Shown: positions 1 through 64,000 of the stretch, in pieces
Numbering within the stretch: position 1 is the first letter of the stretch
Layout of the letters: each line of letters starts with the position of its first letter
NCBI RefSeq assembly: GCF_042453785.1
Contig: NC_091671.1
Coordinates: 40,070,501 to 40,134,500, forward strand
From: Malus domestica
Lineage: Eukaryota; Streptophyta; Magnoliopsida; Rosales; Rosaceae
DNA length: 64,000 bases
Reading direction: 5' to 3'
The notes under the pieces: generated by a model
What the model saw: the letters and a program-made list of their open reading frames with translations, nothing else
Told to the model about the DNA's origin: nothing
Database searches by the model: none
Translations under genes and position numbers: made by a program

Positions 1-1211
1 TAGAGATCTCTCTCTCCCTCTTTTAAACGATCCGGATTACACATTTTGTCGACTACGAACTACTAACTGATTGAGCACCGTATTATCCAAAGACCCAAAT
101 GATCAATCGATCATGACAAGTAGTAATATGCGTACTAGCTAGTACAATTCTCGGAGACTTTTTTTTTGTGTACGTGATAAAACCTAATCTATGGCCCATC
201 GATTGCTGCCTCTAGGTATCCAATTATGCTGTGATCAATGTTAGCGCATTATCTAAAAGTGACTTCTTATAGGAAGATCCCATTTTACAGTAGCAAATGC
301 TACGCATTCACCATAGTCTTACATATTTCACTCAAAAGAGAAGGGGCTTGTATTATGTGTGCACTATCAATCTGCATGTTTATTTTCCTTCCTCTAATGA
401 GAATTGTTATTGGTACTCCAAAAATCTTATTTGGCACTCAAAACTTTCTATATTTAGAAGGAAAACTACACTTGTGAGGAGAGCCAAATGAGATTTTTGG
501 AGTGCTAATAACAGTTTCCCCTCTAATATGTGTATATATATACACTTGTGGTCGAATTCCTAGTTCCCTCCAATACTACAACAATGATTTTGTCGCTTTG
601 ACATGGCTCAACATGATCAAATACAACTCAACTTTTTGTGGTCGAATTCCTTCCCACCTCATTACAAATTAAAGTACACATTGAATAAAATCAAGAGCTG
701 CGGCATACCAAAGAAATGAGAAACACGTCTAGCTGATAAATGAGATTCTGCAGCTTATCCACTCCCTCTTGTACCCTAACTTGTTTTAGTTTGATCTAAT
801 TAACAATTAGTCCTACTCCTTATGTTTCATTAGCATCGTGAAAACCACCTCTTTGCAAAGTAAAGGTGAGGCTGCTTATGATAGACGTTCCTCCTGACCC
901 TCGTAAAGCGGGAAGCCTTTTTGGCTTGAGGCCGCTCTTATGCATGTGTCATTGGCACGAACTGATCAGGTCATTGATTTTGGTCTACTATATTGATCTG
1001 TTTCATGGAAGCAAGTAACTAACGAAGTAAATCATGAATACAATGATCAAATTAATTGAGGTGCATATTATATATTGTCTGCAAAATGCATATTTAAACT
1101 TATTGCACCAACAGCTTATAGGTGCAGAACCTTTTTTAGTTCAGTAGCAGGAAAATAAAGGCTAACAAAAAGAGTTCTAATCTTGACTATGATCATTAAC
1201 ACACGTTGGAT
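1..1211. other. gene-free stretch with a SINE-like tail
   Basis: No convincing gene is seen; the small open frames lack family features and run through AT-rich DNA. At about 860-945 there is a short GC-richer block, with a 'gatagacgttcc' core and 'aagcgggaagcc', that recurs at about 27893-27975, 45485-45590 and 46150-46219. It is best read as the 3' part of a dispersed SINE family. The 3' UTR of the GH3 gene probably occupies the last few hundred bases. Confidence 0.5.
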
Positions 1212-3601
1212 CTAAGGGATCCACTTAGGATCTCTTGGACTAAAGAAACATGCCTTGACATTAGAATCAAGCAGCTTAAGCGCCTTATTCGACTTGATGC
1301 ACCTCGGCGTTTTATATTGATTGATCGAACCCCCTTGGCTGATGAAATAGTCCATCAACGCGTCAAACGTCCCAGGCTCCACCACCCGAATCTCAAGCGG
1401 CCCTACGGACTTGTCATACGTGCGGCACCGGCGATAGATGTAGTCAAGTTCCTCTTCCACAGCAATGCAGCATTCTTGCATCACCTTATCATCAAGTGGG
1501 GCTGTTGAATCCACCATTGATCCATGATATATAATTTCCCAATACAGTACGTAGTGGCCGGGTAGACATGACGTATCCGCGTAGCTAGTGTACTCCACAA
1601 GAAGAGCATTGAAGGGTTCTAACAACTTCTTTGCTACAGAAACGCTCTTGTGCAAGTCCTCCTCATTAGTTTTGTCAGTGTCAATGCTGAGAACAACATT
1701 CCTCCTACAGATGAACCGAAATTGTGGTGCTTTATTGTGAAATCCAGTCACTTGGAGCACATCGCCGATTCGATAACGATTCAATCCTGATTAATCATTC
1801 ATCAAACTCAAAACAGTTAATTAGCTGTGTACTGAACAATCTTTGGGTATGTTTAGGAGTCCTTTTGTAAGTAAGAAACGGAAATTGGTTTTGTAACTCA
1901 AAAACACTTATAAATTTTTCTACCATAAGCATCTTTTGCCCACTCTAAAGGCACTCTTAAACAAGCACTTTAGGATAAAAAGAAATAAGCTAACTAGTGC
2001 TAAAACAAAATTAATATAAGTTTACCGGCAAAGGTGGTGACCACCAGTTCATAATAGCAGCCAAGCCTCACTTGCACCAAATCAACAAGTTTATCACTAC
2101 GCACCTCCTCATCCTCATCTATGTTCATGAGTCGAGTCCCATTCTCTCCCAACGGTATGAATTCGAAATACCCCATATTCGGCAAAAGGGTAAACGACAC
2201 GTCAGCAGGGTCGGACAAGGGCTTCAAGTTGACACCAAAGTAGCACTCTGAGGAAGCATACATGGTGCAAACCAAGGGAAGTTTTCCGTCACTATAGTAC
2301 TCTAGAGCTGGGATATATTGTGCCATGGACCCCGTGACAACAGCCTCAATGTACTTCGCTTTAGGCCAAAGATGGCATACAATTCCCTTCCATGATGGAA
2401 GGCTACAAATTTCATTGATCTCATCGGCTAGACTAGGGTTAGGGACGGAAATTAAGGGAGCCATTGATGACCGGCATTCGGGATCTGTGATTAAAGGATC
2501 TAATTGGCCGGTACGTATGTCATTGCAAAAGTTGATCCAATTTCGTTCTAGGAATGAAATGGCTCGAAGAAAGGCGGATGCAAAGACGGCGCCAAGCCTC
2601 AGGACTTGGTGGCGGTGGACTAGGCCGGAGAGGAGTTGGCAATACATGCTTTGGTTGCTGTCATTGCAAAAAATGGTCTGGTCAGGACTTGTACAATTGT
2701 TAAAAGGGTCAGGGCCACGGCACTTGAAGTGGCTGCTCTTGTAGTAGCTGGTAAGCACCGTTCGAGCTGGTAAGCCACACGGTGTTGACATTTCTGCCTT
2801 CACAAAGTAGAGGAACATAGCCTTGCCCTCATCCAGTCCAGGGACATACCTGCAGTTAGAATATCAAACACATGGGCATAACTGTATATATACACTTTTG
2901 CATATCAAGATAGATACATACACATCCTACTGATGGGTTACGCAAACTGTTACTGGGACCCCAAAAAATTCTGCACGTTTTCCTTAATAAAAACACAAGA
3001 GATATATTTCCTTTAGACAAGTTGATAGGGACTATTTTTTAGTGCTGGTAACAGTTCCCTATACTATAGTTACAATGTTAAGTTAGTAAATTAATGGAGA
3101 GAGTAGTTGTAATATTTAACTGGTTCATAATCGGCATAATGAGATTATATAGAAAGGTTCTACGATCCAGATCTTCAGCGATCGATGGCATCATCTTAGG
3201 CTCTCTTCCTGAAGTTCCTGAACTGCAAACGCAATAAGCCAAGTGTGTCAAAAAAAAAAATGATACAAAAGAAATAGAAAAGCTTGTAAACAAGGGAAAA
3301 GGCAGAGGTACCTGCACAACATTTCAGTTATGGGGTGGCCAGTAATGAGAGAAGAGTCTTCACCATTAGCAATCCTTTGGATGTAAGGCTGAATGGCCTT
3401 GTAAGTAATGACTGGGACACATTGCTTAAAAGCTGATACATCTTTTGATCCCTTCATATACTTACTCAAATATTCGGTTTTCGAATTTTGTGATAAGATC
3501 TCCTTCAAAATGTTCAACTGAACCCTACCAGCCTTGGCTGTGAGCCTCTCAATCTCCTTCAATGCCTCCTCACCCGTGTACTCCAGTCTCTTCCCATCCA
3601 T
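1212..3601 (-). CDS. GH3: GH3 acyl-acid-amido synthetase, 4 exons, 596 aa
   Basis: GH3 enzymes are cytosolic acyl-adenylases that join amino acids to indole-3-acetic acid or other acyl hormones. The exons join in frame: 3601-3312, 3222-3121, 2849-2026 and 1786-1212, all with GT-AG borders, giving 596 residues, the usual GH3 length. The adenylate-binding motifs are visible: motif 1 [10 protein letters not shown] (residues 97-106), motif 2 [11 protein letters not shown] (from residue 328) and motif 3 YRIGD (410-414). [13 protein letters not shown] and the C-terminal [20 protein letters not shown] stretch are also typical. Motif 1 is odd: the conserved second glycine of SGG is Arg103 (AGA for GGA), which could weaken ATP binding. 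The overall match is closest to the GH3.17-like auxin-conjugating group, but the substrate cannot be fixed from sequence alone. The start is the ATG giving [10 protein letters not shown]. Confidence 0.95.
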
Positions 3602-4237
3602 GCTTTTAGTTTACAGCTCTTCTTGTTGCTCAATAGTTTTATAACCCAATAGGTCTAATATATAATGAGTTTGCCTTTTAGTTCTTTTTTGCATTTCTAC
3701 ATCTCTGCAACCTAATTGGGAACAGTTGGTGCTGACGGCATCCATAATGTGGCCCCTACATTGATTTGTAGAAACCATAACAATCTGGCCCCTACATATC
3801 ATGTGTGCAAACTATAACAATGTGCTATACGCACCAAACTTGTTTACTAAAAGTTTCATTGAGCATCTTTCAGATTTATTCTGGCCCCTACACCAATGAC
3901 CATTAACTAGTAGCAATTCTGCTTGGACGCATGAAATTTACATTAAACAATTTCATAGTTTCGTTTTGTACTACATGCATGATCTTCAAGTCTAAAGATT
4001 CTTAATTGGTTAACATGATTAGTGCTACTCGGAGCGGACACAACTTTGGCCAACTAGCGTAATCCACATTCATTGATTAGTGTCCATCTTTAATTATATC
4101 AGGGAAACTAGTTGAAATGAGGAAAATATAAATTCCAGTTGTTGCTTAAATGACTACTTTTGAGAATTTTATTAATATGTGTCAATGTTTAATTGATAAT
4201 GTCGTTAGTATTTGATTGATATATTATCAATATTAGA
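3602..4237. other. GH3 upstream region
   Basis: This AT-rich stretch lies upstream of the GH3 start and should hold its promoter and 5' UTR. I saw no gene in it. The open frame at 3611-3802 (minus) has no family features. Confidence 0.4.
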
Positions 4238-4246
4238 TTTTGTTTA

Positions 4247-5570
4247 GGGAAATTTTATTTAAACCTATCTAACTTTTTTCTACACCCAGCTTACTCTTTG
4301 CACCCGTTTGATTTTTAACTAAACTATTAATATCTCTTTAAACCTAAATTTAATACCTAATATACCTCCATAAACCCAATTCAATATGTGGATTTATTTT
4401 TACACACATTTGATTTTTAGAAGCTAAATTTGATGTGTTTAGACCTAAGTTCTTTGCATGGTTTTCCACAACACAAAAGCTGATAATTCAATTGTTACCT
4501 ACAGAATATGCATGCATGCTAAAAATCACTGCGAAGAGCGATGTGTATAGTTATGGGGTTGTCTTTTTGGAGATCATAACTAGGAAAAGGCCAGAGAGGG
4601 CTACCACCCCAGTGGGGAAATCTAGCACACACATAAACAAAAACTGGAGAAGGCTACCTGTTGGGAGTGGTGGCGGGTTGCGTTCGGGTAAGTGCTTACC
4701 TGATTTCTAACGGAGAGGAGTACCACTCTTATAGCGTGGAAGCTACTACACATATAACTTCTACCATAATTAACGGTTAGACTTGTGGTATTGAGTTAGT
4801 TTACTTGGTTTGCTTCTAGTGACAGAGGCTTTAAATGCTTCAATAGGAATTCAAATGGTGTCTCGTCTAACGGGTTTTAAGTGCACCTAAACTTGTTGAG
4901 AATGTGTCAACTCGCACAATTTTCACCTCACTAACACAAGCCTTATAACGTACCAGTGAAAATTGTATACAAATGAAACTTCTAAAATAGAAAAGCTTGT
5001 TGATTTCTTGTATTTGCTCAATTAACGATTTCATTCCTGCATCAGTAGTGTACTGGATTCGATCATATTTTAACATTACAAATGCCATAAGAAACTGAAC
5101 TTTCAATTAAAACAATTAATATAAAAGTAGCGAACGAGGAGTCCACTTATGGGTCCTTTCACACCGGACATTTTTCATCATTGGATGCTTTCATTGTATT
5201 TGTTGAAAAAAATTACAGTAAAGTAACTTCTACACTCTAAAATTTTGAAATCAAACAAATAAAAAATTCATAATTGAGTCATATACCTTGGTTGGAGGAT
5301 TCAAAACTTCAAAATCACCATCCATCAATAAAAAAAACTTATTTTTCTCTATGAGAGCTATTAGGGTTTTAGCTAGAATGAACGTAGAATAAACAAAGAG
5401 TGATCGTAGGGTTTAATTATAGTGTTTGAGTTTATTGATAAATTTGAGTTTTATTATTAATTTTATTTTGTACTTAATAGTAATTATGCAATAAGGTAAA
5501 ATAGACAATTAACATTTAAAATTTAAATTAGGTGTAAAAAGAAGTTAAATGGGTTTAAATAAAATTTTCC
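4247..5570. mobile_element. Pack-MULE-like DNA transposon, 1324 bp
   Basis: Both ends are inverted copies of one another over roughly 45 bp: the left end reads GGGAAATTTTATTTAAACC and the right end, reversed, GGAAAATTTTATTTAAACC. The element is bracketed by identical 9-bp direct repeats, TTTTGTTTA, at 4238-4246 and 5571-5579, the target-site length of Mutator-like elements. No transposase is seen. Inside lies a fragment of a plant receptor-like kinase (4522-4596), so the element appears to have captured host exon sequence, which defines a Pack-MULE. The rest is AT-rich filler. Confidence 0.8.
4522..4596 (+). pseudogene. receptor-like kinase fragment (subdomain IX) inside a transposon
   Basis: The translation KITAKSDVYSYGVVFLEII, followed by TRKRPE, is the DVYSFGV...LLELITGKRP block around subdomain IX of plant receptor-like kinases, probably of the WAK or related classes. 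Nothing before or after resembles the rest of a kinase. It has no catalytic loop and no DFG motif, and sits inside the element at 4247-5570, so it is a captured exon fragment rather than a gene. Confidence 0.85.
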
Positions 5571-5579
5571 TTTTGTTTA

Positions 5580-8500
5580 TTTCAACAACTAAGATTTGTA
5601 AAATCTTCATCTAACCAATTTTCTTATCTTATATTTCTTGTGATATACCATTGGTCGACAAGTTTTCAAACACAAGTATGCTAGATAAACTAAGGGGTCT
5701 TGTACTTGTTAATCACAATTATGTCACGTCAAGACTAGGATGATGTTCTACCACTGATATCAAAACTTATTGTCCCTAACATGTAAAAGAATCAAAAGTT
5801 GAGATATTTTTTCTTGTCAATTGCACCATAACATGATGCATGATTTGGATCATCTTCATTTTTTTGGATAACGAAACGTATACGGGAGAGGGCAATTCCA
5901 ATTGTTGAAATGATCGCTTATTGTTTGAAAGCAATTTATAAAATATTAACAACATATCGATTAAATATTAAAAAGTGATCATTTCAATAATTGAGATTTA
6001 TGTATTCGACCATTTCATCAGCAATCGAGATTTGGATATCGATGATTTCAGTCCATTTTCCATTAAACTCCTCCATAACAATTGATGGTGATTAAAAGTG
6101 TATATATAATCATGTGTATACTTGTCGCTTTGATAACAGGACAACGTGACGTAAGTTTTCAAATGCTAGCTCGTTGATTTTACCACACTCAGATCACAAG
6201 TATCTGGTTCTACATCATGGATTGTCCACATGCTATATATAGAGAGAGCTTTTTGCTCCTTTCTTGCGCCAATTAAAGAATAAAGAAAGCTCAAAATCAA
6301 CTTCTTTCTTTCAGTATCTGTTCCCCCTTAATTATCTATCAGAACGGAATGTGCGTGCAAAACACAAATTAAAAAACGTACGGCATTGTGTATTCTCAGC
6401 AACAATTGGTCGAATAATTTTCCAGGTGTGACGATCAGCACACCACTGTTGTTACCCTATGCATTCATATAGTTATAAGTTCTTTTATCATCCTTGTCGC
6501 TCACCCATATTAAAACATATCGGCATCACACTACAAATTTCTTCCATCCGTTAACAAGCTGCAGCTGCACTAGAAAGGCCACTAGAAAACAACGAAGGCT
6601 AGTTGGAAGTTGTAGCAGGCATCAAGATGTCAGTTCATTCAAAACCCCCCATTAAGTTAAAGTTATTCCTAAGTACCACATCTAGAACATTGAATTACAA
6701 GGAATTGCGTGCGGCTTCTCCTTTATGATGAGATTTGATCGATAGGCCTTTTCTTTTCTTGTGGCAAAACAAACGAACAATCTCAACCATTCATTGAGTA
6801 GATCAAGATGCTTAAGACGACTGCCCAGCAGATAAAATAATGACACGTCCTTATAGAAAATAGACGATGAGCAATTTTGCAAGAGGGAAAATTCAAACTC
6901 GGAACTTTGGGTGTAAGGTGAATGTTTTTAATAAACTAAGCTACAAGATCCTTGTGTCACAGCAAGTATCTTTACAGACACACAATAGTTACCCTTTGTT
7001 TTTTCTCTGCATGACAATTCCCGCAAGAAATGGCTGTATTGACATAGAAATCTTTTTTCCATAGCTGGCTAAGTTGTTGATGGTGTAGAAGAAAGTAAAA
7101 CTATACTGGACCTAGATTTTGATTAAAATTTCCATGACCAGTTGGGGAGTACTGGACCTCCACTAAAACGATGGTGGCCTCCAATATATCTGCTTTTGGG
7201 TTGGAAGTTTTCTCCGTATGATACTCAGCACTCACCAAGCTAAAAAATTATTAGTCAGATACAATGGTTTCGTGATATTTATCCATCCATCCATATCCAC
7301 TTCGGATATCCTTTGTCTTCGAACACAATCATGCCAGTGTGCAGTATCGTTTTTGTGATCACTGATCAGGTAACAAATTCGTCAGCTAGCTAGGCCAAAC
7401 AGATCAAGAGCATGTGACTCTATATACGGTTATGATCGGAGGACACATTTTGATAAACATGTGAGTCCCCTGATCTGACCAGATATCTTTATTAGGGGTT
7501 TTGTTACTAGGGTTTTACTGTTTTCATATTTTAAAGATGGGGTCTTTTGTTATGGGTCCAAAGTAACTAAAAATTGAACCTATTTCAAAAGTCACTAAAA
7601 ATTGGACTCATTTCAAAAATAGGCCTATAAAATTGGACCTATTTCAAATTTTCCCCTTAGGGTTTAGGTTTATAGTCCCACAACTAATTCGTTTAAAAGT
7701 ACTTAGCTCAAATAAATTGGTGAATTTGATATGAAAATCATTCTTAAATTCCATCCTAACTCAATAGCACGGGAACTTTCTGAACTATGCAAATGATAAG
7801 ACTAAGTTGACATATCGACCAGATATCTTTTATTTTTAACGGGGTTTTCTTTTTTCTTTAGGGTTTTCCGATTTAAAAGATTGAATTAAGATTTTGGTTT
7901 ACTGCCCTAAAATCTTTCTTTTAAAAAGTAATTAGCTGAATATAAATGATGAATTTGATTAGAATTCTATGTCCATCATATAACTACATAACATGGGAAC
8001 TTCCTGACTTATACAATTGATAAGATTGAGGTGATGGGGATGGATTCTTGATTAAATCATTCATAATTAAAAAAAAGAACATAAATGTTGAACTGGTATA
8101 TAATCTTTTTACAGCAGCACAATATATGCCGATCGATAGGGTATTACATGGTCCCATCTGCAGGTTCTAAACATATATACTCGGTCCAACAAAGCATCCA
8201 CTTTCTCATGAAACACTAGCAAAGCCAGCCCTGCATCATGATCAAAACATTTAGATGTGAAAGTTCTATTACAATTTACAGTAGAACAGGACCCAAAGAA
8301 AAACATCTTTTTTCAAAGGGTTTGTGAGTTTATGGATGAGCATTATTCTCTAGCTTTGGCAGCAGAATTGGTGCAACCTTTTGGATAGTGATGGAAAAAA
8401 GAAAAAGAAAGGATGTGCCAAATGTAATGAGAGGGGGCAAAACACCAGCACTTTACACGTTTTTGAGTTTTGTGACGCTTTATACTTTTGAAAGTGCGGA

Positions 8501-10431
8501 TGCGGCGACAATGCAGTACTGTTTCTGCATCAGGCATATAATCTATGGGTCTATTTATTCAAAGAGTTAGCTATCCACACGCCATTTTTTAATTTAATTA
8601 TGTCATTTGATCTTTTTCAATTTATTCTATTCAACGACCAAAAATTAAGAGGGATGTGTGAGAAAAAAAATTAGTGTGTGAATAACATCATCCTATTCAA
8701 ATATGTTGTAGCCTTGTAGGCTGTGTGACTCATTTGAACTCACTTTTCCAATATCAGAAGAGCATTGTGGTCTATATAATATGACAGATATGCAATAGTT
8801 TCTGTTTCAACTTTCAACTTTAGCTTGTTGGGGGCTAGGTTTTGGTCAATAGAATCCATTCCCTTTGTATGGTCATGCGGATGTTGTCATCTAACTTTGG
8901 CTCACTTTAATTACATAGATCTGTTTGAAACCATAGTAGATCAGTTATCTAAAGTTATTTCATTTGTTCACAGTGCCTTTTGATTAAAAAGCAATCTCAT
9001 TTTATCCGTGCAATAAAGGTATTGTATTCGATTTTACAAGTTCTCTCCTATATCGCTTTTATGAACGATATTTTACACGGAGTGTTAACTCGACAAAAAA
9101 CGATACGAAAATAATAGGTTTCGGGTCAATTTGTGTGGGTTGTTATTGGGTCACCCTTAAGAGCTTGTTAATGAGTAGAGTCGTGATCATGTCACTCAAT
9201 AAGGTATCGTTTACCAAATCTAGACATTAGGAACGAGAATTTATTGCATGTCCCATTAACCCGACACGAAACGACACGATCTGTTGTCAAATTGGGTCAT
9301 TATGAGGTCATTTGTTAAGATCTGGTTAAAATAATGGGTTTGACACAACATAACCCGTTAAGATAACCGATATGATATGAAAACGATACAAACAAAATTT
9401 ATTTGCCAGGCCTACTTCACAACTAACTATAGTGAAAAATAGAGCTAACTACATTTTACCTGAGGTGGTTTTCAAAATGAGCCAAGATGTAGTTTTTCCA
9501 CGTTGCACTATGAGATTTTGAAATTGTATCAATTTGTACCTTGTGTTGATTGAGTGTCTAATCCATTCAGTAAATCGATGACATGCCATATGTGAGATCC
9601 ATTTTTTGTGGGAGGTGGATTGTCTGCCCTTCCATTTTCATACTCTCCACATGCCCTCCTAATATGTGGTCACGGTTAAGCAACATCAATATTTTATATT
9701 AATTTTTTTATAGAAATAATAAAACAAAAAGTAATAGAAATATAAAATGTTGACGTAGTTTAACCATAACCATATAAACAGAAAAAGATGAGAAGAGTAT
9801 GGAAATGGAATGACAGATAATTCATCTCCTTTTTTGTGATATCGTATGAGCCACACACTTGCACTTTTTGGCCCAAATTGTATGCTAGCCCTCATAAACG
9901 TGTCTTACACTGACAAGGTCATTAATTATTAGAAGGACTGTACGATCAACATTCTAAAGACCTAATTGACACAATTTCAAAACATTACGAATAATAAGAG
10001 GACATTAAAATTATGTGCTCAATTTGAAAACCACAAGATATTTGTAGCAAATAGAAAGAAAAATAATGATATTTTTACCAATTTCGACTATTTGTTTTAA
10101 CACAATTTGATAACTAAAATGTCTCATTTTTATTTATTATATATATGATCTTTATTTAATGAATTATTAATAAACGTAAAGTTGCATGATTTGGTGAACA
10201 CGAAGTTGCGTGAATTGACGAAGTATTTTGAGAAGGAATTCCATGACCATTTTTTGAAAATAATAGGATATTACATTGGTGGCGGTAAGGTTTTTCCCCG
10301 CCCAAAGAGTGAACGGTAAACTACGGACGGTGTGGATCTTCTGCTGATGCTGCATTAATGACACTGATTTCGCTTCTTTTTGTTGATAGGGTGTTAACGG
10401 TCGACAGTGCGAGTTGGTAAAACTCGCTCTA
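5580..10431. other. long intergenic stretch, no gene seen
   Basis: About 4.8 kb of AT-rich DNA has no exon chain that I can assemble. A MITE copy lies at about 8566-8694. The section from about 9055 to 9420 is rich in repeated 'cgacacgaaacgacacg' and 'acccgttaagata' phrases and looks like an old hAT-type element. The open frames at 6867-7064, 8109-8306 and 9686-9895 show no domain, and I do not call them. The final 300 bases should hold the LPA1 promoter. Confidence 0.5.
8566..8694. repeat. short MITE, family copy 1
   Basis: The ends 'tagctatccacacgcca' and 'agtgtgtgaataacatc' are inverted relatives, and the middle 'gggatgtgtgagaa' recurs in the copies at about 32510-32645, 47785-47925 and 54590-54725. 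This is a non-coding terminal-inverted-repeat family of roughly 130 bp. This copy is the most diverged. Confidence 0.5.
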
Positions 10432-13400
10432 ATGGCTGTGGCTGCTCCGACTCTGCACCGCCAATGGCTCCTCTTGTCGAACCCAATAACACGAAAAAGG
10501 CCGTCGCTTCCCGGCGGAGCAACCACCACGCTTAATCATTTGCAAATCCACAAGAACTCAGCCGGCATCTCTCTCATCTCTTGCTCTTCAACTTCTCAGT
10601 CCACTGAAGCCAATACAGAAACCCCCGAGTCTTGTGTGAATTTGGGTCTCCAGCTCTTCTCCAAAGGACGGGTAGTTTCCCATTTTTCCCTACTAATCAT
10701 CGCAGTTTTCAGTTTCATTCAGCAAATTTTATGTTTTTGTGAGATCGGTATGTTGAAGTTTAGTTTTCTATTAGACGTAATGGCTATATGTCATTGATAT
10801 TGGGTCGATATTAATGTTATCGGTTTCCTAACTAAGAAAAAATCATTGGTATTGATACAGTTTCGACAATATGGACTCTAACATTGACGCCAAAGGACGT
10901 CCTGCGCGTATGTGTCGAGTTTTCGTGATTTTCTTTATCTGTTGCTATAATATGAGCTAAAAGTGTTCATCTTTGAGGTTAGGAAAGCAAAAATATCGTA
11001 TCTTTAGCTAGAATTGTTTATATGTTGAGTTTAGGAAAGCAGAAATGTGTCGTTGCGGTTTGTTTCTATTTGTTTACGTCTAGAAATTTGTATTTTGGTG
11101 AAAAGAAGCTCTCTTTTTTGGTTGTATTGAAGTATCTGATATCATGTCTAATTGTCTATGCTCCTGGTGTTTTCAGGTTAAAGATGCCTTAATTCAGTTT
11201 GAAAAAGCACTCAGTTTGGACCCCAACACGATCGAGGCCCAGGCTGCGCTGTATAACAAAGCCTGTTGTCACGCTTACAAGTATGGATTTCGGATTACTT
11301 CGTTGGTTTTCCTTCTGCATCTCAGACTCTGATGAAAATGGCCGAAATGCGTATTTTCTATCTGAATTTTACCTGCATCTAACTCTTATCTAGGCTGATA
11401 GGTGTTGTTTTTTGTTCACTTTTTGAGGAAGAGGGGAAGGAAGGAGGGCTGCTGATTGTCTACGTACTGCCTTGAGAGACTATGACCTCAAATTTGGCAC
11501 AATTTTGAATGATCCCGACCTGGCCTCTTTCAGAGCTTTGCCCGAATTTAAGGAATTGCAAGAAGAGGTTTGTTAGTAAACTCGAACTGTTAAGTGTACC
11601 TGTTGTTTTGTCGTGTAAAATTTGAGAGTGCATCTCAGCTTCTGGTTGTTTCAACCATTTGGATTATGAAAGTGATGGAGTCATATAAATAGCTGTTATT
11701 CGTTGTTGAAACATTTGCCATGTTTTCCTCCGTGTATAGACATCTTCCGTAACGAATATTTCTTGTCTATACAGGCTAGATTAGGTGGGGAAGATATAGG
11801 CTACGGTTTTAGGAGAGATCTCAAGCTCATTAGTGAAGTCCAAGCACCATTCCGTGGGATTAGGAGATTCTTTTATGTAGCTTTCTCTGCAGCTGCAGGA
11901 ATCTCAACGTTCTTTACTGTACCCAGGCTGTTCCGTGCAATTGCAGGTGGTGATGGTGCTCCTGATCTCGGGGAAACTGCCGGCAATGTTGCCATTAATA
12001 TTGGAGGTAAAGTCAAGTGCTTTTACCTGCATATAGAAAGTTCAAAGTATGAATTTCCCTTCTTTTTGATGTGCAAAAGTACTGACTGACTTCAACTAGA
12101 TAACCTTGTTATGAAGAACAATACTACGTTTGTCAGATATGGTTCTCGGTATGTTACTCTGCTTCATCGAAAAGAGAACGTTATAATCTTATAGAATATT
12201 TGGAGTCATATAATTTAAGATTCATTCAATGAGCATCCTTTATTTCATAGAAATTGGGAGCAACAGAATAAAAAACCAAAAGATCCGACTTTCACGAGTT
12301 TTAGCTTTTGGGTTCGGTGTTCACCAACAGTCATGTCTTCTTTCAATTTCTTGGGAGATCAAGGGATTGAGTATGATACTGAGTGAACTTATGTAACTTG
12401 CATTTTAATGTGGCTAAGCTTTTGGATCAGTAATCTACAGGTCTTATTGTTCTTGTGGCATTGTTTTTATGGGAAAACAAGAAGGAGGAGGAACAACTTT
12501 CACAAATATCTCGTGATGAAAATCTATCGAGATTGCCATTGCGCCTCTCCACCAACCGGGTTGTTGAGCTTGTGCAGTTGCGAGACACTGTCAGGCCTGT
12601 GAGTGCCAATGCTTTTTTTGGTTATCTGGAATCTTTCTATGTAGCTCATATGTTGATATTTCTCTACATCTGATTTCTGTTTTCATTATCTGGATTCTGG
12701 ATATGCCAATGATCTGATAAAGTCTACGATTTAGGTTATTTTAGCAGGGAAGAAGGAGACGGTGGCCTTAAGTATCCAGCAGGCAGCAAAGTTTCGAACT
12801 GAGCTCCTAAGAAGAGGTGTTCTTCTAGTTCCTGTCATCTGGGATGAAGTTAGGGCACCTCAAATAGAGAAGAAAGGATTCGGTTCACCTTCAAAGGCAG
12901 CTGCTGCTCTTCCTTCTATCGGGGTAAGATGTGAAGACTCTCATCTATAGTTCTCTTGCAAAACATCATCCTTGTAGAATTAGATCCATGTTCTGAGCGA
13001 GCTTTAGATTGCGACCATTTGTTTCATTCTTCCCACTATATCTGTTGGCTCTATGGTAGGAAGATTTCGAGAAACGAACTCAGTCCATAACTGCAAAGTC
13101 AAAGTTAAAAGCTGAAATCCGATTCAAGGCTGAGGTTGTTTCCCCTGGAGAATGGGAAAGGTTACATGCTACTCTACATTGTCTACGCGCTTGTTTCGCC
13201 ACCAATTTATTACTCTAAACAACAAAATGTTTTGTGTTTATATGCATCATTCGGTTTGTATGAGTCATTGTGTTTATATGCTTGTTTAGGTGGATAAAGG
13301 ATCAGCAAAAGTCCGAAGGAGTTGCTCCCGGTGAGGATGTCTACATTATACTGCGCCTAGATGGTAGGGTTCGAAGATCAGGGAAGGTAAGTGCATACTG

Positions 13401-13675
13401 CATTGATTTACTTAAGTTCTGGATTTGAGTTTCTGAAATAGCCGTTTCTTTTGCTCCATTTGTTTCCATACACCCTATAAGCGTTTAAACTTGTTCAACC
13501 TAAGGAAAACTTAACTCCGAGCGTCATGCTCTCCTTTTCGTTTCCCTTTTTATTGTTTCGGAGTAGAATACATCTGTGATATACTCCGATATCTTTGCAG
13601 GGCATGCCTGACTGGCAACAAATTGTGCAGGAGCTACCGCCTATAGAAGCATTACTTAGTAAACTAGAAAGATAG
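10432..13675 (+). CDS. LPA1: LOW PSII ACCUMULATION 1-like TPR membrane protein, 9 exons, 443 aa
   Basis: LPA1 is a chloroplast thylakoid protein that helps assemble photosystem II, known to act with the D1 subunit. Nine exons join in frame with GT-AG borders: 10432-10671, 11177-11280, 11432-11567, 11775-12006, 12441-12598, 12735-12923, 13060-13160, 13290-13386 and 13601-13675. The N-terminus is Ser/Thr-rich and lacks acidic residues early on, as in a chloroplast transit peptide. A TPR-type segment with the FEKALSLDPN signature follows at about residues 81-115. Two hydrophobic segments lie at about 192-212 and 231-249. The soluble C-terminal part carries LPLRLSTNRVVELVQLRDTV and ends SKLER. 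Length and order match the Arabidopsis protein as I know it. The ATG at 10432 follows a stop-rich leader and gives MAVAAPTLH. Confidence 0.93.
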
Positions 13676-14910
13676 GAGAGTTCTTACACCTCCCATCCCC
13701 CATAATATTTCCCCGAACATCATCCCTTTCGGGTCATTTTGTACTACATATACTTCTGCAGACTCACGATTCATTACATTCCGTATGTATTGTAAATTTT
13801 ACCACGAAACGGTGAATTTGGGACGGCTATATTTGTTTATATACAACAGAGTTTCTTTGTTCAGACATCTTTGCCGTTACGCAACTCTGTGGGGGCTTCT
13901 AGCTTAAGTGGTTGAGCGTTTTACTCTCAAAATATTTCCCCGAACATCATCATCCCTAACCACCGTTATATCTAGCTGGCCATCTGAGTATGGTAGAATG
14001 GCTTGTTTAGCTGTTGCTTTCAAAAAGATTAGTCTGAATCTTCTAACGTAGCAAGAAGTTTAATCAAAGTCAGCTTAAGTTGCTCGAAGTTGTTGTAGTG
14101 CCCGCTGGCACAGGTTCAAAAACAGTATCAATTTCAATGATTAGTTGCATACTGACTTATGATTTGAATATACAGGCTAGCGTGCTTCGGTTTTGACGTG
14201 GCTCGTTTGGATGTGCTTTTAAAATGACTGAAAGCACTTCTAGAAAAATGTTTTTGAGTTCCAAAAGCACTTTAAGTGTTTTTTGCAAGAAGCACCAGTT
14301 ATGTGTTTCTTCCAAGAAGTGTATGAGGAGCGGTAGCGAATGGATTCCCGGGTTTTAAGTGTTTTTTCAAGATTTACTTGTATATTTACTAAAGATTGAT
14401 TCTAAAAATATTTTCACCAAAAACGTTTTCAGTCATTTTAAAAGCACATCCAAACGAGCTATAAAAAGACTTCTAATAGCGTTTGATAGAAAACCTTGAA
14501 CGTACTTTTGGGTCAACAAGCCCTTCCCAGAGACAGGGAGCATTTCCAATTGCTTTTTCAAGAAACACTTGGTTTTTTTAATTAAAGTCTCAACGTCTTT
14601 CTAATAAAAGTGCTTTCAGCAAAAGCAATTATGAGCGGGAACAACCTGTAAATCTTACCAGCATATTTTTTTACTAGTGGTAAATTTTGTTATCTTGGTA
14701 GGTTTAGAACAGATCACGAATTATTCCAATTTCAGCTTCCCTTGTTGCAATAAGAACAAGGTTGAATTAGAACAAGGTTGAATTATTGCAAGTCAATTAA
14801 GTCATCACCTTGTTAGGTTATCTTCTTCTCTTGTTCTTATTATTTTAAGTAACTCTTAACAACTTTAAATACAAGTTGGCAGCCAAAATACACACAGCAT
14901 ACCAAAACCT
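13676..14910. other. intergenic stretch between LPA1 and RALF with a MITE
   Basis: It holds the LPA1 3' UTR, a tRNA-like phrase at about 13897-13935 ('agcttaagtggttgagcg') that looks like a SINE head, the MITE at 14201-14459, and the RALF promoter with an AT-rich box near 14862. No gene is seen. Confidence 0.5.
14201..14459. mobile_element. MITE with perfect 33-bp terminal inverted repeats, 259 bp
   Basis: The left end begins GCTCGTTTGGATGTGCTTTT and the right end is its exact reverse complement over about 33 bases. The interior is non-coding and AT-rich. No clear target duplication is visible. A diverged relative with the same outer bases lies at 61912-62139. Confidence 0.8.
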
Positions 14911-15252
14911 ATGGCCAATTCCTCTGCCATTATCTTTTCCTTGGCCTTCGTTGCTGCTTTGATCATCTCCGTTGATGCAAGCGGCGGTCATGGGGCGAGC
15001 TGGGTTCCAGTGAGACCCCGCTGCGAGGGTTCAGTAGCAGAGTGCATGGATGATCATGATGATGTGTTTGGCATGGACTCGGAGATCAGCAGGCGCATCT
15101 TGGCCACCTCACAATACATAAGCTATGGAGCTCTGCAGAGAAACACTGTGCCTTGCTCTCAGAGAGGTGCTTCCTACTACAACTGCAAGCCGGGTGCTCA
15201 GAGCAACCCATACAACCGTGGATGCAGTGCTATTGCTCGTTGCCGGAGTTGA
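14911..15252 (+). CDS. RALF: RALF peptide hormone precursor, 113 aa
   Basis: RALF peptides are secreted, bind CrRLK1L receptors such as FERONIA with LLG co-receptors, and cause apoplast alkalinisation and growth arrest. The intron-less precursor has a signal peptide (about residues 1-23), an acidic propeptide, the dibasic S1P protease site RRIL (61-64), and then a mature peptide of about 49 residues. That peptide opens ATSQYISYGAL, which contains the YISY receptor-binding motif. Four cysteines at 82, 92, 105 and 111 fit the two conserved disulfides. It resembles the Arabidopsis RALF1/RALF33 class. The ATG lies about 50 bases downstream of an AT-rich TATA-like box. The gene looks intact. Confidence 0.96.
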   Translation: MANSSAIIFSLAFVAALIISVDASGGHGASWVPVRPRCEGSVAECMDDHDDVFGMDSEISRRILATSQYISYGALQRNTVPCSQRGASYYNCKPGAQSNPYNRGCSAIARCRS

Positions 15253-15778
15253 TCAACGGTGTAGCATGTTTTTCAATGTTTATCACTTGGATTAAATAGA
15301 ACATGTTGTGAATTGTAATGTTTTTATTATGCTTTATCTTAAAAATCAATCCGAGTTCGAATCCCCCTACTCTCAGTTTGGATTAGACTAGAATATCGCT
15401 GAAATATAAAAAAGAAAGCTATCCTAATAACTTTGTGTGTATTTTTTCTCGTCTTCCCATGCCTCGATTAACCAGAATCTCACCTAGGGAAAGGAGTTCC
15501 AAAATCATGGTCCAAGGACGAAGTATCAAAGTTTTCCCAGCAACGAAACATTCAAAATCAAGATAAACACCAATGAACTGTTAAATTCTGATAAGAAACA
15601 ACGCACGATAAGACATCATCTCATATTAATGACTTTCAAAAGATAGATCACAAACAACATTAGCTACAAGAGCACACCGAGTGTACACAATTGCAGACAA
15701 AGAAAAGATAGCACACATTCGAAAACCTTATCAAATGTAAGACAAGCACTATGTTTATCTGCAAGAATGTAACTAAAT
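15253..15778. other. convergent 3' region between RALF and HSBP
   Basis: The 3' UTRs of the plus-strand RALF gene and the minus-strand HSBP gene meet here. No further gene is seen. Confidence 0.5.
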
Positions 15779-16847
15779 TTATGCAGAACCTTCATCTTGC
15801 TTCACTTCATCTGCCACTGGCTTGGACTGCTGCATTGGAGACGGAGAGCCCTCCATTCCCATCTCTGTTTTTAGGTCATTGATGCTGCTCTCCAACTCAT
15901 TTATGCGAGAGCCCATCTCGTCAAGTGATCACAGTTAAGGAAACATAACAGAGAATTCATTTAAGCCACTAAAATTATTTAACACAGATTGTAAGGTTTC
16001 AAACCCCATTAAGATCCAACAATCCCAACTCGCAGCCAAAACCAGTCAACATCGATATAGATAGTTTTACGGAATACTGAATTTTAAGGCTTTAATTAAC
16101 CAGTCATATTCATTTAAAGAACCAAACTTTCCAATGTATTAACCTAGCATGGATCAATAAGCGCTTTCGAAATTAAAGAAACTGAGAAAAGGATATTCTT
16201 CGTGACAATGGAGTCGGACATTGTTTGGAACCTAGATTGCTGCAGACAGAAATTTTATCAGTAATCGTCAGTTAGTTGATTCAACCAACATCAACTCAAC
16301 TTGAAGTTACAACTCGAAAAACTCACCATTTGTTGAAGAAGATTTTGCACCTGCGAACAAACAAACCCCGAAAAAACATGATAAGAACACCACAGAAGGC
16401 GAGATTACCAACATAAAATTCTTTTCCGAACAAGAATCGAAACTTGAAAGCTATGAGAACAATTAGGCACTCACAAAAGCAGACATGTCAGCAGTGCTCT
16501 GCTTCGGATCCTCCGAATCATGCCCGTCCTGCAAAGAAAAACAAATTCACAGTAAAATCATACACTTGCACAACCAAAGCGCTCGACAGAGTTGCCCCAA
16601 CGAACCCCAAAGCCACACGCATTTGGGCGAAGTGCAACAACCAGGGAGAAAGACACAAGCTTTTGCGGTGGAAATCAAAAGTAAACAAAATCTGGGCATC
16701 GAAATTTGTAGCTATAAAATTCAAAATTTTGAATTGAATCGAATCGGAGTTGGAAAATTAGGAACCCTAGCGACGAAATTGGGCGAAATTGAACGATTTG
16801 TTTCGAGAAAAATAACGAAATAAAGAACGATGATTTGCAATTACCAT
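15779..16847 (-). CDS. HSBP: heat shock factor-binding protein, 5 coding exons, 89 aa
   Basis: HSBP is a small coiled-coil protein that binds the trimerisation domain of heat shock factors and damps the heat-shock response. The coding exons are 16847-16845 (the ATG alone), 16528-16475, 16350-16327, 16239-16197 and 15924-15779, which together give 89 residues. The core VQNLLQQMQSRFQTMSDSI then KIDEMGSRINELESSINDL is the conserved heptad-repeat helix; an acidic, Gln/Pro-containing tail follows. The first exon ends directly after the start codon. The fourth intron (15925-16196) is not GT-AG: it begins ATATCCTTTT, contains TTCCTTAAC near its end and finishes in AC. With this intron removed the protein is exactly the family sequence, so the gene depends on the minor spliceosome. 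Confidence 0.95.
15925..16196 (-). other. U12-type AT-AC intron of HSBP
   Basis: In the gene's sense the donor reads A|ATATCCTTTT, the branch-point element is TTCCTTAAC, and the acceptor is GATCAC|TTGACGAG, with about ten bases from the branch adenosine to the AC. These match the minor-spliceosome consensus for the 5' site and branch point. The reading frame confirms the borders: AAG A|TT GAC GAG restores K-I-D-E. No GT donor or AG acceptor near these points keeps the frame. Confidence 0.93.
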
Positions 16848-17183
16848 TCTCTGCAACTTTGGGAAATGTCCTTCTTGCTCCTGCTTCCGTCCGTACAGCA
16901 GCTGCAATGGCGATGCGTTGGGTGCTTTGGGTGCGGTGTGGCCTCTGGTTTATAGTTCCGGTGATTCGTTTCCAATGAAGTTACTGATATGACCCTCCTT
17001 TTCAACCCAAAATTTCTTCTTCTGGCCAAAGGTGATAGTGGGCATTTTTGGAAAGTGAATGACTTGGAAGTTGGGAAGCAGAGCGCCACTGAAATTCAAA
17101 TTTTTATTATCACAAAATTAAATTGCTCTGCTTTTTGGTTTTAGAGCAATCATCGGAAAAAGTTTGAACTAAACAAGAAAAGG
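16848..17183. other. HSBP 5' UTR and promoter
   Basis: The sequence upstream of the HSBP start is mixed in composition, with no gene on the opposite strand that I can support. The minus-strand open frame at 16841-17089 overlaps the HSBP leader and has no family features. Confidence 0.4.
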
Positions 17184-17456
17184 CTATGTAAGTTTTTGAA
17201 ACTTCATTTCGTTATTTATGCTCAATTTGACTAATCTGTCAGCTGCAAAATTACGCTCTTTATGAACATGCTGCAAATTACAACTCCAGTTATATATGAT
17301 CAAACTTCTACACTTTGAGACAAAACTATAGAGGGGATGATTATTAAGGCTAGGTAAACCATAACCGAGAGAGACCATCAAAGCAGAATCAATCTTCACA
17401 ACAAGATGAGAGATTTTTCCAGCTTTAGAAATCTTCAACCCATAAAAAAAGCCCAA
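17184..17456 (-). mobile_element. retroelement RNase H-like fragment
   Basis: The translation contains KIDSALMVSLGYG and the ending HVHKERNFAADRLVKLS, the C-terminal part of the plant RVT_3 / RNase H-like domain found at the end of LINE polyproteins (the usual form is RE.N..AD.LA). Catalytic N-terminal residues are absent. It is a truncated remnant at the left edge of a retroelement patch. Confidence 0.75.
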
Positions 17457-17695
17457 AGCTCAGCATAGAGAACTTCCCCAACTCTTTTTTTTTTTTTTTG
17501 CAATAAAACTAGTGATCCAATTACCGTGCCAATCTCTAATTAATCCTCCACTTCCAATTACCCCGTTAGAACCAAGCCTAGCACCATCCACATTTAACTT
17601 AAAGGTCCCAGATGGAGGAGGAACTCAAACCAAGTTAACCTGCACACAATAGTGTCAATCAATCTTGTATAATTAATTCCTCCAATGTCAATGAA

Positions 17696-18318
17696 CAACA
17701 ACAACAACAACAACAACAACAAAGCCTTTTCCCACTAAGTGGGGTCGGCTATATGAATCCTAGAACGCCATTGCGCTCGGTTTTGTGTCATGTCCTCCGT
17801 TAGATCCAAGTACTCTAAGTCTTTTCTTAGAGTCTCTTCCAAAGTTTTCCTAGGTCTTCCTCTACCCCTTCGGCCCTGAACCTCTGTCCCGTAGTCACAT
17901 CTTCGAACCGGAGCGTCAGTCGGCCTTCTTTGCACATGTCCAAATCACCAGAGCCGATTTTCTCTCATCTTTCCTACAATTTCGGCTACTCCTACTTTAC
18001 CTCGGATATCCTCATTCCCAATCTTATCCTTTCTCGTGTGCCCACACATCCCACGAAGCATCCTCATCTCCGCTACACCCATTTTGTGTACGTGTTGATG
18101 CTTCACCACCCAACATTCTCTGCCATACAACATCGCTGGCCTTATTGCCGTCCTATAAAATTTTCCCTTGAGCTTCAATGGCCTACGACGGTCACACAAC
18201 ACGCCGGATGCACTCTTTCCATCCAGCTCGTATTCTATGGTTGAGATCTCCATCTAATTCTCCGTTCTCTTGCAAGATAGATCCTAGGTAACGAAAACGG
18301 TCGCTTTTTGTGATCTTC
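17696..18318 (-). mobile_element. 5'-truncated RTE-type LINE with (TTG)n tail
   Basis: Broken reading frames give FRYLGSILQENGELDGDLNH, then LKGKFYRTAIRPAMLYG, WWFGHVQRRP and GRGRPRKTLEETLRKDLEYL, the C-terminal end of the reverse transcriptase of plant RTE LINEs. The element's 3' end is a (TTG)n run, seen here as CAA repeats at about 17697-17722, which is typical of this clade. Its inner (5') end is cut by LTR sequence at about 18319. Shorter 3' pieces of the same family occur at about 32160-32430 and 54425-54500. Confidence 0.88.
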
Positions 18319-18758
18319 GCTAGATTGCTCCGGTCATTAGTGTGGATAAGTATATAAATGGATAGAGATAGGAAAACAAACACAAGATGTACGTGGTTCA
18401 CCCAGATTGGCTACGTCCATGGAATAGAAGAGTTCTCATTAATTGTGAAGGGTTTACACAAGTACATAGGTTCAAACTCTCCTTTAGTGAGTACGAGTGA
18501 ATGATTTAGTACAAATGACATTAGGAAATATTGTGGGAGAATGATCTCGTAATCACGAAACTTCTAAGTATCGGAGTGTGGTGTCGTCTTGACTTGCCTT
18601 ATCTGTCTCATAGGTAGATGTGGCATCTTCTCTGGAAGTACTCTTCCTCCATCCAGGGGTGGTATCTTTAACTGGTGGAGATGCACAAGGTAATGTATCA
18701 ATTTCACTTGAAGCTTACTTGTAGTTTCAGGCTTGGTCAAGCGCGATACAAACCATGT
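18319..18758 (-). mobile_element. Gypsy LTR fragment, same family as 41380-41892
   Basis: From 'cgctagattgctccggtca' to 'caagcgcgatacaaac' the sequence parallels the LTR at 41380-41892, including the shared segment 'gtacgtggttcacccagat'. The first 60 or so LTR bases are missing at the junction with the LINE, and internal parts differ. It is a truncated LTR in the same orientation as the other copy. Confidence 0.75.
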
Positions 18759-20295
18759 AGTAGGAGTCCCCCAAGTCGCCGAGCTAGGGGGTCTGCTGAA
18801 AGAGGTGACAGACAAGGTAAGCAATCAGAGCTCCGACTAATTGTTCACCTTCTCCCCATCTTGCAGCAGCATGAAGGATAAAGAGAAGAAAAATGAGAAG
18901 AGATGATATGAGATACTTTTGCTTTTGAAGAAGTAACTTTCCACAGGCTTATTCTTGAACTGAGCTGGAGGGTTTTCTGGTTTCCTCCAGAGTATAAGGC
19001 CGACTGAAGAATTTGAGGGTCAAAACAAGTCCATCAAATCTAGAGTACGTTCCACCCTTTTGATATGGGATACTTTTGCTTTTGACAGAGTAATGGATGT
19101 ATCGGCACGTGTGCTGTTACGCTTCCTGGCTGGAAGCTTGATTCCAAGTGCTGACTGATTGCTCTCTTTCTCCTTGTCTTGCAGGTAAAAACAAGGCCAA
19201 AAGAAAAAAACAGGGAAAAAGCATGATATGGGATACTCTTGCTTTTAACCCTGATGATATGAGATATTCTTGCTCTAGTATAGCTTGTTTGCAGAGGTAT
19301 TATCGGGGGGAAAGAAAGCTGAATATTTCGAAAGGCTTTGTTGGGAGTGCCCTCTCAGATATGATGAAGGGTTAAGCATTTTTGCAGGTCTGCCTGTCCG
19401 TTGGGGATGGAGGTCGACATATATAGGAGTCTCCCTAACAACAAATAGTAATGCTATTCCTTTACCCTGCTTGGTCATAGCACGGTAGTAGGAGCTGCCA
19501 GTTTCACATGTTTTAACTCTGTCAGAGCACTTTGAAAAAGTGGTCTGTGGTATCTGGCTCTCGAGATTCGGAGAACGATGCCTCTTCGATTTTTGAGAAA
19601 GCAATCATGCTGGAGGTCTGACTCTCGAGATTCGGAGAGCAGTGTCTCTTCGATTTTTGAGGAAGTAAAAAAATGAATTAACTTCCACCATCTTCCTTGA
19701 TCAAAATTCAAACCTCATTCAAAAATCGAAAGAGAAGTACTACTAGATCAAGAGCTAGTTGGTCAATCGTCTAATACTTTCAAATTCTCGAAAAATTATA
19801 AGCTAAACATCGGAAACTGCCTGTCTTCGATTCCGAAACTCGACTGTGTCCTCAAAACAAGAAGAGCACCAATCGGAACAACAATTTCAAGAGAACCCTA
19901 ATGCTTGGTAGAGTACAAGGGAAGAAAAAGAAGCTGGAAGTTGCCTTTGTTCTACATTAGCGGATTTAGAATCGTCCGTATAAGCGTTGTTTAAGAAGAA
20001 CTAGTAAATGCAGCATCATTTATCTTTGTTTTGAGTCGATGCTTTGTCGTCCACATAAGGATATTCAGGTGGGGCGGACCACAGACCGACCAGTATTACT
20101 AGGTGGAGAAAAAGAAGCATTGCCGACGAGTAAATGCTAGAAGGAAAGACGTTCCAGCAAAACTCCACCCCAATAAACAACATTACACTGTCCAAAGTAA
20201 ACGAAGTTCAATCAACAAAATGATCGGTATCAAAGTAATAATCATACAAGAATTAGCGAAGACTATGTAGCCTAAGGATTCAATGATAAAGCAAC
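18759..20295. repeat. degenerate retroelement-derived repeats
   Basis: Several phrases recur in diverged form: 'gatatgagatacttttgctt' (about 18906, 19065, 19226 and 19257) and 'tctcgagattcggaga' (about 19558 and 19622). 'cttgcag' endings follow similar preceding sequence at 18860 and 19180. This is the look of the internal, non-coding part of a large LTR-retrotransposon derivative. The stretch 19740-20295 is not clearly repetitive; I see no exon in it, including none for the missing end of ALG3. Confidence 0.5.
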
Positions 20296-23120
20296 CTACC
20301 GCAGTACTGTGGGGAAAGGCGTTTTCCACAATAGATAAGGTAAGCTATGGAAATACCTGCAGTCGGACACAAAAAGATCTTTGTGTGTTATGAACAAAAT
20401 AAACGAATATATAGCTTATAGATCAAGAATTTTAGTAGAACGACTCCAAATAGTTTTGAGATATATTGACATCGATTGCATTCAGATTCAGGCCCTCAGC
20501 TTTCCTACCATCACGTTTGAGGATACAACTTTTACAGATCCTTCTATATTGTAAATTAGTTACCATGCATTTACAAGTAGAGCTGTCCGGCTACAAGTTA
20601 TAATTTATACAGAACATCATCCAGCAAAACTTACCAAGAGTAGAACTGATAATGCAATGATCGAGCACATACAATGCCGATGAAATTCCCAACAAACATA
20701 GTTGTCACAATATCTAAAATTACCATGCCCACGTTAGTATCAACTATAAGGAAACGTAGAAAGGAAAAAAACCTCATTACAGAGGCCTTCTACTTACATT
20801 CTTTCCTAAGAACTCTGGCGGATGAATGGCTACTGGAGGACTTCTTCAAAGGGAATGAACTTGTCAGAGCAAATTTGAGTTTTAAAGGATCAAGTCTAGA
20901 ATACAAAAATTTGAAGAGTCCGCCTTCATGCCTGCACAAGACAATTACCAAAACATATTCAGCAAAAATACACAATCATTTGGCCATCTATAAATACCAG
21001 TCACTTGTCAAGATACTAGAGAATTGCATGTTATTGTAGACAAGAGCCTATCTTAGTGCCTGCTTGCCAGTAGAGTCGTATCAGGAGGTTGTTATGACTA
21101 TGGAAATATGTTGAGAGCAGAACAAATGTTTTCATTTGGCGAGAACATATTCATAAACTCAATTTTACAACTTCCAATTATCTTGTGGGAAAAATAGAAC
21201 GATCCTTACACCTAACACATAAACCACGCCAATTCCCAATACAACTTATTAAAAAGAATTACACAGTTATGCTTACATGCACCATCTATAATGAGCAAAA
21301 GCTGTGAGTAAACCAAGGTGAGCAATCAGCAACAAGATTGCAAATGCCTTCGATACAAATATTGGCTCAGGAACAAACTTGAAATTAACAGACCTGAGAA
21401 AAAGATTGCATGTTACTTTCCAACGACAAAGTGCACGAAATAATCAAGGAAAGGAATTTCAAATGAAAAATAGACCATGTATTGCTAAATGAGCTCAAAA
21501 ATATGAACGGAAAAAATTTATTTAAAGATCTTAAATTATATGTTCAAAGAATGTACCAGAAGTGGATAAAGACTCGACCGAGATTAAAGGCTCTTGAGAC
21601 GTATGCAAATGGATGAGACATGATGAAAGGCATCCCCAACAGTATCTGCAGAACCATTCAGCAAATAGCTGTCAACAAATGAACACCCTGATTGGAAAAT
21701 GCTCATGAATTGAGGATCTTGAAGTCTAGCTCACCTAAAAATGTTGGAATAAAACACATACATTCAACTTCCGCATTACCAAAGTAGCTTACTCTGAATT
21801 TTAAGAATGGAAAAGGAAAACTAATAATGTACATCAAGGCTGCAAGGCTGAATCAACTGAAAACTTTCAAGCCTATGCAAACATTATTTTGTTGAAAACA
21901 AAAGGAAGAGGTAAGCACCTGTAGCAACGCTGCACCAGCTAAAGCTGATATCACTCCACTGATACTCATAGCCTGTAAAAGATGTGTTGGTGCTTGAGAA
22001 ATTTTAGCAAATAACTCACGCACGAATCTTAAATAAATGGAGTCAAAGACAAATTAATATTACCTTTAACATGAGGAGTAGTAGCGGTGGAGCATAGAGA
22101 AGCACATTCATCTTTATTGAAACAGCTCCACTTGATAGATCACAAAAGCCAAAGTTAAAACAATTATTGTTTATCTTGAAAAAAGTTCGTCAAGCATGTA
22201 AAATGCTACCTGAAAATGATCAGTCCAAGATGCCATCTTTGGTAAAGAAGTGCAGCCAACGAAGCGTACAAGAGCATCATGGCCAAACAGTCATTAAAAA
22301 GACGAAGCACAAAAATAGAATGCACCCTTTTCGATAGACAAAGCAAGGTAAAAGCCCACCATGGAACCTAACAACAACCAAAACGGCATTGGAAGCTGAA
22401 ATCAGAGCTGATACCTAACGGAGGAGAATTACAGTTTAAGCAAAAGTTGTCCGGTAACACTTTTCTAAATATCCGATCTCTAATACAGTTAGTGTGACTA
22501 CAACTTCCATGGAACTAGCAAACCTTTCCATTTATGTTGGCATCAATTAGCATGTACAACACAGTTAATAAAACCAATCACAAATTTGCAACATCAGCGG
22601 CCAAAACCCGATAAAGCAGAATTAGCACTTCAAAGTCACAAAAAACAAGATTGATTGTTGTCATACCACATTAGTCTTCCCATAGATGAACAAAATGATC
22701 CCCAAGTTTACAATGTAAAAAATCCCGAACAAAATCTGCAAACACGAAACAGAAACCGAAACCATCGGACACAAAGTACGGTTAAAAACTAAAACATTAA
22801 CGAAAAACTTTCGCATTCGAAAAAATGATCACCTGAGCTGGATAAACTTGGCCTCCTGTAACATATTGAGTAGCAGAATAAAAGTACAGGTAACCAGCAG
22901 GATAGACCAGCGGCCCTGTGTCCCCTTTTAAGTTCGCGTAGTCTCTTTCTCCACCAAGAAACCCACTAACCTGTCAATCAGATACTGTCATTTTCCCAGT
23001 AACCAAACAGAATATAGAAAAAAAGATAAGAACTTTAGGAAGACCACTCACTTGTGACATGTACGCGTCCCAATCTATCTTCGTATCTGCAACCAAACAC
23101 TCACGATATCACCAATCCGA

Positions 23121-23162
<42 letters not shown>

Positions 23163-23329
23163 CAGGGGACATAGGCGACGATAAGGGCTACGAGGAACGA
23201 ATCGCAGAGGAGCAAGGCGGAAGCGAAGAGTAATTTAGGGTCTTTGAGAATTTTGGGGTTCGAGGAGTTGGAAATCCGCCGGCGCTGCGGGGAGTTCCTC
23301 CGTGTCGCCGCCGTCGATCTGCCCGCCAT
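20296..23329 (-). CDS. ALG3: ALG3 Man5GlcNAc2-PP-dolichol alpha-1,3-mannosyltransferase, shortened C-terminus, 388 aa
   Basis: ALG3 is a multi-span ER membrane enzyme that adds the first lumenal mannose, from dolichyl-phosphate mannose, in N-glycan assembly. Twelve exons join in frame: 23329-23164, 23086-23052, 22970-22833, 22735-22667, 22367-22210, 22130-22064, 21972-21919, 21645-21557, 21393-21277, 20931-20798, 20713-20635 and 20356-20296. Family blocks include [10 protein letters not shown] (56-65), [11 protein letters not shown] (about 84-94), [44 protein letters not shown] and [10 protein letters not shown]. The end is odd: after [12 protein letters not shown] the frame reads VLR and a TAG, where the family continues WLRL... 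for some 50-65 residues with another membrane segment. Retroelement debris begins just beyond. Either a terminal exon after a GTACTG donor has been lost or lies hidden, or the gene is truncated. Exon 2 is only 35 bases. Confidence 0.9.
23125..23159. repeat. (AG)n microsatellite in ALG3 intron 1
   Basis: An uninterrupted run of about 17 AG units lies just inside the first ALG3 intron, directly after the donor site (CT-rich on the sense strand). Confidence 0.95.
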
Positions 23330-24257
23330 GGTTGAGTCGTCGTCCTTGGACCTCAAACGTACTACAAACTAAAAAATGGACCTGACCGTTGGATTTGAAT
23401 ACTATAGTCCATGATCTGACCTTTGCTTGAAATCGGGCCGGGTTGACGGTGAACAAAAACGTAGGCCCAATATAATCTATATTTTATGGATTGGCCGGCC
23501 CAAAATATGGCCCCAATGTTTTGTGGTGGTGACTTGGGACGTTGTTCCTTGATAAAAACTTGGGAGAGAAACTTGTATAACACTGGGAGGGGATGTCACC
23601 ATAGCGGCATTCGAGCGTCTTATTTTTTACTTGCATGTAATTTTTTTTGAACAATCGATATTATCTTTTGAACAATCGATATTATCTACACTAAGAAGAG
23701 GAGGTGGCTTAGCTTCACAATGAGCTAGCAATAAATTGGTGCAAATTCGTCTATGGCGAGATTTGAACTTAAGACCTCTCACTTATCAATGAAGAGGAAT
23801 ATCACTAGACCGTAGTACTAGTGACTTTTAAAAACTTCAAGGTAGAAAGTTCTTAACTATTTATTTTTCTTAGAAAAAGAGGATCGGTTGGTAGTTTTAC
23901 TACGACAGTCCACCGTTTAAGAGCCTGAGAAGACCACCATTTAAGAGCCCGAGAAGACTCACAAAGTCATTATAGTCTGTCCTGATTACCATCGTGTCAT
24001 TCACCAGCGCCGAAAATCGTCTATTTGGTATAAAATAGTTAAAAGATGAAGGATTTAAACCTCTAAAAATTGCTAACAAGCTTCACCAAGGGTTTATTAG
24101 TCAATTGCATTTACAACAAGAACGTCTTCAGACTATATATTCTGTCACCAATTATGAGACCTATACGTATGTGTGTGTGCGCCCCTTCTTTTCTTTTCTT
24201 TTCTTTTTTAATGGCCCTATAAACTTGTGAAAAGAACACTCCCCAATCAAAATTAAA
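23330..24257. other. region upstream of ALG3 and A1
   Basis: This is the interval between divergent genes. Apart from the SINE at about 23640-23820 I see no gene. A pyrimidine-rich 'cttttcttttctttt' run lies at about 24187-24207, near the presumed A1 promoter. Confidence 0.5.
23640..23820 (-). mobile_element. tRNA-derived SINE
   Basis: Read on the minus strand, the element starts with an A-box-like 'GGTCTAGTGATATTC' and a B-box-like 'AAGTTCAAATCTCGC' at tRNA-like spacing, and ends in 'GATAATATCGATTGTTC'. A truncated copy of the same 3' part lies at about 56940-57010. The tail phrase 'atcgatattatct' is present twice in a row at 23652-23696. Confidence 0.65.
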
Positions 24258-24499
24258 ATGAGGAATTCTTGGGTTTTGTTGCGACACTTGCTTCGCAGTC
24301 GCAACAACCCTAACCCTTGTGCAGCTCTTGCTCATCCGTGTAATTCTCTCCAAACCCTAACCCTAACTTCAGTCACAGTTTCACCATCTTCACCCCCACC
24401 AAACATTGATTTTCTGCAACACAGGAGTCGCCGATTCTCCTCCTCTTCTGGTATGTAACCTTGCATTTTTTTTTTTGTTCCATGTATCTAATTCAACCC

Positions 24500-24816
24500 T
24501 GTTATGAACTTAGGATTTAGTGATTTGGCTTAATCACTATTAGGGGTTTAATATTGGATTTGTTAGTCTTATTCCTGTTAATTAGTGAAGTCTGTTAGAA
24601 ATGCCAGCTGGCATTAAAGGTGTAAAAGTCTATAAAAGGAGCTGAGCTCCCTCAATTGTAGCAGATCAGAATTTACAAACAGAAATACAAAACAAAAACA
24701 CAATTCAAGAGCTCTGCTCTCTCTCTCTCTCTCTTCCTTCCTTCTCCCCCTCTATATTCTTTGTGACTTGCAGGTTGATTAAGGGGTTAGAGATTTGGAT
24801 TCTATCAATTGTATCA
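24500..24816 (+). mobile_element. solo LTR in A1 intron 1
   Basis: The segment starts TGTTATGAAC, ends TTGTATCA, and is bracketed by the 5-bp direct repeat AACCC (24495-24499 and 24817-24821). The uninterrupted sequence is still visible in A3 intron 1. A TATA-like 'tctataaaagg' lies at about 24632. TG...CA ends with a 5-bp duplication and no coding part fit a solo LTR. Confidence 0.85.
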
Positions 24817-25007
24817 AACCCTAACTCTACCTATCTCATTTTTATTTTATTTATCAATTTATCAAACTATTCTGACTGGAGGTGGAACAAATTTTGGGAA
24901 ATGCACGTGACATGGGAAGATCGGCGCCTCTTCGTAGGTACTCCATCTCTCATTCAATTCAGTGTTTTCATTGTTTACACCGATTTTGCTGTAACCACAA
25001 ATACTCT

Positions 25008-26663
25008 TGTTTGGGTTTATATTTAATATTGAGCTTTGTGATAATAGAGGCCCAGAGGTGCAAAAGCAAATGAAGATTTGCCCGAGCCCAATTGATAGGC
25101 CCGAGATGAATGTAAGTTATTTTTAGCAAAGGCATAGACCACATGTCTATGATTGAAGTGATAGGTGACAGAGAACAACTCACCACCAACCAAAAAGCAC
25201 TTTTCAAAGGCATGACAAGTACATAAGTGATGACTCACTGCCCTCCGAAAGTTATCAGCTAAAGGCAGAGTTGAGACAATCGGGCCAAATTGTCTATAAA
25301 AGTTGAGAGATGCACCAGAGACAAGGACACACAACCAACAAATCAAAAGACATACAAACTCTGCCCTCAAGCCAGTTCGTACCCAGAAAGCTGAATTTTG
25401 TCTAGATCCAGTTCTTTTTAGCTATAGTGCCCTCATAGAAAGTCATCTTTTGTCGAGATTAGAAGCTCTGCTACCTTCCTTTAGTGTTGTAGTATCAATT
25501 CCCTATAGTAAACACAAAAAGAGGCGGTTGCAAAAAGTTGAACCTTGCCCGACAAGGTTAAATCTTGCCCGAGTCTCTCTTCTTTGTACTTACATTTAGT
25601 AGATCTGTCGTTTAATGTACTTTCCTTCATGTATTTAAGTCATTTTCAATTGTTTTCTACTTAAGAGTTCCATTTATATTCGAATCTGGTTAAGTTATTA
25701 AGCATGTTTTCATTAAAGTAAACTTTGATCGAGGAAACAGTTGGAAGAGCTCTGAACCCCCTTCATTTTGGACATACAAAATTATGAATTAAGAGTAGGT
25801 TTGGTTCGGGTCGGGATCCCGAACCGAAATCCAAAGCCCGAATCCCAAACTGACTCTCTTCGGGATAGGATTCTAAAACCCGAAATCGTACCAGAATTTT
25901 GGTATTCCCGAATTTCGGGAATCCCGAAATTGTTTCGGTTTTTCGGTTCTGGATCGGGAATGAATGCAGTCATAAGATATCAACCTAATTTAGGAAGATC
26001 GAATGAATGCAGTCCCTAAATAACAAATTTCTAGTCCCCTAATCCCAAATTTGTAGACAACCCATAAAAAATCAAACAGTCGTGGATCAAAGAAGTCGTC
26101 GATCAAAATTCAAAAGCATAAACATACAAAGAAATCAAGCATGTAGTAACTGAAATTAGGGGATTTTCAAAACAAAAATCCTAATTTTAATTCTAAATCC
26201 CCAAATTGAAAGTTCAAAACCCTAATCCTCAATTTCAGAATCCAAATCCAAATCGAGGTACAATAATTTCATGAGGTTTGGCACCTTTAGATTAAAGAAG
26301 CTTCGATTTGGAGGTCGTTGGAGGTGGAACCGTGGAAGTTTGGATTTGGAATATGGTGTAGTGGTGATTACTCAACGACTGACGTGTTGAGTTTGTGACA
26401 AAAGGAGGATGAGGAGAGCAAAGAGTGCAGAGATGATTCGAGGGATTAGAGAGAGTGTTGAGTCCAAGGTTGTTGACATAGCAGATGAGGAGATGAGAGA
26501 GTGCAGAGAGATCCAAGAGGTTAGAGAGAGTATGTCTGAGTGTGTGTGAGAGAGAGAGAGAGTAGAGTCATTTGAGAGATAAGAGAGAGAGAGAGTGAGG
26601 TCTTTTAGCCAACGGTTGAGATTTAATCTCAACCGAATCCAACGCTTATGGTTTATTCAAGTA

Positions 26664-26698
<35 letters not shown>

Positions 26699-27153
26699 CG
26701 GGATTACCTAACATTTGGCAACCCATTCCCAATTCCCATACCGCAGTCTCGGGATTATTTCGGTATGGGTTACCGAACTTTTCGAGATTTTTTATTTCGG
26801 GATTTTTCGGTTTTGGGTTTGGGATTTTTTCGGTCGGGTTCAGGTAATTCGGGATTTTTTTTCCAACCCTAATTAAAAGTCCTTGTTTACAAGGCAAGAA
26901 AATAACTTAATGCAGACTTAACCCATCTGTGACAATCTGTTATACAAAGATAACAGTAGCACGCTCAGATCCTTGTTATTTTTAACTGTGAGCCTCAAGG
27001 CCTACACCAAAAGCCCCACAAAGGAACCTTTCAAACTAACTATAAACACATTTTGCAATACACCAAGCAGCAAGATCTTGCCCGACAAGCAAGAAAAAGC
27101 CACTTCCTCGGAGAGCTGTGCGAGGGACCAGGTCCAGAAATCTAGCCCGAACA
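25008..27153. mobile_element. non-coding LTR-type element in A1 intron 2
   Basis: The element starts TGTTTGGG, ends CCCGAACA, and has the 5-bp duplication ACTCT on both sides (25003-25007 and 27154-27158). The empty site is seen in A3 intron 2 as 'aatactttatttttcag'. No gag-pol frame is present and I could not delimit two LTRs, so it is a non-autonomous or decayed element. A hAT-type element is nested inside it. Confidence 0.75.
25796..26871. mobile_element. non-autonomous hAT-type element, nested
   Basis: The ends TAGGTTTGG and, reversed, TAGGGTTGG are inverted relatives, and the flanks ATTAAGAG (25788-25795) and ATTAAAAG (26872-26879) form an 8-bp duplication with one mismatch, the hAT signature. 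The interior is dominated by repeated 'ttcgggat', 'cccgaa' and 'tttcggtt' subterminal motifs, a purine-rich 'gagagaga' zone and a (TA)n run at about 26669-26694. No transposase is seen. Confidence 0.8.
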
Positions 27154-27892
27154 ACTCTATTTTTCAGTTCCTCCAGAAATTTCCTTGTATGAAAAGGATG
27201 AGTATGATTTGGAGATTAATAGAGTTCAAGGTAATCTCTTCAGCGCAATTATATATATATATATATATAATACTTATTTTAATCCTAAATTGATCTTAAA
27301 TTTGTTTGAATTTGTTCTATTTTGAGAAAACTTGTTAGTGTAATGGAGTTTAGCTTATGTGTTTTCATTAATTCATTGGGATATAGATAAATCTTCGTCA
27401 GCGGACGCTCGAACAGATGGTAAGTTCTTATGAATTTACTTTCAACAGCAAAATCATTCCACCAAGTACTATTTTTCAACTCATGTTTAGTTTACTCTTC
27501 TTCTGCAGACTTTTGCTTCATACATTCAGTCATCAATAGGTGGGCTAAGGAATTCCCACATGTAGCATTGTATGAAATCATCATTGATCATCTGGTATGG
27601 CATGGTAAAATGATCTTCTGTTCATTTTGTCCAAATTCTTTGCCAATCATTTTAGTTTTTAACAATTATGATATTTTTCTTGTTTTGCTGCAAGATTAGT
27701 TGATCTTAAGATTTGTTTATTCTCTCTGCAGAAAGAAGACGATCGTAATAACGTAATGAGAGAGTACAATATCAATTGTACGATAAATGATTCTTGTTTT
27801 CTGGTTTGTTTTGTTTTGTTTTGTTTGGACGTAATATTCGATACTTAGTGTAATTTGTACCATATGTTTATAGTTATATTTGTAAAGCAAAG

Positions 27893-27975
27893 ATAAGATT
27901 ACGTACGATAGACGTTCCTCTCCGACTTTCGCTAAGCGGAGAGATTTGTTGGCTTGCGGTTGCACTTTTTTTTTA
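27893..27975 (+). repeat. SINE 3' piece in A1 intron 6
   Basis: The sequence 'gatagacgttcctctccgac' followed by 'gctaagcggagag' and a T run matches pieces at 860-945, 45485-45590 and 46150-46219. It is absent from the same intron of A3. Confidence 0.6.
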
Positions 27976-28439
27976 AATAAAATTCATTAATTTGTGTTGT
28001 AACTTGTAATTTGCGTCATATCATAATTAATAATTTGGTAAAGATAACCATACATTATATTAACATAGTTTGGGAAACATATTTTAGCTTATTTAATTGG
28101 TTCAGCTGCATGAAACCTCACAAATTATAGGGTTGCTTTCAAGCTGGCATAAGATCTTTGAAGATATCCTACCAACTGATCCTCAAACTCACGAAAATTT
28201 TACATTTGTAGGGCCTTCTACTCACACTGTTTATATGTTTGTAGGGTCTTCAAGATCGGCTCCCAACTTTGAATCAACCTTATAGTTTGGGGTTTTATGC
28301 AGTAGACTCAAAATTAATTTCCTTTTTTGATGTGTGCATTTCTTTTGCAGCCAACATTTTTTTTTTGTTCAAGAAAATGACGAATGTAACTATTTATAGA
28401 GACTCTTGTTCGTTTCGCAGAGGCCTGGGAATGGAAAAA

Positions 28440-29062
28440 ATAGTTTACCTCATGTTTGATAAGTGCGCGTTATGAAAAGATGTCCCTAATTAATGAAGGG
28501 AATTGATGTTGGGTATCGGCAGCGGAAGAGTAATGGGAAAAGTATCAACCTAAATTTCTGAAAATAGTTTCTTATATTGTTGCAGGAAGGTCTTGTACAA
28601 AAGGGGGTCTGAGGGTCTTTTCATTTCTGTTTTACTGCTTCTGTTTTTCCTTGCGTTGCATCTGAGTACAAAGAGACCTTCTTATACTAGGAGTAGAAGA
28701 CCCTAGAAACATATATTATTGCTAATTAACCAACTATGATATCTTGTTATGCCTGATGACTTAGTTAATCTAAGTTGTTTACTCTCCATATATGCAGAAA
28801 GACAAGTATAAAAGCATACTGGAAAATCTTAATATTCCCCTTACGGTAAAAGATTTGACCGTTCAAATTTTGTTTGGAGCTAATGTTCTTAATTAAGCTC
28901 GACTGATTTAATTGTTCATATCTTTATCCTTAATTTGTTTCCAAAATACAATTTGTATACTTTTTGTAGCCAACATTTCATTTCTATCAAAACGGGAAAA
29001 AAGTAGCTGAGATAACCTGTAAGAGCTGGGAGAGCGATGCTTATGAAATTTGCTTATTGTAA
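28440..29062 (+). pseudogene. B0: partial thioredoxin-like B-family copy
   Basis: This segment matches introns and the last two exons of the B family but on the plus strand. Exon 5 (28801-28848, KDKYKSILENLNIP) and exon 6 (from about 28971, PTFHFYQNGKKVAEITCKSW) are recognisable. Exon 6 is broken after YEIC, where the expected LKKT has been lost and a stop follows. Exons 1-4 are absent. It follows the decayed end of A1 directly, so the region is a fusion of two gene copies. Confidence 0.8.
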
Positions 29063-29257
29063 AGGTAATGAACGAGGCTTTTTCTTTTTAATTTTCCTTT
29101 GGTGGACGGAAGAGCATTCTTTTTCTTTCTTTCTCTTTTCGGTGAACGCAAACTAGCTTTCTCTTTTGCTGTTTTTGATGTAACGATCATTATATAAAGG
29201 AAGTAGCAAACAATGCCTTGAACATATGAATATGCTAATCTTCTTGGAGCTTCTAGA

Positions 29258-30212
29258 ATGAAAGCTTTTTGGACGTTACTTGAAGACTTCTTGTTTTGCA
29301 CGATGCGTCGTTATGGTTTTCTTGATCATCTTTATGAACTATGTTCATCCTCTTCACCATCACCACCAAATTCACTCAAGCCCTCTTCTTCCAGTCCCTT
29401 ATCTTTCAAACCCATCTCTCACTCTTCAAATCTGCATTTTTGGCAATCACAAGAAAGGTGGCTGCCCTCATCTTTTTCAGGAGGTCCAATGAAAATTTCC
29501 CTTCATGAGTTTGTAATACAAAACCCTCCACATCAGTACCATATAAACTTACTTCCACATCTCTCTAAAATATTTTGTAGTAAAACTCACCAAAACCCTC
29601 TAGTTCGGAACTTTATGGACATACTTCCACATGTCTATAAAATATTTTATAGCAAACTTTTGGAGAAGATGAAGGATGCTGAATCACTTGTATTCAGTTT
29701 TGACCTTGACATTGATTCCTTCGACATTATTTTGCAGAACGGAACAATGTACATAGAATTGAAAAAAAAAGGAAGGAGCACTATGCAAAAAGTTCAACTT
29801 CGATCAGATGCACTTCTTCAATTGTCAGATATTCACTAACGGTGTCCCTAAAGAGCTGGAAAGTATGACAAAAGTGTTGATTCAGACCCAAGACATAGGT
29901 GTTGCACTGTTGTATCATGCGACTTTGCCGTCAGTGCTTAGAAACCAAGTACGTATGTGGGTTTATTCCAAGGTAGGTGAAGCAAAAGACTCAAAGGACC
30001 AATGGGATCGGATGTATACGATGGAGTTGGATGATTACTTCAAAAAGAAAGGCTTTAAGTATTATCCTAAAGAGAATTGGATGTCAAAAATTGATGTGCG
30101 GTTTTACACAAAGGACATGAAGAAATATGGTAATATTCCGATGGAATTCCTCCGTTGCTCAACCAATATCATAAAACACGCACATATCAACTCGTACATG
30201 ACCATAATATAA
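29258..30212 (+). pseudogene. C0: single-domain C-family copy, frameshifted
   Basis: The frame opening MRRYGFLDHLYELCSSSS continues through GGPMKISLHEFVIQNPPHQY to NGTMYIELKKK. There an expanded A run (9 A + GG where C2 has 6 A + GGG) shifts the frame by two. The second half resumes in another frame (MHFFNCQIFTNGVPKELESM...) and ends by running into inverted sequence at about 30183 instead of the normal LHQ splice donor. The family is not one I recognise; see C2. This copy is the left arm of the inverted repeat with C1. Confidence 0.85.
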
Positions 30213-30252
30213 GTATAAAGCTTGTATATTTAATTTTACGTTACCTGATGAA

Positions 30253-31150
30253 GCGCGTGTTTTACGATATTGGCTGAGCAACGGAGGAATTCCATCGGAA
30301 TATTACCATACTTCTTCATGTCCTCTATGTAAAACTGCACATCAATTTTTGACATCCAATTCTCTTGAGGATAATACTTAAACCTTTTATTTCTGAAGTA
30401 ATCATCCAACTCCATCGTGTACATCCGGTCTCATCGGTCCTTTGAGTCTTTCGCTTCACCTACCTTGGAATAAACCCACATACGTACTTGGTTTCTAAGC
30501 ACTGACGGCAAAGTCGCATGATGCAACAGTGCAACACCTATGTCTTGGGTCCGAGTCAACACTTTTGTCATACTTTCCAGCTCTTTAGGGACACTGTTAG
30601 TGAATATTTGACAATTGAAGAAGTGCATCTGATCGAAGTTGAACTTTTTGCCGTAGTGCTCCTTCCCTTTTTTCAATTCTATGTACATTGTTCCGTTCTG
30701 CAAAGTTTCCATGTGATTCAGCATCCTTCATCTTCTCCAAAACTGAATCCATGTGATTCAACATCCTTCATCTTCTCCAAAAGTTTCCTATAAAATATTT
30801 TATAGACCTGTGGAAGTATGTCCATAAAGTTCCGAACTAGAGGGTTTTTGTGAGTTTTACTACAAAATATTTCAGAGAGATGGGGAAGTAAGTTTATATG
30901 GTACTGATGTGGAGGGTTTTGTATTACAAACTCACGAAGGGAAATTTTCATTGGACCTCCTGAAAAAGATGAGGACAGCCACCTTTCTTGTGATTGCCAA
31001 AACTTCAGATTTGAAGAGTGAGAGATGGGTTTGAAAGACAAGGGACTGGAAGAAGAGTGCTTGAGTGAATTTGGTGGTGGTGGTGAAGAGGATGAACATA
31101 GTTCATAAAGATGATAAAGAAAACCATAACGCCACATCGCGCAAAACAAG
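30253..31150 (-). pseudogene. C1: C-family copy, broken
   Basis: The first half reads from the C-family N-terminus through MDILPQVYKIFYRKLLEKMK. A tandem duplication of about 30-50 bases near 30716-30785 ('gattcagcatccttcatctt' and again 'gattcaacatccttcatctt') then replaces the FKLDIDSFDI coding part and breaks the frame. The second half (LQNGTMYIELKKGKEH...) has an in-frame TGA at the DQWDRM position (about 30431). The 3' end runs into the normal LHQ donor. Non-functional. Confidence 0.85.
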
Positions 31151-32157
31151 AAGTCTTCAAGTAACGTCCAAGAAGCTTTAGTTCTAAAAGCTCCAAGAAG
31201 ATTAGCAAACTGCTGTTCATATGTTCAAGGCATATTGTTTGCTACTTCCTTTATATAATGATCATTCCATAAAAAACAGCAAAAGAGAAAGCTAGTTTGC
31301 GTTCACCGAAAAGAGAAAGAAAGAAAAAAAGAATGCTCTTCCGTCCACCAAGGGAAAATAAAATTAAAAAAAAATATAAAAAAAAAAAAAAACCGTTCCG
31401 CCGCTGCGTAGTGCTTTGATTTCTCAGATCAGGTTTTCTCCTTTCCAATTTGAATTGCCTAATCAATTTTCTTTATAGCAAAAGGAAAGAAGTAAAACCT
31501 TTGTTTGGTCGGAATGCAAGAATAGGAATAGGAAACATGTATTTTAGCACAATTGACGAAGGAAACATGTATGCAAAGCTTTCGACAGTGCAACTTAATT
31601 TCATGAAGTTCATAAACTATTTTGTATAAGATTGTTCTCTAATTTTTTTGGTGATGAGAAGATGGACATCTTTTTTTGAAACAAAAAATTACTTCGTCTC
31701 TCCATGCCATGACGGGTTAAGCTCTGCAGATTTCGTAAGCCAAAACATAACTGAGGAGTAAGGAGGCATTTGTTTTTTACGAGTCCGACAAGCAGATCGA
31801 ATAAATTAGATGTACGACTCTGTATTTTGACAATCGAGAAAGTATGTGAATTTTCAGATATATTTGTATTGCAAGTCATCCTGATAATACATAGCCCACC
31901 ATCAAAATAAATAAACGCTTTTTCGAACCGTTTCCGCACCATGCATGCTCCTAAAACAAAGTAGTTGGTGCTTCACCTGAGGAATCAACTCCTTTTCTCT
32001 CATTGCCAGGTGATCTTTCTGTACCTCAACGTATCTTCAACTGTACTCTTCTCCTTATCAGATGATCTTTCTGTATAGGTCGACGACTGCAAGATGAGAA
32101 AATTCAACAATAGGGTTCACCAACTATTTTATTAATTTATACAATACAATAAATACA

Positions 32158-32430
32158 TCTTATCCCACTAAGTGGGATCGGTTGTATAATCCTAGAACAT
32201 TGTGCTCAATTTTGTGTTAAGTCTTCCGTTAGCTCCAAGAAGACAACAACAACAACAACAAAGCATTTTCCCACTAAGTGGGGTCGGCTATATGAATCCT
32301 AGAACGTCATTGCGCTCGGTTCTGTGTCATGTCCTCTGTTAGATCCAAGTACTCTAAGTATTTTCTTAGGGTCTCTTCCCAAGTTTTCTTAAGTCTTCCT
32401 CTACCCCTTCAACCATGAACCTTTGTCAAA
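32158..32430 (-). mobile_element. RTE LINE 3' fragments, two adjacent
   Basis: Positions 32158-32235 and 32243-32430 each contain the family 3' end ('cccactaagtggg..tcgg..tatat/gtataatcctagaac'). The second is headed by (CAA)n at 32243-32262, and the two lie in the same orientation. The second is a younger copy inserted beside the older one; the segmental partner at 54425-54500 has only the older. Confidence 0.75.
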
Positions 32431-32509
32431 GGAAAGAAAAAAAAAGTATAATTCAAGCCCACACAAATTTACAAAAGCACGCAAACCTGAGGTAATCTTG
32501 AAAGGGTAG

Positions 32510-32645
32510 TGCTATTCACATACCATTTTTTACCTTTCACACACCCTTACTAATTTGTATCCATTGATCTTCTCAAATTCATTTGTTCTAACGATAGAAA
32601 ATTGAGAGAGATGTGTGAGAAGTAAAAATCGGTATGTAGATAACC
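32510..32645. repeat. MITE family copy 2
   Basis: The ends 'gtgctattcacataccattt' and 'aaatcggtatgtagataac' are inverted relatives of about 30 bases, with the interior 'gagatgtgtgagaagtaaaa'. Its duplicate is at 54590-54725; the relatives at 8566 and 47785 are more diverged. Confidence 0.65.
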
Positions 32646-32664
32646 AAACTCATCTTAAAAATAC

Positions 32665-33809
32665 TTACATGTAGAGTTCCACAGGAGTCTTTTTCAAGCA
32701 AATCTCGTAAGCATCACTCTCCCAGCTCTTACGGGTTATCTCAGCTACCTTTTTCCCGTTTTGATAGAAATGAAACGTTGGCTGCAAAAAATATATAAAT
32801 TGTATTTTAGAAACAAATTAAGGATAAAGATGTGAACAATTAAATCAGTGGAGCTTAATTAAGAACATTAGCTCCAAACAACATTTAAAGGGTCAAATCA
32901 TTTACCGTACGGGGAATATTAAGATTTTCCGGTATGCTTTTATACTTGTCTTCCTACATACATAGAGAGTAAACAATTTAGACTAATTAAAATGAAATAG
33001 GCATAACAAGATATCATATTTGTTCTTTAAGCAGACACACATCCCATAGCAATTACAAGATTACTACATGAGTAAAACCATATATCAAACAGTTCAATTA
33101 AAAGATGGAATGCAAGGAAAAACAGAAGAAAAAGACCCTCAGACCCCTTTTGTACAAGACCTTCCTGCATCAATATAAGAAATTATTTTCAAAAATTTAG
33201 CCTTATACTTTTCCCATTACTCTTCCGCTGCCGATACCCAACATCAATTGGCATCTTTTCCTAACGCACACTTATCAGAATACTAAACAACCCCTAAGTT
33301 GTTTTTTACCTTATTCTTAAATATTAAGTTGGGATTAAAAAAACTTAGCAGAAAAATGAACGGTTTCCAGAAGAAAAAAAAAAAAAAAGAGGCGATTCAA
33401 GTTAATATAAGACTGGATTACAGTGGCACACCTCAGGATCAAGGATGAACTCATATACTGTTACATGTGGAAATGGCTCACACATTTCCGTAAACATATC
33501 AGAAGTGACATGAGAGACTGCACAAGAAGAGTACATCAAACACAAGTCGGAAAAGGAGCAGCTTATTTTAGAAAATGATATAACCACACACATTTTTTCT
33601 CTTCCTACACACTTCGTCGTCAGATTAAATAAATAAAACGGAAACAATACAAATGATTAAGCAGGGTTTTGTAAGGGAAGAAACAAGGTGTGTGATTATC
33701 ATTTCTCTATTATATTGCAAAAACAAACTAGCTTAAACAGAGTAAATTCATTTGAACTTACTGGCCTCATAATAGGTCGAGAATAATATAATTGCCGGCA
33801 AAGATTCAT
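32665..33809 (-). pseudogene. B1: B-family thioredoxin-like copy lacking exons 1-2
   Basis: Exons 3 to 6 are open and nearly identical to B2: DESLPAIILF, SHVTSDMFTEMCEPFPHV, DKYKSIPENLNIPRT and PTFHFYQNGKKVAEITRKSW ending ELYM and stop. The presequence exon and exon 2 are absent: beyond 33900 the sequence switches to the upstream region of A2 within about 160 bases. Without a start it is treated as a 5'-truncated pseudogene, although a shorter product from an internal start cannot be ruled out. Confidence 0.8.
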
Positions 33810-34380
33810 CTGTGAATTAAAGGAGCAAATAAGAAACTGTATGAAATTCTATGTTTTCTCAAGAGTCAATAGTAAGCAATTTCATTAAAAGAACCTACAA
33901 AAATACCCAAATAAACATTAGACTGAGGTGGAGAATCGAGAAATTAATAGAGTGAATATATGGTGAATAGAAAGAAAAAAAAAAAGAAATTCTAAACCCT
34001 AGACACCCAACATCTTTTCTTTTTCATGGCCGTAAACTTTTGAAAAGAACACTCCCCAATCAAAAGTAAAATGAGGAACTCTTGGGTTTTGGTGCGACAC
34101 TTGCTTCGCAATCGCAGCAACCCTAACCATTGTGCAGCTCTTGCTCATCCGTGTAATTCTCTCCAAACACTAACCCTAACTTCACCCCAGTTTCACCATC
34201 TTCACCCCCACCAAACCTTGATTTTCTGCAACACAGGAGGCGCCGCTTCTCCTCCTCTTCAGGCACGCAACCCAGCCTTTTCTGTCCCATGTATCTGTTG
34301 GAAAATTTAATAATATTATTATTATATTAAATTTATTAATTGAATGGAAATTAGAAGTGGAGCCTTTTGGTAGAAAGATG

Positions 34381-34647
34381 TGTCACATCCCGACCCAGGG
34401 TCCACCACATCCCGGGGCCGCTCCACCGTCGTAGCATGATATTATCCGCTTTGGAGCCCGACCACGCCCTCATGATTTTGTTTATGAGAACTCACACAAG
34501 AACTTCCCAGTAGGTCACCCATCATGGGAGTGCTCTCGTGCACTACTCGCTTAACTTCTGAGTTTTGATGAACTCTGAAGCCAGTGAGCTCCCAAAAGGT
34601 CTCGTGCTAGGTAGGGATGAGAATATACATATAAGGATCACTCCCCT
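34381..34647 (-). mobile_element. Cassandra TRIM LTR fragment with 5S rRNA-like sequence
   Basis: It begins TGTCACATCCCGACCCAGGG and continues to 'ggatcactcccctg', where it is cut. On the minus strand, about 34501-34575 reads AGAAGTTAAGCGAGTAG ... GATGGGTGACCTACTGGGAA, the internal-promoter half of plant 5S rRNA. Cassandra elements are known for carrying 5S sequence in their LTRs. The other LTR and the internal domain are missing. Confidence 0.85.
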
Positions 34648-34659
34648 GAAGCCAGTGAG

Positions 34660-35640
34660 CTTTTATTGGGTACTATGAATTGATTTTGCTTCACACTATC
34701 TTGATCAAGATAGTGTGAAGCTTTTGAGAATTTGTAGTTGTCCTCCATTGATGAAGCTTTTGTTGGTGAAGCTTTTGTGGTGAAGCTTTGTTGGGTACCA
34801 TGAATTGATTTTGCTTCACACTATCTTGATCAAGATAGTGTGAAGTTTTTGAGAATTTGTAGTTGTCCTCCATTGATGAAGCTTTGTTGAATTTCCCAAT
34901 TTCCTTTTTTTTTTTTGGGAAAACTAGAAATTTGTTTAATTTCCCAATTTTTTTTTTGGAAAAATTAGAAATTTGAAAATGTGGGAGAGACAACATATAC
35001 AAATTTTGCTTCCACACTGTTGAGCAAGAGATTGTGATGCAAGCCACACCTTGTAGTAGTCGAAGTTGCCCTTCATTGATGAAGCTTTTGTTGGCACCAT
35101 AAATTGGTTTTGCTTCACATTGTCTTAATCAAGAGTGTGTGAAGCTTTTGAGAATTGTGGTTGCCCTCCATTGATAAAGCTCTTGTTGGCACCATAAATT
35201 GGTTTTGCTTCACAATGTCTTGATCAAGAATGTGTGAAGCTTTTGAGAATTGTGGTTACCCTCTATTGATAAAGCTCTTGTTGGCGCCATAAATTGGTTT
35301 TGCTTCACACTGTCTTGATCAAGAGTGTGTGAAGCTTTTGAGAATTGTGGTTGAACTCCTTTGATGAAGCTCTTGTTGGCACCATAAATTGGTTTTGCTT
35401 TACACTGTCTTGATCAAGAGTGTGTGAAGCTTTTGAGAATTGTGGTTGCCCTCCATTGATGAAGCTCTTGTTGGCACCATAAATTGATTTTGCTTCACAC
35501 TGTCTTGATCAAGAGTGTGAAGCTTTTGAGAATTGTGGTTGAACTCCTTTAATGAAGCTCTTGTTGGCACCATAAATTGGTTTTGCTTCACACTGTCTTG
35601 ATCAAGAGTGTATGCAACTTTTGAGAATTGTGGTTGCCTT
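34660..35640 (-). repeat. 95-bp tandem array with a palindromic core
   Basis: A unit starting 'ttggcaccataaattg' repeats at 35091, 35186, 35281, 35376, 35471 and 35564, that is every 95 bases (once 93). More diverged units lie on the left to about 34660. Each unit holds an inverted repeat around TTGATCAAGA; in the two left units it is perfect over 32-34 bases (34688-34721 and 34814-34845). The array sits at the 3' side of the Gypsy integrase frame, where the 3' UTR and LTR would be expected. Confidence 0.88.
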
Positions 35641-36958
35641 CGGAGCTTCTAAGCTTGTAGGAGCCAGGGCGACTGATGCCAACAACTTCAAACGGTCCAT
35701 CCCAGTTTGGACTAAGTGTTCCTTCACTCGAGACTCTGTCGCAGAGTAATCTTTTCTTCAATACCCAGTCCCCCGCTTTGAAAGAACGAGGTTTGACCCT
35801 TGAGTTATAGTAGTTGGAGATGCGCTGCTTGTAGGCGACATTCCTCAAATGAGCCTGGTTTCTGTGTTCCTCGACTAGATCTAAGTTGAGGGTAAGTTGT
35901 TTGTCATTTTCGCTTTGCACGTAGTTCTGGACTCGAAACGTTGCTTGCTCAAGCTCAACTGGGACAACTGCCTCTGTACCAAAGGCAAGTGAGAATGGAG
36001 TTTCTCCTGTTGATGTCCGATACGAAGTGCGGTATGACCAAAGAACTTGGGGTACAAATTCTGGCCAACAACCTTTAGCCTTGTCCAAGCTAGTTTTCAA
36101 AGTTCGCTTGATTATTTTGTTGATGACTTCAACTTGTCCATTAGACTGGGGATGAGCTGGAGAGGCAAAACATAAGTTGATGTTGAACTTAGAGCAGAAC
36201 ATCCTGAACTTATTGTTGTCGAACTGTCGCCCGTTGTCAATGACTATCGTATTGGGAATGCCGAATCTGCAAAGGATGTTCTTCCATACAAAGTCTTCTA
36301 TTTTTGCCTCAGTAATGGTTGCCAAGGGTTGTACTTCATCCCACTTTGTGAAGTAGTCAACTACAACGATTGCATAGCGGACATTGCCCTTCCCTGAAGG
36401 TATTGGGCCGATCAAATCAAGTTCCCATTGGGCGAAGGGCCAATGGCTGATCATAGGAGTGAGCGGCTCAGGAGGGGAGTGAGGAATAGTTGAGTAGCGT
36501 TGACATTTATCACATGGGCGAGATATTCTGATGGCATCTTGGTGGAGTGTTGGCCAGTAATATCCTTGGCGAAAAGCCTTGTGTGCTAAGGATCGATATC
36601 CAGCATAATCTCCGCATACTCCTTCATGTATTTCCCGAATGACAATTTCCGACTCCGTGGGCGTAAGGCATCTTAGGTATGGTAGGTTAAAACCCCGTTT
36701 GTAGAGTTGATCATTAATGATCAAGTAACGGGTAACCTTGTATCGAATCTGCTTAGCTTGGACTTTATCATTTGGGAGGGTACCATGCGCAAGGAATTTA
36801 TAAATCGAGGTAATCCAACTATCCCACTGTTGTAAATTGCACACTTCCGCGGCCATGGTGGTTAGTGTTGCCAACAATTCGACCTGAATTTTTCTCCCAA
36901 TTTTATCTTCCATTGCTGAGGCGAGGCGAGCCAAAGCGTCTGCATGACTGTTTGCCAC
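35641..36958 (-). pseudogene. Gypsy integrase region
   Basis: An open frame of about 440 codons contains the HHCC zinc-binding module (HEGVCGDYAGYRSLAHKAF ... CDKCQRYS). The catalytic core follows, with ELDLIGPIPSGKG, VIDNGRQFDN and HPQSNGQVEVIN, the positions of the DDE acidic residues (D, D and E). The C-terminus has the usual GPFEVVG-type segment and then reads on into the 95-bp repeats. It is the best preserved part of the element. Confidence 0.93.
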
Positions 36959-36967
36959 TCGAGGAAT

Positions 36968-37228
36968 TTAGGTGATCTGGTAGTGGAAGTGCTTGAGCAA
37001 TAATTGTGTTTGTGCCAGATATGCTGTCATGGAGCTATCCTTAGCGTCAAAGTTGTTGGTGACCTGTTTAACCACCAATTGGGAGTCACTGAAGATATCA
37101 ATTCGTTTAACCCCAATGTGTTTGGCCAAACGTAAGCCTGCTAGAAGGGCTTCATATTCGGCCTCATTATTCGATGCCTTGAATTTGAAACGAATAGCAT
37201 ACTCCATTACCATTTTGTCAGGGGTCAT
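36968..37228 (-). pseudogene. Gypsy additional RNase H fragment
   Basis: FKASNNEAEYEALLAGLRLA and IDIFSDSQLVVKQV are the archaeal-type RNase H placed between RT and integrase in Tat-lineage elements. The acidic residues of EAEYEAL and SDSQ are present. The frame is interrupted on both sides. Confidence 0.85.
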
Positions 37229-37869
37229 AAGAACTAGTCATGCTCCACAACCCTGTTGGTTGGACGAGCCATCAACATATAGACTTCATGCTGGGGCTGT
37301 TGGTTATATTTTCTGAGCTTCCGGAGGTAATGAAACCACTTCTTTAGGCGTAGAAACAATGTCAACAGGATATGTGAAGTCGGCGATGAAGTCTGCCACT
37401 GCTTGGCCCTTCTTAGCTGGCTTTGGTTGGTAGGAGATGTCAAAATCACCCAATGTTATCGCGCATTTGATCATTCTCCCCGAAGTGTCAGGACTTTGGA
37501 GAGCATAGGGGCTTTACTCATGTAGTCCTTGAGGTTCTTGAATGCCTCGGCATATTCATCAGTCTATGTAATGTACTTCTTACTTCCCTTAAGTGCTTTG
37601 AAGAAAGGAGCACATCTGTCTGTGGCATTAGAGATGAACCTAGTTAAGGCTGCCACCTTGTCAGTAAGGCTCTGAATGCTTTTTTAAGTTATCGGTTCCT
37701 TCATGTCGAGGATTATTTTGATCTTCTCGGGATTAGCCTCAATACCTCGTTGGCTTATCATGAAGCCTAAGAATTTGCCAGAGCCTACGCCGAAAGCACA
37801 TTTGTCATTCGATACCTCTTCAGAATGGTGAAAGTTTCAGATAGGTTAGTGATGTGTTGGTCAGCATGT

Positions 37870-38582
37870 TTGCTCTTGACTAGCATATCATCAACGTAAA
37901 CTTCCATGTTATTCCCAATCTATTCGGCGAACATTGAATTGACTAGTCTCTGATAAGTCGCTCCTGCATTCTTTAGGACAAATGGCATGACTTTATAGCA
38001 ATATAGTCCCCTGTCAGTAGTGAAGGTTGTGTGTTCTTGGTCTGAAAGGTTCATGAGGATTTGGTTGTATCCTGAGTAAGCATCCATGAAGCTCAAGAGT
38101 TCACACCCTGCCGTAAAGTCTATAAGTCTGTCAATGAGAGGAAGATGAAAGTTATCATTCGGGCATCTTTTGTTTAGGTCGGTGTAGTCGACACACATTC
38201 TCCACAAGACCTTTTGGAGCAGGAGACTTTCTTTGGTCAGATTTTTCTTAACAATGACCACATTTGCTACCCATGTTGGGTAATTAACTTCGCGGACGAA
38301 GCCTATGCCTTTGAGCTTTTCAACTTCTGCCTTCATTGCTTCGTATCGTTCAACGTCATAAGATCTTCGCTTCTGTCTCACCGGTTTGGTCTTAAGATCA
38401 ATACTCAAGCGATGACATATGATATTGGGAGAGATGCCTAGCAAGTCCTCGTATGACCAGGCGAATACCTCATTGTTCTCTTGCAAAAAAGATATCAATG
38501 CCAACCGAATAGATGGTGACAAGGTGGTGCCAATCTTCACCATGCAATCTGAATAATCTTTTGAGATAGAAACCTTCTCCAA
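37870..38582 (-). pseudogene. Gypsy reverse transcriptase region
   Basis: The frame contains GIGFVREVNYPTWVANVVIV, WRMCVDYTDLNKRCPNDNF, FMDAYSGYNQI and, after a break near 37920, the catalytic YVDDMLVKS (about 37865-37900). A stop codon interrupts the frame shortly before YVDD. Further RT-RNase H remains continue broken to about 37240. Confidence 0.92.
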
Positions 38583-38697
38583 CTCTTCAGCGGGTTATGC
38601 TTGTTGGGTGAAAGAGTCGTCTCAAGGATCGTCGGGTTGATTGTTGCCACCGTGAAGATCCAAGTTGGCTTCGTCTGGGCTGGTTTTTATGACTTGG

Positions 38698-39273
38698 TCA
38701 TGTATAGAAAAGGGTTTCCTTGGGCACAGGCAGGCTTTGTTGCTTTACCGAAGTGTTGTAGCATGATCGTGCACTAAGTTGATCTCCTCTGATGTAACCA
38801 TTACCATAGGGGGTTGGAAATTTCATCAACAACATATGTGTGGATAACATGGCATTGAGATCATTGATGCATGTGCGTCCCAAGATGGCATTGTATGTCG
38901 TTAGGCAATCAACCACCAGGAAGTTAGTGGTAATGATAACTATGTAAGGGCCTATACCAATGGTGAAAGGTAAGTGTATGCTCCCTAAAGGTTGCACGAT
39001 GTCACCGGAAAAGCTTATCAGAGGAGAAATCGAGCGATCGAGCAAGTGTTCAGCTACATTAAGTGCCCTGAAAGCTTCAGCAAACATGATATTGACCAAA
39101 GCCCCCGTGTCTACCAGGATTCGTCGTACTTCAAAGTTAGCTATGTGAGCTTCCACGATCAGTGGGTCGTTATGAGGGTAGATGATACATCTTTCTTCCT
39201 CAGGGTAGAAACATATTGGATCCCAGTTAGGCTTTTGATACTTGCCTCCCCTGATGTCTTCCACGTGAAACAC
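38698..39273 (-). pseudogene. Gypsy aspartic protease region
   Basis: RRILVDTGALVNIMF is the retropepsin active site (D-T-G) with the ALVNI variant seen in plant Gypsy elements; the later AILGRTCINDLNA block is the conserved second signature. Frame breaks separate it from gag (right) and RT (left). Confidence 0.9.
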
Positions 39274-39690
39274 TTAGTGGCCAGGCCTTAAAGCTTGTTC
39301 GTTGTTTTTCATAGCCCTGTTGGAAGATTTAGATATGGGTGTGCCACCACTTATGGAATATATCACATTCGCCTGGCGTTGGTTACGGTTACCTCTTGAA
39401 GGGGGAAGGAGGAATTGATCGATTTTTCCTTCACCTGCCAAAGCTTCATTATGATCACGAAGGGTGATACACTTCTCGCCGTCATGGCCGTTATGCTCGT
39501 GGTAGCAGCAAAACGTGCCCGTGTTCTTCGTGGGCTTGTAATCCGGGTGCCTCGACTTTGGCTTCGGTATCAGGTGTGATATGCTGGGGTAAATGGCCAC
39601 GCATGTGGCATTCAAAGGTGTGTATGCCTTATACCTCGGGGTAGGGCATGTCCTGTCACGTGCTTGACCCACTCTGTTGACTGCCTGGGG

Positions 39691-40661
39691 TCAGGGATTA
39701 TCATGGCGATACCCTTGGTTATCGCGATAGTGTCCCTTACTCATTTTACTAAAATAAGACTGGTGAGGATGGAAATCTTTCATTTTGCCCTGAGATTGAT
39801 ATGTCTGTTGACTTGGCAAAGTATTAAGTAAGGCAGGGGGAGGCACCGCTGCCGTTTGGAAGGTTGAGGTCTTCTCATTTGGGTGGGTCTGGCTTCCACT
39901 TCCCACTTGCTGATAGGGGATGGTTGTTGGGGGTTTCTCTTAGTATGTCCTTGCTTCAGCGGAGGCATGGTTATAAGCATGCGTCATCACCTAAGAGTAA
40001 GTTTTCCAAGTGTTGGCATTGATCATGTACTTAAAGAAACAGTCACGTAAGCCTGTCGTGATGGCTTTGAGGGCAGTCTTGTCGTCTAATTCGGCACAAC
40101 GGGAATACTCATGGCTGAAGCGGCCAGTATACATACGTAATGACTCGTCTGGCTTCTGGCGAATGTGTTGAGAAACAAATAGTTTCCTTAATTCCTCAAA
40201 TGAGTCTACCGTCTCAGGTAGAAGACGGAAATACCAGTTTAGAGCTCTATTAAAGAGGGTAGAGGGGTAGAGAAAACATCGCTCTTCGTCGGTGTGCATC
40301 CGGTATACCATGGTGGACTCAAAGAGGTTAAGGTGTTCAATCGGGTCTTCATTTCCAGTATAGAGTTGCAAGCTAAGCTTCTACTTTGTCTTTGCTTTGA
40401 GGGGGTGTCGAGGATCCTCCTTGTAAGAGGGTCAGGCCTAGGTTGGTTCTAATCAGGTATCTCAGTTTGTCGTTCGGCCTTCAACTTGTTTACTTCCTTA
40501 AGGAGTTGTAGGACAAGAAGGTCCTGAGTGGAGTCATGTACCACTGGAGCTTTCTTTCGTAAATCTCCATTTCCTCTTGGAAGTAGGAAGGTTTGATCAA
40601 GAGCATGTGATTTTTCCCTCGACTCGCCGTACTGACTTCCAAGGTATGTCTGTCGGAACAT
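39691..40661 (-). pseudogene. Gypsy gag region
   Basis: The retrotransposon gag domain is recognised by YRMHTDEERCFLYPSTL, ALNWYFRLLPETVDSFEEL, LFVSQHIRQKPDESLRMY and FSHEYSRCAELDD (39991-40371). Zinc-knuckle-like and proline-rich parts on either side lie in several broken frames. Confidence 0.88.
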
Positions 40662-41892
40662 CTCTGAGTCCCCTATACCTTCGTGTTTCTCTAGGACTTG
40701 TTGTCATTTCCCCAAATTGGTAGCCGGCCTGGGACATTGGAGGGGACTGAGTCTTTCAGAGACCCTTGGGTCATTGATCTTCGAGCTTACATGGATGGGA
40801 TTGTCTCGACGTTGCTTTAGGAAGTCTCGACAGTCGCGAAAGACGGCTTTCAATCCTTCCACTCCTTCTGTAAGAAGGTGCCTTCCTCCACTTCTCCTGC
40901 TTCTGGTCGAAGCAGCTAGGTTGAGAGAAGTCTCATGTTGGTCGTCATTTCGATGAGTAGCTCACTCTTCAATAGGAATACCCATGTCGAGGGCAAATGA
41001 CCTTCTGTGTTGGGGGGCACCCAGTTGATGGTTGACTTCTACAGAGGTGATGAGCTCGTATGTTTTAGTGTATCTAGCCTCGTGGAGCATCTCGAAGACC
41101 TTCTTATACTGCTCTTAGAGGATCTCATTCTTCATCGCTATCTTGTTGTTCTGAGCCTCCAACTCATTGACTTTAGCCTGAAGAACAAACTTATTTTGTT
41201 CCTTCTTTCGTTGCTTCGCACCAGGTGCAAGAGGGGTGTCATTCTGTGTGTTGTGGCTTCCTTCGTTCCTCATGTTGGAAAGGGATGCCTGGTCAAAAGA
41301 GAGTGTACGAATGGTGGAAACCAGCTTAACAAAGCTGAAGAGAGTGGGAATAAGTGTCGTTCCCACAGACGGCGCCAAATGTTGATGCACAAAATCAGTG
41401 AGGACTTTGGTACAACAGAAAATGTTAAGTTTGTGACATTCGCTAGATTGCTCCGGTCACTAGTGTGGATAAGTATGTAAATGGATAGAGACAGGGAAGC
41501 AAACACAAGATGTACGTGGTTCACCCAGATTGGCTACGTCCACGGAGTAGAGGAGTTCTCATTAATTGTGAAGGGTTTACACAAGTACATAGGTTCAAGC
41601 TCTCCTTTAGTGAGTACAAGTGAATGATTTAGTACAAATGACATTAGGAAATATTGTGGGAGAATGATCTCCTTTTATATAAGAGTTTATAGCTTTGTTC
41701 TAACATTGACACATGTCGTGTTGTGATTGGCTTCTTATGTTGACACGTGTTGCGCTGTGATTGGCTTCTGATGTCGACACGTGTCGCACTGTGATTGGCC
41801 TCCTGGTTGGAGGGAAACTCTTCTGGGTCCTTGACGGTATAACGTTGAACGGTGCTCAGTAGTTTCAGGATTGGTCAAGTATGGTACAAACA

Positions 41893-42172
41893 CACTCCAA
41901 ATCACAAGGCTCCATAAACCACGATTGTGTTGAAAACTCTCTCATATGGACTCAATGAGACTCTATAATATTTAGTACACTCTATGTATGATTATGTAAA
42001 ACAATGAAAAATTATCTTGTGATTATAAGGGGGCTTCCCTATTTATAGAATGTGAGATACCTCTTTGGAAAACATGTGACTATTTATGAAGAATCAAAAG
42101 TTGCAACTCTTCATTTGAGTAGACACATCTTTCTACCAAAAGGCTCCACTTCTAATTTCCATTCAATTAATT
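41893..42172 (-). repeat. inverted fragment of the outer element's LTR
   Basis: Read on the minus strand, this piece matches bases of the 3' LTR at 43966-44545 from 'ttaattgaatggaaattaga' to 'gtgatttggagtg'. It lies in the opposite orientation to both other LTR pieces and abuts the Gypsy LTR exactly at its CA end (41892). It suggests that the Gypsy element entered an inverted or rearranged LTR copy. Confidence 0.8.
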
Positions 42173-43965
42173 TGTCATACACTCGATCGACAATCATTTG
42201 AAAGCTGTGAATTCATGAAGTCGTAAATATATTATACATAAGGTTAGTCGTAAACAAAACACTCCCAAAGCATTACTTACTTTACAAACTGAAACTGAAT
42301 GCATGGCAAAGAAGTAACCAACTAAGCAAGAATACAAACAAACAGTTTTACAAGAAACCAAGACTACATACCAGACTATTCCATCACAAAAATTATTTCC
42401 TTTGAGAGTACCTACGCACCATTTCACTTGGAAAAGGTACTATGGCTATGGGGTATCCGGTCTAGATAACCGCATAAGGATTGTTTGAGTTCGGTCATGT
42501 ATCAAGCATCTGCAGACTGTGCAGTCACCCAACAATTATATAGTTGGTAAAGAGAAGGTGTTTGAACATTTTCAGGACAGAGCATGATAGTAGTATCGTG
42601 TATATTTGTTGCTAGTTATCACAATAAGGTGATGACGGTCCCTAAAATTGAAGCATAAAATGCCTATGCTCATTTCGCCATAAGGTGTTGTAAGGAATGA
42701 GAAGGAACATTTGCAGACCGTAACTTTGTGGCACTATAAAATATGCAGACTACATCTTGAGACTAGAAATAATAGTAAAAGACGTCAAGTATTATGAACA
42801 TCATAATAGAGTCTTGCAGTTACCCTATTAGTCACAGTGAAAGTCTTGCATTATTTGTTTATGTTAGTCATGGTTAGTTCAACAAATTTGATACCGGATT
42901 ATGATCACAAAGAGTGATGTAGTCCTTCATCTTGATAGTTTCCTACTTCTTAAGTTTGATGAGTGAGTTACTAATAGCATTAAAGCAACCATAATATGTG
43001 TGAATTGTGGGGGTGGCTTAGCTATTTTGAGAAATAGGATATACTTAAAAATAATGTAAAAGTAATTTGCTTCTAGAAAGAGACAGTGGTTATCTCTTAT
43101 AATTGAAGTTTTAAGGTATTGAAAGGTTGGAGATCTTCTAGCAAATACCTTAAATGTGGGGGAGTTTACCCAAATGTTAGCAAATTACTCAGTAAGTCCT
43201 AATATATGTTTGGAGGACTTAACATTGGAAAATAACTACTCTCAAAGGAAATAATTTTTGTGATGGCCATATAATGAGTAGTCAACCTAGTGGTACCAAT
43301 TTTTAAAGGTTTGACTAGAGAGTAAGTTGTATCATCGAGGGGAATGGGTTAAAAGCCTAAGTCTTTAAGAATCGTCATAATGGCAACCCAACCTAGCTGA
43401 CTGGAGATCCCAAGATCTAGGTTCAAAGGGACAACCGAATTATGGATGATTCAATGGGAGCACTGCGGAGATAATCTCCTACCCACCCATGTCCTATGAT
43501 GAAACAGTGCTATCTGCAGCGTATTTAGGATAAGCTTTGCTTTTAATGATTCTTGTACTTGGAAATAATAAGTGGCGTATTGCAGGATACTCTTAATGGG
43601 AAGTCGCCTATCTTGAGTGAGGAATTGGGCCGTTCTTGTGAGAATTTTTTGAAGGGCTTAGTTCTCTAAAAGCACTCATGAGAAACCAAGAATTGTTCAG
43701 GGCCAAAATGAACACAACCGAGCAACCACGGGGTGTCTGGAAGGGTATTGTGTGATTACTATTGTCTTGGTTTACACAAACGGCTGAGCAGTTCAACACA
43801 TCGCGTTCACTGATTAGCCAAGTAAATCCGATAATAATTCACTACGGAAGGTTCAAAGCCAAAAGTCACCTATCCCGATGCGGTACTTTTCTTACTGAAT
43901 TCTCTCTCTAGTGTCTGCATTGTCATTTGCATAGTGTTGAGTCAATTTCCATTCATGTGGGGGAT
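42173..43965 (+). other. internal, non-coding part of the outer LTR element
   Basis: No gag or pol domain can be read in any frame. It ends in a purine-rich tract next to the 3' LTR. The open frames at 42194-42427 and 43608-43799 (minus) show no features. This fits a large non-autonomous LTR derivative. Confidence 0.55.
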
Positions 43966-45484
43966 TGTTGGAAAATTTAATAATATTATTATTATATTAA
44001 ATTTATTAATTGAATGGAAATTAGAAGTGGAGCCTTTTGGTAGAAAGATGTGTCTACTCAAATGAAGAATTGCAAATTTTGACTCTTCATGAATAGTCAC
44101 ATGTTTTCCAAAGAGGTATCTCACATTCTATAAATAGGGAAGCCCCCTATAATCACAAAATAACTTTTCATTGTTTTACATAATCATACATAGAGTGTAC
44201 TAAATATTATAGAGTCTCATTGAGTCCATATGAGAGAGTTTTCAACACAATCGTGGTTCATGGAGCTTTGTGATTTGGAGTGCTACTATTACAAGGACGT
44301 GGTCGTTGTATCTTGGGAGACATGCGCCGATCAACCATGAGCACCGTAGTAGGGCATAAACTTGTCTTAAGGACAAAGTGTCCAACAATTGCCTCGACCG
44401 TATTTTCTAGGTTTTTCTAATCCATTATGTCCTGTTCGTTTAACATTAGTTACTCATGTGCATGCATTACTTTGATATATAATTGCATGAATTATTTCTT
44501 GATTTTCCATGTAATTTAATATAGCAATACCCTATTTTTCCAACAGTATCTAATTCAACCCTAACTATAACCCTAGTTATCTCTTTTTTTCATTTATTTA
44601 TCAATTTATCAGACTATCCTGACTGGAGGTGGAATAAATTTTGGGATATGCACGTGCCATGGGAAGACCGGCGGCTCTTCGTAGGTACTCCATCTCTCCT
44701 TCAAGTCAGTGTTTTTGCTGTTTACACCGACTTTGCTGTAACCACAAATACATTATTTTTTAGTTCCCCCAGAAATTTCCTTGTATGAAAAGGAGATGGG
44801 TATGATTTGGAGATTAAAAGAGTTCAAGGTAATATCTTCAGCGGAATTATATATAGACATATATATATACACACACACACACTTCTTTTAATCCTAAATT
44901 GATCTTAAATTTGTTTGAATTTGTTCTATTTTGAGAAAACTTGTTAGTGTGATGCAGTTTAGCTTATGTGCTTTCATTAATTCATTGGGATATAGATAAA
45001 TCTTTGTCGGTAGTCTTCTGCTTCTATGATGCTCTAACATATGGTAAGTTTTTATGAATTTACTTTTTAACAGTAAATTAAACCATTCAACCAAGTATTC
45101 TTTTTCAACTTATATTTGGTTTACTCTTCTTTTGCAGACTTTTGCTTCATACATTCAGTCATCAACAGGTGGGCTAAGGAATTCCCACATGTAGCATTAT
45201 ATGAAATTATCATTGATCATCTGGTATGGCATTGTAAAATGATTGATCTTCTGTTCACTTTGTCCAAATTCTTTGTCAATCATTTTAGTTTTTAACAATT
45301 ATGATATTTAGTTGACATAAGATTTTATATTCTCTTTGTAGAAAGAAGAAGACCGTATTAATGTAATGAGAGACTACAATATCAATTGTACGGTAAATGA
45401 TTCTTTTTTTTCTTATTTTGTTTTGTTTTATTTGGATGTAATGTTTGATGCTTAGTGTAATTTGTACCATATATTTAATTATAT

Positions 45485-45590
45485 TTGTAAAGCAAGGGTA
45501 AAGTTGTATACGATAGACGTTTCCTTCCGACTGTTAATCTGACTCTCGCTAAGCGGAGAGCCTTGTTGGCTTGAGGTCGCATTTAAAAAA
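45485..45590 (+). repeat. SINE 3' piece in A2 intron 6
   Basis: This is the counterpart of the piece in A1 intron 6 (27893-27975), with the same 'gatagacgtt' and 'gctaagcggagagcc' words followed by an A run. It is missing from A3, so it was present in the common ancestor of A1 and A2 or lost in A3. Confidence 0.6.
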
Positions 45591-46064
45591 AAATCGTTAA
45601 TTTGTGTTGTAACTTGTAATTTGTACCATCATAATTAATAATTTGGTAAAGATAACCATACATTATATTACATAGTTTGGGAAACATATTTTAGCTTAGT
45701 TAATTGGGTCAGCTACATGAAACCTCACTAATAGTAGGATCTTCAAGATCGCCTCCCAACTTCAAATCAACCTTATAGTTTGGGGTTTTATGTAGTAGAC
45801 CCAAAATTAATTTACTTTGTTTGTATGTGCATTTCTTTCGCAGCCAACATTCCGTTTCTTTCAAAATGGGGAAAAGGTAGATGACCTAGCCGGTGGCTCT
45901 GCCATACTCCTGGAAAAGACTCTTAACAAAATTTATGGGTAATTATTTTCTGGATTTACTTTACATTTGTGTGCTTTGACGTAGATCTGGCCAATGTTTA
46001 CATAAGTCCTTAACACGACATAAGCACAACATATAATGTTAGATAATACTTAGTCACTCACTAG

Positions 46065-46219
46065 TTGTGGGTCACGTGTTGCTCCCTTTGACCAAAAGGT
46101 CATAGGTTCGAGTTTTGAAAATAACTTTTTTGCAAAAGTAACGATAAAGTTGTGGACAGTAAACGTTCCTTCCCCGAACCCCGCAAAGCACGGAGCCTTG
46201 TTGGCTTGGGTTGCCATTT
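46065..46219 (+). mobile_element. SINE in A2 intron 7, with target duplication
   Basis: The 155-bp insert is flanked by 17-bp near-identical repeats, ACTTAGTCACTCACTAG (46048-46064) and ACTTAGCTACTCACTAG (46220-46236). A B-box-like GGTTCGAGTTTTG lies at about 46108, and the 3' half matches the tail pieces at 860, 27893 and 45485. A3 has an uninterrupted single copy of the site. Confidence 0.75.
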
Positions 46220-46906
46220 ACTTAGCTACTCACTAGCTAGTGAGTACTGTATGTATTTACTTTTTGATTTGGTTCAGTAAAAAATGCAAGTGTTACTAAA
46301 CATTGTTGAATAGTTACTAAACGTTGTTGAATTATTCATCTAGGGGAGGAGAATGAAGTACAGCACAAGTCCTTGACCCACAAGTTAAGAAAGACGGGAA
46401 TGGTGAAGGAGTTTGTCCATCATTTGAAATGGAAGCAGTGGCACATGATACTTGGGATACAAGTTACAAATTGAAACACTATTCCAAATGCCCTTGCAAT
46501 TTGTGTCGTAACTGTAGGTACCTACGACTGAAGTTGTCACAACAGCGTGAAACGGGGAGTGAATTTGATGAGAAATAAACTTTAAACTTAAACTTGTTTG
46601 GTGGTTTGGAAGTTCAAAAGCTACCTTGTGTTTTTGTTATTTTTTGGCTATGAAAAGAGTTTTGTGCAATTTATTTGAAATTATGTATGCAATATGTCCT
46701 CACTTTCTGATTTTATTAAAAGTTAATATTTTCGACGCAAAATTAGCCACGTGTACGTTCCGTTCCCGTCCACTCCTTGCCTCCACCTCCGCCACGTGTC
46801 CTCCCTATAAACTCGCTCTCCTGTATATAATTCCCACCTGAAATTCCTCCAACAAAACCAAAACATAAAAACAAACAAAAAAAAGTCATTCATCTCTCTC
46901 AAGAAA

Positions 46907-47253
46907 ATGGATAATTTTTCCGACCACCTCAAGCAACGGAGGGCAGAGGATCCTGCCGCCGCTGCCGCTACTGGGCCCGCTGCCGGGAAGAAGAGCGGTT
47001 ACAGAAGCAGAAGGGACGCGGCCTTAGGTCCTTAGCCGTGGCCGTCGCAATCCCCGTCTCTCTCCACCTCCTCGCTATCTACGCAGGCTCATCCGACCCC
47101 AACCGCGTCGGATCCAAGCCCTTCTTGATCCCTCCCTTGTGGGCCCTGCGGTTAACCTGCATGGCCTCCAGCTTCCTCATGGGCCTGGCCGCTTCGTTAG
47201 CGTGGGCCGAAGGTGGTTTCCATAAGAACCAGATGGCTCTGCCTAGGCTTTAG
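46907..47253 (+). pseudogene. TSPO pseudogene
   Basis: The sequence follows the intact TSPO at 61153 closely, including the promoter boxes. A 22-base deletion after the YRSR codons (near 47013) shifts the frame and leads to an early stop. The TSPO frame reappears from about 47038 (AVAIPVSLHLLAIYAGS) but breaks off after MALP, where membrane segments 3-5 should begin. It sits directly downstream of A2, as TSPO does of A3. Confidence 0.92.
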
Positions 47254-47568
47254 ATGATGTATTCTCATAACCTCCTCTGTAAACGATTTGTGTAGGTTTT
47301 GGAAGTGATGCTGCTAAACCTCATATACCCCACAATCAAGTTGTTTACACCTGAACTCATGATAAAATTTATGGATCAACCATGTGTGTATACGTATCTG
47401 CTAATAGTGTTTAGATTTTCACTTGGTCTTTTATTTTTATTAATTTGTGGACCACTTTTTGTTTCTAATCATTGTTGTAAAGGTTAATTAGTCCAATAAC
47501 TTGAGATGGGTGTGTTAAATTGTGGTTACGATTTGAAAACCGGAGTGCGGGTATCTGTGCTAGTAGTT

Positions 47569-47783
47569 ACTTAACGTTGTTGAATTTTTCATCTAGGGGA
47601 GAAGAATGGAGTACAGCACAAGTCCTTGACACACAAGTTAAGAGAGATAGGAATGGTGAAGGAGTTTGTCCATCATTTGAAGTGGAAGCAATGGCACATG
47701 ATACTTGGGATACAAGTTACGAATTGAAACACTATTCCAAATGTCCTTGCAATTTGTGGCATAGCTGGAGGTACCTGCTACTA
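47569..47783 (+). pseudogene. A4: isolated last exon of an A-family copy
   Basis: The end of intron 7 ('gttgaatttttcatctag') and most of exon 8 (GEWSTAQVLDTQVKRDRNGEG to CPCNLWHSWRYL) are present; the third cysteine of CPCNLC is Trp here. It ends in 'tactag' just before a MITE. No other A exons lie nearby, so this is a leftover of an earlier tandem copy. Confidence 0.85.
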
Positions 47784-47784
47784 G

Positions 47785-47925
47785 TGTTATCTACACACTC
47801 ATTTTTACCTCTTACACACACCTATTATATAATTTTCTGTCGTCAGATCGAATGAATTAAAAAATATAAAGATAACAAAAGGTACGTGGGAAGTAAAAAG
47901 CGGTGTCAATAGCAATATCCTAAAC
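47785..47925. repeat. MITE family copy 3
   Basis: The left end 'gtgttatctacacactcatt' and right end 'aaaagcggtgtcaatagcaa' are inverted relatives; the middle 'ttctgtcgtcagatcgaatg' matches the 32510 and 54590 copies. Confidence 0.55.
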
Positions 47926-50900
47926 TTAAAACTTGTTTGGTGGTTTGGAATTTCAATAGCTAGCTTGTGTTTTTTGTTATTTCTTTCTATGAAAAGATTT
48001 TCGTGCAATTTATTTTGAAATTATATATGCACTATGGAAAAACATATCTCCGTTCAGCCTACATATGTATGGAATTTGGATTAAGACTTCGAAATAGAAA
48101 CGATAACTTTCAATCTCTCTCTTTCTCTCTAGTGGTAGGTTTTGGTACTTTTTTTTCCCTTTAATAACCAATTAATTTAGTTGGATGTAAAACTAAATTT
48201 ATATGTTAGATTAAGTTTCTTAGAGTGGGGTAAGTTTACAAAAGTAATGTTGGGATTAAAGAGATACTAATTTGAAGTATGTTCATCATAGATAACGTAC
48301 TTTTGCAGCTGGCAAGTTATCTAATTAAGTTGAGTTGAAATAGCAAGATGTATTTTCAAGAGTATTTATCAAATATAGTTAAAAATTAACTTTTAATTTC
48401 AAAAATGTCAATTTTTATAAAAAAAAATTAAAATATAACTAAAATTTCACTTAAATAGACACAAAAAACCCTCAAATTTAACACTTAAATAAATTAAAGG
48501 CTTTTTAGCTATTGTCGCCTCAAACTCCAGTCCAACTTAACATTCGCTTCTCCACCACCACAACCCTATCCCTTTCGACCCCCTCATCACCGACGTTGAG
48601 CGCCGCCACGGTTACCACAAGTGGGAGCAGCAGAATTTCAATCATGCCTTCAACGTCTTTTTTCTCATTAATATCAATTTTAGTTTTAAATATAAAAATA
48701 GTTTTTAAAGTTAATCCACATGTCATTATATGATTGTATTTGTGAGACCCACGTGGCGCCACATCATCACACGAACAGAGCAATTGACAGATTTTTCACG
48801 AAAAAACTAAAATGATCACGATGGACAAATTCAAAGAAATACTAAAATGATTCACGATAGACAAATTCAATAACACTACTATTGATTATCATTAATTATT
48901 AAGGACCATATTAAAGAGTTATGTCAATGTCACAAATCATTTTGGCTAAAAAACTTCTAATTTATTCGATTGTTAAATTTGAGGGTATTTATGTCTATTT
49001 AGGTGGAATTTTAGATATATTTGAAAGATTTTATAAAAAATGACATTTTTGAAATTAAGGGTTAATTATTTTTTGTTATATTTGATAAATACTCATTTTC
49101 AAAAGCTTGTGAAGCATCTTCCTGCTTAGTTCAAACTTTTTCCGATGATGTTTCTTTTCTCTTTTTCTTTACTAGGGTCGCTAGAGCTAAACTAGTTGTT
49201 CATAATGTTTCTTCTCTTTTTCTTCCATGTTACTAAAATATATATAATATAAGTGTACAGAGTAACAAGTGATACTAAATATGGGTTCAATTTAAATTTC
49301 TCTATTGAAAATTTAGTACATTTCCAATCCAAACAAATGTAGAGAAAAGTGAAATTGTAGAATAAAAAATCGCAATACACATTGTGTTACAGAATATAAA
49401 TCCCTTCGGATTAAAAAAAAAAAAAAAAAAAAAAAAACTCATTGGTCGTTTTATTCTTGTTGAATGAATGTAGTTTTTCAACAATACACTATAAATTCAT
49501 ACTCCATCGTTTAGGGTAATGCATTCCCCAAAACTTGGAAAGTTAAATAACTCTTGGGTTGGATCTAACGGTTCTAAATGTTGAAGGCTGTCATACTCGA
49601 CTACGTGTTGTAGCTAAGATTAAAAAAAAAAAAATTACTTCCATTCTTAATTTAGTTGATCAAACTTTTAGCATGTGCCAATATTCAGTAGGCCAATATA
49701 CTTGTATAAGTTGCACTAATGAGTTGTGCTATTGTCAATAGCGCAACTTATACAAGTACATTGACTTACTGAATATTGGCACGTGTTAAAAGAAATTATA
49801 CAACTTGTGACAATAGTGCAACGCATACAAGTTATATAAGATATTTGCCTAGATTAACATCCAAACAACGTTGATTTGAGCAAGAGTAATGTTAGGAAGA
49901 CCAAAATTTAAATCAAATTGTGTAAAAAAAATAGATTATTGGATTATTAATTAAGTGTCGATTAATAACGTGCTTGTTTTTTTATTGGTGACACATCATT
50001 TGGTTTACAAATTTAGTAAAAATTTGATTTTCCTAGCATTATCCTTTGAGAAAATATATTAGAATGATTAACTTCCTACTTAGTATTGATTGTAGCTAGA
50101 TATTTACATTCCTGTTTTGTATCAATTGTATCAATTATAGAAATCAATTACAGAGTTCTTTCTTATCAATAATTGTATATTGTAACTATAGAAATAATCA
50201 ATCAAAGAAATATTCAGCTGTATTAAATTTAATTAGTATGCTGACCGACTGAATAGTCAACTAAACTAAACTTTAGCAAACAAAAAGTCAACTAAACTAA
50301 GCGATATAAAGTTTCTTTTTTTTATGGTTACCTTTATTTTATTTTTTTTATGTATTATAATCTACGTTTAAAATTTCTTCCATACGGTCGATATCGTGGA
50401 AATATCGATAAGAAATCAGAGAAAGATATGAAAATGGGTTAAACTCTAAGCTTCACAAGATATCGGAAAATCTTAAATTTCAAGTAAAATCGACAGATTT
50501 TGTTGATATTTTTAACATATCAACAAACTGTCATACAAAGTTTCATTTTAAATGTCCACAATTTTTAACAAATTTTCATCATTTTCATCGAAGACAACCG
50601 ATATAGATATATTTTTTGATATTTTTACAAATTGCATATATTTAAAACTTATTAGAACCATAGGCTTCAAAAATGTTTAATGTTTCCATGTTCTGCTCTT
50701 ATGCAAAGATATGTGAATAAGATAGAGCTTTAATTCAACATTTTATTTGCACTGTGAATAGAGATGCAGATCGGTAGTGTGCTGCTAAGCATAGGCCCCA
50801 AGGCTTGAAGATACCAAAGCAACACTTAATCTAAATGAATTTTTATTTCATACATATAAAAAATTTGACAACATATATAGATGAAAAATAAATAAAAATC

Positions 50901-51002
50901 CAAATCATATAGAAAAAAAAATAAAACATTTGACATTATAGATAATGAGCTACAAGAACGCTTTCCATCGGCTTCCACAACTTCCAGAAATCCCTCATGC
51001 TT
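47926..51002. other. gene-free stretch between blocks 1 and 2
   Basis: The first part (about 47926-48170, and again 49370-49620) runs parallel with the downstream flank of A3 (about 59760-60310), so it is duplicated A-family 3' flank with other DNA inserted between. A 108-base fold-back lies at 49675-49782 and an A run at 49412-49437. No gene is seen; the rest is AT-rich. Confidence 0.55.
49675..49782. repeat. fold-back hairpin, 40-bp arms
   Basis: The left arm (49675-49714) starts GTGCCAATATTCAGTA; the right arm (49743-49782) is its reverse complement with about three mismatches; the loop is 28 bases. It may be a small MITE or a hairpin RNA source. Confidence 0.8.
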
Positions 51003-53656
51003 CTAAGTGTAGTTTTGTCCCAAAATCTCATCTTCCCATCCAAGCATACCTGCAGAATCTTGTAGTAAGGATATCATTAGTAAAGAATATAATTTTCTAA
51101 TTTGTTTGCAGTAATTCCTACACCGCAGGCACAACTTTGCTAAAAAAAATGAGCACGAAGCTAGGAGAACAGAAAAAAATTTCAGTATGTCGAAAACACG
51201 GTCCAATACATTGAAAAGTTTCTCAGAAAAACAAGTAAAAACAGCATTCACAAATACGCAAAAGGACACGAACCAATGTAAAGTAATATGGAAAATACTT
51301 ACGCATAGAGTTTTCTATTTGGCCTATAATATGCTCGAATGGTACCCAAGGGACTCCCTTCGGATGCCAACTTGCAGCTGTGCCCTTTTGAGCTAAAATG
51401 ATCAATTCAAACTGCTCATCTAAAAATTCAGGCCAGATCGTAGTGAGCATGACATCAATCTCAGTGGCTAGTTTTTGTTCAGATGTGGTTATTTGTTTTG
51501 GGTCGAACCCAGATTGATATTGCACCTATCGGAAGGAAAGAGAAACATAAATTAGATTTCAACTTATACATGGAAAAAAAATATACCAACAATACTTGAA
51601 TAGTACGTTTTACGTTACCTGATGAAGCGTGTGTTTTAGGATGTTGGCTGAGCATGCAAGGAAATCCATCGGAACATTATCATAATCACTCATGTTCTTC
51701 GGGTAAAAACGCACGTCGATTTTTGACATCCATTTCTGGTTTCTATAATAGCAAATGCCGTTATCCTTGAAATATTTATCCAAGTCCCTCGTATACATTC
51801 TGTTCGATTTGTCGTTTGAGTCTTTTGCTTCACCTAACTTGGAATAAACCCACATACGTACTAAATTCCTAAGCACTGATGGCAAAGTCGCATGGTGCAA
51901 TAGTGCAATACCTATGTCTTTGGTCCGAGTCAACACCTTTGTCACACTTACTAGCTCTTTAGGAACACCGTTAGTGAATATTTGACGATTCATGATGTGC
52001 ATCTGTTCAAAGTCAAACTTTTTGCCACAGTGCTCCTTCCCTTTTTTCAGTTCTATGTCGAACGTTTCATTGTGGCAAATAATGTCAAAGGAGTCAATGT
52101 CAAGGTCAAAACTGAATCCACAAGATTCAGCATCCTTTATTTTCTCGAAAAGTTTCCTATAAAATAGTTTATAGACAAGTGGAAGTATGTCCATAAGGTT
52201 ATGAAGTGGAGGGTTTTGGTGAGTTTCACTTAAAAATATTTTATGGACATGTGGAAATATGTCGTTAAGGTACCGATGTGGAGGGTTTTGTTTTATAAAC
52301 TCAGGAAGAGAAATTTTCGTTGGACCTGCACAAGTTTATTGTATTGATATATGAAATATGGAAAAAGAAAACAGTAAGAATATGCTAGTACATACGATGA
52401 GAAAACAATAAATAATCTGAAATAGAGTGAAGTAGCTACCTGAAAAAGATGAGGACAAACACTTGTGTTGTATTTGGCGGATAATATGTTCGAAAGGTAC
52501 CCAAGTGACTTCCTTCGGAAACCAACTCGGAGGTGTGCCCTTTTGAGCTGATAGGATCAAATCAAACAGCTCGTCCATAAACTCTGGCCAAATAGTAGTG
52601 AGCATGACATCAATCTCAAAGGCTAATTTTTGTTCAGATGTGGTCATTTGTTTTGGGTCGATCACAGATTTATATTGTGCCTAAATCAATATGAGAAAAA
52701 TTTAATTAGAATATCAACTCGTACATGACCATAATATAAGTATAAAGATTGTATATTTAATTTTACGTTACCTGATGAAGTGCATGTTTTACGATATTGG
52801 CTGAGCAACGGAGGAATTCCATCGGAATATTACCATATTTCTTCATATCCTCTGTGTAAAACCGCACATCAATTTTTGACATCCAATTCTCTTGAGGATA
52901 ATACTTAAAGCCTTTCTTTCTGAAGTAATCATCCAACTCCATCGTGTACATCCGGTCCCATTGGTCCTTTGAGTCTTTCGCTTCACCTACCTTGGAATAA
53001 ACCCACATACGTACTTGGTTTCTAAGCACTGACGGCAAAGTCGCATGATGCAACAGTGCAACATCTATGTCTTGGGTCTGAATCAACACTTTTGTCATAC
53101 TTTCCAGCTCCTTAGGGACACCGTTAGTGAATATCTGACGATTGAAGAAGTGCATCTGATCGAAGTTGAACTTTTTGCCGTAGTGCTCCTTCCCTTTTTT
53201 CAATTCTATGTGCATTGTTCCGTTCTGCAAAATAATGTCGAAGGAATCAATGTCAAGCTTAAAACTGAATCCATGTGATTCAGCATCCTTCATCTTCTCC
53301 AAAAGTTTCCTATAAAATATTTTATAGACATGTGGAAGTATGTCCATAAAGTTCCGAACTGGAGGGTTTTGGTGAGTTTTACAACAAAATATTTCAGAGA
53401 GATGTGGAAGTAAGTTTATATGGTACTGATGTGGAGGGTTTTGTATTACAAACTCACGAAGGGAAATTTTCATTGGACCTCCTGAAAAAGATGAGGACAG
53501 CCACCTTTCTGATTGCCAAAAATTCAGATTTGAAGAGTGAGAGATGGGTTTGAAAGATAAGGGACTGGAAGAAGAGGGCTTGAGTGAATTTGGTGGTGGT
53601 GGCGAAGAGGATGAACATAGTTCATAAAGATGATAAAGAAAACCATAACGCCGCAT
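51003..53656 (-). CDS. C2: uncharacterised protein with two tandem copies of a C-family domain, 5 exons, 700 aa
   Basis: I do not recognise this family. The open exon chain is 53656-52772, 52680-52440, 52325-51619, 51525-51303 and 51049-51003, with GT-AG borders and matching phases. The N-terminus is Ser/Pro-rich. Two repeats of about 300 residues follow, each opening GP(M/T)KISL.EF..QNPPH.Y. Each then has MDILP.VYK.FYRKL, D.DSFDII, IFTNGVPKEL, HATLPSVLRN, YYxxxxWMSKIDVRFY and an ending TTSEQKLA.EIDVMLTTIWPEF with WVPFEHII.QI. The intron before GPxKIS in repeat 2 is absent in repeat 1. The annotated end (MLGWEDEILGQNYT) may reflect a one-base shift, because the next frame reads SMRDFWKLWKPMESVLVAHY before a stop. 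The middle faintly recalls the pseudokinase/KEN end of plant IRE1-like proteins, a low-confidence guess. The ATG chosen gives MRRYGF; an upstream exon is possible. Confidence 0.7.
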
Positions 53657-53724
53657 CGCGCAAAACACGAAGTCTTCAAGTAACGTCCAAGAAGCTTTCG
53701 TTCTAGAAGCTCCAACAAGATTAG

Positions 53725-56030
53725 CTAATCAATTTTCTTTATAACAAAAGGAAAGAAGTAAAACCTTTGTTTGGTCGGAATGCAAGAATAGGAATAGGAA
53801 ACATGTATTTTAGCACAATTGATGAAGGAAACATGTATGCAAACCTTTCGACAGTGCAACTTAATTTCATGCAGTTCAAAAACTATTTTGTGTAAGATTG
53901 TTCTCTAATTTTTTTGGTGATGAGAAGATGGACATCTTTTTTTGAAATAAAAAATTACTTCGTCTCTCCATGCCATGACGGGTTAAGCTCTGCAGATTTC
54001 GTAAGCCAAAGCAAAACTGACGAGTAAGGAGGCATTTGTTTTTGACGAGTGACAAGCAGATCGAATAAATTATACGTACGACTCGGTATTTTGACAATCG
54101 AGAAAAGTATGTTCATCAGGAATTTTCAGATATATTTGTATTGCAAGTAATCCTGATAATACACAGCCCACCATCAAAATAAATAAACGCTTTTTCGAAC
54201 CATTTCCGCACCATGCATGCTCCTAAAACAAAGTAGTTGGTGCTTCACCTGAGGAATCAACTCCTCTCTCATTGCCTGGTGATCTTTCTGTACCTCAACG
54301 TATCTTCAACTGTACTCTTCTCCTTATCAGATGATCTTTCTGTAGGTCGACGACTGCAAGATGAGAAAATTCAACAATGGGGTTCACCAACTATTTTATT
54401 AATTTATGCAATTCAATAAATACACCTTATCCTACTAAATGGGATCGGTTGTATAATCCTAGAATATTATGCTCGATTTTGTGTCAAGTTTTCCCGTTAG
54501 CTCCAAGAAGAAAGGGAAAGAAAAAAAAAGTATAAGTCAAGTTCACACAAATTTAAAAAAGCACGCAAACCTGAGGTAATCTTGAAAGGGTAGTGCTATT
54601 CACATACCATTTTTTACTTCTCACGCACTCTTACTAATTTTTATCCATTGATCTTCTCCAATTCATTTGATCCAACGACAGAAAATTGAGAAAGATGTGT
54701 GAGAAGTAAAAATCGGTATGTGGATAACCAAACCCATCTTAAAAATACTTACATGTAGAGTTCCACAAGAGTCTTTTTCAAGCAAATCTCGTAAGCATCA
54801 CTCTCCCAGCTCTTACGGGTTATCTCAACTACCTTTTTCCCATTTTGATAGAAATGAAACGTTGGCTGCAAAAAATATATAAATTGTATTTTAGAAACAA
54901 ATTAAGGATAAAGATGTGAACAATTAAATCAGTGGAGCTTAATTACGAACAATAGCTCCAAACAACATTTAAAGGGTCAAATCATTTACCGTACGGGGAA
55001 TATTAAGATTTTCCAGTATGCTTTTATACTTGTCTTCCTACACACATAGAGAGTTAACAATTTAGACTAACTAAAATGAAATAGGCATAACAAAACAATT
55101 TAGACTAACTAACATGAAATAGGCATAACAAGATATCATATTTGTTCTTTAAGCAGACACACATCCCATAGCAATTACAAGATTACTACATGAGTAAAAC
55201 CATGAATCAAACTGTTCAATTAAAAGATGGAATGCAAGGAAAAACAGAAGAAAAAGACCCTCAGACCCCCTTTTGTACAAGACCTTCCTGCATCAATATA
55301 AGAAATTATTTTCAGAAATTTAGCTTTATACTTTTCCCATTACCCTTCCGCTGCCGATACCCAACATCAATTCCCTTCATTTAGGGGCATCTTTTCCTAA
55401 CGCACACTTATAAGAATACTAAACAACCCCTAAGTTGTTTTCTACCTCATTCTTAAATATTAAGTTGGGATTAAAAAACTTAGCAGAAAACTGAACGGTT
55501 TCCAGAAAAATAAATAAATAAAAGGGATTCAAGTTAATATAAGACTGGATTACAGTGGCACACCTCAGGATCAAGGATGAACTCATATGCTGTTACATGT
55601 GGAAATGGCTCACACATTTCCATAAACATATCAGAAGTGACATGAGAGACTGCACAAGAAGAGTACATCAAACACAAGTCGGAAAAGGAGCAGCTTATTT
55701 TAGAAAATGATAGCCCACACACATTTTTTCTCTTCCTACACAATTTATCATTAGATTGAATAAATAAAACGGAAACAATACAAATGATTAAGCAAGGTTT
55801 TGTAAGGGAAGAAACAAGGTGTGTGGTTATCATTTCTCTATTATATTGCAAAAACAAACTAGCTTAAACAGAGTAAATTCATTTGAACTTACTGGCCTCA
55901 TAATAGGTCGTGAATAATATAATTGCCGGCAAAGATTCATCTGTGAATTAAAGGAGCAAATAAGAAACTGTATGAAATTCTATGTTTTCTCAAGAGTCAA
56001 TAGTAAGTAATTTCATTAAAAGAAACCTAC
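53725..56030 (-). repeat. segmental duplication, copy 2 (pairs with 31456-33900)
   Basis: This is the parallel of 31456-33900 in the same orientation. It retains an extra tandem piece ('caatttagactaactaa' twice near 55055-55110). It lacks the younger LINE piece and differs at 55695-55715. The MITE copy 4 lies at about 54590-54725. Confidence 0.85.
54590..54725. repeat. MITE family copy 4
   Basis: This is the counterpart of the copy at 32510-32645 with a handful of changes, inherited through the segmental duplication rather than inserted separately. Confidence 0.6.
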
Positions 56031-56553
56031 AAGTAAACAATTTCATCCAAAAATTAAACAACATCATAAAACAACCAAGCCCTTATCCGATTAAGTGAGT
56101 GTATGAATCCTAGAACGTACCTTGAATTGTTTTAACTGCTCTCACATACTGATCGTAATGGTTGTTCAGCAAAATGAGAGGAATGCCTGAGTAACCTGAA
56201 AATAAGAAAATTTGTGAACAAAGTTAATTCAGAGGCAGGAAGGCAACAAGGCATGAAAATTTGTGAAAAGAGGGTTACCAACCCTTGTAGTTGATAGACC
56301 AGCGGCTAGTGGAGCCAATAATAATTTCCTTTTTTGGGCTGGAGTCAAGGGTACAGAAGGGTTTTGAAGTGGAAGAAATTGCCAGCGGCGGTGGTCGGCG
56401 TGGTGGCGAAGATGGTGTGATTGGGACTGAAGTTGTCAGGGTTTGAATTATATTAAAAGGATTCTTAAGGTTATGGTGATGAATAAGAGCTGCGCAGGGT
56501 TTCGTGCGATTGCCGAGCAACTGTCGCAATAAAACCCTAGAATTCCTAGCCAT
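54749..56553 (-). CDS. B2: thioredoxin-like protein without CxxC, mitochondrial-type presequence, 6 exons, 214 aa
   Basis: The exons 56553-56283, 56195-56121, 55940-55893, 55649-55564, 55037-54990 and 54865-54749 join in frame to 214 residues. The first exon (MARNSRVLLRQLLGNRTK...) is Arg/Ser-rich and acid-poor, like a mitochondrial presequence, and resembles the start of thioredoxin O. The rest follows the thioredoxin fold: strand LPAIILFTTYYE, helix with MFMEMCEPFPHVTAYEFILD, and PTFHFYQNGKKVVEI with the cis-Pro-Thr (177-178) before the last strands. Where thioredoxins have WCGPC the protein reads YYEAISHV, so no redox-active cysteine pair exists. An enzyme role is therefore unlikely; a binding or scaffold role is inference. 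The last codons (ATG TAA) overlap a good donor (AT|GTAAGT), so a longer splice form is possible. Confidence 0.75.
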
Positions 56554-57786
56554 TCTCTTCTCTCTCTCGCTTCGCTTCCAAATCCCGAATTCCTGGCTTT
56601 ATTTACCAAAGTTTAGAGGATTGGGTAGTATTCTACGTAGAATCCCCTTACACAGTTTTCTTGTCAAGAGTAGCTTGTACAAAAATATATAACCTAATCG
56701 AAATTTAGACTGCAGTGACGAACACTAATTGCAAACGATAAATTCTCAATTCTGAACCCTAGACACCCACACTAATTATGAGACCTATATATGTATGTGT
56801 GTGTGTGCTGTGCGCCTTTTCTTTTTCATGGCCCTAAAAAAAGAAAAAAATTAGAATGCTCTACAATTTTTTTTTTTAGTTTTAAGATTAAACATTTATC
56901 TCTTTTAAAGATTTGATTAAAATGTTTTCATCATTTTTTTTTTGCATAATCGATATTATCTACACTAAGAGGAAAGGGAATGAGCTTAGCCTCACAATGA
57001 GCTAGCTTTGACCAATTGTTATCTCAATAACTTTCTATTTATTTAGTTTCCATGCCATTAATTTAAATTCATTTATATAGAGACATAAAGGTAGTTTAGC
57101 AATTAATTGCCTATATAATATAGAAAATTAATTTCATCAATCCCCTTCTAAGCATTAAATGACTTTTTTTAATAAAATAAGGTAAAAATTAATTTAATTA
57201 ATTCCTCATTATTAGTATTGAAGAAAGAAATATAACTTTCTATTAAAAACGTCTCAAAAGAAAAAAAGTCATTAAACATATTTTTCCCAAGAAACAAAAT
57301 ATACAAAAAAATCAAATGCACCATAAAATTAAATGTGCCCTGATGTTTTGGGGTCCTTTCATTTAAATAATCAAATGCACTGACAATTTTTTTTTATAAA
57401 TATTCTACTCAATTCACAAAAATAAAAATTATAATAAGCAATTAAAAAAATCTGGCAGCACCATAATAAGAGATGGATAATAAATGCATAGACATAGGAA
57501 CAATAGGAAAGGAAATAAAAAAAAGAAAAGAAAACGAAATGCCCAGTGAAGAAGTCGTCAAAACATAAACTTCTAAACAAAATTGAACTTCTAACGTGAA
57601 AAACTGAAGATAACCACCAAAATTTTAGGAAACGGTTTAATCAAATTTTTAAAAGGAATAGTACAATAAATTCAAAGATGAGGATTTCTTGGGAAACGGT
57701 TTCACCCTATTTAATCAAATTTTTGACATATATATATATATATATCAAAAACGCCCCCAAAAAAAAACTCCCCAATCAAAAGTAAA
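56554..57786. other. divergent intergenic region between B2 and A3
   Basis: The minus-strand B2 and plus-strand A3 start codons face away from each other about 1.23 kb apart, so promoters for both lie here. 'ctagacaccca' and 'agacctata..atgt' phrases near 56758-56800 recur before A1 and A2. A truncated SINE tail lies at about 56940-57010, and a (TA)n run just upstream of A3 at about 57728-57743. In block 1 the same pair (B1/A2) is only about 260 bases apart. Confidence 0.6.
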
Positions 57787-59756
57787 ATGAGGATTTCTTG
57801 GGTTTTGGCGCGACACTTGCTTCGCAGTCGCAACAACCCTAACCCTTGTGCAGCTCTTGCTCATCCGTGTAATTCTCTCCAAACCCTAACCCTAACTTCC
57901 GTCCCAGTTTCACCATCTTCACCCCCACCAAACCTTGATTTTCTACAACAGAGGAGTCGCCGCTTCTCCTCATTTTCAGGTATGTAACCCCGCCTTTTCT
58001 GTTCCATGTATCTAATTCAACCCTAACTCTAACCCTACCTATCTCTTTTTTATTTTAATTATCAATTTATATCAGACTATCCTGACTGGAGGTGGAATAA
58101 ATTTTGGGATATGCACGTGCCATGGGAAGACCGGCGCCTCTTCGTAGGTACTCCATCTCTCCTTCAAGTCAGTGTTTTTGTCAATTACACCAACTTTGCT
58201 GTAACCACAAATACTTTATTTTTCAGTTCCCCCAGAAATTTCCTTTTATGAAAAAGATGAGTATGATTTGGAGATTAAAAGAGTTCAAGGTAATCTCTTC
58301 TGCACAAATATATATACAGACACACACATATATATACTTTATCCTAATTTGATCTTAAATTTGTTTGAATCTGTTCTGTTTTGAGAAAACTTTTTAGTGT
58401 AATGCAGTTTTACTTACGTGTTTTCATTAATTCATTGGGATATAGATAAATCTTCGTCAGCGGTCTTCTGCTTCTATGACGCTCGAACAGATGGTAAGTT
58501 CTTATGAATTTACCAAATCATTCAACCAAGTACTAGTTTTCAACTTATGCTGGGTTTACTCTTCTTCTGCAGACTTTTGCTTCATACATTCAGTCATCAA
58601 TAGGTGGGCTAAGGAATTCCCACACGTAGCATTGTATGAAATTATTATTGATCATCTGGTACGGCATTGTAGAATGATCTTCTGTTCACTTTGTCCAAAT
58701 TATTTGTCAATCATGATAGTTTTCTTATATTGCCTCAAGATTACTTAAATTTGTTTATTCTCTCTGCAGAAAGAAGACGACCGCATTAATGTAATGAGAG
58801 AATACAATATCAATTGTACGGTAAATGGTTCAATTTTTTTTTGTTTGGATGCAATGTTCATACTTAGTTTAATGTTTACCATATGTTTAATTATATTTGT
58901 ATTTAAAATAAAATTCGTTAATTTGTGTTGTAACCTGTAATTTGCACCATATCATAATTAATAATTTGGTAATGATGACCGTACATTATACTAGATAGTT
59001 TGGGGAATAAATTTTAGCTTTCTTTTGTCTTTAGATGAAAAGTTAATTGGGTCAGTTAACCTCACAAATTATAGGGTTAATTTCGAGCTGTCATACGATC
59101 TTTGAAGATCCTAGAAATTGATACTCAAATTCACGAAAATTTTATCTTTCAAGATCCGCTGCCAACTTTAAATTAATTTACTTTGTTGATGTGTGCATTT
59201 CTGTTGCAGCCAACATTCCGTTTCTTTCAAAATGGGGAAAAGGTAGATGACCTAGCCGGTGGCTCTGCCATACTCTTGGAAAAGACTCTTAACAAAATTT
59301 ATGGGTAATCATTTTCTGGATTTACTCTACATTTGTGTGCTTTGACGTAGATGTAGATCTGGCCAGTTTACACACAACTCCTTAACACGACATAGCACAA
59401 CATATGTTTTTAGATATTGCTTAGCTACTCGCTAGTAAATACTCTATGTATTTACTTTTTGATTTGGTGCAATAAAAAAATGCCAGTGTTACTAAACGTT
59501 GTTGAATTATTCATCTAGGGGAGGAGAATGGAGTACAGCACAAGTCCTTGACACACAATTTGTTAAGAAAGATGGGAATGGTGAAGGAGTTTGTTCATCA
59601 TTTGAAGTGGAAGCAGTGGCACATGATACTTGGGACACAAGTTACGAATTGAAACACTATTCCAAATGCCCTTGCAATTTGTGCCGTAGCTGGAAGTACC
59701 TGCGATTGAAGTTGTCACAACAGCGTGAAACTGAGATTGAAAAGGATGAGAAATAA
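57787..59756 (+). CDS. A3: thioredoxin-O-like protein with altered active site and C-terminal CPCNLC, 8 exons, 281 aa
   Basis: The exons 57787-57979, 58076-58147, 58227-58289, 58446-58493, 58573-58658, 58770-58820, 59210-59304 and 59519-59756 join in frame to 281 residues with GT-AG borders. The N-terminus (MRISWVLARHLLRSRNN) looks like a mitochondrial presequence. After a linker with DYPDWRWNKFWDMHV the thioredoxin-type core follows: SSSAVFCFYDA strand, helix FIHSVINRWAKEFPHVALYE, and PTFRFFQNGEKVDDLAG with the cis-Pro at 172. The usual WCGPC is replaced by TDDFC, leaving only Cys128. An extra C-terminal domain of about 75 residues, not seen in thioredoxin O, ends with YSKCPCNLCRSW (cysteines 253, 255 and 258), possibly a new redox or metal site. 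This is the only intact A-family copy here. The function is unknown. Confidence 0.8.
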
Positions 59757-60980
59757 AGTTTAAACTTAAAACTTGTTTGGTGGTTTGGAATTTCAATAGC
59801 TACCTTGTGTTTTTGTTAGTTTTTTGGCTATCGTGCAATTTATTTGAAATTATGTATGCACTTTGTAAAAGCATGTCTCTCCGTTCACGCTACATATGCA
59901 CAGATTTCGATAGACTTTGAAATAGAACGATAACTTTGATCTCTCTCTAGTGGTAGGTTTTGGTACTTATTTTCCTTTACTAATCAATTAATTTAGTTGG
60001 ATGTAAAAATAAATTACATATATTAAAGTTTTTTAGAGTGGAGTAGGTTATGAAGTAATCTTTGATTTAAAGAGATGCTGATAAAGCGTGACTTCAGGCT
60101 AACAAGACTCTCACGTTGTGTTACAGAATATAAATCCCTTAGAAAAACCTCAGTGGTCGTTTTATTGTTGTTGAATGCATGTAGTTTCTCAACAATAAAC
60201 TGGAAATTCATAATCCATTTAGAATAATCCATTCCCCAACATTTAAACCGTCAGATTCAACTTGGCTTAGATCTAACGGTTTTAAATGTCGGAGTCTGTC
60301 ATACTCCGGTGTAATAGAACTTTACAGTTTAATACCTATTATTTTATTATTTACAAGACTAAGAATATATATACATATAATCCTTGATTCACAAGGAAAC
60401 ATAAAAGGACATAAAATATCCCTTCTAATAAAGGATTCCTAAAATATTTACATAAGCTTTACATACTCTTTACATACTCATTAAGACTCACGTTAATATA
60501 AAGTAGTTAAGATTATAACAAAATTATCTTTCATATGAATTGGATCTAACGGTTTTAAATGTCGAAGTCTATCATACTCCGGTGTCATGTAGCTAAGATT
60601 AAAAAAATTTATCTCCCATCTTTGGATGATTACAATTTTTTTTTTTTTGGAAACTTTAACGAAAAGTTTCTGGTACTATTCCATTTAACGAAAAATCACA
60701 TATTTGCACTAAAAAGTTAATTATGATACTATTCACTTTACCTTTTATTTTATCATTATCGTTAAAACTTAAAATTTTCAAACTATTTTCATTATTATTA
60801 TTATTATTATTTTCGAAAAGGGATAAATACAAGTTTAAGGAGTATCTTATCACCCCTTTGCAAGTCTTATCCCCTACGTGCATGCATGCATGCACGACAA
60901 CACCAACCGACATGGTGAGTTTTTGGCTCTGCACCTAGCTTCCACCATTAATCATCTGCTACTACGTGTATAATCCCCCA
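59757..60980. other. stretch between A3 and TSPO
   Basis: It holds the A3 3' UTR and flank (parallel with 47926-48170 and 49370-49620) and a repeated phrase 'ggatctaacggttttaaatgtc' family at about 60265 and 60543. A purine/pyrimidine-rich (ATT)n piece at about 60790-60810 and 'gcatgcatgcatgcacg' at about 60882 are also present. No gene is seen. Confidence 0.5.
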
Positions 60981-60984
60981 TTAG

Positions 60985-61068
60985 CCACGTGTACGTTCCG
61001 TTCCCATCCGCTCCTTGCCTCCACCTCCGCCACGTGTCCTCCCTGTAAAACCGCTCTCCTGTATATAA
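60985..61068 (+). promoter_or_regulatory. TSPO promoter: two ABRE/G-box elements and TATA box
   Basis: CCACGTGT occurs at 60985-60992 and again at 61030-61037, both the ABRE-type ACGTGT core, and TATATAA at 61062-61068 lies 85 bases before the ATG. Plant TSPO genes are known to be switched on by abscisic acid and osmotic stress, which agrees with paired ABREs. Both elements are also kept in front of the pseudogene at about 46748-46802, although that copy is broken. Confidence 0.8.
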
Positions 61069-61152
61069 TTCCCACCTGAAATTCCTCCAACAAAACTAAA
61101 ACATAAAAACAAACAAACAGAAAAGGCACAGTGATTCATCTCTTTCTGAAAA

Positions 61153-61737
61153 ATGGATAATTATTCCGACCACCTCAAGCAACGCAGGACAGAGGATCCT
61201 GCCGCCGCTGCCGCTACTGGGCCCGCTGCCGGGAAGAAGAGCGGTTACAGAAGCAGAAAGGACGTGAAAATGGACATGGCCAAACGCGGCCTTAGGTCCT
61301 TAGCCGTGGCCGTCGCAATTCCCGTCTCTCTCCACCTCCTCGCTATCTACGCAGGTTCATCCGATCCCTACCGCGTCGGATCCAAGCCCTTCTGGATCCC
61401 TCCCTTGTGGGCCCTGCGGTTAACCTGCATGGCCTCCAGCTTCCTCATGGGCCTGGCCGCTTGGTTAGTGTGGGCCGAAGGTGGTTTCCATAAGAACCCG
61501 ATGGCCTTGCCCATTTACTTGGCCCAGCTAGGGTTGAGCTTGATTTGGGATCCGATTGTGTTCGGGGCGGGGGCTCCGTGGGTCGGGTTGATCGTGTGCA
61601 TGGGGATGTTCGGGGCGATGATCGGGTGTTCTCGGGTGATTAAGGATGTGAATCCGGTCGCCGCCGATCTTATGAAGCCGAGTTTGGCATGGGTTGCGTT
61701 TTTGGCCGTTGTAAATCTGAAGCTTGTATTCCACTGA
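61153..61737 (+). CDS. TSPO: TSPO / MBR translocator protein, single exon, 194 aa
   Basis: Plant TSPO is a stress-induced membrane protein of the ER-Golgi route that binds heme and porphyrins and is removed by autophagy; it also takes aquaporins to degradation. The protein has the plant-type hydrophilic N-terminal extension (about residues 1-45, with an Ala/Gly run) and then five predicted membrane segments: SLAVAVAIPVSLHLLAIYAG; IPPLWALRLTCMASSFLMGL; MALPIYLAQLGLSLIWDPIV; PWVGLIVCMGMFGAMIGC; and PSLAWVAFLAVVNLKLVF. The Trp/Pro-rich loops (FWIPPLWALR, WLVWAEGG) fit the TspO/MBR fold. The ATG is the first after the TATA box and the frame is intact. It lies downstream of A3, as the pseudogene lies downstream of A2, so the two were duplicated together. 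Confidence 0.95.
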   Translation: MDNYSDHLKQRRTEDPAAAAATGPAAGKKSGYRSRKDVKMDMAKRGLRSLAVAVAIPVSLHLLAIYAGSSDPYRVGSKPFWIPPLWALRLTCMASSFLMGLAAWLVWAEGGFHKNPMALPIYLAQLGLSLIWDPIVFGAGAPWVGLIVCMGMFGAMIGCSRVIKDVNPVAADLMKPSLAWVAFLAVVNLKLVFH

Positions 61738-61911
61738 AATGTCAATTTAATTACTATAATCTTTTGTGCCTTGCAAGGTCCGTTTAGAAATGATAAATTC
61801 TATTAGAAGCACTTCCTGTATAAGTACTTGAGCCTTTCATGCAAGAAGCAAACAAGTGCTTCTTTTAGAAAACAATGCAAAGTGTTTTTCCTGATCCATG
61901 AGTAATTAAGA

Positions 61912-62139
61912 GCTCGTTTGTATGTACTTTTAAAATACCTGGAAGAGTTTTTAGAGAAAATATTTTTAGGTTTCAAAAGCATTTAAGTACTTTATACGAG
62001 AAGTACTAGTTATGTGCTTTTTTCAAGAAGCATTTTAAGCGTTTTTTCAAGATTTATTAACATTTTTACTAAGGATTGTTTTTAAAAATATTTTCATCAA
62101 AAACGATTTCAATCATCTTAAAAACATATCCAAACGAAC
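61912..62139. mobile_element. diverged MITE, relative of 14201-14459
   Basis: The ends gctcgtttgtatgtactttt and, reversed, gttcgtttggatatgttttt are inverted relatives, and the interior 'aagtactagttatgtgcttt' matches the copy at 14201-14459. Compared with that copy the ends have decayed. Confidence 0.65.
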
Positions 62140-62422
62140 TCTAAATTTTCATGTCATAGCGCTTTTGGTGATTTTATACTTTTTAATTATTTTAAAAGCA
62201 TTTTCAAGCAGGACTATCTTCCAAACGTCATGAACATGGGGCTAGTCTAGTTGGTAAGTGCGGCCTCACAACCAAGAAGTTGCAGGATTTGTATCATGTG
62301 TTCAAGCAATCGTCTTTAGATATAGGGACACAAATGAAGCATAAACAGCCAGAGTATATAAGAACTCCAGTCTCGAGATCGAAAACCCAAAAACCAGTGA
62401 GAAATGAACTAGCTTGGTAGAA

Positions 62423-62517
62423 GAGACTTTCCTATCCCGGCTCGGGATGTATACATCAACCTGACAGGATGTATACATATCCCATCACACGATGTATACA
62501 TCCCGGGTAGGAAAGTC
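62423..62517. repeat. inverted repeat with three GATGTATACAT units
   Basis: The ends 'gactttcctatcccgg' and 'ccgggtaggaaagtc' are inverted. Between them GATGTATACAT occurs three times, spaced about 22 bases, and is itself nearly palindromic. It lies about 290 bases beyond the XXT stop codon and may be in its 3' UTR. Confidence 0.7.
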
Positions 62518-62806
62518 CATCCGCTAAAGTAATAACTCGGGGAAAACCCATCATAAAATTGTCAATCGCCATGTGTGGTACATAATCCACAAACGCAAGT
62601 CTGAACAGATCTCACTACATTATGAATATTTACACAATAATGTCTACAAATTTGATTTGGAATTTTTGGAAACAATAAATAATCTCTCTGATTTCATATC
62701 GGAAGTAGTACGCAAATTTATAAGGTACAAAAGAATACTATCTCCACAACTAGCACAAGGAATACAGAAAACATACAGTGTAACAAATCCTAGTAACACG
62801 AGTGAA

Positions 62807-64000
62807 CTAAGAAGACGATACCTTGGCGGCCTTGAATGCCGGATGAAGCAATCCAAGTTCATCCTTAACCTCGAGCGGAATGTTTTTTTGGTTCCTAACT
62901 CTCTTAACTCTTCTACTACCCAATGACCGGTGCGCGAAACCATAGATCTGAAGAATCTGATTGTCCCCAAAGTTAAAAGCTCTATCCATCTGCTTCAAGC
63001 ATCTCTCAACAGGGTAATCTGCTAACTTCCCACACGGTTTGCAACCTACGAAATGCGTCACCAGTGGCCACCGGTGGTCGCCCAAACCAGGGCGATAATT
63101 CTCAATCATTTCTTCATATCTATCAACCAAAATCCCCCAATATCCGTGCAAATAATATCCACTCTCAAGATAAACCTTATCACCCCACTTCTGTCTTTGA
63201 GTGGCCAAAATGTAGACCATGGCTGACTGATCATCAGCTTCGAAAACCGGCCTACCCTTCAATTCCTTAGTGAGCACCTTCCCTGCCTCCTCCCTGATTT
63301 TCCCTTTCGGTCCCATCGGAGCCCAAGCATCGAGCATATCCAACGACCACTGCGTATTCCTCAACAAAAAACTCCCGGTATTCAACCCAATCCAACTTTT
63401 CTCATCATAAACCGTCTTGTTCCACCCGTGCATCACAAAGTTGGAATCTTTGTACCTCTCCCATGGCAATTCAAACGCCATATCTGTAAACATTGCATCA
63501 CTATCCATCCACCATAGAAACTCAACCTCCGGGTGAGACAAAAGGAGCTTCCGAATCAACGGAAGCTTGGCCCAGAAACCCGCCATTTCGGCATCCAAAA
63601 GAGCCATATTGTAAAAAACCTCAATCCCATGTAATCTACAATAATCAATTTTGTTCTTAATCGACTTCAACAAGTAATGATCACCTACCGGATTCTCGCA
63701 GGGTTTCGGCGAAGACCCAGTCACAAGAAGCACCCGGGGCTTACCAGGCCCGATGAAATTTGGGAAATTAGGGTTTTCCCTCAGCCATTTCGACCTCAAC
63801 TCGTCCCAATTCGAAATCTTGGGTCCGAGAGTGTATGGCTTATTCGGGTCGACCTGTTCCTCCTCACCTTCATCGACAAGGAGCTTCTTAATATCGAAGG
63901 CGTTGTAGTTGTTGGGGTCCGACGGCGTCGCGTGGACCTCCTCCAGGACGCGGTGGGCCTCCGCCCGCTTGCGGGAGTAGAAGTGGTCGCGAATCTCGAG
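62807..64000 (-). CDS. XXT: xyloglucan 6-xylosyltransferase (GT34), 3' part, 397 codons visible
   Basis: XXT enzymes are Golgi type II membrane proteins that add xylose from UDP-xylose to the glucan chain of xyloglucan. The frame is open from the window edge to a TAG at 62807-62809, 397 residues. Visible GT34 features are PRVLLVTGSSPKPCENPVGD and HYLLKSIKNKIDYC. LWWMDSDAMFTD follows, with the D-S-D metal-binding motif. Further on come HGWNKTVYDEKSWIGLNTGS, EADDQSAMVYIL and VTHFVGCKPCG. The level of match is to the XXT1/XXT2 type rather than XXT5-like or galactomannan galactosyltransferases. The cytosolic tail, the membrane anchor and the start codon lie beyond 64000. No intron interrupts the visible part. 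Confidence 0.95.
   Translation of the reverse strand, partial: LEIRDHFYSRKRAEAHRVLEEVHATPSDPNNYNAFDIKKLLVDEGEEEQVDPNKPYTLGPKISNWDELRSKWLRENPNFPNFIGPGKPRVLLVTGSSPKPCENPVGDHYLLKSIKNKIDYCRLHGIEVFYNMALLDAEMAGFWAKLPLIRKLLLSHPEVEFLWWMDSDAMFTDMAFELPWERYKDSNFVMHGWNKTVYDEKSWIGLNTGSFLLRNTQWSLDMLDAWAPMGPKGKIREEAGKVLTKELKGRPVFEADDQSAMVYILATQRQKWGDKVYLESGYYLHGYWGILVDRYEEMIENYRPGLGDHRWPLVTHFVGCKPCGKLADYPVERCLKQMDRAFNFGDNQILQIYGFAHRSLGSRRVKRVRNQKNIPLEVKDELGLLHPAFKAAKVSSS

What the first reader, a model, noticed from the sequence alone, without database searches (positions are those of the whole stretch)
15925..16196. Textbook U12-type AT-AC intron in HSBP
The intron has the minor-spliceosome donor ATATCCTTTT, branch element TTCCTTAAC and an AC acceptor, and splicing at those points restores the exact conserved K-I-D-E reading frame. 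AT-AC introns are a tiny minority of plant introns and standard GT-AG gene finders would miss this exon border. It lies in a regulator of the heat-shock response, so minor-splicing efficiency could tune HSBP levels.
Basis: partly seen in the sequence, partly recalled or inferred. Interest (0 to 1): 0.72.

Follow-up and report, generated by a model that had tools for sequence, protein, structure and literature searches.

The report
AT-AC intron in plant HSBP gene
A small plant gene of the heat-shock response carries a rare type of intron that the minor spliceosome removes; the intron looks real and is shared by the four copies of the gene found in this genome, but it is an ordinary member of a known class, and a role in tuning the heat response is untested.

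Summary
On the minus strand, AAGA|ATATCCTTTT...TTCCTTAACTGTGATCAC|TTGACGAG, intron 16196-15925 (272 nt, phase 1), joins exons 4 and 5 of an HSBP1-family gene (PF06825, E 8.5e-24) and restores VTK-IDEMGS. The window's own genome (651 Mb, 19 contigs, apple-like by inference) gave four HSBP loci; 4 of 4 hold an AT-AC intron at the same codon and phase with an ATATCCTT donor, and 4 of 4 share 24-nt and 43-nt exons. The two gene pairs differ by dS about 1.1-1.8, so the intron is old. Two U12 snRNA genes pass the Rfam cut-off and carry the complement of the branch element. The two in-frame GT-AG joins found in this copy do not restore KIDE. No transcripts were available, and U6atac, U11 and U4atac searches did not complete. 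That minor splicing tunes HSBP is neither supported nor excluded: a Brassica rapa paper reports heat-altered HSBP splicing but names no intron. Verdict: a U12-type AT-AC intron conserved among paralogues, an ordinary member of a known class.

The parts
16845..16847 (-). start codon ATG, the last three bases of exon 1 (5' UTR exon); inferred
   Evidence: sequence: ATG followed by the donor GTAATTGC; the HSBP frame continues in exon 2
16475..16528 (-). exon 2, 54 nt, AG before and GT after
16327..16350 (-). exon 3, 24-nt microexon (VQNLLQQM), AG before and GT after
16197..16239 (-). exon 4, 43 nt, U2-type AG acceptor upstream, U12-type donor downstream
15925..16196 (-). U12-type AT-AC intron, 272 nt, phase 1
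   Evidence: same intron in 4 of 4 paralogues found
16187..16196 (-). U12-type 5' splice site ATATCCTTTT
15934..15942 (-). U12-type branch element TTCCTTAAC; 8 of 8 pairs with GTAAGGAA of the genome's U12 snRNA genes, one A bulged
15925..15926 (-). AC 3' splice site
15779..15924 (-). exon 5, coding part with stop codon (IDEMGSRI...DEGSA*)

Best explanation
It is the last intron of an HSBP (heat shock factor binding protein) gene and is removed by the minor (U12-dependent) spliceosome: U11 and then U6atac recognise ATATCCTTTT, U12 pairs with TTCCTTAAC and bulges the branch A, and the AC 10 nt downstream is the acceptor. Splicing joins codon AAG-A to TT-GAC (K-I-D-E). Shown: sequence signals, frame, sharing with the three paralogues found, U12 snRNA genes with the matching complement. 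Inferred: that transcripts are spliced there, and the snRNP steps (established knowledge of U12 introns). The intron was present before the older duplication of HSBP and has been inherited since.
For: Exact motifs and frame. HSBP1 family match PF06825, E 8.5e-24, and alignment to human HSBP1 3ci9 across the junction. 4 of 4 HSBP loci found in the genome have AT...AC with ATATCCTT at the same position. Exons 3 and 4 are 24 and 43 nt in 4 of 4; dN/dS about 0.09 and 0.11 within the two young pairs. dS 1.1 to 1.8 between the pairs, saturated and rough. U12 snRNA genes on C1 and C7 above the Rfam cut-off; their complement of the branch element was read. Between C11 and C3 the first 12 bases match 11 of 12 and the last 25 match 24 of 25, against 155 of 209 aligned bases and 65 gap columns in between. 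Phase 1 agrees with the bias of minor introns away from phase 0 (PMC10639083, passages).
Against: No RNA evidence. In the pair C16/C13 the ends are not better conserved than the middle (first bases 11 of 11 aligned with 2 gap columns, last 25 bases 22 of 25, core 400 of 440 with 92 gap columns). C13 has a mismatch in the branch element (7 of 8 pairs). U11, U4atac and U6atac could not be looked for: the tool was busy. One Brassica rapa gene model, BrHSBP1, is reported with only two exons (PMC10499616, passage), so the intron may be lost or missed there.
Confidence: 0.96

Rival explanations
1. A GT-AG intron spliced by the major spliceosome lies in this interval and the AT-AC motifs are incidental.
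For: Two GT-AG joins in C11 keep the downstream MGSRI frame without a stop: donor 10 nt before or 14 nt after the AT donor, acceptor 8 nt after the AC.
Against: They score about -4.6 and -4.9 bits (donor plus acceptor) on a weight matrix of recalled approximate plant frequencies; single GT and AG sites of the same gene score 1.9 to 9.2. The first deletes VTKIDE; the second keeps VTK, adds NILFS and loses IDE. The AT-AC signals recur in 4 of 4 copies.
Confidence: 0.02
2. An AT-AC intron removed by the major spliceosome (the rare U2-type AT-AC kind).
For: Such introns are known in sodium channel genes (PMC2831892, passages).
Against: Those have G at +5 (same passages); this intron has C at +5 within ATATCCTT, as have 4 of 4 copies, and a TTCCTTAAC branch element.
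Confidence: 0.01
3. The U12 intron is a stress-sensitive valve: its slow or heat-sensitive removal sets the level of HSBP and so the length of the heat-shock response. This would come on top of the best explanation, not in its place.
For: Retention puts in-frame stops in 4 of 4 copies. Heat lowered BrHSBP mRNA and altered BrHSBP splicing in Brassica rapa seedlings (PMC10499616, section 3.2 read). U6atac level controls minor introns under stress in human cells (PMC3728624, abstract and one section).
Against: No RNA data here. The Brassica text has no mention of introns or U12, reports a variant that lost 74 nt, which is none of the exon lengths 24, 43, 54 nor 24+43 or 24+54 of this gene, and says that its heat response is in contrast with AtHSBP1 in Arabidopsis. 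The title of PMC10639083 (passages seen) holds that neutral processes may explain much of minor intron evolution.
Confidence: 0.08

Closest known systems
U12-type (minor) AT-AC introns of plants (catalogues U12DB and ERISdb are named in papers seen)
   Same: ATATCCTT donor, TTCCTTAAC branch element, short branch-to-acceptor distance, AC end, phase 1, position kept over an old duplication
   Different: no difference found; the catalogues were not readable here, so whether this very intron or its orthologues are listed is not known
Arabidopsis AtHSBP (At4g15802)
   Same: five exons, class written as 0,0,0,0,2 (PMC10499616, passage); read as GFF phases (my inference) this equals the layout here, with the last intron after the first base of a codon
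   Different: the termini of the Arabidopsis intron are not stated in what I read
Human HSBP1 (PDB 3ci9)
   Same: same coiled-coil protein, IIGRIDDM aligned to IVTKIDEM
   Different: intron position and type in the human gene were not tested

Membership tests
U12-type AT-AC intron | 5' splice site near ATATCCTT | tested here: met
   ATATCCTTTT in the window; ATATCCTT in 4 of 4 copies found
U12-type AT-AC intron | branch element near TTCCTTRAY close to the 3' end | tested here: met
   TTCCTTAAC, branch A 10 nt from the intron end; C3 same, C16 TTCCTTGAC, C13 TTCGTTGAC with one mismatch
U12-type AT-AC intron | ends in AC and its removal restores the frame of a conserved protein | tested here: met
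U12-type AT-AC intron | minor spliceosome RNAs present in the genome | tested here: inconclusive
   U12 snRNA: two genes above the cut-off (44 of 57,210 first-look candidates scored, 0 of 14 control genomes match). U6atac (ten requests), U11 and U4atac did not complete
U12-type AT-AC intron | excision depends on the minor spliceosome | not testable with these tools
   needs RNA from mutants or knock-downs
HSBP1 family (PF06825) | HSBP1 coiled-coil domain above the curated cut-off | tested here: met
   83.6 bits against cut-off 28.6

The most novel reading that the evidence does not exclude
Heat slows removal of the AT-AC intron in HSBP, so that less HSBP is made during heat and the response lasts longer; on recovery splicing resumes and shuts the response off. 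Copies with a weaker branch element (C13) would be the more heat-sensitive ones.
Probability: 0.08. Interest if true: 0.65.

Novelty: new member of a known kind. Interest (0 to 1): 0.15.

Why it matters
A gene finder that allows only GT-AG would miss this exon border and give a truncated or wrong HSBP protein. If excision proved heat-sensitive, HSBP would be a compact case for asking whether minor introns act as stress switches in plants. As it stands it is one more conserved member of a known class; it may already be in catalogues that I could not read.

Tried and rejected
GT-AG alternatives were scored and rejected (its score for the exon 3 donor was off by one base and was redone). The weight matrix used approximate plant frequencies from memory. 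In C16 a GT site at +328 scores 10.2 bits but the sister copy C13 has only 6.0 at the corresponding place (+325); set aside as chance. The global alignment of the C11 and C16 introns (201 of 259 aligned bases) used cheap gaps and is not informative. A candidate exon 1 was seen for C13 (L008 near 2970) but none for C16 in the 5 kb fetched. An Rfam scan of the window at gathering scores found nothing. Papers: the search for U12 + HSBP + intron + plant found 0; the U12 lists (15 of 426 listed; 20 of 27; 40 of 476, with 0 occurrences of HSBP1, empty pericarp2 or At4g15802 in the listed ones; 15 of 363) were seen as listings; HSBP1 + minor spliceosome and heat shock factor binding + U12 gave one human-medicine paper each, by title unrelated and not opened; At4g15802 + splic gave two, both looked into by passages. 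None that I saw names this intron; supplementary tables of the U12 catalogues were not open to me, so absence from print is not claimed.

Full report
What is there. On the minus strand the window holds a gene that I read as five exons: exon 1 ends with the start codon (16847-16845), exon 2 is 16528-16475 (54 nt), exon 3 is 16350-16327 (24 nt), exon 4 is 16239-16197 (43 nt) and exon 5 starts at 15924, its stop codon ending at 15779. The product, 89 residues, matches PF06825 HSBP1 with 83.6 bits, E 8.5e-24, and human HSBP1 of PDB 3ci9, E 6.5e-11. Introns 2 and 3 are GT-AG; intron 1 begins GTAATTGC and ends TTTGCAG.

The intron. Intron 4 runs from 16196 to 15925, 272 nt. It begins ATATCCTTTT and ends TTCCTTAACTGTGATCAC. 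The codon for isoleucine is split after its first base. The protein across the junction, SDSIVTK-IDEMGSRI, aligns to SDQIIGR-IDDMSSRI of human HSBP1. Reading through the intron gives stops in frame in 4 of 4 copies.

Chance. In the window the set of U12 donor, TTCCTTRAY and AC at the right spacing occurs once; 10 of 600 first-order Markov strands (300 simulated windows, both strands) have one or more such sets with ATATCCTTT as donor, 35 of 600 with [AG]TATCCTT and 50 of 600 with [AG]TATCC[TC]T. So a motif search alone would be weak evidence in 64 kb; the fit to the codon and the repetition in paralogues carry the case.

Paralogues. The window is G000:C11:40070501-40134500 of a genome with 651,096,769 bases in 19 contigs. 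A search with the protein gave six matches, which fall in four genes: C11 (the window), C3, C16 and C13; the tool scores only its best candidates, so more copies are not excluded. 4 of 4 have an AT-AC intron at the same codon and phase, of 272, 285, 492 and 554 nt, with ATATCCTT donors. Branch elements are TTCCTTAAC (C11, C3), TTCCTTGAC (C16) and TTCGTTGAC (C13). Exons 3 and 4 are 24 and 43 nt in 4 of 4. C11/C3 differ with dN 0.009 and dS 0.10, C16/C13 with dN 0.019 and dS 0.17; between the pairs dS is 1.1 to 1.8 over 64 codons, near saturation. So the intron is older than the older duplication. Pairs 3/11 and 13/16, and U12 genes on 1 and 7, recall the paired chromosomes of apple; the organism is my inference and comes from no call.

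Conservation within the intron. C11 and C3: first 12 bases 11 of 12 identical, last 25 bases 24 of 25, the rest 155 of 209 aligned with 65 gap columns. C16 and C13: 11 of 11 aligned with 2 gap columns, 22 of 25, and 400 of 440 with 92 gap columns. The first pair shows the constraint expected of splice signals; the second, whose introns are more alike overall, does not.

Machinery. U12 snRNA matches on C1 (89 bits) and C7 (86.7 bits) pass the Rfam cut-off; a third on C14 (40 bits) does not; 44 of 57,210 first-look candidates were scored and 0 of 14 control genomes match. GTAAGGAA, the strand that pairs with the branch element, was found by script in L011 and read by eye as its reverse complement in L009 and L010. 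Pairing counts with one bulged base are 8 of 8 for C11, C3 and C16 (with one G-U pair in C16 if the A is bulged) and 7 of 8 for C13. U6atac, U11 and U4atac did not complete.

Rivals. Two GT-AG joins that keep the downstream frame exist in C11 but are weak and change the conserved residues. A major-spliceosome AT-AC intron would have G at +5 (PMC2831892, passages), which is C here.

Regulation. HSBP of Arabidopsis is described as attenuating the heat-shock response (PMC12582567, passages). In Brassica rapa, heat at 37 C lowered both BrHSBP transcripts and altered their splicing (PMC10499616, section 3.2 read). Against a link to this intron: the text holds no mention of introns or U12, the lost 74 nt fit no exon or neighbouring exon sum seen here, BrHSBP1 is modelled with two exons and BrHSBP1-like with four, and the authors say that the heat response differs from that of AtHSBP1. 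In human cells stress can raise U6atac and minor-intron splicing (PMC3728624, abstract and one section). DROL1 mutants have defects with AT-AC introns in Arabidopsis (as cited in PMC11039992, passages). These make the tuning idea testable, not supported.

Verdict. A U12-type AT-AC intron, clear by sequence and untested by RNA, kept in both members of two gene pairs: ordinary for its class. AT-AC sites are about 0.06% of plant splice sites (PMC6310983, passages), so rare but well known. On checking, the odds of the valve reading were set to 0.08 in both places where they appear, because of the contrary Brassica and Arabidopsis statements.

Noticed in passing
window 14911-15252, + strand; L002 467-808: An open reading frame whose C-terminal part (YISYGALQRNTVPCSQRGASYYNCKPGAQSNPYNRGCSAIARCRS) looks like a RALF peptide precursor (recalled, not searched), next to HSBP; a similar frame lies next to HSBP on C3, so the two genes were probably duplicated together.
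   Followed up: no
window 16327-16350: A 24-nt microexon between GT-AG introns, exactly 24 nt in 4 of 4 HSBP copies found.
   Followed up: partly
L004 (C13 copy), end of the AT-AC intron: The branch element is TTCGTTGAC, a departure from the consensus; this copy may be spliced less well.
   Followed up: partly
L011 (G000:C14:8825316-8825462): A below-cut-off U12 snRNA match (40 bits) that by eye agrees with the U12 genes at its 5' end only; probably a pseudogene.
   Followed up: no
window 17184-18253, - strand: Open frames that look like pieces of a LINE-type retroelement (RNase H-like and reverse transcriptase-like; recalled, not searched), upstream of HSBP.
   Followed up: no
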